DNA from: an uncultured Erysipelotrichaceae bacterium
Lineage (GTDB): Bacteria; Bacillota_I; Bacilli_A; RF39; UBA660
Reading direction: 5' to 3'
Assembly (NCBI GenBank): GCA_902801685.1
Contig: CADCIZ010000007.1
Coordinates: 1 to 39,677 of the forward strand
DNA: 39,677 nucleotides
Below the pieces are notes generated by a model, which saw only the letters and a program-made list of their open reading frames with translations, was not told where the DNA came from and searched no databases. Below, piece by piece: positions 1 through 39,677 of the stretch. Each line of letters opens with the position of its first letter. Positions within the stretch are counted from its first letter, which is position 1. The position numbers were made by a program, and so were the translations under genes.

Positions 1-80
1 CTTACTAATTATCAATATTCCTAACTTTTCATTAATACTATTGTTAACATATTTTTTTCTCTAAAAATAATTTTCATTTG

Positions 81-674
81 CTATTTCTTTTTATATACTT
101 TATTATTACTATCATATATACTAATGCTATTTTTACCATTATTCTTGGATTCATATAAAGCAATGTCTGCTTCTTTAATAATTTCATCAAGAGTTTTCCC
201 CTCTTCATAACTTGATATTCCCGCGCTAAATGAAACATTAATATTTAAATTTTTAAAATAATCTTTTATTATTTTACTTACTATATCCATTCTTTTTTTT
301 ACTAAATCTTTAGAGCATTTATTAAAAACGACTAAGAACTCGTCTCCTCCGTATCTACATACGATATCAGTTGAACGAGTATTATTCATTAAGATCTTAG
401 TAACTACTTTTAAAACATTATCACCTACATCATGACCATAAGTATCATTAATACCTTTAAAATCATCTACATCACATAAAACAACTACACTAAAACTATT
501 AATATTATTAAGTATTCTTCTGTTATATGCGCCAGTCAATGTATCTTTTTTTACAATTTCTAATAATTGATTTCTTTCTTCTATTAATCTTAATATTTGA
601 ATTTTTAAATCTATATTATTAACTGAATCTAAATTTTTAATAATACTATCTATATAATTATTATATTCGGACAT
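81..674 (-). CDS. GGDEF-domain diguanylate cyclase without a sensor domain
   Basis: The 197-residue protein should make cyclic di-GMP from two GTP. The entry motif DTLTGAYNRR lies near residues 44-53, the metal-binding DVDDFK near 68-73, and the active-site GGDEF at 109-113. The inhibitory RxxD site (RSTD, 100-103) lies exactly five residues before it, so product feedback is likely. The first 40 residues are a charged helix that could dimerise. There is no PAS, GAF or membrane segment. An upstream GTG at 707 extends the frame, but the ATG at 674 has GGGAGTG at the right distance and is the better start. The gene follows the orphan gene at 728-1525 by 53 bases and may share its transcript. No EAL or HD-GYP partner is in the window. 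Confidence 0.93.
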   Translation of the reverse strand: MSEYNNYIDSIIKNLDSVNNIDLKIQILRLIEERNQLLEIVKKDTLTGAYNRRILNNINSFSVVVLCDVDDFKGINDTYGHDVGDNVLKVVTKILMNNTRSTDIVCRYGGDEFLVVFNKCSKDLVKKRMDIVSKIIKDYFKNLNINVSFSAGISSYEEGKTLDEIIKEADIALYESKNNGKNSISIYDSNNKVYKKK

Positions 675-727
675 TCTATCACTCCCAAACGAACAATATT
701 TTAACACAAACTAAAAACAATTCAAAA

Positions 728-1525
728 TTACTTGCTTTTACTATTTGTATTATTCTTAATTAAATTACCATAAACATCAGCAAATGATATATTAATCTTT
801 ACGCCCTCTATGCCTTCTCCCAATTGATTGCTTAATAAACTTAATCCATTACCATTTTCAACATCATTTTTAATATCTTCAAAGCATTTATCAGTAGATT
901 TTATTATTTCTTGTCCAATCTCAGGAATTTCTCTTAGCATGTTTGACAAAAAGTATTTATCACAGCTTGCAAACATACCAGGTTTTATTTGCCTTTTTAT
1001 TATTTCATTATATGAATCCTTATCTATCCTATTTTCTAGTAATGTAGCAAATGCTTTTATAAAGAATATATGCATAATTGCTTCTCTAATATGGCAATCA
1101 CTATCTAATTTAATCTCAACATAATCATCATATGTATACATCATTTTATTTTCTAATATTCTCTTTTTTTCTTGATTTTTAAGTATTAATTTAATACATA
1201 ATTTCTCTAATTCATTTAGATTACTAGGATTATTATAATAATCTTTTACTTTTTTAAGTTCAAAATTAGGTATCTCTTTGCAACTATTCATAAATGTTTT
1301 ATAAGCAATTTCAATAGATTGTATGTTACTACCACATTTGAGTAGTCCTTCATAATACCCATTATTACCATATCTATACACAACCTCTAATACATATATC
1401 TCATATGGGCTTAATAGACTAGGATTATTATTATACTTATCTTCTAAATTTTTTCTTAATGTATCATTATCTTTACACAGAGTTATAATTAAACCAATTT
1501 TACTTTCTTCTTCTTTTGTAAACAT
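728..1525 (-). CDS. Hypothetical protein, 265 aa
   Basis: I do not recognise this family. The protein looks soluble and mostly helical, rich in Lys, Glu and Asn. It has no signal peptide, no clear membrane segment and no obvious catalytic motif. Several cysteines are scattered through it without CxxC pairing. The C-terminus (about 225-255) is less helical and ends in a polar tail. The start is supported by GGAG eight bases upstream of the ATG. It lies downstream of the ddl terminator and upstream of the GGDEF gene, so it may act with c-di-GMP signalling, but nothing in the sequence proves that. Confidence 0.75.
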   Translation of the reverse strand: MFTKEEESKIGLIITLCKDNDTLRKNLEDKYNNNPSLLSPYEIYVLEVVYRYGNNGYYEGLLKCGSNIQSIEIAYKTFMNSCKEIPNFELKKVKDYYNNPSNLNELEKLCIKLILKNQEKKRILENKMMYTYDDYVEIKLDSDCHIREAIMHIFFIKAFATLLENRIDKDSYNEIIKRQIKPGMFASCDKYFLSNMLREIPEIGQEIIKSTDKCFEDIKNDVENGNGLSLLSNQLGEGIEGVKINISFADVYGNLIKNNTNSKSK

Positions 1526-1546
1526 AAATACTCCAATCTATTTATC

Positions 1547-1572
1547 AAAAAACAAACTATCTTTTTAGTTTG
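1547..1572 (-). terminator. Intrinsic terminator of the ddl operon
   Basis: A perfect 7-bp stem (CAAACTA/TAGTTTG) with a 6-base loop is followed on the minus strand by six T. The stem overlaps the last codons and stop of ddl. Confidence 0.8.
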
Positions 1573-2756
1573 CCTTTTGCTCCTTTTAATCCATTAAAGT
1601 TACTTAAGATATTTGTATCAAAAGAATATGTTTTTTTATGTTTTTCTTTATAATCTTTAATAGCAATATTAATCATATCACTAAGTAATTCTTTATATCC
1701 TTTACCTACTGGTTCCCAAAGATAGAATGCAAGTGACCCTGGAATAGTATTTGGTTCATTAATATATACATCATTAGTTTTACCATCGATTAAAAAATCT
1801 ATTCTACATACTCCACTTAAATTAAGTGCTTTAAATGCACGAACTGAAATATCTTTGATTTTCTCTTCTACCTTTTTATCAATTCGAGCAGGAATGATAC
1901 GACTAGTAGATGCCATGCCTTTAGATGAATTCATAGCTCCTTTAAGTTTACCTTTAGAACCACCTATATACTTATCTGCATAAGTTAAAAGTTCATTATC
2001 ACTTAACACTTCTTCAAGGGCACTAGTATCTTGATGTTTATAATTACCAAGCACACTGCAATTAACTTCAACTAAGTTAGAAACAGCTTTTTCAACTACT
2101 ATCTTATTATCATATTTAATAGCTTCTTTAATTGCATCTTTAATATCACTATCAGTTTTTACATAAGTAATGCCTACACTACTACCTAAAGTAGCTGGTT
2201 TAACAACTACTGGATATTTTAACTTATTTATTTTATCCAATATAGATTTATTATCTTCTTCATATTCATAGTCATAGAACCAAGTATAAGGTACAACAGG
2301 AATATCATTAGACTCAAATACTTGTTTCATTAATACTTTATCCTGTCCTAAAGCTGCTCCTAATACATGACTTCCTACATATGGGATACCTGTACTTTCC
2401 AAATATCCTTGAATAGAACCATCTTCTACATTATTACCGTGTACTATTGGGAATGCAATATCAATATCAGTTATATCTTTTCTAAACATTCCTTTAGTAG
2501 ATTGTAAATAATATTTATCTCCTTTTTTAGTTAATACAACTTCTTTAGCATACCTTTTTAAATCATCAAAATTCTTATATACATCCATATCTCTTAACAT
2601 CGCACCAGTATACCAAATACGTTCTTTACTTATATAAATTGGAATAATGTCATATCTTTCTTCATCAATAGATTCCATTGCTTGAACCGCACTAATAACA
2701 CTTACTTCGTGTTCAACACTCTCTCCTCCAAAAATTACACCTAATTTTATTTTCAT
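1557..2756 (-). CDS. ddl: D-alanine--D-alanine ligase
   Basis: This ATP-grasp ligase joins two D-alanines for the peptidoglycan stem peptide. Visible family marks are the N-terminal GVIFGGESVEHEVS (about 6-19), HGNNVEDGSIQG (106-117), the ATP-binding VVVKPATLGSSVG (183-195), and RIDF...INEPNTIPGS (318-341), which carries the metal ligands. The protein has 399 residues against the usual 300-360. The extra length is an insert around 255-290 near the omega loop and a basic C-terminal tail of about 40 residues. The motif reads NEPNTIPGSLAF where the textbook form is NEVNTMPGF, so this is a divergent subgroup. AGGAGG precedes the ATG. It is the last gene after the hydrolase and murF, nine bases from murF. 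Confidence 0.95.
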   Translation of the reverse strand: MKIKLGVIFGGESVEHEVSVISAVQAMESIDEERYDIIPIYISKERIWYTGAMLRDMDVYKNFDDLKRYAKEVVLTKKGDKYYLQSTKGMFRKDITDIDIAFPIVHGNNVEDGSIQGYLESTGIPYVGSHVLGAALGQDKVLMKQVFESNDIPVVPYTWFYDYEYEEDNKSILDKINKLKYPVVVKPATLGSSVGITYVKTDSDIKDAIKEAIKYDNKIVVEKAVSNLVEVNCSVLGNYKHQDTSALEEVLSDNELLTYADKYIGGSKGKLKGAMNSSKGMASTSRIIPARIDKKVEEKIKDISVRAFKALNLSGVCRIDFLIDGKTNDVYINEPNTIPGSLAFYLWEPVGKGYKELLSDMINIAIKDYKEKHKKTYSFDTNILSNFNGLKGAKGKLKR

Positions 2757-2765
2757 AAATTCCTC

Positions 2766-4343
2766 CTATTCATTAAATAAATCTGGTAAGTCGTTTTCAA
2801 GTAAGATATAAGTTTTCTTGGTTGATAACTTATTCATTATTGGAAACGCTTCCTTTACATCATTTATTACATATATATTTTCTTTTTTGTATTTTGACTT
2901 TATTAATCCATCATATATGGGTTTAGTTTGATTTTTACCGACTAATATTACATAATCCGCAACCTCACTAATATATGTACCAAAGTTATAGTTTGCTTCA
3001 TATTGTTTATCACCAAGTTCAATCATACCTGGAGTAACTACTATCTTAATACCATCCATAAGGCCAAGGACATCAAGTGCCATCTTAGAACCTACTGGAT
3101 TAGAGTTATATGCATCATCTATTATATAGTTAGTACCATAAGTTTTAAGTTCTAATCTATGTTCAATAGTTTTAACGATCGCTACTCCTCTTTTCAACTC
3201 ATCAATACTCATACCAAGTTCATGGCCTAGTAAAATAGCTGCAAGTATATTGTAAACATTATGTCTACCTAACAGTTTAGTTTGAAATGTATATTTCTTC
3301 TTATCTCCTTTAAATATACAATCAAATGTAGTTCCTTCTCCTGATAGTTTAATATTAGTAGCTTTTAAGTCTACATCATCCGAGTCTATTCCTATCCAAA
3401 GTACTTTACAATCGTTTTTAAGTTTATAATTTCTTTGATAAGGGTCATCACCATTTAATATACCAATACCATCATGTGGTAAAGATTCAATCAATTCAAA
3501 CTTACCTTTTTGAATATTTTCTCTTGATCCAAAACTTTCTAAGTGCGCTTCTCCAATAGTAGTAAGTATTCCATACTTTGGTTTAACAAGCTTACAAGTA
3601 GTTGCAATCTCCCCTACTTTAAATGCACCCATTTCAGCTATAAATAAATCATTAAATTTATCTAAATATTGATTAATTGACCTGATAAGTCCATAAGGAG
3701 TATTAAAGTTCTTCGGAGTAGCAAAAGCATTAAATTTAACATTCAATATATCATTTAATATATTTTTACTACTAGTCTTACCATAACTTCCGGTAATTCC
3801 TATTACTGGTAAATTCATAGAAAACAATTTATTTTGTGCCATATGTTTAAAATGCAAATATACACATTTTTCAACTGGTATATTTATCTTATTAACAAGC
3901 CATATCATAAAATAATTTAAATAAGTAATAATACTTAGTATTAAATAGTATACAGTTATATTATTTTCTTTAAATAGTAAAATCATAACAAGTAATATTA
4001 TTAAATATAAAATAGACTCTGTTATAGCTATTCTTTTTACTCTAGCAGTTATTACTAGTGGTTTTTTTACTTGTTCTTTAATACTTCTAAACTCTATTAT
4101 AGTGAAAATTGTAAGTAAACTAAATAAAGCCATAGTAATATAATTATTTAATACAAAACCAAGTCCTATTATAAACAAACCTAAATCTGGATTTAAAAAT
4201 ACTTTTTTCAAATTATTATTAATCCATAATAAGTATCTATTAGATTCATCATAATAGTTTTGCTGTAACATATGTATTGATTTTTTACTTTTAATAATTG
4301 TTAAATATATAAGAGGTATTAACGATAATAAAAAATATAACAT
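2766..4343 (-). CDS. murF: MurF-like D-Ala-D-Ala-adding ligase with a membrane-embedded N-terminus
   Basis: The C-terminal 350 residues are a Mur ligase. They carry the P-loop GITGSYGKT (182-190), GEAHLESFGS (264-273), NGDDP (297-301) and the MurF-type DDAYNSNP signature near 404-411, followed by VVTPGMIELG. It should add D-Ala-D-Ala to the UDP-MurNAc peptide. The first 150 residues replace the usual soluble UDP-binding domain with about five hydrophobic segments (1-17, 53-69, 70-85, 108-125, 130-150), so the enzyme is membrane-bound. At 525 residues it is longer than typical MurF (about 450). The neighbour ddl makes its dipeptide substrate. AGGAG lies eight bases before the ATG, overlapping the end of the hydrolase gene. 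An unusual Mur-ligase paralogue with another substrate cannot be excluded. Confidence 0.88.
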   Translation of the reverse strand: MLYFLLSLIPLIYLTIIKSKKSIHMLQQNYYDESNRYLLWINNNLKKVFLNPDLGLFIIGLGFVLNNYITMALFSLLTIFTIIEFRSIKEQVKKPLVITARVKRIAITESILYLIILLVMILLFKENNITVYYLILSIITYLNYFMIWLVNKINIPVEKCVYLHFKHMAQNKLFSMNLPVIGITGSYGKTSSKNILNDILNVKFNAFATPKNFNTPYGLIRSINQYLDKFNDLFIAEMGAFKVGEIATTCKLVKPKYGILTTIGEAHLESFGSRENIQKGKFELIESLPHDGIGILNGDDPYQRNYKLKNDCKVLWIGIDSDDVDLKATNIKLSGEGTTFDCIFKGDKKKYTFQTKLLGRHNVYNILAAILLGHELGMSIDELKRGVAIVKTIEHRLELKTYGTNYIIDDAYNSNPVGSKMALDVLGLMDGIKIVVTPGMIELGDKQYEANYNFGTYISEVADYVILVGKNQTKPIYDGLIKSKYKKENIYVINDVKEAFPIMNKLSTKKTYILLENDLPDLFNE

Positions 4344-4345
4344 AA

Positions 4346-5080
4346 TTACTCTCCTTCTAAAAATATTCTAATTACTTTTATTACTTGAGGTAACATTTCT
4401 AAATAAGCATAATGCGTACATCCTTCATAAATAACAAGTCCAGAGTCTTCGATTAATGATTCTAATTCTTTAGCATCCTCTACTGGTACAGCCTCATCAT
4501 TAGTCCCCCAGAATATAAATGTAGGACACTTAATCTTTTTAACGTCTTCACGTATATCTAGATTAACTGTTTCGACAAGTATTTTTCTCATCATTTCTGA
4601 TGCATTCTTATAATCTGTAGAACCAATATGCTTTTTAGCATATCCTTCTAATTTATTTAACAACGGTACTTTTTTTAATGATTTTAATACTTTTGTTTTT
4701 AAGGGCATTTTTTCAATACCTTTTTTAAATGGACTGGCAAAAAGTACTAACTTTTTAACCTTATACTTACTAGCATAAGCAAGCGATATTTTTCCACCAA
4801 ATGAATGTCCCATCATAATTGGATTTTTAACACCAATACTTTTTAAAAATTCATGTACACATTCAACATAATCATAGATTGTCCAAACACTTTTAGGTTC
4901 ACTAGACTCTCCATATCCTGGTAAATCTAAGATAATGATATGTCCCTTTAATTTATCACCAACAGGCTTCATCATTTGTATGTTTTGACCCCATCCATGA
5001 AGCAAGACTATATCATTTCCTTCTCCATACTCTATATAATTTATATCAACATCTTTAATATGTTTAATCAAATTCATCAT
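4346..5080 (-). CDS. Alpha/beta hydrolase
   Basis: A single-domain alpha/beta-hydrolase fold enzyme. It has the oxyanion region LLHGWGQN, the lid-side DLPGYGESSEP, the nucleophile elbow GHSFGG, a late acid in FWGTNDEAVP and the catalytic His in GCTHYAYLE. The substrate is unknown. It is first in the operon with murF and ddl, only two bases before murF, so a role near the cell envelope is possible. The frame continues up to a TTG at 5119, but that stretch overlaps a likely promoter. The paired ATGs at 5080 and 5077 sit just after GGAG and are better starts, although the spacing is tight. Confidence 0.85.
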   Translation of the reverse strand: MMNLIKHIKDVDINYIEYGEGNDIVLLHGWGQNIQMMKPVGDKLKGHIIILDLPGYGESSEPKSVWTIYDYVECVHEFLKSIGVKNPIMMGHSFGGKISLAYASKYKVKKLVLFASPFKKGIEKMPLKTKVLKSLKKVPLLNKLEGYAKKHIGSTDYKNASEMMRKILVETVNLDIREDVKKIKCPTFIFWGTNDEAVPVEDAKELESLIEDSGLVIYEGCTHYAYLEMLPQVIKVIRIFLEGE

Positions 5081-5096
5081 CTCCGTTAACCTTACA

Positions 5097-5124
5097 TATA
5101 TAATGTTACCACATTTCAAAGCAA
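5097..5124 (-). promoter_or_regulatory. Probable promoter of the hydrolase-murF-ddl operon
   Basis: A TTGCTT box (5119-5124) and a TATATA box (5097-5102) are 16 bp apart, just after the terminator of the preceding operon. Transcription would begin near 5090, which favours the start codon at 5080/5077. Confidence 0.4.
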
Positions 5125-5162
5125 AAAAAAAGCAAGTTTAATTATTTTTTTTAAACTTACTT
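5123..5162 (-). terminator. Intrinsic terminator after the CPBP protease gene
   Basis: An 11-bp stem with one mismatch and an 11-base AT-rich loop is followed by nine T on the minus strand. It ends the nfeD-SPFH-CPBP operon. Confidence 0.8.
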
Positions 5163-5188
5163 AAATATATATTTTTTCACATAAAAAG

Positions 5189-6013
5189 TTATCTATCAGC
5201 AATTTTATCTTTTCTAAATAAATTCATTACCGCAACTATTCCAAATAAACTTACTAGTATTAATAACGAATTAACTAATATATTATTTTTAACAAGTAAA
5301 TATATTAATACATTCATTGTAGTATTAATTCCTATATGAAAGATAATTGGCGCATTTAATGTTTTATATTTATCATATAAGTATATCATTATAAATGACA
5401 ATATTAATGTATATATCATAGTTATAAGATTTGGAAAATGTATTATTGAAAACATAACGCTTGTAATAATACAGGATTTTTTATGATTATTAAACTCAAG
5501 CAGTTTATTATATACTATTCCTCTAAATAACAATTCTTCTAGTATTGGGCCAATTATTCCTGATGATATTATAGTAACCATTAGTGGAAGACTACTTACT
5601 TTATAACTATCAGTAATATGAACTACACCATTTAATGTATAAATAAATGTATTAAAGAATATAGCAATAAACACACCTAGAACAAATATATTTATTAAAT
5701 TATATCTATCCATATTGGTTTTAGATTTTTCTAATTTCATCTTTCTAATAATACTATTAAATATAATTCCAAATATAATAAATGTTACTACTACCATAAG
5801 TAATGCTCTATTATTAAGATAATTAGTAAGAGCAGTTTTATACTCATGCGTATTTATTATTTCTATGTCATTTAAATCTGGAAAAAGGTCTCTATATTTT
5901 ATTAAATTTCTACTGTTAAAGATTGCAACAAAAATATAATTTATAAAAAACTCTCCAGTAAGAAATAATACTGGAAAGAATACTACTTTTAATATTTTTT
6001 TAATATAATTCAT
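5189..6013 (-). CDS. CPBP-family intramembrane glutamic protease (CAAX/Abi type)
   Basis: A membrane protein of 274 residues with about seven hydrophobic segments. The family motifs are present in order: EELLFR (159-164, catalytic glutamates and Arg), the FxxxH-type SIIHF (His192) and the second HxxxN-type FHIGIN (His226, Asn230). Bacterial members cleave membrane substrates or act in bacteriocin immunity and peptide processing; the substrate here is unknown. The start overlaps the stop of the SPFH gene by one base (TAATG), so it is translationally coupled to an SPFH/NfeD pair. That pairing suggests a shared role in membrane-protein quality control or microdomain function (inference). Confidence 0.9.
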   Translation of the reverse strand: MNYIKKILKVVFFPVLFLTGEFFINYIFVAIFNSRNLIKYRDLFPDLNDIEIINTHEYKTALTNYLNNRALLMVVVTFIIFGIIFNSIIRKMKLEKSKTNMDRYNLINIFVLGVFIAIFFNTFIYTLNGVVHITDSYKVSSLPLMVTIISSGIIGPILEELLFRGIVYNKLLEFNNHKKSCIITSVMFSIIHFPNLITMIYTLILSFIMIYLYDKYKTLNAPIIFHIGINTTMNVLIYLLVKNNILVNSLLILVSLFGIVAVMNLFRKDKIADR

Positions 6014-6900
6014 TATTTGTCATTCTTTAACATTTCTTTAACAGTAGTACCTAGTGTTGCAATATTAGATAGATCTGATGGAACAATTATTTTAGTAGAA
6101 TTTCCATCAGCCAAAGTAGATAATGCTTCTAAACTCTTTAAAGCAATTACCTTTTCATCTGCTCCAGCTTTCTTAATTAATTCAATACCTTCTGCTTCTG
6201 CTTGTTTAATCTTAAGAATAGCCTCAGCCTCTCCTTCTGCTTTTTTAATCTGTGATTGCTTTTCAGCTTCCGCACGCAAGATTGCGCTTTCTTTTTCTCC
6301 TTCTGCAATCAATATACTACTTCTTTTTTCTCCTTCTGCTTTTAGAATAGACTCTCTTCTCTCACGTTCTGCACGCATCTGTTTTTCCATAGCTTCCTGA
6401 ATCTCTCTTGGAGGAAAAATATTTTTAAGTTCAACTCTATTTACCTTAATTCCCCAAGAATCAGTTGCTTCATCAAGGATAGAACGCATCTTAGAATTAA
6501 TGATATCACGACTAGTTAAAGTTTGGTCTAACTCTAGTTCTCCAATGATATTACGTAGAGTTGTAGCAGTTAAGTTTTCAATAGCTGATATTGGTTGATC
6601 TACTCCATAAGTATATAACTTAGGATCGGTAATTTGAAAATAAACAACTGTATCTATTTGCATAGTTACATTATCTTTAGTAATAACTGGTTGTGGATCA
6701 AAATCCTTTACAATTTCTTTTAAAGTTACTTGTCTTGATACTCTATCAATAAAAGGTATCTTAACATGTAAACCATTTTGCCAAGTTGTATAATAAGAAC
6801 CTAAACGCTCAATTACATAAGCTTTTGCTTGTGGTACTACCCTAATATTTGGAATAATAACAAGCGCAACTAATATTAAAATAATAAATAAAAACATCAT
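6013..6900 (-). CDS. Stomatin-like SPFH/band 7 protein
   Basis: An N-terminal membrane segment (about 1-18) is followed by the band 7 domain (RVVPQAKAYVIERLG, then the TLRNIIGELELDQTLTSRD region). A long Ala/Glu/Lys coiled coil built on repeated AEGE/AEAE units runs over about 170-240, with a short hydrophobic C-terminus. This is the QmcA/stomatin layout, a scaffold of oligomeric membrane microdomains. It is coupled to nfeD upstream, its usual partner. The frame can be read from a TTG at 6909, but AAAGGAG lies ten bases before the ATG at 6900, which is taken as the start. It starts one base after the nfeD stop. Confidence 0.93.
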   Translation of the reverse strand: MMFLFIILILVALVIIPNIRVVPQAKAYVIERLGSYYTTWQNGLHVKIPFIDRVSRQVTLKEIVKDFDPQPVITKDNVTMQIDTVVYFQITDPKLYTYGVDQPISAIENLTATTLRNIIGELELDQTLTSRDIINSKMRSILDEATDSWGIKVNRVELKNIFPPREIQEAMEKQMRAERERRESILKAEGEKRSSILIAEGEKESAILRAEAEKQSQIKKAEGEAEAILKIKQAEAEGIELIKKAGADEKVIALKSLEALSTLADGNSTKIIVPSDLSNIATLGTTVKEMLKNDK

Positions 6901-6901
6901 A

Positions 6902-7318
6902 TTAATCAATCTCCTTTACTTTAATTTTTACGCCAATAATCTCTAGCACTTCAACTGTACTACCTTTTTTAATATCAATATCTGATATTGCTGTCCATCT
7001 TTTACCATCAACCTTAACTTCTCCTGGTGATAAATAACTTATATCCTCACTAACTATACCTTTCATACCTATAATTCTATCTAAATTAGTTTTAGATTCA
7101 CCTACTTTAAGTTTCTTTAATAAGTAAGGTCTAGTTGTAATTAGTAAGAATACTCCACCTAAGACAAATACCGCAAATTCTATTTCTACACTATCAATAA
7201 ATAACGATAATATCATAGATATAATTCCGCTTACAACAAACCATACTGTTGTAAGACCAACTGTTGTAACCTCAATAAATATTAAAAATATAACAATACT
7301 TAACCAAATCCAAACCAC
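6902..7318 (-). CDS. NfeD-family membrane protein
   Basis: At 138 residues this is the short NfeD form. Two or three hydrophobic helices (3-35, 45-62) come first, then the C-terminal soluble OB-fold (about 80-138) with the family stretch GMKGIVSEDI...GEVKVDGKRWTAISD. It lacks the ClpP-like protease half of long NfeD proteins. NfeD proteins pair with SPFH proteins, and an SPFH gene follows directly. The start is a GTG with GGAG eight bases upstream; an ATG two bases earlier is out of frame. Confidence 0.92.
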   Translation of the reverse strand: MVWIWLSIVIFLIFIEVTTVGLTTVWFVVSGIISMILSLFIDSVEIEFAVFVLGGVFLLITTRPYLLKKLKVGESKTNLDRIIGMKGIVSEDISYLSPGEVKVDGKRWTAISDIDIKKGSTVEVLEIIGVKIKVKEID

Positions 7319-7398
7319 ATTATCAACTCCACTTAAATTATACTATTAATATTTAAAAAATACTAGTATATTTTATTATTATCATCATATATTTTAGT

Positions 7399-7878
7399 AT
7401 GAAAACAATAATACATGATTTAGAATTTTTAGATAAAGAATTATTTAGTATTTATGATAATGATACAATAATTAATGCAAACGAGTGCAAGAACAGTTGT
7501 ATCGGTTGCTTTAGTTGTTGGATTAAGCATCCTAAGAAGTGTATTTACAAAGATGAATACTCTAATATTACAGAATCTTTAAAGAACTCAGATGAACTTA
7601 TTATAATTAGCAAATGTAGATACGGGTGCTACAGTGAGAGTGTTAAAAGAGTATTAGAAAGGTGTATTGGATACGTTCTACCTTATTTTACTATCCGTAA
7701 TAAACATATCCATCATGCAAGTAGATATAAAAATAAATTAAAATTAACTACTTATTTTTATGGAGATATTACTGATGATGATAAAGTATGTCTAAACAAT
7801 CTAGTTAAGGCTAATAGTATTAATCTAAATGCCAGTGATTATGAGGTAAAGGAGATAGATAATGTATACACTGATTAA
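7399..7878 (+). CDS. Flavodoxin-family protein with CxGCxxCW motif
   Basis: A 159-residue flavodoxin-like protein carrying SCIGCFSCWIKHPKKCIYKDEY (from about 33), the cysteine block typical of NADPH-dependent FMN reductase/iron-sulfur flavoprotein relatives, followed by SDELIIISKCRYG. The usual N-terminal FMN-phosphate loop (GSPRxxGNT) is absent. From memory, relatives that start MKT.IHDL share this layout, so the start is probably genuine. There is no clear Shine-Dalgarno before the ATG and the leader is short. The next gene begins inside its last 17 bases, so the two products are made together and may form one complex. Confidence 0.8.
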   Translation: MKTIIHDLEFLDKELFSIYDNDTIINANECKNSCIGCFSCWIKHPKKCIYKDEYSNITESLKNSDELIIISKCRYGCYSESVKRVLERCIGYVLPYFTIRNKHIHHASRYKNKLKLTTYFYGDITDDDKVCLNNLVKANSINLNASDYEVKEIDNVYTD

Positions 7879-8464
7879 TGGTTCACAAAAAAATCATCTA
7901 AGTAATTCTAGATACTTCCTAGATTATATTAGTAACTACTTAGATGATTATACAACATATGATTTAATGTATAGTAAATTTGAAGATATTATTAATAGTG
8001 TTATTAAATCTAATATAATAATTCTTGCTTTTCCACTTTATGTTGATAGTCCAAACTCACTTACTTTAAAACTATTAGACTATATATATGATAATAAAAT
8101 AGATTTATCTAATAAGAAATTATATGTAATAATTAACTGTGGTTTTAGAGAAGGAACACATAATATAACTGCTCTAAATATTATTAAGAATTGGGCTAAT
8201 AAAGTTAATATTAATTATAGTGGTTCAATACTTATTGGCGCAGGTGAAATTGTTGGTAAGAAAAGCTATAGTTATATTACTAGTATCGCAATTAGTAAGT
8301 TAAAGAAATTTAGTATATGCATAAAAGATAATAAAACCAGTAAGGATATAATAACTACTATGGATTTACTAACTAATAAACTATATTGTATGTTTGCCAA
8401 TAGTTCTTGGACTAAAAGAGCTAAAAAAAATAATTTAAAAAAGAATGATTTATTAATTCAATAA
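7862..8464 (+). CDS. Flavodoxin-family NAD(P)H oxidoreductase-like protein
   Basis: A 200-residue protein with the flavodoxin phosphate loop near the N-terminus (INGSQKNHLSNS), the central strand and loop NIIILAFPLYVDSPN, and a later flavin-side GAGEIVG segment. It keeps the phosphate loop that its overlapping upstream neighbour lacks, so the pair may be functionally complementary. AAAGGAG inside the upstream gene sets the start. The C-terminus is Lys/Asn-rich and its last codons form the terminator hairpin. Electron donor and substrate are unknown. Confidence 0.82.
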   Translation: MYTLINGSQKNHLSNSRYFLDYISNYLDDYTTYDLMYSKFEDIINSVIKSNIIILAFPLYVDSPNSLTLKLLDYIYDNKIDLSNKKLYVIINCGFREGTHNITALNIIKNWANKVNINYSGSILIGAGEIVGKKSYSYITSIAISKLKKFSICIKDNKTSKDIITTMDLLTNKLYCMFANSSWTKRAKKNNLKKNDLLIQ

Positions 8465-8477
8465 TCATTCTTTTTAA
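8441..8477. terminator. Bidirectional terminator between convergent genes
   Basis: A perfect 10-bp stem (AAGAATGATT/AATCATTCTT) is flanked by T5 on the plus side and an A-rich run on the other. It serves the flavodoxin pair (+) and the surface-protein gene ending at 8478 (-). Confidence 0.85.
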
Positions 8478-11075
8478 TTATCTTAAATCACTCTTTTTGA
8501 TTCTATATACATTAGCATATTTATAATCCCCATATGCACTATCAGATACATTAGTAGATGCAATACCAATATAAATATAATCACCTAAGTAATCTAATCC
8601 TTCTGCCTCAAGATACAAATCTTTAGATTCAAATATTTTATTATGTTTAATTAGTTTTCCACTCGTAGAATCATAAGTATCAATATAAGCAACAGAGTAT
8701 CTTAAACTATTACTTCCAGAATCAATTCCTTCACCATAATAAATATAAATATACTTACCATCAAGTGCATATCCCTGCATATCATATGGTGTATCTTTAA
8801 TATCAATACCACGTATATAACTTCCAACAGTCATATTGTTTTTATTATAATTATATAATCTAAATCTTTGAGTTCCATCGTTAATTCTTGCCATATAAAT
8901 ATTATGGTTAAAATCTATTTTAAATGATTCTCTTTTTAATTTAAAGGCATCAAACAAGAAATCTCTTTTACCTTTAGATGTAATTTTATATGCTTTATGT
9001 CCATGAGCATCTTTTTCATATGCTGTATCAACATCACAAGTTGTCATTAATACACCAGAAGGAATTGTAAAGAAACCGTGTCCACATTTTTTCTCTCTGA
9101 ATATCTCTTGCATTGATAAATCAGTACGTGATATTTTAGTTATTATGAGTTCAGAAGGTGTAGAATCAATATTAGAATAAGGACTCTTTCCAAAATTATC
9201 TTGTGATACGTATACATCACTATCATTTACATAAATATCTTGAATTACTTTTTGTCTGTATAAACCAGTTGTAGGTAATTCTAGGGTTGCGAATACTTTT
9301 TCAGCATTAACAGAAAAGACATTTTTTAAATCAACCCACTCAGCATACATTGTAATTTCTTCTCCTGGATTTGCTGTTTCTGCTACCGTTGTCATATCTT
9401 TGTAGATTTGATATCCATATTTTTCGCACGTTGCTTTATCAGCATAACCTTTACTACTTTGAGACTTATTTTTGTAACATGCCCATTTATTTGTTGAATT
9501 ATTTTTTATTCTCCATCCTTTTAATAATTTACCATTATTAGTAAATTTATTATGACTTAACTTAGTTTTTTTGCCATAAGTAATCACCTGATCTGACATA
9601 GTACCAGTACCACCACTTGCATCATAATGAATTACAAACGATTTATTATTTGCAGCAACCTTCTCCCACTCAGCATACATTGTAATTATTTCCCCTGGAT
9701 TTGCTGTTTCTGCAACTGTTGCCATATCCTTATAGATTTGATAACCATATTTTTCACATGTTGTTTTGTCGGTATATCCTTTATCAGATTTATCAGCGTT
9801 TTTATAGCAAGCCCAAGTTTCTACACCAGCACTACTAGTTCTAGTATTATTTAGTATTTTCCATCCTTTAAATGTATAACCTTTTCTTGTAAAATTATTT
9901 TCACTTAGTTTTGTACTTGTACCATAAGTAATTGTTTGGTCTTTCATAGTACCTACTCCACCACTTGCATTATATTTTATCGTAAAATAATTAACAGTAA
10001 CTAAAACTTTTTCCCACTCAGCATACATTGTAATTACTTCTCCTGGATTTGCTGTTTCTGCAACCATTATATTATCTTCATATAATTGGTATCCATATTT
10101 TTCACATGTAGTTTTATCGGCATATCCTTTTTCAGATTTATCAGCATTTTTATAACATGCCCACATCTCTTTACCATTATTCTTAGTTCTAGTATTATTT
10201 AGTATTTTCCATCCTTTAAATGTATATCCATTTCTTGTAAACTTATTTTCATTAAGCGGTGTGCTTGTACCATAAGTAATTACTTGGTCTTTCATACTAC
10301 CTACTCCACCATTAGCATCATATTTTATCGTAAAATAATCAACATTAGTACCTACACTAGATCTCTCTTTTGTATTAACCATAGAATTAATCATATTATA
10401 ATCACTAATATTAACAACTCCATCTTTATTAATATCCGCAACTACTAACTGTAAACTATCTAAAGTAATCTGACCATCGATATATCCACTAATAATTTGT
10501 AAATCATTATTATCTATCTTTTTATCAGAATTTACATCCCCAGCAATATAATAGAATTTAATTGCATCTACTACATCAGACTTTTCACATCTATTAGATA
10601 CACTGTTATATCCAGTAGGACAAATCTTATCAATACCAATATTATACTTAGAACTATCATTAATACTTGAAGTACTAACTCTAGTTCCAGAAATAGCCCT
10701 CTGGAGAAGCGCTAAATCAGTTTCATTAACTACTTTATCCTTATTAATATCACTAACCAAAAGTTGATTCTCATTAAACTGTGTTTTATTACTCATGTAT
10801 AATTGTACATAAGTAACATCAGACACATTGAAAACACCATCTAAATTAGCATCACCAACCAACAATTTATTAGCATATATAATATTAGTACATTTATTAC
10901 CTTCAAGTGTATATGACGGATCCTTACAATAATAATAAACATTACTAGTAACAGAATTACCTTTAAGCAAATTAAAAATAATATTATTATTAAATCCTAA
11001 AAAAATAAATATAAAAATCATTGTCAAAGAAACAATACTCGGTACAATAAATCTTTTATCACGAAACATATTCAT
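8478..11075 (-). CDS. Exported repeat protein: dockerin-like domains, three InlB-type repeats, propeller-like C-terminus
   Basis: The 865-residue protein has a basic start and one strong hydrophobic segment (about 9-29), a signal peptide or membrane anchor. Two dockerin-like regions follow (71-130 and 178-233). Each has duplicated calcium loops of the type GDANLDGVFNVSD and ADINKDGVVNISD. Three InlB/Flg_new-type repeats (247-354, 363-470, 479-580) read YDANGG...ITYGT...GYTFKGW...MYAEW. Each carries an extra segment of about 40 residues with WACYKN...TTCEKYGYQ, giving two cysteines per repeat. The last 280 residues contain MQGYALDGKYIYIYYGE and EAEGLDYLGDYIYIG, resembling TagC/phage-receptor-type beta propellers (tentative). 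No LPXTG is seen. AGGAG precedes the ATG. Confidence 0.85.
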   Translation of the reverse strand: MNMFRDKRFIVPSIVSLTMIFIFIFLGFNNNIIFNLLKGNSVTSNVYYYCKDPSYTLEGNKCTNIIYANKLLVGDANLDGVFNVSDVTYVQLYMSNKTQFNENQLLVSDINKDKVVNETDLALLQRAISGTRVSTSSINDSSKYNIGIDKICPTGYNSVSNRCEKSDVVDAIKFYYIAGDVNSDKKIDNNDLQIISGYIDGQITLDSLQLVVADINKDGVVNISDYNMINSMVNTKERSSVGTNVDYFTIKYDANGGVGSMKDQVITYGTSTPLNENKFTRNGYTFKGWKILNNTRTKNNGKEMWACYKNADKSEKGYADKTTCEKYGYQLYEDNIMVAETANPGEVITMYAEWEKVLVTVNYFTIKYNASGGVGTMKDQTITYGTSTKLSENNFTRKGYTFKGWKILNNTRTSSAGVETWACYKNADKSDKGYTDKTTCEKYGYQIYKDMATVAETANPGEIITMYAEWEKVAANNKSFVIHYDASGGTGTMSDQVITYGKKTKLSHNKFTNNGKLLKGWRIKNNSTNKWACYKNKSQSSKGYADKATCEKYGYQIYKDMTTVAETANPGEEITMYAEWVDLKNVFSVNAEKVFATLELPTTGLYRQKVIQDIYVNDSDVYVSQDNFGKSPYSNIDSTPSELIITKISRTDLSMQEIFREKKCGHGFFTIPSGVLMTTCDVDTAYEKDAHGHKAYKITSKGKRDFLFDAFKLKRESFKIDFNHNIYMARINDGTQRFRLYNYNKNNMTVGSYIRGIDIKDTPYDMQGYALDGKYIYIYYGEGIDSGSNSLRYSVAYIDTYDSTSGKLIKHNKIFESKDLYLEAEGLDYLGDYIYIGIASTNVSDSAYGDYKYANVYRIKKSDLR
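9336..9641 (-). repeat. InlB-type repeat unit 3
   Basis: Encodes residues 479-580 of the surface protein. It is the most diverged of the three copies and shorter in the middle, but keeps WACYKN, the CEKYGYQIYKD stretch and AETANPGE. Confidence 0.8.
9666..9989 (-). repeat. InlB-type repeat unit 2
   Basis: Encodes residues 363-470. It is nearly the same as unit 1 in protein and DNA, which points to recent tandem duplication. Confidence 0.85.
10014..10337 (-). repeat. InlB-type repeat unit 1
   Basis: Encodes residues 247-354, the first of the three tandem units. The inserted cysteine segment lies at about 305-335. Confidence 0.85.
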
Positions 11076-11107
11076 AACACATCTCTCCTACAATAAAATG
11101 TTATCAC

Positions 11108-11137
11108 ATTATACATAAAAAATCTAGTATATTTCAA
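11108..11137 (-). promoter_or_regulatory. Promoter of the surface-protein gene
   Basis: TTGAAA (11132-11137) and TATAAT (11108-11113) are 18 bp apart, about 30 bases before the AGGAG and ATG at 11075. The spacer contains the recurring word AAATATACTAG on the minus strand. Confidence 0.6.
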
Positions 11138-11165
11138 AATAAAAACAAGAAAATTAATTCTTGTT
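11137..11165 (-). terminator. Intrinsic terminator of efp
   Basis: A perfect 8-bp stem (AACAAGAA/TTCTTGTT) begins at the efp stop codon and is followed by T5ATTTT on the minus strand. Confidence 0.85.
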
Positions 11166-11724
11166 AATTTGCTCTTGATGCATATTTTCCATCAGCAGTA
11201 TATACTACTATTTTTTCACCTTGTTCAATGAATAATGGAACTCTTACAGTAAGTCCTGTTTCAAGTTTTGCATCTTTAGTTGCATTAGTTGCAGTATTAC
11301 CTTTTACTGCAGGTTCTGTTTCTATTACTTCAAGTTCAACTTTTTCTGGCATGATAATACCAAGTAATTCTCCTTCATAGAATGAAAGTAATACGTCTAA
11401 TCCTTCTTTTAGGTATGATACATTATCTCCTAATTGTTCTTTAGTTAAATCCATTTGTTCATATGTTTCCATATTCATGAAGTTATAATTATCACCATTT
11501 GCGTATAAGAATTGCATTCCTACTTTTTCAATCATGGCTTTTTCTAACTTAACTCCAGAATTAAATCTTTTTTCAATAATAGATCCTGTTCTTAAATTTT
11601 TAAGTTTCGCTTGAACAAATGCAGCTCCCTTACCAGGTTTAACATGAGAAAACTCTAATACTGTATAGATATTACCCTCAAATAGAATAGTCATACCATT
11701 TTTTATATCATTTACATTTATCAT
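11164..11724 (-). CDS. efp: Translation elongation factor P
   Basis: The 186-residue EF-P relieves ribosome stalling at polyproline stretches. The N-terminal KOW-like domain has HVKPGKGAAFVQ with the tip lysine at position 32, the residue modified in many bacteria. The two OB domains follow, ending with the conserved TGLTVRVPLFIEQGEKI...DGKYASRA. Length and sequence are normal for Firmicutes. GGAG for this gene overlaps the rpmG stop region 12 bases upstream, so the two are co-transcribed. No modification enzyme gene is in the window. Confidence 0.98.
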   Translation of the reverse strand: MINVNDIKNGMTILFEGNIYTVLEFSHVKPGKGAAFVQAKLKNLRTGSIIEKRFNSGVKLEKAMIEKVGMQFLYANGDNYNFMNMETYEQMDLTKEQLGDNVSYLKEGLDVLLSFYEGELLGIIMPEKVELEVIETEPAVKGNTATNATKDAKLETGLTVRVPLFIEQGEKIVVYTADGKYASRAN

Positions 11725-11736
11725 AAACTACTCCTT

Positions 11737-11904
11737 CTATTTTTCTTCTTTATGAAGAGTTGATTTTCTACATTTTGGACAGAATTTATTTAATTCTAAC
11801 TTATCTGCAGTATTTCTTTTATTCTTTTCTGTACGATAGTTTTGTTCTTTACATTCAGTACATTTTAAAGTTATTCTTTGTCTTGCTTCTCCTTTTTTTG
11901 CCAT
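11737..11904 (-). CDS. rpmG: Ribosomal protein L33 (zinc-binding form)
   Basis: A 55-residue protein starting [18 protein letters not shown] and ending HKEEK. It has two CxxC pairs (Cys15/Cys18 and Cys42/Cys45), the C+ zinc-ribbon form, plus the L33 core [10 protein letters not shown] and [13 protein letters not shown] lies eight bases before the ATG. It is followed closely by efp. The gene is short but clear. Confidence 0.95.
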
Positions 11905-11937
11905 ATAAATTGCCTCCTTCTTTAAAAACGCTACTAT

Positions 11938-11965
11938 ATTATAACAGATTATTGATAAAATTCAA
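11938..11965 (-). promoter_or_regulatory. Promoter of rpmG-efp
   Basis: TTGAAT (11960-11965) and TATAAT (11938-11943) are 16 bp apart. The -35 box lies in the last codons of the PBP gene, which has no terminator of its own. Confidence 0.65.
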
Positions 11966-14090
11966 AGTATTTTTCCGTAACTTTTTTAGTTATTCGCATA
12001 TTTACCTTAGACATTCCGTTATAATCGGTATTAGGACCAGCTACATCTGGAGAAATAATAGTAAATGTTACTTTAGGTACATCACTAGGTGCATATCCCG
12101 CAAATGATGCAGAGATTGTTTCTGTATCTATCTTACCATCGCCATCTGAATCAATAAAACTTTCTGCCGTACCAGTTTTACCAGCCGCATTTCTAGAATG
12201 CTCTACATAACCACTACCAGTACCTCCGGCATCTACTACTTGTTTAAATCCCTCATGAACTCTATCTAAAAATTCTTGCTTAGTATCAACTGTATTTAAT
12301 ACATCAGTATCAAATGTATAAATCTTTTTACTTAATGCATCTTTAGTAGTTCCATCATATACTTCTTTAAGTAAATGAGGTCTAATTCTTTTACCATTCA
12401 TAGCAATTGTAGATATATATTGTGATAATTCAATTGGTGTATAAGTATCATATTGTCCAATAGAAAAGTCTAGTAAGTATCCTGATAAAGTATTTTCTCC
12501 TTTATATCCTAAAGCCTCGTTTGGTAAGTCTATTCCAGTCTTAGTACCTAAACCAAATTCTTTAAAGGTATTTCTGTAAGTATCAAAAGCAGTTGTATCT
12601 ATCTTAAGTGGACCATCGTATACATAGTTTCCTTTACCTACTTTAATAGCAGTTTGGAACTGATATGTATTTGATGAATACTTTAAAGCAGCAACATCAT
12701 CTATCATACCATAAGTATGAAATGAACATTTAAGTGGGGTAGCTGCTATTTTAATACATTCATCATTTCTTACCTCACCTATTTTTAAAGCCCCAGTATT
12801 ATAACCAACTATATGAGAGGCACCTTTAACAACTGATCCAGGGGTAACAGATGATGTAATAACTCCTGGAGTATAATCTACTACATCTAAACTACCATCT
12901 TCTTTTGTAACTACTCTTTTACCTACCATGGCTAAAATCTCACCTGTATTAGGTTCTGTTATAATTACAAATGTTTTAGAGAAATATTCGGTATTTGGTT
13001 CAGTCTTGGCAGCTAATAATTCTTCTGCAATAATATTTTCAATTTGTATTTGTAAATCTATATCTATAGATAATACTAAATCATTACCTCGAGTACCTTT
13101 TTTTATCTCTTTATAAGTTCCATCACTCATAATTTCATAAGTAGACTTATTTCCTTTTAAGTAATCTTCATATTGATACTCTAAATAACTAGTACCTACT
13201 CTATCAGTTAAAGCGTAGCCTTTCTTTAAATAATCCTTTTTAAGTTCAGATGGAATACCATTTTCACTAGTCGATACCTTACCCATTATTGCTTTTAAAG
13301 TATTTCCATAAGGATAACTTCTTTGCCAATCAAGTTTAGTGTCAATTCCTGGTAAGTCATCTAATGCTTCTGCAACCCTCGCAAACTCTTCATCAGTAAC
13401 GCCTTCATTTTTAATAGTTTTCTCAGCATAAGAATATCCTTTATTCATTAAGTAATATATATATGCAGCCTCTCTATCATCATCAGTTAATGCTTCTAAC
13501 TCTTCATCAGTTATTCTTTTTTTCTCTAGTGTATATATCTCATCACTAGTCATCTTTCTTTCCTTAACTTTTTTCCACTCTTTATCTTTTATTTTAGCTC
13601 TAGCTTTCTTTAAATTAGTCTTAACCCAAAATGTTCTAATTGCATCATCAGTTAATTTAGAATAATCTACATCTATATAATTACCTAGTTTATAAGCAAG
13701 AGCTATCTCTTCTTTAGCAGTTACCATGTTCTGTTTTTTATAATATATAGTTTTTACTGCCTCGTTATCTACTATTATTTTACCATTTCTATCATATATT
13801 CTACCTCTTGGAGTACTAGGTCCGTCAACTATTTTTTTAGTAAGTCTTTTTAATTCTACTTTATAATCATCATACTTAATTACTTGCATGTATACTATTT
13901 TCGCAATTAATCCTATCATTAATAAAAGTATTAATACAATTATTATTTTATATCTTCTCTCAATTATTATGCCAATTTTATCCTTTCTTCTATCTACAAC
14001 TTTATTAAGTTTTTTGCTCTTTGTATTATTATTTTTTTTCTTTACTTTATATTTGCTTTTATTTATTTTAGATTTCTTTAATTTTTTCAT
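11949..14090 (-). CDS. Class B penicillin-binding protein (peptidoglycan transpeptidase)
   Basis: A bitopic cell-wall cross-linking enzyme of 713 residues. It has a Lys/Asn-rich cytoplasmic tail of about 45 residues, one membrane helix (about 46-68) and the dimerisation domain starting [14 protein letters not shown] long inserted Lys/Glu-rich region (about 120-245) comes before the transpeptidase domain with SVVK (Ser419), SSN (470-472) and KTGT (636-639). The C-terminus lacks PASTA repeats. The order fits PBP2/PbpA-type elongation or FtsI-type division enzymes; I cannot decide which. No good Shine-Dalgarno precedes the ATGs at 14105 or 14090, or the TTG at 14111. A small frame with its own ribosome binding site overlaps the start. 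The 14090 ATG is chosen because the protein then begins MKKLKKSK. Confidence 0.92.
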
Positions 14091-14166
14091 ATAAAGTATT
14101 GGCATAATCAAAATTTATAATTGAGATAAAGTTATTAATACTATTTAATTTTATTTTTTTAAACAT
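14068..14166 (-). CDS. Possible 32-aa leader peptide overlapping the PBP start
   Basis: An ATG at 14166 preceded by GGGTGAT opens a 32-codon frame (MFKKIKLNSINNF...) that ends with TAA 20 bases inside the PBP frame. It has the only convincing ribosome binding site in this leader. It could couple translation into the PBP gene, or be a chance frame in AT-rich DNA. Confidence 0.35.
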   Translation of the reverse strand: MFKKIKLNSINNFISIINFDYANTLYEKIKEI

Positions 14167-14231
14167 TCTATCACCCACTATTAATCTATTCATCTTATAT
14201 TATTTTAATCATATAATATAATGGTGAATAT

Positions 14232-14495
14232 ATGAAAGACAAATTACTAAAAAATTATATAAATAATTTAAAAAAAGAAGATATTAATGCATTCGCGCTT
14301 AATAATAATATTACTTTATCTAATACAGAATTAGATATTATCTATGATACTATTAAAAATGATTATAGTAATCTTTTATATGGTAATCATGATATAGTAT
14401 TTGAACAATTAAAAACTAAAGTATCAACTGATAACTATGATAAAATTATTGATTTATTTTTTGAATATAAAAAGAAATATGCCTATTTTTTATAA
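14232..14495 (+). CDS. DUF2624-like small protein (YqfT type)
   Basis: An 87-residue helical protein. Its pattern of an early Ala/Ile helix, a short loop, IIYDTIKNDY, and a final IIDLFFEYKKKY helix fits the DUF2624 family. In Bacillus that family's gene (yqfT) sits beside the endonuclease IV gene (yqfS), and here it overlaps nfo by 13 bases at the 3' ends. The relative orientation is convergent. GGTGA lies before the ATG; a TATAAT at 14212-14217 would leave a very short leader. Function unknown; the family call rests on pattern and position. Confidence 0.65.
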   Translation: MKDKLLKNYINNLKKEDINAFALNNNITLSNTELDIIYDTIKNDYSNLLYGNHDIVFEQLKTKVSTDNYDKIIDLFFEYKKKYAYFL

Positions 14496-15373
14496 TAATC
14501 GATAATATCTCTTATTAAGTTATCATTAAACTTCTTATTTCTAATCATTTCTATTTCAAAAAGGTAAGGTGGATACTTAGTATCTTCTCCAACATATGGT
14601 GTTTCTAATATTTTAGGAACATCTTTTAATTTTTCATGATATATAACTTGCATTAATTTATTAAAACCAATATATCCTAATCCTATATTTTCATGTCTAT
14701 CTTTATGAGAACCTAAGCAATTTTTAGAATCATTGATATGAACTACTGCTAGTTTATCTAAACCTATTATACTATCAAATTCTTCTAATATTTTGTCGAA
14801 ATCACTAAGATCGTACCCAGCATCATTAATGTGACAGGTATCTAAGCATACTTTTATATGATTACTTCCTACTTTATCAATAATACTTTTTATCTCTTCA
14901 AAAGACCTACCTATCTCACTACCTTTACCTGCCATAGTTTCTAGACATATATCTACATTTGTATTATCATCTATAGAGTTTTTAAGTACATCTACAATAT
15001 TGTTAATACCAACATCTACTCCAAGTCCAACATGACTTCCTGGATGTAAAACAAGTTTAGTAACCCCCAGTTTTCCTACTCTAGATACCTCTTGTTTTAA
15101 GAAGCTTATATTAAAATCTCTATTTTTACTATTTGCTGGATTAATAATATACGGAGCATGTACTACTACATCATTAATATCTATATTATTAGATATCATT
15201 AACATTTTTGCTTCTTCTATTAACTTATCATCTAATTCTACTCTTTTAGTGTTTTGTGGAGCACCTGTATAAAACATAAAAGTATTAGCTTTATAGCTTA
15301 GTGCTTCTGTAACACTTAGTAACATTTGTTTATCTTTATTAAAAGATACATGGCTTCCTATTATTAGTTGCAT
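14483..15373 (-). CDS. nfo: Endonuclease IV (AP endonuclease)
   Basis: A 296-residue TIM-barrel AP endonuclease that cuts DNA 5' to abasic sites in base-excision repair. Zinc-site motifs are present: GSHVSF near the N-terminus, VVHAPYIIN, LHPGSHVG, ICLETMAGKG, CLDTCHINDAGYD and HINDSKNCLGSHKDRHENIGLG. Length is normal. GGAG precedes the ATG. An extended -10 (TGATATAAT, 15398-15406) just after the previous terminator probably starts a single-gene transcript. Confidence 0.97.
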   Translation of the reverse strand: MQLIIGSHVSFNKDKQMLLSVTEALSYKANTFMFYTGAPQNTKRVELDDKLIEEAKMLMISNNIDINDVVVHAPYIINPANSKNRDFNISFLKQEVSRVGKLGVTKLVLHPGSHVGLGVDVGINNIVDVLKNSIDDNTNVDICLETMAGKGSEIGRSFEEIKSIIDKVGSNHIKVCLDTCHINDAGYDLSDFDKILEEFDSIIGLDKLAVVHINDSKNCLGSHKDRHENIGLGYIGFNKLMQVIYHEKLKDVPKILETPYVGEDTKYPPYLFEIEMIRNKKFNDNLIRDIIDYYKK

Positions 15374-15405
15374 AAATCTTCTCCTTTAACTTTTTCAATT
15401 ATATC

Positions 15406-15438
15406 AAAAAAACATATCTTTTGAAATATGTTTTTTAA
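15406..15438. terminator. Terminator between the ABC transporter gene and nfo
   Basis: A perfect 11-bp stem (AAAAAACATAT/ATATGTTTTTT) with an 8-base loop gives a T-tract in both directions. It ends the ABC transporter transcript on the minus strand. Confidence 0.85.
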
Positions 15439-15469
15439 AATATGTCTTTTAAAATATTCATATATTATA

Positions 15470-17959
15470 CTATTCTTCTCTTAAAGCTATTACTGGATCT
15501 TTCTTACTTGCTATCTTCGACGGAACTAATCCTGCAATAAATGTTAAGAATACACTTATTAATATTAATACTAGTGCGGCAGATAGAGGTAAATGCATGA
15601 TATTATTTATATTTAACGCATGCGATACTATAACATTACCAAGTAACGATAATAGTAGAGTAATTATAATACCTAGTATTCCTGCTGCAAGACCTTCAAT
15701 TATCGCTTCTGCATTAAATACACGAGATATATCTTTTTTACGTGCACCAATTGCTCTTAATATTCCTATTTCTTTCCTTCTTTCAAGTACTGATATATAA
15801 GTAATAATACCTATCATTATACTAGATACAACAAGAGAAATACCTACAAAAGCAATTAATACATAACTAATAACATTTACAATAGATGTTACACTTTTCA
15901 TCATCATACCAACTGTATCAGTATAAGTTATTTTATCTGCTTCACTTTTTTTACTATTATACTTTTTAATAATATCAACAATTTTATCTTTAGATTTAAA
16001 ATCTTTAGGATAAATATTTATTTTATCTGGATCATCAGTATCAACTGAGCCTAATTTCTTTAAATTATCTTGGTATGTACATTTAGTATCCATAATATTC
16101 TCTATATAAGATTTAATATCTACATCGCTTAATGTATAAATACTAGGATCAATACTAATATTTATATCATCAAAACTTCTACCGGTAAATACATTTATAC
16201 CAGGATTTTCTCTTTGACTTTTTACTATTTCACTATCATTAATTTTATCAATTACATAATTAGTTAAATCTTTAGTATAACCAATAGCTCCCGTAGTAGT
16301 TAAAGCAGTATCTTCATGCGATTTTATTATACCTACCACTCTAATAGTTTCACCACTATTTACCAACTCATTTACATAATCATCATTATTAGATTTATCA
16401 ATCCATATACCATTTTCAAGCACATAATAATCACTATTAAATACTAGTTTATAATTTAATCCTAATAAATCATCATAATTATATTCTTCTATTTTTGATT
16501 TAGCATCTTCGCCATTTTCACTTTTCTTAACCATATCTTCTAATTCACTTTTGCTTTTTAACCCTAATGCATATAAAGTATAATCACTAATCTCGTTATT
16601 AGAATCAATCATCACAACTACTTCATTATAATTCTTAGGAAGATTTCCAGCAACTAAATCATAATTATCAAGTAACATCTTATCATTATCAAATAATTCT
16701 ACAAAGACATTGTTATTATCAGAAAATTGCATAAACCTACTAATTACTCCTAAGTTTTCATAAATATTGGTTGGATTTACCTTTAAAGTATTACCATCAA
16801 CATCAGTTGTAAATAAATTTATATCTAAATCATATCCATACTGGATATCATTTGCATACTTACTTATATTTTTATTATTATCAATATAAGTCTTAAAGTC
16901 CTTTAAGTTATTAACCTTTACTTTAAAAGATGTAAGTAAGTCGTTTAAGACATTATTAGAACGTATTTTATCATCTTTATAATGCTTACTTTTAGTCTTC
17001 ATCATATTCAGCATCATACTAGTCATATCCATAGAATTCTTCTCAACAGTAAGTGGATAATTAGATAATGCTTCTTCTTCCTTATCATTTATATAATTTG
17101 ATACACCATTAGATAAACTAAGTATTAAAGCAATGCCAATAATACCAATAGAACCCGCAAAAGCAGTTAAAAATGTTCTTGCTTTTTTAGTCATTAAATT
17201 ATTTAAACTAAGACTCATAGCTGTTAGAAATGACATCGATGTTTTCTTACCAATAGTTGAATTAGCTGACTCTTCTTCACCATCATATTTATTGGAGTCA
17301 TCTATAATCTCACCATCTTTTAGCTTAACTATTCTAGTTGAATAATCTCGTGCAAGTTCTGGATTATGAGTTACCATGATAACTAATCTATCAGCGGCAA
17401 TCTCTTTTAACAAAACCATAATCTGTACACTAGTTTTACTATCTAACGCACCAGTAGGTTCATCAGCAAGTAATATATCTGGATCATTTACTAAGGCTCT
17501 TGCAATCGCAACACGTTGCATCTGACCTCCTGACATCTCACTAGGTTTCTTATGCGCGTGCTCTTTAAGTCCCACTTTTTTTAAAGCATCAAGTGCTCTT
17601 TTTCTTCTTTCTTTTTTACCTACTCCACTTAAAGTTAATGCAAGTTCTACATTCGATAGAGCTGTTTGATGCGATATTAGATTATAACTTTGAAATACAA
17701 ATCCTACTTTATGATTACGATATGTATCCCAATTACTATCTTTATACTTTTTTGTACTAATACCATTAATAATTAAATCTCCTGTTGTGTATCTATCAAG
17801 TCCACCAATAATGTTTAACATAGTAGTTTTACCACTACCAGAAGCCCCTAATATAGATACAAATTCATTATCTCTAAACTTAATACTAACTTTATTAAGA
17901 GCTTTTTGAGTTAATTCTTTTGTTTTATAAATTTTAGTAACATTTTTTAATTCAAGCAT
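15470..17959 (-). CDS. Fused ABC transporter ATPase-permease (MacB/FtsX type)
   Basis: An 829-residue fusion. The N-terminal ATPase has Walker A GASGSGKT (38-45), the Q-loop FVFQSYN, signature SGGQMQR (143-149), Walker B ILLADEP (162-168) and the switch MVTHN. A first membrane helix follows (about 262-285), then a large extracytoplasmic region of about 400 residues. Three C-terminal FtsX helices contain ERRKEIGILRAIGARKKDI and end near AGLVPSKIASKKDPVIALR. Such proteins are mechanotransmission or export machines for lipoproteins, peptides or antibiotics rather than classic importers. The substrate is unknown and there is no adjacent two-component system. GGTG lies before the ATG; a TATAAT at 17985-17990 is the likely -10. 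Confidence 0.93.
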   Translation of the reverse strand: MLELKNVTKIYKTKELTQKALNKVSIKFRDNEFVSILGASGSGKTTMLNIIGGLDRYTTGDLIINGISTKKYKDSNWDTYRNHKVGFVFQSYNLISHQTALSNVELALTLSGVGKKERRKRALDALKKVGLKEHAHKKPSEMSGGQMQRVAIARALVNDPDILLADEPTGALDSKTSVQIMVLLKEIAADRLVIMVTHNPELARDYSTRIVKLKDGEIIDDSNKYDGEEESANSTIGKKTSMSFLTAMSLSLNNLMTKKARTFLTAFAGSIGIIGIALILSLSNGVSNYINDKEEEALSNYPLTVEKNSMDMTSMMLNMMKTKSKHYKDDKIRSNNVLNDLLTSFKVKVNNLKDFKTYIDNNKNISKYANDIQYGYDLDINLFTTDVDGNTLKVNPTNIYENLGVISRFMQFSDNNNVFVELFDNDKMLLDNYDLVAGNLPKNYNEVVVMIDSNNEISDYTLYALGLKSKSELEDMVKKSENGEDAKSKIEEYNYDDLLGLNYKLVFNSDYYVLENGIWIDKSNNDDYVNELVNSGETIRVVGIIKSHEDTALTTTGAIGYTKDLTNYVIDKINDSEIVKSQRENPGINVFTGRSFDDINISIDPSIYTLSDVDIKSYIENIMDTKCTYQDNLKKLGSVDTDDPDKINIYPKDFKSKDKIVDIIKKYNSKKSEADKITYTDTVGMMMKSVTSIVNVISYVLIAFVGISLVVSSIMIGIITYISVLERRKEIGILRAIGARKKDISRVFNAEAIIEGLAAGILGIIITLLLSLLGNVIVSHALNINNIMHLPLSAALVLILISVFLTFIAGLVPSKIASKKDPVIALREE

Positions 17960-18025
17960 ATTTCACCTTTTCCTTCCTATTAATATTATACAACAAAACT
18001 AGTATATTTTCCTTTTTTGTAGTGA

Positions 18026-18058
18026 TTAAAAATCAAGAAACTTTAAAATTTCTTGATT
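18026..18058 (-). terminator. Terminator of the C11 protease-PrsW operon
   Basis: A perfect 10-bp stem (AATCAAGAAA/TTTCTTGATT) is followed by TTTTTAAT on the minus strand, directly after the PrsW-like gene. Confidence 0.8.
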
Positions 18059-18062
18059 ATAA

Positions 18063-19007
18063 CTATTTATTATTAGACTCTTCTCTAAACATATTCATTT
18101 CAACTTTGTCATTTTCATAAAAAGTATCATTTGATTCTGCTTGTCGCCAATTTGTTTTTACACTCTGATTAGTAATATTAGTATCTATATTTTTATTGCT
18201 AGCATTAGTATCATCATTATAAAGAACATCATAATACATATTTTTATGAGCTTTCTTTTTTACTTCATATACTGGAATACTATCATTTTTCTGATGTCTT
18301 AACCACTTATCATCTACCCTATTTAATCTAAATAATAAGAGTATTACAAATGCATACATAATAATTACATAAATTAAAAAGATAATATAAATTGATTCAG
18401 TATTAAAGTTAAGCAAGAAGTCATAGAATCCATGGAAAATAAGCGGTATAAAGAATGCTGAATATCTAGTTAAAGCAGATGCATTAGCCTCACCTTTATC
18501 ACGGCATAATTTAGATACACCTAAATAATAGCCCATAATAATACCAAATGATGCATGGGCAGGAATAGAGAATATCGCACGAGATATTGCAACTCCCATT
18601 CCATAATTATTTATATACATTATATTTTCAACAAAAGCAAAGCCTAATGAAATACATACTGCATACATAATTGCATCATATGGATTTTTAAAATACTTGT
18701 TTTTAAAACACATTATAGTAATTACTATATATTTAGACATTTCTTCTATTATTGCAATTATACCAAAACTAACTAAGAAAAATCCTTTATTACCTAGTGC
18801 TTCATTAATCTCTATTTGTGATTTATAGATATCATTACCAAGAAATCTTGATATATATCTAACCATTACCCAAGATAATATACCTCCTAGAAACAATATA
18901 GCAAGCAACCAAAGTGGCTGTTTTTTTACCTCACTCATATTATATATAACTGCAAGAATTATTAATACAGGAATAATGGATGCAAGTACACTAATTAAAA
19001 TATTCAT
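18063..19007 (-). CDS. PrsW-family intramembrane metalloprotease
   Basis: A polytopic membrane protein of 314 residues. The family motifs are present in order: IIEEMSKY (EExxK), GFAFVENIMY (FExxxY), PAHASFGIIMGYY and FHGFYDFL. PrsW cleaves the anti-sigma factor RsiW in Bacillus; the target here is unknown. About 80 C-terminal residues are polar and Asn/Asp-rich, likely cytoplasmic. The frame opens at a TTG (19019), but the ATG at 19007 has GAGG six bases before it and is preferred. It is last in an operon with an Asn-rich single-pass protein and a C11 protease, a possible substrate or partner set. Confidence 0.92.
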   Translation of the reverse strand: MNILISVLASIIPVLIILAVIYNMSEVKKQPLWLLAILFLGGILSWVMVRYISRFLGNDIYKSQIEINEALGNKGFFLVSFGIIAIIEEMSKYIVITIMCFKNKYFKNPYDAIMYAVCISLGFAFVENIMYINNYGMGVAISRAIFSIPAHASFGIIMGYYLGVSKLCRDKGEANASALTRYSAFFIPLIFHGFYDFLLNFNTESIYIIFLIYVIIMYAFVILLLFRLNRVDDKWLRHQKNDSIPVYEVKKKAHKNMYYDVLYNDDTNASNKNIDTNITNQSVKTNWRQAESNDTFYENDKVEMNMFREESNNK

Positions 19008-19039
19008 AAAAAACCTCAATTCTATGATAGATTATATTA

Positions 19040-20467
19040 TTAATCATTTATATCACTAAATAGTTTATCTCCAATACTTGAAAAAGTAATACTACTATCT
19101 GTTTTTGCATAAGTTGTTGTTCCTGATTTCTTTATATCATTTGTTAAATTAAACGATTCCGTAATTAAATTATAATTGAATGTATTATCTTTACTAACTG
19201 CCACTAGTTGAACAGAATAATTAGCATCTGGCGCGGCATAAACAACATATAACACATTATTACCTTCATAAGATATTTCATATGACAAGACATTTTTACC
19301 ATCATATGCAGTAGTTTTCTTATTATTAAATGTATAACCATAACTATCCATTGAATCTTCAATTTCATTTGATTTATTAAATATAGTATCAAATGTATAT
19401 GGAAGAATTGATACTTGAAATGCAGAATTACTGCCATATATATATAAGTTCCCAGAATCATTATCATATTCATATCCAGATTTTTTATTAAAAACAAATC
19501 CATCTTGCTCTATAGTATTAGAATTATCTGTACTAGTTGTAGTTGCAGTTGTATTATTTGTGTTATTAGTAATATCACTATTAGTTTCATAATCATTTTC
19601 TGTTTTAGAATCCTTATTAAGGATAACAAAATAAGTAACTACTGCAGATGCAAGCGCAATTACAATTACTATAATAAATACAATTATTAATCCCTTATTG
19701 CTCTTTTTCTTTACAGAATTAGGTATAGGTTGACTGTTTACACCCATATTTCGATTAACCTCATTTATAGTATTTAATTGTGACTGAGGTTGTATATTAT
19801 TAATACTATTTGTATTATTAATATTATTATCTGGCAGAATAGAATTATTTATAAATGAATTATTATTTATACCATTTGGTATAGCATTATTCATGTTTGA
19901 ATTAATATTACTATTAGTATCAGGTATATTACTTGACATATTTATAGGATCATTATTTATATTAACATTATTGTTAACAAAATTATTAGGCGTAGTATTA
20001 ATCATAGTTGTATTATTAATCATATTATTTTGATTATATGGAATACTTTGCTGACTAACTCCATTAGTTTCAGAAAAATTAATTGGAATACTATTTGATA
20101 TATTACTATTCATATTTATATCTATATTATTATCAATTGTATTACTTTGCGTATTAATATTATTTGTATTACTTATATTAGGCATACTATTTTGCATAGT
20201 ATTAAAATTATTAGGTTGTGTTATATTAGTATTATTTGGTACAACATTCTGTGTAACACCAACATTATTATTAATGCCATTGTTATTAACAGATTGTGTA
20301 TTAGAAATATCGCTTACTCCCATACTATTATTAGGTATAACACTATTACCCACTTGATTATTATCAACACCATTATTGTTTATATTAGGATCAAAGAAAT
20401 TATCAACCCCTATATTGTTCATATCATTATTTAAACTATTATTCAGATTATTGTTTTCATTATTCAT
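19040..20467 (-). CDS. Asn-rich single-pass membrane protein
   Basis: The first 250 residues are almost entirely Asn, Ile, Ser, Met, Pro and Gln, with recurring NN, NNNV, NISN and IPN units and hardly any charge, so they are probably disordered. A basic KKKSNK stretch then precedes one membrane helix (259-283), which puts the Asn-rich part in the cytoplasm. A 190-residue outer part follows. It starts with a Thr/Asn linker and ends in a compact domain (about 318-475) with FQVSILPYTFDTIF and alternating strands. I do not recognise the family. It is co-transcribed with the C11 protease (14 bases upstream) and PrsW (32 bases downstream). The repetitive DNA is coding, with no stops over 1.4 kb. 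Confidence 0.82.
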   Translation of the reverse strand: MNNENNNLNNSLNNDMNNIGVDNFFDPNINNNGVDNNQVGNSVIPNNSMGVSDISNTQSVNNNGINNNVGVTQNVVPNNTNITQPNNFNTMQNSMPNISNTNNINTQSNTIDNNIDINMNSNISNSIPINFSETNGVSQQSIPYNQNNMINNTTMINTTPNNFVNNNVNINNDPINMSSNIPDTNSNINSNMNNAIPNGINNNSFINNSILPDNNINNTNSINNIQPQSQLNTINEVNRNMGVNSQPIPNSVKKKSNKGLIIVFIIVIVIALASAVVTYFVILNKDSKTENDYETNSDITNNTNNTTATTTSTDNSNTIEQDGFVFNKKSGYEYDNDSGNLYIYGSNSAFQVSILPYTFDTIFNKSNEIEDSMDSYGYTFNNKKTTAYDGKNVLSYEISYEGNNVLYVVYAAPDANYSVQLVAVSKDNTFNYNLITESFNLTNDIKKSGTTTYAKTDSSITFSSIGDKLFSDIND

Positions 20468-20481
20468 ATTTTTACCTCTCT

Positions 20482-22425
20482 TTATCTTAGTTTTATCAAT
20501 TTTGAATAAGATACATTATTATGTGTATCAGTAAGTGCAAACACACAGTAATAATTAGAATTATCATCAAACTTAGATAATTCAAACTTAAATTTACCTG
20601 GTTTTTCTTCAAAACCTGTAATAATACCATCACCTACTACTTTACCGTTTTCTATAATAGGTCCTGTATAATTACCAGTATCATCAAGTATCTTCCATCC
20701 GCTAGATACAGAAAATACCACATTATTATAATCATTTAAGTTAATTGCAATTGCATTAGTTTTATCATCATTATTATTATAAACTACATTTGCAATATTA
20801 GTTTTATCAGTATTTTTATCATAATATAAAGTCATAACTGCGTTATCATTTTTAAAATCACTTATCTTATCACCAAAAGATTGTAATACAACATTAGTTG
20901 TATATTTAATATATTTATCAGTATTTTCTTTCTCAAATGCTGTTAAATCATATACTTCAGCATTGCTTCCTACGACTTGTAATTGTCTATCTTTAATGGA
21001 TGCTTTTAACACATTACCATCTAGTGTAGTTGAAATACAACTATATACTGGTTTATAATATCCTGTGCCTAAATCTTTATAAACAACATATGTTGCTTTG
21101 GCAAAAGTTTCTACTTGTTCATCAGTTAACTCTAATTCAAAGTCTGCATAAGTATTTTTAGTAGTTGATTCTTTTGAATTAACTACATTAGATGTATAAG
21201 TATATGATTTATAATCTCCAGATTGAATACTATAAAACTTAGTAATAAAGTTCTTATAATCATTAAATCCATCAATATCATTATATAGATCTATAAACCT
21301 ATCCTTTATAATCTTCTTTCCGTTATATGGAAAATATATACTAATACCTCTAGAATTAGCATCAGTTGCATAATTATAAATAATTGTATTATCAAGATTC
21401 TTAAGTACTTTATCTGCCTTAGTTGGTGATAAATCTTTTAAATTATTAACTAAGTTATATAAATCAACCATGTCATAAGATGGTTCTTCTTTAGCATATT
21501 GATATAGATTAGCTCTAACTTTCGATATTTTATTAAAATTAGTCGTAACATCAATATCATTAAAAAACTCATTAACACTCTTATTAAGATTATCTATATT
21601 AGATAGATTTACTAAAGAATAAGTTGAGTATATTGTATCACTATCAGTTTCAAAAGTATTACTCTTAATATCATTTATTTGTTTTTTATAAGCATCAATA
21701 AACTTTCTTCCTACAATCTTAGAACTATCTTTAGAATTAATATTATTAATAAAGTTAAGTACGCTAGTATAACTAGCACCTAACGTTTCTTCTTCAGAAG
21801 CAACTAAATATTTAGCATACTTAGAGAATATTGAATTTATCTCTATTGTTCCATTCAAACAAGTTCTAAATATAACTAATTCTAACTTTTTATTATTAAA
21901 TGGACTATTGCTTAAAGCATTGTTCATCTCACTTAGTGATAGATTATCATCATTACTTAACTCATCATATTCACTACCATCAATCGCACCGCCATGATTC
22001 CAAAATATTAAATCATACGCATCGGTCTTAGAATAATCATATACATAATTTAGAAAACTACTTAGTGTTTCGCTACTACCCATGTTCAGTTTAGGTTGAT
22101 TCTTTACTTTAGTAAAACCTGCACCAGTAAGTTCATAAATAGATGTTTCATCAGTACTAATATAATTATTACTCCACTTTTTAGAACCACCTGCGATAAG
22201 CATTACGCGAGTATTACTATCAATATTTTTATCAATAGAGTTTAAATCTGCACTAGCAAGACCACCAGTAGATTCTAAATTAGAGCCTACCATATAAATC
22301 ATTATAGTTCTAGATACACCACTTCTATTTATAATTACTATTATCGATGTGGTAATAGACGCAATAATAATTAGTATTGATATAATAATACCAGTAATTA
22401 ATAATCTTCTTTTACTATCTTTCAT
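20482..22425 (-). CDS. Membrane-anchored clostripain-family (C11) cysteine protease
   Basis: One N-terminal membrane helix (about 8-33) is followed by a peptidase C11 domain: IMIYMVGSNLES, the catalytic His in FWNHGG (His144) and the catalytic Cys in FRTCLNG (Cys189). The Cys motif differs from the usual DxCLMA form but keeps the Cys after the beta strand. The family cleaves after Arg/Lys. The C-terminal 250 residues look like an extracellular beta-rich domain that may bind substrate. It is first in the operon with the Asn-rich protein and PrsW. GGAG lies seven bases before the ATG. A surface role in protein or host-peptide processing is inferred. Confidence 0.9.
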   Translation of the reverse strand: MKDSKRRLLITGIIISILIIIASITTSIIVIINRSGVSRTIMIYMVGSNLESTGGLASADLNSIDKNIDSNTRVMLIAGGSKKWSNNYISTDETSIYELTGAGFTKVKNQPKLNMGSSETLSSFLNYVYDYSKTDAYDLIFWNHGGAIDGSEYDELSNDDNLSLSEMNNALSNSPFNNKKLELVIFRTCLNGTIEINSIFSKYAKYLVASEEETLGASYTSVLNFINNINSKDSSKIVGRKFIDAYKKQINDIKSNTFETDSDTIYSTYSLVNLSNIDNLNKSVNEFFNDIDVTTNFNKISKVRANLYQYAKEEPSYDMVDLYNLVNNLKDLSPTKADKVLKNLDNTIIYNYATDANSRGISIYFPYNGKKIIKDRFIDLYNDIDGFNDYKNFITKFYSIQSGDYKSYTYTSNVVNSKESTTKNTYADFELELTDEQVETFAKATYVVYKDLGTGYYKPVYSCISTTLDGNVLKASIKDRQLQVVGSNAEVYDLTAFEKENTDKYIKYTTNVVLQSFGDKISDFKNDNAVMTLYYDKNTDKTNIANVVYNNNDDKTNAIAINLNDYNNVVFSVSSGWKILDDTGNYTGPIIENGKVVGDGIITGFEEKPGKFKFELSKFDDNSNYYCVFALTDTHNNVSYSKLIKLR

Positions 22426-22457
22426 AAACCAACTCCTTACTGCTTATTCTATATACA

Positions 22458-22486
22458 ATTTTAGCAGAAAAAATAAGAAAAAACAA
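22458..22486 (-). promoter_or_regulatory. Promoter of the C11 protease operon
   Basis: TTGTTT (22481-22486) and TAAAAT (22458-22463) are 17 bp apart, just after the feoB terminator. Confidence 0.5.
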
Positions 22487-22491
22487 CCACT

Positions 22492-22514
22492 AAAAAACTT
22501 GGTTTTCCAAGCTT
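22492..22514 (-). terminator. Terminator of feoAB
   Basis: A short stem (CTTGG/CCAAG extended by flanking A-T pairs, loop AAAA) is followed by six T on the minus strand. It overlaps the feoB stop. Confidence 0.7.
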
Positions 22515-24444
22515 ATACAAACAAAATAAATACGCCATTTACTATAAGACATAACACAACACCAACTACTAAAGGTATAATAAATGAGAGAATAGTCCAT
22601 TTAACACTACCAGTTTCTTTTTTTATAGTTAGAAGTGTTGTTGAACATGGAAAATGGAATAATATAAATATTAAAGTACATATAGCTGTTTTTATAGTCC
22701 AACCATTACTTACTAAAATATTTTTCATAGTATCCAAACTAGATATATCAACTAAATGACTATTAGATAAGTATGTCATCATCATAATAGGTACTACTAT
22801 TTCATTAGCTGGAAATCCAAGAATAAACGCAAGTAAGATTATTCCATCTAATCCTATCATTATTCCAAACGGATTTAAAAAATCACTTAATATATTTATC
22901 ATAGATGACTCTCCAATACTAACATTAGCAAGCAACCATATAACTATTCCGGCAGGAAGGGCGATTATGAGCGCTCGACCTAAGACAAATAAAGTTCTAT
23001 CAAATATTGATCTAATAATTACTTTTATTACACTAGGTTTTCTATATGGAGGAAGTTCTATAGTAAAGAAAGATGGTAATCCTTTTAATATAGTCTTAGA
23101 TAAAATCTTACTTACTATTAGAGTTATAAAAATACTAAGAAGTATTAGTAATGTAAGTATTAAAACATTAAGTAAGGAATTAAAAAACGTACTTTCAATA
23201 ATAAAGAACATACTTATTATTGATATAAGTGCTGGAAATCTACCATTACATGGAATAAATGAATTAGTAAGTATTGCAATTAACCTTTCCCTTTTAGAAT
23301 CTATTATTCTTGCATTAGTTACTCCTACTGCATTACATCCAAACCCCATACACATAGTAAGTGCTTGTTTCCCGCAGGCATTAGCGTGCTCAAAATAACC
23401 ATCTAGGTTAAAGGCTATTCTAGGAAGTATTCCTAAATCTTCAAGTAAAGTAAATAAAGGAAAGAATATAGCCATAGGTGGAAGCATTACTGCAATTACC
23501 CAAGTTAATACCTGATATACTCCATTAATTAATAAATCTCTAATCACACTTGGTATATGAACAGCAACTAATATATTAGAAATTATATTTTTAAACCAAG
23601 CAAAGAAGTTAAATAAAATACTTGATGGATAATTTGCTCCTACTATAGATATATATAATATTCCTATTAACATTAATAGCATAATAGGTATACCTGTAAT
23701 CTTATTAGTGAGTATCTTATCTAGTTTTCTTTTATAACTATAATTCTTATCCTTCTTAACTACACTATTAGTAATCTCACTACACTTATTATATATAGAC
23801 TTCATTACACTATCTACTGGAATAATTCCTATATCATTTAAATAATTACATACTAATTTATTATCGCCATTAATTATCTTTCTTACTGCATCAAACCTAT
23901 TTATACTATCTATACTTTTAATACTATCTTCTATTTCTTTTTCATATTCTATCTTTATAGTTTTATTACTTTTAAAGTTATTAATTACATCTATTAATTT
24001 ATCTATTCCAATCTTTTTTTTCGCACTAATTCCTACTACTGAAATACCAAGTATATTAGATAATTTATCTATATCAATATTTATACCCTTCTTTTTTAAC
24101 TCATCTATCATATTTAAACATAATACTACATTATCAGTAACCTCCAGTGTTTGAATAACAAGATTTAAATTTCTTTCTAACATAGTTGCATCGCATATAA
24201 TTAGCGCAATATCATAATTATTATCTATTACAAAATCAGATGTTATTTCTTCTTCCTTTGAATGAGGTATTAATGAATAAGTGCCAGGCAAGTCATAGAT
24301 AGTTAAATTCTTATGTTTACCTATAGCCACTCCTACAGTCTTACCAGACCAATTCCCTGTGTGCTGGTGCATATTTGTAAGTTCATTGAATAAAGTACTC
24401 TTACCTACATTAGGATTACCTATTAAAGCTATTTTCTTATGCAT
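22513..24444 (-). CDS. feoB: Ferrous iron transporter FeoB
   Basis: The 643-residue Fe2+ importer has an N-terminal G domain (GNPNVGKSTLFNEL, HTGNWSGKTVGVA, DLPGTYSL, LNMIDE), a helical spacer (about 170-215) and the polytopic membrane domain with its two Gate regions. These include MPPMAIFFPLFTLLEDLG, NACGKQALTMCMGFGCNAVGV and the GFPANEIVVPIMMM stretch. Length fits short Firmicutes forms without a FeoC tail. Its start overlaps the end of feoA by eight bases, so translation is coupled. Confidence 0.98.
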   Translation of the reverse strand: MHKKIALIGNPNVGKSTLFNELTNMHQHTGNWSGKTVGVAIGKHKNLTIYDLPGTYSLIPHSKEEEITSDFVIDNNYDIALIICDATMLERNLNLVIQTLEVTDNVVLCLNMIDELKKKGINIDIDKLSNILGISVVGISAKKKIGIDKLIDVINNFKSNKTIKIEYEKEIEDSIKSIDSINRFDAVRKIINGDNKLVCNYLNDIGIIPVDSVMKSIYNKCSEITNSVVKKDKNYSYKRKLDKILTNKITGIPIMLLMLIGILYISIVGANYPSSILFNFFAWFKNIISNILVAVHIPSVIRDLLINGVYQVLTWVIAVMLPPMAIFFPLFTLLEDLGILPRIAFNLDGYFEHANACGKQALTMCMGFGCNAVGVTNARIIDSKRERLIAILTNSFIPCNGRFPALISIISMFFIIESTFFNSLLNVLILTLLILLSIFITLIVSKILSKTILKGLPSFFTIELPPYRKPSVIKVIIRSIFDRTLFVLGRALIIALPAGIVIWLLANVSIGESSMINILSDFLNPFGIMIGLDGIILLAFILGFPANEIVVPIMMMTYLSNSHLVDISSLDTMKNILVSNGWTIKTAICTLIFILFHFPCSTTLLTIKKETGSVKWTILSFIIPLVVGVVLCLIVNGVFILFV

Positions 24445-24661
24445 ATTCCACCTCTATTTTAGATGCATCAGAATTTCTTATGGCAATTATAGAATCTTTA
24501 ATTAAATATGCTTTAATAAGCTTACTAGGACTTATTAGTATTGGACTAACTTGTGATCCAACAACAAAACCTAAATCATATAATCTTCTTACCTCACTAT
24601 CAAAAGAATTTATCTTTTTTATAATTCCAATATCATTAATTTTTAAATCAGATAAATGCAT
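24437..24661 (-). CDS. feoA: Ferrous iron transport protein FeoA
   Basis: A 74-residue SH3-like protein with the FeoA pattern: MHLSDLKINDIGIIKKI, then RRLYDLGFVVGSQV, then a C-terminal IAIRNSDASKIEVE. It regulates or stabilises FeoB. The start codon directly touches the base of a long hairpin that contains its GAGGTG ribosome binding site, so translation is probably controlled by RNA folding. No separate promoter is clear between it and the Rpn-like gene ending at 24720. Confidence 0.95.
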   Translation of the reverse strand: MHLSDLKINDIGIIKKINSFDSEVRRLYDLGFVVGSQVSPILISPSKLIKAYLIKDSIIAIRNSDASKIEVEYA

Positions 24662-24700
24662 AAATACACCTCTATCATATTGTATGATAAAGGTGTATTT
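24662..24700 (-). promoter_or_regulatory. Hairpin sequestering the feoA ribosome binding site
   Basis: In minus-strand RNA the 39 bases directly before the feoA AUG form an 18-bp stem with a CAA loop. The arms are AAATACACCT/AGGTGTATTT, a U-G pair, and TATCATA/TATGATA. The 3' arm holds GAGGTG, the only Shine-Dalgarno. No T-tract follows, so it is not an ordinary terminator. On the plus strand the central wobble becomes a C-A mismatch. An alternative is a DNA operator for an iron regulator, because TATCATA-CAA-TATGATA is also a dyad. Confidence 0.75.
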
Positions 24701-24719
24701 GTGATAAAAAATTTAAGTC

Positions 24720-25610
24720 CTAAGATATTCCATCTATCTCATCTACACTTAATCCAGTTATTTTTACAATATCTTCTATTTTATAGTTAGCAGCCTTCAT
24801 ATTCTTAACAATATCAATTTCCTTTTCTTTAGAACCTTGGCGGGTACCTTGTTCAATTCCTTGTTTAAGTCCTTCTTTAATCCCTTCTTGTTTTCCACTA
24901 ATAAATATACTATTTTCTATCATTTCTCTATCTTCATCATCTGTCATTGCTTGATAAAAATTAGGATCTCCATTTAGCTTAATAACATCATCTTTAATCT
25001 TTTTCATATAACAATCACTATCCTCCAGAGTTTTAAGTTCTTCTTCATCAAATCCAAACATTATGATGCTTTTAAACTGTTCATAATATTCCTTGGATTT
25101 ACCTGAATTATACCATTTATACTTATAATAATCAACATCAATATCAATCGTTTTCATAAATGGTATAGTAACCTCTCCGGTAGATAAATCACCATATTGT
25201 GATATTTTATAACCTTTCTTCTTTCCTTTTTGAAAGTTAAAGTTAAATTGAACGTGTTCTTTTACATCTACAAACTTTTTATCTTTCTTCATGCTTTCGA
25301 TTGTAGATGATGCGAGATAAAAGAAATTTCTATATGTTCTATAATCGTCATATATAACATTAACCTCAATATTTAATACTTTACTTCCAATATCTACTAA
25401 GATATCTACAACTTTATTTTTTATATAAAGTCTATCTTTAGTCAGTTCAGTATTGAGTACTTTAACTTTGTCAATATGAACATCATCATAAAAAATTGAT
25501 AGAATATCGCTTAAGAATCTTTTTAGAAGATTATTATCCCTATAGAAGACATTTTTAAAAACTGGATCTGCTTTTAATGTGTAAAAATTAGTACTATTCT
25601 CTTTTGACAT
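24720..25610 (-). CDS. Rpn-family PD-(D/E)XK nuclease/putative transposase, copy 1
   Basis: A 296-residue Rpn/PDDEXK_2-type protein. The start ADPVFKNVF is the family's PDxxFKxxF motif. The nuclease core is VVDILVDIGSKVLNIEVN (around 65-82), with Asp and Glu of the active site present but Asn where the family usually has Gln. The C-terminus has a polar helix of GxxxG-like units (KQEGIKEGLKQGIEQGTRQG) and a small HTH-like end (IEDIVKITGLSVDEID). RpnA of E. coli promotes recombination. The ATG at 25610 follows AGGAGGG; an earlier TTG at 25640 lies inside the promoter. A paralogue lies at 32902-34017 and shares the same upstream block. Confidence 0.88.
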   Translation of the reverse strand: MSKENSTNFYTLKADPVFKNVFYRDNNLLKRFLSDILSIFYDDVHIDKVKVLNTELTKDRLYIKNKVVDILVDIGSKVLNIEVNVIYDDYRTYRNFFYLASSTIESMKKDKKFVDVKEHVQFNFNFQKGKKKGYKISQYGDLSTGEVTIPFMKTIDIDVDYYKYKWYNSGKSKEYYEQFKSIIMFGFDEEELKTLEDSDCYMKKIKDDVIKLNGDPNFYQAMTDDEDREMIENSIFISGKQEGIKEGLKQGIEQGTRQGSKEKEIDIVKNMKAANYKIEDIVKITGLSVDEIDGIS

Positions 25611-25629
25611 ATTTTCCCTCCTACTTATA

Positions 25630-25658
25630 TTATTCAACAAAACTTTTCAAATTCCTTC
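25630..25658 (-). promoter_or_regulatory. Sigma-H-type promoter of Rpn copy 1
   Basis: On the minus strand GAAGGAATT (25650-25658) and GTTGAATAA (25630-25638) are 11 bp apart. Both fit the Bacillus sigma-H consensus RnAGGAwWW and RnnGAATww at the right spacing. The same arrangement precedes the second Rpn gene. Confidence 0.65.
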
Positions 25659-25666
25659 TTTTTACG

Positions 25667-25697
25667 ACAAAAAAAAGATTAAAACCGTTAATCTTTT
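25667..25697 (-). terminator. Terminator of the VTC-DUF4956 operon
   Basis: A 10-bp stem (AAAAGATTAA/TTAATCTTTT) is followed by eight T on the minus strand. The T-tract directly joins the sigma-H-like promoter of the next gene. Confidence 0.85.
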
Positions 25698-26358
25698 ACA
25701 AAACATCTTCATCCTTAGCCCTATGAATACATACCTTTAAATTACCATTACGAACTCTAATACAATCAATAAACTCTTTTTCTTTAACACCATCTTTTAA
25801 AGTAATATCATACCTTAATTCATATAAACTACCTAAATTAGTTGTCTTAATTCTTACTAATTCATACTTATTAGTATATTTATTTAGTATTTCTTCAAAT
25901 ACACAATCATAATCTAAAGACTCTGGCACAACTATATCTAATGTTTTATATCTATTCTTATCCTCACCAAAATTAGTTAAATAAAACACTATAATCATTA
26001 AAGATACTACAATAGTTATAATGGTTGCAAACACAACATATCCTGCACCTATCGCAATACCTATTGTCATTGCAAAAAACACACTTATAATCTCTTTAGA
26101 ATTACCTGGCATACTTCTAAATCTAACTAAACTAAACGCACCAGCTATAGCTATACCAGTACCTAAATTACCATTTACCATAATCATAACAGTACTTACT
26201 AATATTGGAAGAATAGCGAGTGTAACTACATAATTCTTACTATATCTAGAACTCTTCATATGTACTATCGATATTATTAAGCCTAACACTATAGCTGTTA
26301 TTATACATATTATCGCACTCTTTAAATCTAATCCACCATTAATTACACTATCAAACAT
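25696..26358 (-). CDS. DUF4956 membrane protein
   Basis: A 220-residue protein with about four membrane helices (15-35, 42-60, 65-80, 88-125), then a soluble C-terminal domain. The conserved GAFSLVRFRSMPGNSKEI loop is diagnostic of DUF4956. The family is regularly found beside VTC-type polyphosphate polymerases and CotH kinases, as here. Its start overlaps the polymerase gene by eight bases, with GGAG inside that gene. Function is not established; a membrane channel or partner for the polymerase is inferred. Confidence 0.92.
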   Translation of the reverse strand: MFDSVINGGLDLKSAIICIITAIVLGLIISIVHMKSSRYSKNYVVTLAILPILVSTVMIMVNGNLGTGIAIAGAFSLVRFRSMPGNSKEIISVFFAMTIGIAIGAGYVVFATIITIVVSLMIIVFYLTNFGEDKNRYKTLDIVVPESLDYDCVFEEILNKYTNKYELVRIKTTNLGSLYELRYDITLKDGVKEKEFIDCIRVRNGNLKVCIHRAKDEDVL

Positions 26359-27031
26359 CTAATACACACTCCTTCAGAATCTCTCCTACTTTAGAATATG
26401 ACATAGGATAAATATTTAAACTATCTAATACATCCTTTAACCATATAGGTATCCCATTATAAGTCTTTATCTCCATTATATAACCATCATTCATAAACAT
26501 AATATCATTATCACTATTAAAATCTAATTCATCTAAATTATATCTTATATTAGTATCAAAAGTAATTCTAAACTCATCATCAATTTTTAATTTATAAGCA
26601 TATCTATCATATACAATCTTTATCATAGGTTTTAAACTATACTTCTTAAAACAATAATCTATCTCACTTATTATCTGTTTATCACACTTAGGAATAATAC
26701 CACTTTTAATATAATTTAAATAATCCTTATAACTAATTACTACTCTTCTTTTATTACTGTTATTATTATACTTTTTCTTAATCTCTAAAAACACCTTAGT
26801 ATCATTATTAACCTTACTATAACTACGCAGTCTTATCTTCTCTTTATAAATAGGTTTATCAATTGAATTATTAATTAATTCAAAATAATCATTATCAAAA
26901 TATAAATTATATATAGTCTCATAATAATACTTATCACGAACTAAATATTCATTAATACTATTCATTAATTTATGATAAGTATCAAAACTAATACAATACT
27001 TAACTTCATATCTACTTATAACACTATTCAT
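26351..27031 (-). CDS. VTC-domain polyphosphate polymerase-like protein
   Basis: A 226-residue VTC-type triphosphate-tunnel protein. It shows RYEVKYCIS at the N-terminus, SLYFDN-like NLYFDNDYF, KIRLRSYS (basic strand), VFLEIKKKY, KRRVVIS, MIKIVYDRYAY, FRITFDTNIR and the late glutamate strand YIMEIKTYNGIP. In yeast Vtc4 this fold makes polyphosphate from ATP inside the tunnel. An ATG at 27085 is in frame, but the ATG at 27031 has GGTGAT before it and matches the expected N-terminus. It is coupled to the DUF4956 gene. Related clusters include CotH, which here lies 1.6 kb away in the opposite direction. Confidence 0.88.
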   Translation of the reverse strand: MNSVISRYEVKYCISFDTYHKLMNSINEYLVRDKYYYETIYNLYFDNDYFELINNSIDKPIYKEKIRLRSYSKVNNDTKVFLEIKKKYNNNSNKRRVVISYKDYLNYIKSGIIPKCDKQIISEIDYCFKKYSLKPMIKIVYDRYAYKLKIDDEFRITFDTNIRYNLDELDFNSDNDIMFMNDGYIMEIKTYNGIPIWLKDVLDSLNIYPMSYSKVGEILKECVLDV

Positions 27032-27190
27032 ATCATCACCATTGTATTTTTTTGCCACTTCTGCCACTTTTTTTAAACGGCACATTCATTAAATGCATCT
27101 AGAAATGCAACAAAAGATTAATTAATTATTTTATCAACCATTGACCATTTCTTACATCCTCAATTACATCTAACACATCATCTTCTTAAG

Positions 27191-28507
27191 TTACTTAGTT
27201 AATTCTCTAATTAGAAATGCAGCATATAATGGAACAGATTTAATCTTAGTATCTGGATTGTATCCAAAATCCTTAGTACTTAATCTTATCATATATTTTG
27301 GACTATATAACTCATTATAAACCTTTAAACTTTTAGATTGAGTATTATCATCTGCTTTTACCTCTATTGGAATAACACCATCATCTGTACTTAATAGAAA
27401 ATCTATCTCTGAATTTCTCGCACCTTTCCAATATAATAAATCTATACCATTTGCTTTTAATTGATTAGCTACATAGTTTTCAGTAATAATACCTTTATAT
27501 ATCTTCATATCATCTAAAACAATTGATTTTGCATCATTATTGACTATTCTATTAAATATTCCAACATCAGAATAATATACTTTAAATGTATCATTATCCA
27601 CAAAACCAAGAAGTGGCTTTTCAGGTAATTTTACGCACTTACAGATTTGAATCATATTACTTTCTTCTAGCCAATTTAGAGGTAGAGAATATTCCCTTGA
27701 TTTAGCGCTCGAATCAACTACAGAGTATTGAAATTTTTTTGATAAATTTTGTAACTGCGCAGATAATGATGAATATATTTTTCTAATTTTTAATGTTTCA
27801 TTAGAATTATTAACATGATTATTCATATCATTTTTATAGTCCTCTATGATATCATTTAAAATACTTAAATCATAATTATAATAATCGCTATTACATTCTA
27901 TCAATTTTTTTACACTATCAGGCATTCCACCAGATAACAAATAGCTTTTATATAACTCTAGCGCTTTATTATGTATTACTCCCATTGATTTATTATTTAT
28001 AAAGCATTCTTTTATATAATCAATTAACATATCTTCACCCTGTGCCATTAAAAACTCTTCAAAATCCATAGGATATAAGTATAATCTATTAACCTTTCCT
28101 ACTGGAAAAGGTTTTTTAAGTCTTGCAAGTTTTACACCAAGTAAACTTCCTGCACATATAATTCTAACATTACTATGATTCTCATTGAAATATTTTAATT
28201 CAGAAATTAGTTCTTCACACTGTTGAATCTCATCAATAAACAATATTGAATCTTCTTTCTCAAAATCAAAATCTATTAGTAATTTCAAATCATTATATTT
28301 TTGCTTAGAATTTTTATTCGATTTATATAGTTCAATTACATCAGTATCTTCAAAAAGATTTATCTTCTTATAATTCTTAAATTCATTTTTACAAAACTCA
28401 TCAATTATATATGTCTTACCACATTGTCTTACACCAAGTACAATAAGTGGTTTAAAGTTTTTATTACCCTTCCATTTTAGCAAATCATCATAAATTTTTC
28501 TTTTCAT
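27191..28507 (-). CDS. AAA ATPase with DUF4143 nuclease-like C-terminus
   Basis: A 438-residue ATP-binding protein. Walker A is GVRQCGKT (25-32) and Walker B is SILFIDEIQQ (87-96). The sensor region IICAGSLLGVKL and YLYPMDFEEFLMA are typical of this family. The C-terminal DUF4143 part has YWKGARNSEIDFLL...IPIEVKADD, a PD-(D/E)XK-like core with Asp, Glu and Lys in place. Cellular role is not known; such genes are scattered accessory genes. It lies between the VTC gene and cotH and seems inserted into that module. GGAGG precedes the ATG, and two 23-bp repeats lie in its promoter. Confidence 0.9.
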   Translation of the reverse strand: MKRKIYDDLLKWKGNKNFKPLIVLGVRQCGKTYIIDEFCKNEFKNYKKINLFEDTDVIELYKSNKNSKQKYNDLKLLIDFDFEKEDSILFIDEIQQCEELISELKYFNENHSNVRIICAGSLLGVKLARLKKPFPVGKVNRLYLYPMDFEEFLMAQGEDMLIDYIKECFINNKSMGVIHNKALELYKSYLLSGGMPDSVKKLIECNSDYYNYDLSILNDIIEDYKNDMNNHVNNSNETLKIRKIYSSLSAQLQNLSKKFQYSVVDSSAKSREYSLPLNWLEESNMIQICKCVKLPEKPLLGFVDNDTFKVYYSDVGIFNRIVNNDAKSIVLDDMKIYKGIITENYVANQLKANGIDLLYWKGARNSEIDFLLSTDDGVIPIEVKADDNTQSKSLKVYNELYSPKYMIRLSTKDFGYNPDTKIKSVPLYAAFLIRELTK

Positions 28508-28537
28508 ATCTATGCCTCCATAATTATCATATCACAC

Positions 28538-28560
28538 TTTACACTTTTTTGCACCCACTT
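28538..28560 (-). repeat. Promoter repeat A (possible operator)
   Basis: A 23-bp sequence reading AAGTGGGTGCAAAAAAGTG plus TAAA on the minus strand. It ends six bases upstream of an extended -10 (TGATATGAT, 28524-28532) and covers the -35 region of the AAA/DUF4143 gene. Confidence 0.6.
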
Positions 28561-28570
28561 ATGAGAACAA

Positions 28571-28593
28571 TTTACACCTTTTTGCACCCACTT
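28571..28593 (-). repeat. Promoter repeat B (possible operator)
   Basis: The second copy differs from copy A at one of 23 positions. The start-to-start distance is 33 bp, about three helical turns, so both copies face the same side of the DNA. Confidence 0.6.
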
Positions 28594-28648
28594 TTATATG
28601 AGCCTTACTTTTCTAACACATTCATAACAATCTCTTTAATCACCACAC

Positions 28649-28677
28649 TTTACATTTATTAAAATAATTACTATACT
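28649..28677 (+). promoter_or_regulatory. Promoter of cotH
   Basis: TTTACA (28649-28654) and TATACT (28672-28677) are 17 bp apart, directly before AGGTGAG and the cotH ATG at 28694. Confidence 0.6.
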
Positions 28678-28693
28678 ATTACTAGGTGAGATC

Positions 28694-29893
28694 ATGAAAA
28701 AAATAAAACTAATAATACCACTATTTATAATACTTATTATATCTATAATAACTACACTCTTTATTACTAAACAAGATAAAACAATAAAACCTATTAAAGT
28801 ACCTAGTATATATATTAATACTAAAGAAGAAATAAATGATAACTATATTAACTCTACTATAACTATTAATAATAAGCAATATAATAATACAAAAATAAAA
28901 CTAAGAGGACACATTACTAAATATGAAGATAAACATCCATATACCATTAAATTTAATAAAAAGATAAAACTATTTAATCTAACAGAATCTAAGAAATATG
29001 TATTACTTGCAAATACATTTGATAATTCACTTATGAGAAATAAATTAGTATATGACTTTGCAAATAAAACAAGTATTAAATATACAGTTAAATCTATGTA
29101 TGTAGATTTATATATTAACAATGAATATATAGGTAATTACCTTTTATGTGATAAAATAAAAGTAGCAAATAATAAAGTAAATATAGATAAGAATAATGAT
29201 TATTTATTAGAATATGATATATCAAATAATAATCTAGATAAAACAAGTATTACTACTAAAATAAATAAATGGCGATTTATTATTAGATCCCCTAAAAATA
29301 TAACAAAGAATAAACTAAGTAAACTAGATAAACTACTAAATAATATAGAAAAAGTATTACAAAGAAATAACTATAAAGAAATATCTAAATATATAGATAT
29401 AAACTCATTTATAGATACATACATCATAGAAGAATACTTTAAAGATGTAGACTGTAATCTAAGTTCATTATATATGTACTTTAAAGATAGTATTTTATAT
29501 GCAGGACCAATATGGGACTTTGATCAATCTATGGGACTTACACTAGATAGCGAATACAATACTAAATCTGGTAATTCAACAGAAGGACTATACTGTGATA
29601 AAAATATATTTAGAAAACTTCTAAATAATAAAGAATTTAAAAATAGAGTAATAAAAAGATATAACGAACTAAAAAAAGAAATAAAAAAACTATACACAGA
29701 TAATAATCATACAAAATCAGAAATAACTAAAAACTATATAATGTATAAAGATAGTCTAATAAGGAATAATTGCAAATGGAAAAAAGATATAGCATGTAAA
29801 AAAGAAGATTATAAACAAAGACTAGCATACGTAAGAAAATGGTTAAAGAATAGAAATGAATGGTTACTAAAAGAATACAATGAAAAGAGCTAA
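28694..29893 (+). CDS. CotH-family atypical protein kinase
   Basis: A 399-residue protein with an N-terminal membrane helix (about 5-25) and a CotH domain. Motifs are KLRGH...YTIKF (69-87), VLLANTFDNSLMRNKL (103-118), YVDLYINNEYIGNYLL (136-151) and GPIWDFDQSMGL (271-282), whose Asp residues fit the metal-binding DFD site. Spore CotH is a Ser kinase of coat proteins; membrane-anchored relatives are exported and found with VTC polymerases and DUF4956. Here it is divergent from that pair. The usual Gly-Asn-Ser after RG reads RGHIT, a divergence of the loop. No coat-protein gene is near, so spore function is not shown. Confidence 0.9.
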   Translation: MKKIKLIIPLFIILIISIITTLFITKQDKTIKPIKVPSIYINTKEEINDNYINSTITINNKQYNNTKIKLRGHITKYEDKHPYTIKFNKKIKLFNLTESKKYVLLANTFDNSLMRNKLVYDFANKTSIKYTVKSMYVDLYINNEYIGNYLLCDKIKVANNKVNIDKNNDYLLEYDISNNNLDKTSITTKINKWRFIIRSPKNITKNKLSKLDKLLNNIEKVLQRNNYKEISKYIDINSFIDTYIIEEYFKDVDCNLSSLYMYFKDSILYAGPIWDFDQSMGLTLDSEYNTKSGNSTEGLYCDKNIFRKLLNNKEFKNRVIKRYNELKKEIKKLYTDNNHTKSEITKNYIMYKDSLIRNNCKWKKDIACKKEDYKQRLAYVRKWLKNRNEWLLKEYNEKS

Positions 29894-29912
29894 CAACAGC
29901 TCCTTTTATTAT
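29885..29912 (+). terminator. Weak terminator of cotH
   Basis: A GAGCT/AGCTC stem with a six-base loop overlaps the cotH stop codon and is followed by CTTTTATT. Confidence 0.4.
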
Positions 29913-29954
29913 ACCTTTTACAAAACAACTCCCACCAAATGATAATAATTACTT

Positions 29955-30135
29955 AGTGGTAGTACATGTATTCTTACATATATAGTTTCACTCCCGCATC
30001 TAGGGTGCCGTCGTTCAACACAAACGGCAGACACTATAAGTGCTGCCTATTCCAATAATTAGACCCACAAATTATTGCACCTCGAATATAGCCCTACCTT
30101 CGTAGTTCACCTATTCCAACTTATAACCGGACAGT
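29955..30135. ncRNA. Unidentified GC-rich folded segment (candidate RNA)
   Basis: No coding frame fits here. Bases 30001-30120 hold 53 G/C of 120 (44%), far above the neighbouring DNA. Several hairpins can be drawn. On the minus strand they are CTAC-GAAG-GTAG inside GAATAG/CTATaTTC, CAATAATT/AATTATTG, GGCAG-CACT-TAT-AGTG-t-CTGCC, GCCGT/ACGGC and ATGTA-AGAA-TACAT. The word TTGGAATAGG recurs 65 bases apart. A TTTACA/GATAAT pair at about 29918 and a stem-loop at 30153-30180 would allow a plus-strand transcript of about 225 nt. The minus orientation remains possible. It may be the regulatory end of an insertion element. Confidence 0.45.
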
Positions 30136-30152
30136 TTTTCATATAGAGCAAA

Positions 30153-30180
30153 GTTGAGGATTTATACCCTCGACTCTTTT
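30153..30180 (+). terminator. Possible terminator after the GC-rich segment
   Basis: A 7-bp stem GTTGAGG/CCTCGAC (one G-T pair) with an 8-base loop is followed by TCTTTTC. The T-tract is moderate. Confidence 0.4.
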
Positions 30181-30251
30181 CATTGCTTATACGACATTTA
30201 TCTGCTAAAATATAAATAATAAAACAAAAATAAAAGAAAGCAGGTTGTCGT

Positions 30252-30353
30252 ATGAATGTAGTATATAATAGTCAAGATGAAATTGCAAGTAATATTGTTA
30301 AGATTTTAAAAAAATGTGGTATATCTAGAAAAACTCAACTTAATATTGTCTAA
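30252..30353 (+). pseudogene. Transposase N-terminal relic, 33 codons
   Basis: The ATG at 30252 opens MNVVYNSQDEIASNIVKILK and stops after GISRKTQLNIV. It resembles the first residues of IS4-like transposases of gut Firmicutes (recognised by pattern only). AGCAGG lies close upstream, and an 8-bp inverted repeat (ATACGACA/TGTCGTAT) flanks the leader. A strong plus-strand terminator follows at 30401. The body of the gene is missing, so this looks like an internally deleted element. Confidence 0.45.
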
Positions 30354-30400
30354 AAATGTTAGGGTAAACTCAAAAATAAAAGTCACAAATTATTATGATT

Positions 30401-30428
30401 ATGGAGTTATAATTAAACTCCATTTTTC
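30401..30428 (+). terminator. Terminator of the transposase relic
   Basis: A perfect 8-bp stem (ATGGAGTT/AACTCCAT) with a 7-base loop runs into five T. It is the likely right-hand part of the deleted insertion element. The following bases 30429-30526 hold no gene, only the weak hairpin after the HTH gene (AACAAAA/TTTTGTT near 30517-30541). Confidence 0.75.
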
Positions 30429-30526
30429 TATACCTTTATTCTCATAATGCACATGCTTTTTAACTAAGTTTTCTAATTCTTTTAAAATTTTACATATACA
30501 TATTTTAATAAAAAGCAACAAAAAGA

Positions 30527-30865
30527 CTAAACGTTTTGTTTAATAACGCCAGCCTTTTTTAATGTGTTATATATACAAGAATAACTTCTTTTACCATAGA
30601 ATTCACAGAATTTCTTTATACTAACATGGCTTCTTTTATATAGGTTAACTATGTAGTTTCTCTCTTCTTCTGTTAATGCATTATATGGCTTTTTAAAAGA
30701 GTTACCGTGTTTAAGTGATATAGTACCTTCTTTTACTTCTTTTTTTAAGTGTAGTAAGTATTTAGGATGATAACCTGTTACTGCTGCTATCTCCTTATAT
30801 GATAAAAATGTTTTACCAGCTAACTTCTTTTCAATTAATTCTATTGCTTGTCTTTTATTATTCAT
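30527..30865 (-). CDS. Small HTH protein resembling a transposase DNA-binding domain
   Basis: A 112-residue basic protein with two helix-turn-helix-like units. The first is FLSYKEIAAVTGYHPKYLLHLKKEV (about 20-44), the second LTEEERNYIVNLYKRSHVSIKKFCEFYGKRSYSCIYNTLKKAGV (64-107). The pattern resembles the N-terminal DNA-binding part of ISNCY/IS1202-type transposases, but no catalytic domain follows and the frame ends cleanly. It is nine bases after ruvB with its own GGAG and is read with ruvAB. It may be a domesticated regulator or recombination helper. Function unknown. Confidence 0.75.
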   Translation of the reverse strand: MNNKRQAIELIEKKLAGKTFLSYKEIAAVTGYHPKYLLHLKKEVKEGTISLKHGNSFKKPYNALTEEERNYIVNLYKRSHVSIKKFCEFYGKRSYSCIYNTLKKAGVIKQNV

Positions 30866-30874
30866 AATATTCTC

Positions 30875-31873
30875 CTAACTATTTTTTACTTCTAATCCTA
30901 AATGTTCATATGCTTTATTAGTTACTACTCTACCTCTACTTGTTCTTTTAATTAAACCAATCTGTAATAAGTATGGTTCATATACATCTTCTATTGTAGA
31001 TTGTTCTTCTCCTATACTAGATGCGATAGCTTCAATACCTACAGGTCCACCATTAAACTTATCTATGATAGATTTGAGTAAATGATAGTCTGTATCATCT
31101 AATCCTAATCTATCTACTCTAAGTTTATCTAGTGCGATTCTAGCAATGTTTAAATCTATCTTTCCATCTCCCATTACTAGTGCATAATCGCGTACTCTTC
31201 TAAATAATCTATTACATATTCTAGGAGTACCACGACTCCTCATGGCTAGTTCTTCTGCAGCATCTAAGTCAATATTACAATCTAGTACTTTACTTGTACG
31301 AAGTGCAATATTCTTTAATTCTTCTTGATTATAATAATTAAGTTTACAAGTAATACCAAATCTATCTCTTAGTGGACTTGTTAAATCTCCTGCACGTGTA
31401 GTTGCCCCTACTAGAGTAAATGGTGGAAGATCTATCTTTATACTTCTTGATGATGAATCTGCACCCACTATAATATCTAATGTATAATCTTCCATCGCAG
31501 AATAAAGTATTTCTTCTATAAACCTAGGAATACGATGTATTTCATCGATAAATAGGACATCTCCTTCTTCTAGACTAGAAAGTACTGCCGCAAGGTCTCC
31601 ACTTTTTTCAATAGCTGGTCCACTTGTTGTTTTTAAATTAACTCCAAGTTCATTAGCTATAATTCCTGCAAGTGTAGTTTTACCAAGTCCTGGTGGGCCA
31701 TATAGTAATACATGATCTAATGGTTCACCTCTCATTTTTGCAGCCTTAATAAATATAGATAAGTTTTCTTTATTCTCACTTTGTCCAATATATTCATCTA
31801 ATGTTTGTGGTCTAATTGTATTATCAAGTGAATCTTCATCCATGCTATCTGGTGTAAGTAATCTATTATCCAA
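30875..31873 (-). CDS. ruvB: Holliday junction helicase motor RuvB
   Basis: The 332-residue AAA+ motor of RuvAB drives branch migration. It shows [11 protein letters not shown], Walker [12 protein letters not shown], Walker [10 protein letters not shown], sensor 1 [21 protein letters not shown], and the C-terminal winged helix [22 protein letters not shown]...RTSRGR. The start is a TTG with GGAG eight bases upstream. The N-terminal MDNRLLTP resembles Bacillus RuvB (MDERLVS), whereas the next ATG has no ribosome binding site. It is 12 bases after ruvA. Confidence 0.98.
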
Positions 31874-31885
31874 AGTATCATCTCC

Positions 31886-32431
31886 TTATTTTAAAAGTAG
31901 TTTAAGTGCATCTTTAATCTGATTTTCTAAAGTCTTACTACTATCTATTTTAGAAAGTATTTTATTTATATCGTTTACTTTATAACCAAGTGCTTTTAAT
32001 GCTTCTATTAACTCTGTATTATTAACGGTATTAGTATTATTAGATACAAGTTTTCCTTTTAAATCTAATATTATTTGTCTAGCTACTTTATCCCCTATTT
32101 TAGGAAATTTCTTTAAGTATGTAACATCTTCTTTTTCTATGGCATCTATTATATTTGTATTAGAGTTGGTTGCAAACATAGGTAGTGCCATCTTACAACC
32201 TAATCCTTTTACTCCTATTAATTTTAAGAATAAATCTTTTTCTTCTTTTGTTTTAAATCCATATAAACTAAGTTCATCTTCTTTTACATATTGATAGATA
32301 TATACTTTAGTTTCTTCTTCTTTATAGGAATAAGGACTAGCTACATATACTATATATCCAATACCGTTATTATCTATAACAATATAATTAGCCTCAATTT
32401 CTGTAATCTTACCTTTTATATACTCATACAT
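31886..32431 (-). CDS. ruvA: Holliday junction DNA helicase subunit RuvA
   Basis: The 181-residue RuvA binds the four-way junction and loads RuvB. It has the N-terminal OB domain (MYEYIKGKITEIEANYIVIDNNGIGYIV), tandem HhH motifs (FLKLIGVKGLGCKMALPM and FPKIGDKVARQIILDLKGKL), and a C-terminal helical domain III (EALKALGYKVNDINKIL) that contacts RuvB. GGTGA precedes the ATG at 32431; a TTG two codons earlier is too close to it. Confidence 0.97.
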   Translation of the reverse strand: MYEYIKGKITEIEANYIVIDNNGIGYIVYVASPYSYKEEETKVYIYQYVKEDELSLYGFKTKEEKDLFLKLIGVKGLGCKMALPMFATNSNTNIIDAIEKEDVTYLKKFPKIGDKVARQIILDLKGKLVSNNTNTVNNTELIEALKALGYKVNDINKILSKIDSSKTLENQIKDALKLLLK

Positions 32432-32458
32432 TATCAATCACCCTAACTAGTTACTTTT

Positions 32459-32487
32459 AGTGTACCATAAATAAATTTATTTTACAA
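32459..32487 (-). promoter_or_regulatory. Promoter of ruvAB
   Basis: TTGTAA (32482-32487) and TACACT (32459-32464) are 17 bp apart, about 28 bases before the ruvA start. Confidence 0.5.
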
Positions 32488-32489
32488 CT

Positions 32490-32522
32490 AAATTAAAGAC
32501 ACATGTATTACTACATATGTCC
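32490..32522 (-). terminator. Terminator after the small membrane protein gene
   Basis: A 9-bp stem (GACATATGT/ACATGTGTC, one G-T pair) with a 6-base loop is followed by TTTAATTTAG. The T-tract is weak. Confidence 0.5.
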
Positions 32523-32529
32523 TACTGCA

Positions 32530-32832
32530 TTATTTTTTCTTAATAAAATATCTAATAGTATATCCTAGGAAAACTGCCATGACTATTACATATACCCAAA
32601 TTAGTATATCATATAATACATCTGATGTATAATTTCCTATAATATCTGGAATACTACTTGGTAAGTATTTTTCAATATGCTCTGATATTCCTTTTATTTC
32701 AATATTAACTACTAAATAACGAAATATTCTTAAAAATATATCTACAATTGCAACACCAATAACAACTTTATCTACTCTTCTAAAATAAAAAGCAATAACT
32801 GCAATAATAGTTATAATAATAATTGCATCCAT
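32530..32832 (-). CDS. Small membrane protein, 100 aa
   Basis: Three hydrophobic segments (about 2-17, 22-41 and 72-93) and a C-terminal KKK. The polar middle contains GISEHIEKYLPSSIPDIIG. I do not recognise a family. GGTG lies before the ATG. It lies alone between Rpn copy 2 and ruvAB. Confidence 0.65.
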   Translation of the reverse strand: MDAIIIITIIAVIAFYFRRVDKVVIGVAIVDIFLRIFRYLVVNIEIKGISEHIEKYLPSSIPDIIGNYTSDVLYDILIWVYVIVMAVFLGYTIRYFIKKK

Positions 32833-32901
32833 ATAACACCTCTATATACTTACTACTATTAAAATATATCACAAATTGTAGAAATGTGCAATAGAGTTTT
32901 T

Positions 32902-34017
32902 TTACAATTTATCAATTTCTTCTTTAGATAAACCTGTTGTATTAGAAATAATAGAAATATCAACTAATGCATCTTTTAATTTTTTTGCTATATCTTTCTT
33001 ATTTTTTTCAGTTACTTCTTTGGTTACTTTCTTTGTCACATCCTTCGTTACTTGTTCTGTTACATCTTTTGTTACTTGCTTTGTTACCTGTTCTGTTACC
33101 TGTTCTGTAATTTCTTCAGTTGCCTTTTTTACTTCATGACGCAAATCATATACATATGCCATCTTCATAGCTTTCTCTGCATCATACATGTAAACTAAAT
33201 TATCATCATTACTATATCTCTTCACAGTATCACCAATCTCCTTTAATACGTTATCATTTCCTGCTATCTTATACAATTCATCGATATTATCTATACCAAG
33301 CGATCCCACTACACGATCAAACTTAGATAACTCATTTGCATCTTTAGTATAACATAGTTTAGTATAATAATCTACATTAATATTGATGATTTTTAACTGT
33401 TCTGTATATCTATAAGTTATATCTTCTTCATCAAATACCCCCATCTTTGATAAATGTTTCTTGTTTGTATCAACAGTATTGAAATTGATTTGAATAACAT
33501 TATCAGTATCTTCTATAGCTCCTCCAAAAACATCTTCTATATAAATTATATTATCTTCATCATAATCAACATCACTTAATTCTATTTCTTCACATTCATC
33601 TTTATCAATTGGTTCATGACCTTTATTATCAACTTTAGAATTTTCAAGATAATCTTGCTGTCCTATAAGTCTACATAAGTACTTGAAGTTTCTTTCTTTA
33701 GACCAAATGAAAGATGAATTAATCTCAATATTACATAAACCTTCACCTTCAATCTCACATACTAAATCAACTGCTCTTTTCTTAATCTTTCTTGCAAGGC
33801 CAATTAATTCATTATTAATAATTCTAATTACTTTAACGTCTTTATTAAGAACTGTTGATAGAAGCATATCTAATCTTTCTAGATGATTTTCATCAGCAAA
33901 TACCTTCTTAAAAGACCTATCTACAAGCATCGGTACGACCTCTCCAGGTTCAAGTTCTCTAGTATACACACTAACCTTTTTACCTTTTATTCTTTTTAAC
34001 ATAATTTTTTTGCTCAT
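32902..34017 (-). CDS. Rpn-family PD-(D/E)XK nuclease/putative transposase, copy 2
   Basis: A 371-residue paralogue of the gene at 24720. It has the entry motif DRSFKKVF (33-40) and the core RAVDLVCEIEGEGLCNIEIN (81-100) with Asp84 and Glu98, again with Asn where Gln is usual. A variable acidic middle (135-205) and a C-terminal tail of VTxx units (303-337) follow, ending in the HTH-like ISIISNTTGLSKEEIDKL. GGAGG lies five bases before the ATG. The upstream sigma-H-like block is shared with copy 1, although the coding sequences have diverged widely. Confidence 0.82.
   Translation of the reverse strand: MSKKIMLKRIKGKKVSVYTRELEPGEVVPMLVDRSFKKVFADENHLERLDMLLSTVLNKDVKVIRIINNELIGLARKIKKRAVDLVCEIEGEGLCNIEINSSFIWSKERNFKYLCRLIGQQDYLENSKVDNKGHEPIDKDECEEIELSDVDYDEDNIIYIEDVFGGAIEDTDNVIQINFNTVDTNKKHLSKMGVFDEEDITYRYTEQLKIININVDYYTKLCYTKDANELSKFDRVVGSLGIDNIDELYKIAGNDNVLKEIGDTVKRYSNDDNLVYMYDAEKAMKMAYVYDLRHEVKKATEEITEQVTEQVTKQVTKDVTEQVTKDVTKKVTKEVTEKNKKDIAKKLKDALVDISIISNTTGLSKEEIDKL
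33007..33111 (-). repeat. 12-bp coding repeats (EQVT/KDVT units) in Rpn copy 2
   Basis: About nine degenerate 12-base units encode the tetrapeptide xxVT, forming a polar, probably coiled-coil stalk. Confidence 0.75.
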
Positions 34018-34038
34018 GTAAACCTCCTTCTATATATA

Positions 34039-34067
34039 TTATTCGACAAAACTTTTATATTTCCTTC
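34039..34067 (-). promoter_or_regulatory. Sigma-H-type promoter of Rpn copy 2
   Basis: GAAGGAAAT (34059-34067) and GTCGAATAA (34039-34047) are 11 bp apart on the minus strand. They match the sigma-H consensus in both boxes and the spacing of copy 1. Confidence 0.7.
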
Positions 34068-34077
34068 TTTTTTCGTC

Positions 34078-34107
34078 AAAAAAAACAAGAAATTATAAAT
34101 TTCTTGT
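34078..34107 (-). terminator. Terminator of the infC-rpmI-rplT operon
   Basis: A perfect 10-bp stem (ACAAGAAATT/AATTTCTTGT, loop of three) is followed by eight T on the minus strand. Confidence 0.9.
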
Positions 34108-34126
34108 CAAGTATAACTAATAGTTA

Positions 34127-34675
34127 TTATTTTTCTAAAGCAGCAACTAATTCTGCCTTCTTCATTGTAGTATATCCTGAGATATTTTTTTCTTTGGCTA
34201 AACTTTTTAATTCAGCAACAGTCATTTTAGAATAATCAACTTTTTCTTTCTTTTCAACCTTAGCAGAACTCTTTTCTTCTACTTTTCTGGCAGTAGTTTT
34301 AGTTTCAGTTTTTGTAACTTTTGGAGCCTTACCAGTTTTTGCAAGTTCTACCAAATTAGCAAATGCAGCCTCATCATTAATAGCGATTTCACTTAACATC
34401 TTTCTATTAATTTCAACTCCAGCTTTATTTAAACCATTTATGAATTTAGAGTAACTAATACCATTCATTCTGCAAGCAGCATTGATTCTTGTAATCCATA
34501 ATTTACGCATTTCACGTTTGTTTTGTCTTCTATCTCTATATGCATATTTTAATGAATGCATTACTTGTTCTTTAGCTGTTTTGTATAATTTATGTTTACT
34601 TCCAAAATAACCTTTAGCTTGTTTTAAAACTTTAACTCTTCTATTTTTATGGATATTACTTCCTTTAACTCTCAT
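34127..34675 (-). CDS. rplT: Ribosomal protein L20 with an extra Rho-N/SAP-like domain
   Basis: Residues 1-114 are a full L20 ([66 protein letters not shown]). L20 helps 50S assembly and represses its own operon. Normal L20 ends near residue 118; this one continues to 182. A Lys/Thr/Glu linker (115-146) leads to a 35-residue unit, [22 protein letters not shown]...[11 protein letters not shown] (148-181). This fits the Rho-N/SAP helix-extended-loop-helix fold, which binds nucleic acid. The frame has no break and stops just before the operon terminator. GGAGG precedes the ATG. Confidence 0.95.
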
Positions 34676-34690
34676 TTTATTTCCTCCTTA

Positions 34691-34870
34691 TTAATAATGT
34701 ACATTTTTTAATCTTTTAGCGTCTCCCTTACTTAAGTAAGATGCTTTTCTACCACTTCTATTTGAAGCAGCATTTTTCTTTCCTGTATTATGTCTAGTTC
34801 CAGGATGACCTATTTTTCCGTTTTTTCCAACTACTTTTGCAGTTCCACTATGTTTTTTAATCTTTGGCAT
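34691..34870 (-). CDS. rpmI: Ribosomal protein L35
   Basis: A 59-residue basic protein starting MPKIKKHSGTAKVVGKNGK and ending YLSKGDAKRLKNVHY. The N-terminal MPKxKxHSG and the C-terminal GDxKRLK are L35 marks. The middle (GHPGTRHNTGKKNAASNRSGRKA) is more divergent than usual. GGAGG precedes the ATG. It lies between infC and rplT in the standard order. Confidence 0.93.
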   Translation of the reverse strand: MPKIKKHSGTAKVVGKNGKIGHPGTRHNTGKKNAASNRSGRKASYLSKGDAKRLKNVHY

Positions 34871-34880
34871 ATTTTTCCTC

Positions 34881-35411
34881 CTATTTCTCTTTCTTTGGCA
34901 TAAGCATCATTGTCATGTTACGGCCATCTAATATTGGCTTTTGCTCAATATCAGCAACATCTTTTAATGCATCTGCAAATTTATAAAGCACATCACGTCC
35001 TAGTTCAGTATGAGCCATCTCTCTACCTCTAAATCTAATAGACGCTTTAACTCTATGACCTTTTTCTAGATACTTACTAGAATTCTTAACTCTAGTATTA
35101 AAATCATGAATATCGATTGCAACAGATAAACGATACTCTTTAATATCTAAATTTGCACTTCTTTGTTTTTTTATGTTTTCTTTAGCCTTCTTTTTATTTT
35201 CATATTTAAACTTATTATAATCCATTACCTTACATACTGGCGGATTACCTTTAGGGTTAATAAGTACTAAATCAAAACCTGCATAAGAAGACAATGTCAA
35301 TGCATCCTTAAGTGATTTAACCCCCAACTGTTCTCCATTAGGACCAATAACCATAACTTCTCTTGCTCTAATTTGTTCATTTATAAACAAATCTCTTTCT
35401 CTGTTTGCGAT
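34881..35411 (-). CDS. infC: Translation initiation factor IF-3, AUC start
   Basis: The 176-residue IF-3 prevents early subunit joining and checks the start codon. Marks are FINEQIRAREVMVIGPNGEQLG (N domain), GNPPVCKVMDYNKFKYE, the Lys-rich linker, and the C domain KEYRLSVAIDIHDFNTRVKNSSKYLEKGHRVK...FRGREMAH. The frame is open back to a TTG at 35426, but the strong GGAGGTG would then lie inside the gene. Eight bases after GGAGG stands ATC, followed by codons giving ANRERDLFINE. infC is known for AUU/AUC starts that let IF-3 repress itself, so ATC at 35411 is chosen. Confidence 0.93.
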   Translation of the reverse strand: MANRERDLFINEQIRAREVMVIGPNGEQLGVKSLKDALTLSSYAGFDLVLINPKGNPPVCKVMDYNKFKYENKKKAKENIKKQRSANLDIKEYRLSVAIDIHDFNTRVKNSSKYLEKGHRVKASIRFRGREMAHTELGRDVLYKFADALKDVADIEQKPILDGRNMTMMLMPKKEK

Positions 35412-35441
35412 AACAAACACCTCCAATAATCTTACACCATG

Positions 35442-35531
35442 AAAAAAGTAGATACATAGTATCCACCTTAAAAACCATTTACGTATTTGGCTTTTTACCC
35501 ATTACTTATGCAATCGGGTGGATGTGGATAC
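35442..35531 (-). promoter_or_regulatory. L20-leader-like attenuator of infC-rpmI-rplT
   Basis: In the minus-strand leader, GTGGATAC (35459-35466) can pair with GTATCTAC (35448-35455; one G-U) to make a terminator with six U. It can instead pair perfectly with upstream GTATCCAC (35524-35531), which would prevent it. These mutually exclusive folds lie about 40 bases before infC. The layout fits the known L20 leader of Bacillus, where L20 binding favours termination. Confidence 0.8.
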
Positions 35532-35559
35532 ATCGCTTTCCTTTTTCATTACGCTTATG

Positions 35560-35588
35560 ATTATATACAATTTTTAATTGTTTGTCAA
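35560..35588 (-). promoter_or_regulatory. Consensus promoter of infC-rpmI-rplT
   Basis: TTGACA (35583-35588), a 17-bp spacer and TATAAT (35560-35565): a perfect sigma-A consensus. Transcription would begin near 35553, giving a leader of about 140 bases. Confidence 0.9.
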
Positions 35589-35594
35589 TAGTTT

Positions 35595-36566
35595 TTATTT
35601 AGTTTTTTGTTTCTGCTCGTTTGCAGCTGTTACACCACCAATAATTCCAGACTGAACAACATCTGAACCATTAATTGCAGCATATATATTTGCACCATTC
35701 GCACCATTAGTTAATATATAACTATTTACTGCATTACTAATTTTATCAGCAGGCATTCCCTTCATTCCTGCAATAATACTATTAATATTTTTTGCTCTAG
35801 CATCAGCTTCTGCTTGAGCCTCAATTTGTCTTGTTTGTGCTTTTACTTCAGCTATTTCTTTCTGGTTTTGTGCTTCAATAAGTCTTGCTTCCATTTCTAA
35901 TCTAGCTTGTAATTTTTTATTATAAAACTCTTGCATCTCTTTCGACTGTTGAACCTCTTTCTTATAAAGGCCTACAACTTCGATTCCATTTTTAAAAGCA
36001 AAATCATCAATTTCTCTTCTAATATTAAACAACTCTATATCAAAATCAGATACTGGTGTCGCTTTCCACTCACCTTTATCATTTTTATATGCACTATCTC
36101 TATAATAATAAACTCCACCTGCTAATTGAAAACGAGGATCCATCTTGATATCATTATTTTTTGGCAATTTAATATCTTTCCCAGCCAATTCTTCCCAAGT
36201 TGCTTTTTTTACAGCTGTACCAATTAGCGACTGAATTCTAGCCTTTAGTGCATCTTCTACATTTTCAGTAGAATACTCATATTTTTCAGGGTCAACAATA
36301 CGAATAGATAATACAAAATCTATATAAACAGGCTGACTATCCTTATCATCAAATTCCATTTTTTCATAATCTCGATTTTGAATACCTACATAAATAAATT
36401 TAGACTCTGCCCATGGTCTAACGAAAGCAAATCCTCCTTTTTTAACTTTTACATAATTGCCATTAAAATTAGGATCCCTTGTTATTAATACAGAATTTTT
36501 AGGGATTGCTCTAAAAAACTTTTTTACATATACGGAATAAACATCTACTTTACTATTCTCTGCCAT
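35595..36566 (-). CDS. SPFH/band 7 protein without a membrane segment
   Basis: A 323-residue SPFH-like protein with a band 7-type N-terminal half (VYVKKFFRAIPKNSVLITRDPN, YIDFVLSIRIVDPEKYEYSTENVEDALKARIQSLIGTAVK). An inserted segment (about 135-175, YYYRDSAYKNDKGEW) follows. Then comes an Ala/Glu/Gln coiled coil (215-260) and a Gly/Ala/Asn C-terminus (265-315). No transmembrane or signal segment is seen, so it is cytosolic or peripheral. It differs clearly from the stomatin-like gene at 6013. GGAGG precedes the ATG. Function unknown. Confidence 0.85.
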   Translation of the reverse strand: MAENSKVDVYSVYVKKFFRAIPKNSVLITRDPNFNGNYVKVKKGGFAFVRPWAESKFIYVGIQNRDYEKMEFDDKDSQPVYIDFVLSIRIVDPEKYEYSTENVEDALKARIQSLIGTAVKKATWEELAGKDIKLPKNNDIKMDPRFQLAGGVYYYRDSAYKNDKGEWKATPVSDFDIELFNIRREIDDFAFKNGIEVVGLYKKEVQQSKEMQEFYNKKLQARLEMEARLIEAQNQKEIAEVKAQTRQIEAQAEADARAKNINSIIAGMKGMPADKISNAVNSYILTNGANGANIYAAINGSDVVQSGIIGGVTAANEQKQKTK

Positions 36567-36589
36567 AACATCCTCCTTAAGACATTTTT

Positions 36590-36618
36590 ATTTTAACATA
36601 ACCATACACTATAGTCAA
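36590..36618 (-). promoter_or_regulatory. Promoter of the soluble SPFH gene
   Basis: TTGACT (36613-36618) and TAAAAT (36590-36595) are 17 bp apart, directly after the tsaD stop. No terminator separates them. Confidence 0.65.
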
Positions 36619-36619
36619 A

Positions 36620-37624
36620 TTAGTACATGCTAAAGTTTGGCCTAGCTTTTAAATCTATATCAGTTATTATACCTAATTTATATGCATAGTATCCTGCTGA
36701 CGCAATCATTGCAGCATTATCTGTACAATATTTAATATCAGGTATTAATAAGTTAATATTATTATTATCACATTCTTTTGTAAGTCTTTCTCTAAGACCA
36801 AGATTAGCAGAAACCCCTCCAGCAATTATTATGTTATTAACATTATATTCTTTAACTGCTTTCATTGTTTTCTTAACAAGAATCTCTATTACTCTATTTT
36901 GGAATGAACTAGCTAGATCTTCTTTTCTAATCTCATTACCTCTTTGTTCTTCATTATGAACAAGATTAATAACCGCACTCTTGATACCACTAAAACTAAA
37001 GTTATATGTATCATCATCAAGCGGTATAGGAAGTTCATATGTATCTTTACCAATATGAGCTAAATAATCAACTTTAGGTCCACCAGGATATGAAACACCA
37101 ATTACACGAGCTACCTTATCATATGCTTCACCTACTGCATCATCAAGTGTTCCACCTATTTTTTTAAATGAATAATCTTTATCCATATAAACAAGTTCAG
37201 TATGTCCTCCAGATACAACTAACGATATTAAGGGAAACTCTAATCTATTTTTTAGATTATTGGCATATATATGTCCAATAATATGATGAACAGGAACTAA
37301 AGGTTTATTATAGATATATGATAAAGTTGATGCAAATGTAACACCTACAAGTAAACATCCGATTAACCCAGGTGCATAGGTAACTGCTATTGCATCTATA
37401 TCATCCATAGTCATTGATGCTTTATTTAAACATTCTTCTAATACTTGCGTAATAGATTCAATATGCATCCTACTTGCAATCTCAGGAACTACACCACCAA
37501 ATTTAGCATGGGTATCCATTTGTGATAAAACAACTGTTGCAATTTCACTTACACCATTTTTTACTATTGAAACACTTGTTTCATCACAACTTGTTTCAAT
37601 CCCTAATATATAAGTATCATTCAT
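36620..37624 (-). CDS. tsaD: tRNA N6-adenosine threonylcarbamoyltransferase TsaD
   Basis: The 334-residue catalytic subunit transfers threonylcarbamoyl to A37 of ANN-reading tRNAs. It has YILGIETSCDETSVS, the metal ligands VHHIIGHIYAN (HxxxH), LISLVVSGGHTELVY, GGTLDDAVGEAYDKVAR, NFSFSGIKSAV and IIAGGVSANLGLRERL. The frame opens at a TTG (37633), but AAGGAAG fits the ATG at 37624. It overlaps rimI by eight bases. It works with TsaB and TsaE, both encoded upstream in the same operon. Confidence 0.97.
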   Translation of the reverse strand: MNDTYILGIETSCDETSVSIVKNGVSEIATVVLSQMDTHAKFGGVVPEIASRMHIESITQVLEECLNKASMTMDDIDAIAVTYAPGLIGCLLVGVTFASTLSYIYNKPLVPVHHIIGHIYANNLKNRLEFPLISLVVSGGHTELVYMDKDYSFKKIGGTLDDAVGEAYDKVARVIGVSYPGGPKVDYLAHIGKDTYELPIPLDDDTYNFSFSGIKSAVINLVHNEEQRGNEIRKEDLASSFQNRVIEILVKKTMKAVKEYNVNNIIIAGGVSANLGLRERLTKECDNNNINLLIPDIKYCTDNAAMIASAGYYAYKLGIITDIDLKARPNFSMY

Positions 37625-38033
37625 TACTATCAAACTTCCTTATCATAAGTAATCCATCTTCTTCTTTGTAATAGTTTTTCCTAGTGGCAACTATTTCAAA
37701 CTCATATTTTTTATACAAATTAATTGCAGGAATATTATTCTCATTTACCTCTAAGGTAATATTTGAGATATTCTTTTTTTTACAATAATCAATTAGATAT
37801 TCTAATAGTTTACTTGCTATTCCTTGTCTTCTATAATTATTACTAACAATTATATAATCTATATCAACTTTTTCATATATTTCTTCAAAAAATAAAGCAC
37901 CTTTAATATTTATATCATCAGAAACTATACACTTACAAAAAGGATTTTGATTACTTTTATTATAACTTGATTTAGTTTCAATTAATAATTTATTTAAATA
38001 TACAGTATCTTCTTTCTTAGAAAATCTAATCAT
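37617..38033 (-). CDS. rimI: Ribosomal-protein-alanine N-acetyltransferase RimI-like
   Basis: A 138-residue GNAT enzyme with the acetyl-CoA loop NYRRQGIASKLLEYLIDYC (Q/RxxGxG/A) and ITLEVNENNIPAINLYKKYEFEIVATRKNYY, the RimI-type ending. RimI acetylates the N-terminus of ribosomal protein S18 and may have other targets. It overlaps tsaB and tsaD by eight bases each, the common tsaB-rimI-tsaD order in Firmicutes. It ends with TGA. Confidence 0.9.
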   Translation of the reverse strand: MIRFSKKEDTVYLNKLLIETKSSYNKSNQNPFCKCIVSDDINIKGALFFEEIYEKVDIDYIIVSNNYRRQGIASKLLEYLIDYCKKKNISNITLEVNENNIPAINLYKKYEFEIVATRKNYYKEEDGLLMIRKFDSNE

Positions 38034-38631
38034 TTATTTTTTCCTCTGCTTCAGTTTTCTTTAAATAATTAGGAACAAGTTCATGTGGATTAACTGATTT
38101 ATCGTTTAAATGTTTATTAATTAATTTAATAATATTAGTATCTATAACTGCAGAATCATATACGCCATCATAACTTACAAGAATAGTATCTTCATTTTTT
38201 TTTATTGAATCTATACTAACAAGTTCTTCATTTTTAATTTTATTTAAATTACTATCATAATATCCAGTAAAAACATTTTCTCTTCTTGCATCTATTATAG
38301 AAATAATCTTATTATATTTTGTATCCACACATGCAAGATACTCTAATGTAGATATTGGATATACTGGTATATTTAAACTCCAAGATATAGTTTTTGCAAC
38401 CGTAATCCCTACTCTAACACCAGTAAAAGATCCAGGACCTACAGTCACAAATATTTTATCAATATCATTAACTTTAAAATCGACCTCATTAAAAGATTCT
38501 CTTATAAGAGGCATAATACTATTAGCCATATCTTTTAAAGTCTGATAATGTTTTTTGTTTAATACTTCTTTATCCTTAACAATATATATATTGATAAAAC
38601 TATTAGATGTATCAATAAATAAATATTTCAT
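38026..38631 (-). CDS. tsaB: tRNA threonylcarbamoyladenosine factor TsaB
   Basis: A 201-residue ASKHA-fold partner of TsaD with YLFIDTSNSFINIYIV at the N-terminus, the VTVGPGSFTGVRVGITVAKTIS signature and YPISTLEYLA, then the C-terminal ending PNYLKK. It forms a dimer with TsaD, to which TsaE binds. GGTGG lies before the ATG, eight bases after the tsaE stop. Confidence 0.96.
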   Translation of the reverse strand: MKYLFIDTSNSFINIYIVKDKEVLNKKHYQTLKDMANSIMPLIRESFNEVDFKVNDIDKIFVTVGPGSFTGVRVGITVAKTISWSLNIPVYPISTLEYLACVDTKYNKIISIIDARRENVFTGYYDSNLNKIKNEELVSIDSIKKNEDTILVSYDGVYDSAVIDTNIIKLINKHLNDKSVNPHELVPNYLKKTEAEEKIND

Positions 38632-38639
38632 AAAACCAC

Positions 38640-39096
38640 CTAAACTACTGCTTCACATAATTCTTCATATTTTTTTCCATGTGGAATAAGATGAATAGAA
38701 CGTTTATTCTCACCAAGAGATTTAATCTTAATATCTAATCTATCACTTGGTAATATATCTTTAATAGTTGAAGCCCATTCTATTATTACAACTCCACCAG
38801 CATTAAAAAATTCTTCAATACCTACTCCATCAGTATTACCATCTAATCTATACACATCCATGTGATATAACGGCATATCTCCATTATACTCCTTAATAAT
38901 TGTAAAAGTAGGAGACGTAATAGCATCAGTTACTTCCATTGCTTGCGCAAAAGCTTTAGTAAACACAGTTTTACCACTACCAAGTTCTCCATCTAAACAT
39001 ATTACCATATTAGGAAACTTCCTTCTCTGACTCAATATTTTGAGCTAACTCCATAGTATCTAATTCACTATGTGAAATAACTTTAAATTCATCCAT
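38640..39096 (-). CDS. tsaE: tRNA threonylcarbamoyladenosine ATPase TsaE, split by a +1 frameshift
   Basis: TsaE is the P-loop ATPase of the t6A complex. The body reads MVICLDGELGSGKTVFTKAFAQ (Walker A), SPTFTIIKEY, LYHMDVYRL and VVIIEWAST, all normal. The natural N-terminus, MDEFKVISHSELDTMELAQN, lies in another frame. It starts at the ATG at 39096 (GGTGAT before it) and stops at TAA (39010-39012) after 28 codons. Joining the frames needs a +1 shift between about 39010 and 39025, and gives a usual length of about 151 residues. The body alone could start only at a TTG (39035) with no ribosome binding site. The cause is a sequence error, a mutation or a programmed shift at UCC UAA. Confidence 0.85.
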
Positions 39097-39113
39097 TTCT
39101 AATCACCAAATTA

Positions 39114-39142
39114 ATTATATATTTTTTTATATGTAATTTCAA
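39114..39142 (-). promoter_or_regulatory. Promoter of the tsaE-tsaB-rimI-tsaD operon
   Basis: TTGAAA (39137-39142), a 17-bp spacer and TATAAT (39114-39119) lie between the 5S rRNA gene and the tsaE start. Confidence 0.75.
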
Positions 39143-39147
39143 TATAT

Positions 39148-39176
39148 TTGCATGTAAAAAAATGCAAAAAAAAATT
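39148..39176 (-). terminator. rRNA operon terminator region
   Basis: Nine T follow the 5S gene on the minus strand, then a 7-bp stem (TTTGCAT/ATGCAAA). The closing 5S helix plus the T-tract probably ends transcription. Confidence 0.5.
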
Positions 39177-39280
39177 ATTGGCAACTTGCTATTTTCGCAT
39201 AAACTATCTTCGCCGTTAAAGTGCTTAACTTCTGTGTTCGGGATGGGAACAGGTGTATCCACTTTGCTATCGTCACCAAT
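39177..39280 (-). rRNA. 5S ribosomal RNA
   Basis: The conserved core CACCTGTTCCCATCCCGAAC and AGAAGTTAAGCAC is present, and the ends (ATTGG/CCAAT) pair. The length of about 104 bases is short for Firmicutes (usually 112-117) and matches mycoplasma-like 5S. Ends are estimated from the terminal helix. Confidence 0.93.
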
Positions 39281-39352
39281 AAAATTAATAGAGAAATAAT
39301 TCTCTGAAAACATGATAATGTGTAATATTCACAAATTAAGAATTAATAAATA

Positions 39353-39677
<325 letters not shown>

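Follow-up and report, generated by a model that had tools for sequence, protein, structure and literature searches.

A likely sigma-H/ComX-type promoter block upstream of Rpn-family nuclease genes in an uncultured Erysipelotrichaceae bacterium, and the competence-like regulon it appears to define

Overexpression of sigH in Listeria led to the description of sigma-H promoters before the LMRG_00908-dnaG-rpoD operon, comEABC, comG, coiA and lytG, with boxes that include GAAGGAAAT and GTCGAAT and 11 nt between them (PMC4754846). In the pneumococcus, a ComX promoter located after dpnM drives dpnA and dpnB (PMC3573125), and the core SigX regulon of streptococci includes comEA, comEC and, in DpnII strains, dpnA (PMC5069739). 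Rpn nucleases occur widely, but opinions on their role differ: they are regarded either as helpers of horizontal transfer or as anti-phage toxins. In E. coli RpnC, the number of four-residue repeats sets antitoxin matching (PMC10327210). No report tying Rpn to competence was found in the literature searched. Here we describe a block upstream of two Rpn-family genes in a window of 39,677 nucleotides (the whole stretch of DNA that was analysed); this window, contig C7, is one of the 75 contigs that make up a draft genome of 1.31 Mb. This block is likely to be the sigma-H/ComX-type promoter of a competence-like regulon that took in Rpn genes.

The two blocks (25626-25676 and 34035-34085, both on the minus strand) are identical at 45 of 51 positions, exactly as counted by eye in the sequence-only reading that first pointed to them, whereas Markov-shuffled upstream regions gave a best 51-mer match of 31/51 in 100 trials. 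A pattern derived from the block has two exact matches in the window versus none in 100 dinucleotide shuffles. Both copies also carry, as had been claimed, the full Bacillus sigma-H consensus RnAGGAwWW-N11-RnnGAATww, with boxes GAAGGAATT and GTTGAATAA in copy 1 and GAAGGAAAT and GTCGAATAA in copy 2, each pair separated by 11 bp. Copy 1 (25621-25664, minus strand) lies upstream of the Rpn gene at 24720-25610; its -35-like box, which matches RnAGGAwWW, occupies 25650-25658 (minus strand) and is followed after 11 bp by the -10-like box GTTGAAT (25632-25638, minus strand), matching RnnGAAT. Copy 2 (34030-34073, minus strand) precedes the Rpn gene at 32902-34017; its -35-like box (34059-34067, minus strand) is identical to that of the mapped Listeria lytG sigma-H promoter, and its -10-like box GTCGAAT (34041-34047, minus strand) is shared with the LMRG_00908-dnaG-rpoD operon, where some Listeria species have this same -10 sequence. 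A sigma-A promoter was rejected as a reading of the block, since at neither Rpn site did any minus-strand candidate clearly exceed the shuffle rate, in line with the earlier impression. A leader peptide was also considered and rejected: a TTG frame crosses some blocks (LLNNISRR, LSYIIYR), but a stop interrupts it in one G012 copy, and the start codon is absent from some of the dnaG copies.

The genes downstream have changed far more than the blocks, as the sequence-only reading held, the two Rpn proteins being about 30% identical. The gene at 24720-25610 (minus strand, 296 aa) matches NCBIfam TIGR01784 with E 2e-11 and 44.2 bits, below the curated cut-off of 52.1, and the gene at 32902-34017 (minus strand, 371 aa) was assigned by alignment, its TIGR01784 score (E 1.7e-4, 21.5 bits) being well below that cut-off; the relative L011 exceeds it with 60.3 bits. 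Some of the Rpn assignments used below combine weak profile scores with alignment. Near the C terminus of the 371-aa protein, a 12-nt repeat (33011-33094) encodes four-residue units (VTEQ/VTKD), reminiscent of those in E. coli RpnC (PMC10327210). Genes for AAA_14/DUF4143-type ATPases (27191-28507, the only one for which the assignment was profile-tested, L459:3206-4501 and L210:501-1853) recur near Rpn genes and beside sigH. By eye, the product of 34127-34675 resembles ribosomal protein L20 with a C-terminal extension like a SAP/Rho-N domain.

A third block, overlooked in the sequence-only reading, lies in the window at 17977-18020 (minus strand); it is a weaker copy (E 2e-8) with AAAGGAAAA, a 12-bp spacer and GTTGTAT, and it precedes a gene for a MacB-like ABC transporter with an FtsX permease (15470-17959, minus strand; Pfam PF00005 and PF02687). 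Across the draft genome, BLASTN and a sequence model (R1) together gave 21 clear copies, copy 1 among them, with E values of 0.003 or less and then a gap up to 0.055. A multi-genus model (R2) returned the same set and a borderline site at C1:1523 (E 0.055) with a diverged spacer, upstream of the C1 Rpn gene, so that about 19 further copies exist elsewhere in the genome, beyond the three in the window. None of the 22 copies lies inside a gene body, and all those with a downstream gene on the contig point toward that gene; some show no start downstream because an alternative start codon falls within the block, and the copies on C24 and C58 run into contig ends. Against the objection, raised in the sequence-only reading, that the motif might be equally common in random intergenic DNA, it is rare and placed only before genes.

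About nine Rpn-like genes follow the block in this genome (24720-25610, 32902-34017, C15, C9, C6, C13, C37, C1:36672 and C1:628), of which those at C15, C9 and C1:36672 are broken; at the C1 gene with the diverged spacer the two boxes are conserved. Some Rpn genes have no block. The remaining targets are of other kinds. In this genome the block precedes dnaG, followed by rpoD; it precedes comEA, followed by comEC, here and in G003 and G006, and comEA in G031. It is found within a dpnM-dpnA-dpnB cluster (DpnM, PF02086; DpnA, PF01555; DpnB, PF04556 with E 5e-106), where the promoter stands just downstream of dpnM and before dpnA, a position seen at L014/L456 and, in G004, at L108/L458. A C39-peptidase ABC exporter gene under the block is followed by one gene and two genes for double-glycine peptides, one of which matches a class IIb bacteriocin family, forming a bacteriocin-export operon. 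Such a peptide pair (one ending in DGxxRPLxC, the other with GRSLGTxxRRI) adjoins the C39 exporter in three genera (L453:4693-5003; L454:3198-3515 in G031; L455:267-597 in G034). Additionally, the block precedes a UvrD-like helicase gene, two KilA-N genes, a TED/SpaA surface protein gene, an ftsK gene that is cut by a contig end and was named through its G031 counterpart, and, besides the ABC transporter of the window, a C42 gene of unknown family.

The block is present across genus g1 and several other genera of the family, and its most constant target is dnaG. Among named dnaG relatives, nearly all of them uncultured Bacilli or metagenome bins with labels of that kind, 64 of 80 loci exceed the 99th percentile of the background. 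In the 60 best dnaG sites, AAAGGAwwT and TGTCGTATATTA are conserved and positions 16-22 between them are variable, a combination of kept boxes and drifting spacer that selection on a promoter predicts. GTAT replaces GAAT at dnaG and comEA sites, as it does in the third window copy. In other genera or species the block is again found before the C39 operon and the genes for FtsK, the UvrD-like helicase, DpnA and KilA-N proteins, and in G031 it precedes RuvB. A matrix built from dnaG sites alone (threshold 10 bits) was passed by 44 of 65 Rpn upstream regions from this genome and 11 relatives versus 6 of 180 controls, these being genes within the retrieved loci rather than a random genome sample (Fisher p 6e-26, a value that overstates the certainty because copies are treated as independent).

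The Rpn -10 box is genome-specific (GTTGAAT here, GTCGAAT in G031, ATCGAAT in G002, AACTAAT in G004), which indicates joint evolution of the Rpn copies and the promoters in front of them inside each genome, and part of the likeness of Rpn blocks inside one genome is explained by shared ancestry. Such a pattern is also what duplication or gene conversion predicts, and the near identity of several Rpn blocks within one genome, together with the Rpn pseudogenes, would suit a block with no promoter role, either a repeat dispersed in the genome or upstream DNA carried over when Rpn genes were duplicated. We regard this explanation as highly improbable, given that unrelated genes (dnaG, comEA, dpnA, the C39 transporter, ftsK) are preceded by the block in several genera, that the copies avoid gene bodies and face their genes wherever these are visible, and that dnaG sites keep both boxes while the spacer drifts. 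A promoter function is supported because the link between Rpn and the block spans genera, and not by the likeness within one genome. In G004, all strong Rpn promoters read AACTAATAATATA for the GAAT box (L398, L430, L434, L437, L439, L441, L447, L450 and L451), and the dnaG promoter keeps GTCGTATATTA (GTCGTAT); this loss weighs against the sigma-H reading, as do the Rpn genes that have no block.

The sequence-only reading had called for a sigH- or comX-like sigma gene, and a sigH orthologue was found at G000:C25:7017-7607, after mrnC-rlmB, its usual locus by synteny; its best NCBIfam families are SigH, although the TIGR02859 match (E 5e-32) is below the cut-off of that family. Eight sigma genes were found in this genome, two of them RpoD-like paralogues, and either of the latter, for example, might read the promoter instead of sigma-H; in G005, a genome 90% complete, sigH was not detected, yet the dnaG promoter motif is kept. 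This is a very unlikely reading nonetheless, because mapped Listeria sigma-H promoters have the same consensus, spacing and dnaG and comE targets, and a sigH-like match was obtained in almost every genome of the family that was searched. We take sigma-H to be the most probable reader of the block.

The genome also encodes sigF, sigE, sigG, sigK and spo0A, and a developmental control was considered. No two-box site was found upstream of spoIIGA-sigE, sigG, sigK or spo0A, and spoIIAA has a half-match only: in L036 (minus strand), directly before its start, TAGTTTTGTCGAATGTG matches the block's second half and lacks the AGGA box. The second box might instead be chiefly a Spo0A box (TTTGTCGAA) overlapping the promoter, so that Spo0A would control the genes, repressing or activating them, either alone or jointly with sigma-H. 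The presence of spo0A is consistent with this, as is TTTTGTCGAAT, which copy 2 and the relative G031 carry and which fits a 0A box; it also stands upstream of spoIIAA; moreover, AAAGTTTT is conserved more than a sigma-H spacer requires. The Spo0A box TGNCGAA is nevertheless not kept across sites: TGTCGTA stands at most dnaG sites and AATCGTA in one clade, while the AAGGA box and the spacing are kept, and most copies of this genome read TGTTGAA or TGTYGTA, which makes control chiefly by Spo0A very unlikely.

Returning to the sigma-H/ComX-type promoter, the state in which it acts looks competence-like rather than sporulation-like, since no canonical sporulation target turned up in the regulon. 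The proposal that Rpn genes are tied to a developmental or DNA-uptake state, which is largely borne out but has to be broadened, thus finds support on its uptake side, to which comEA-comEC and dpnA-dpnB point, rather than for sporulation. Likewise, many Rpn genes here and in relatives do carry a sigma-H-type block, as proposed for a small Rpn regulon, but the regulon is mixed and not their own. The competence may be reduced or altered: DprA (PF02481) was not detected in this genus or in most of the family, which makes full transformation doubtful, recA has a plain sigma-A promoter, no block was seen near the best PF00437 (PilB-like, pilus-ATPase-like) loci, and G005 keeps the motif at dnaG without a detected sigH.

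We infer recognition of the block by sigma-H, competence as the state, a signal that would induce the regulon, and an action of Rpn on incoming or recombining DNA. In the proposed mechanism, the sigma-H orthologue, used much as in Listeria or like streptococcal ComX, would read the block and switch on DNA uptake through comEA-comEC, with dpnA-dpnB of the same set protecting incoming DNA. The same switch may drive the export of bacteriocin-like peptides and DNA processing by the UvrD-like helicase, FtsK and, in one relative, RuvB, as well as dnaG-rpoD, and a fast-changing accessory set would join this regulon, with Rpn nucleases as its largest group. More speculatively, and with rather little confidence on our part, Rpn proteins in these Bacilli, where DprA was not detected, could belong to the competence programme itself, produced alongside ComEA/ComEC and DpnA so that incoming DNA is processed, integrated or policed. 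This might follow the route, independent of RecA, that has been described for E. coli Rpn, with the Rpn set diversifying quickly under one switch. A common competence-type promoter would give Rpn action a concrete and testable time and setting. A competence-like regulon is thereby sketched for a gut lineage that is uncultured and carries spore genes, none having been found described for it in the literature searched, and the putative sigma-H link of dnaG-rpoD and comE extends from Listeria to this lineage.

Compared with the Listeria monocytogenes sigma-H regulon, the present one shares the -35 sequence AAAGGAwTT/GAAGGAAAT, a spacer of about 11 bp, the -10 sequence GTCGAAT and the dnaG-rpoD and comEA-EC targets; unlike in Listeria, genes for Rpn nucleases, KilA-N proteins and a surface protein are included, together with dpnA-dpnB and a bacteriocin operon, GTAT is found in many -10 boxes, and no comG or coiA target was found here (PMC4754846). 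With the streptococcal ComX/SigX regulon it has in common that an alternative-sigma promoter stands before comEA/comEC and before dpnA-dpnB, in the latter case after dpnM (PMC5069739, PMC3573125), whereas the sigma gene here is at the sigH locus, dprA was not detected, recA is outside the set, and dnaG-rpoD and Rpn are added. Lactobacillus sakei likewise provides a Firmicute in which a sigma-H orthologue turns on competence genes, but it is non-sporulating (PMC3364868), unlike this genome with its sigF, sigE, sigG, sigK and spo0A. Finally, the Rpn proteins resemble the YhgA-like Rpn of E. coli in the family profile (several members weakly), the conserved D and E positions, the variable C terminus and the four-residue repeats; regulation by an alternative sigma factor or a link to competence, in the literature searched, was not found described for E. 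coli Rpn (PMC5350276, PMC10327210), in contrast to the putative control proposed for the genes of this lineage.
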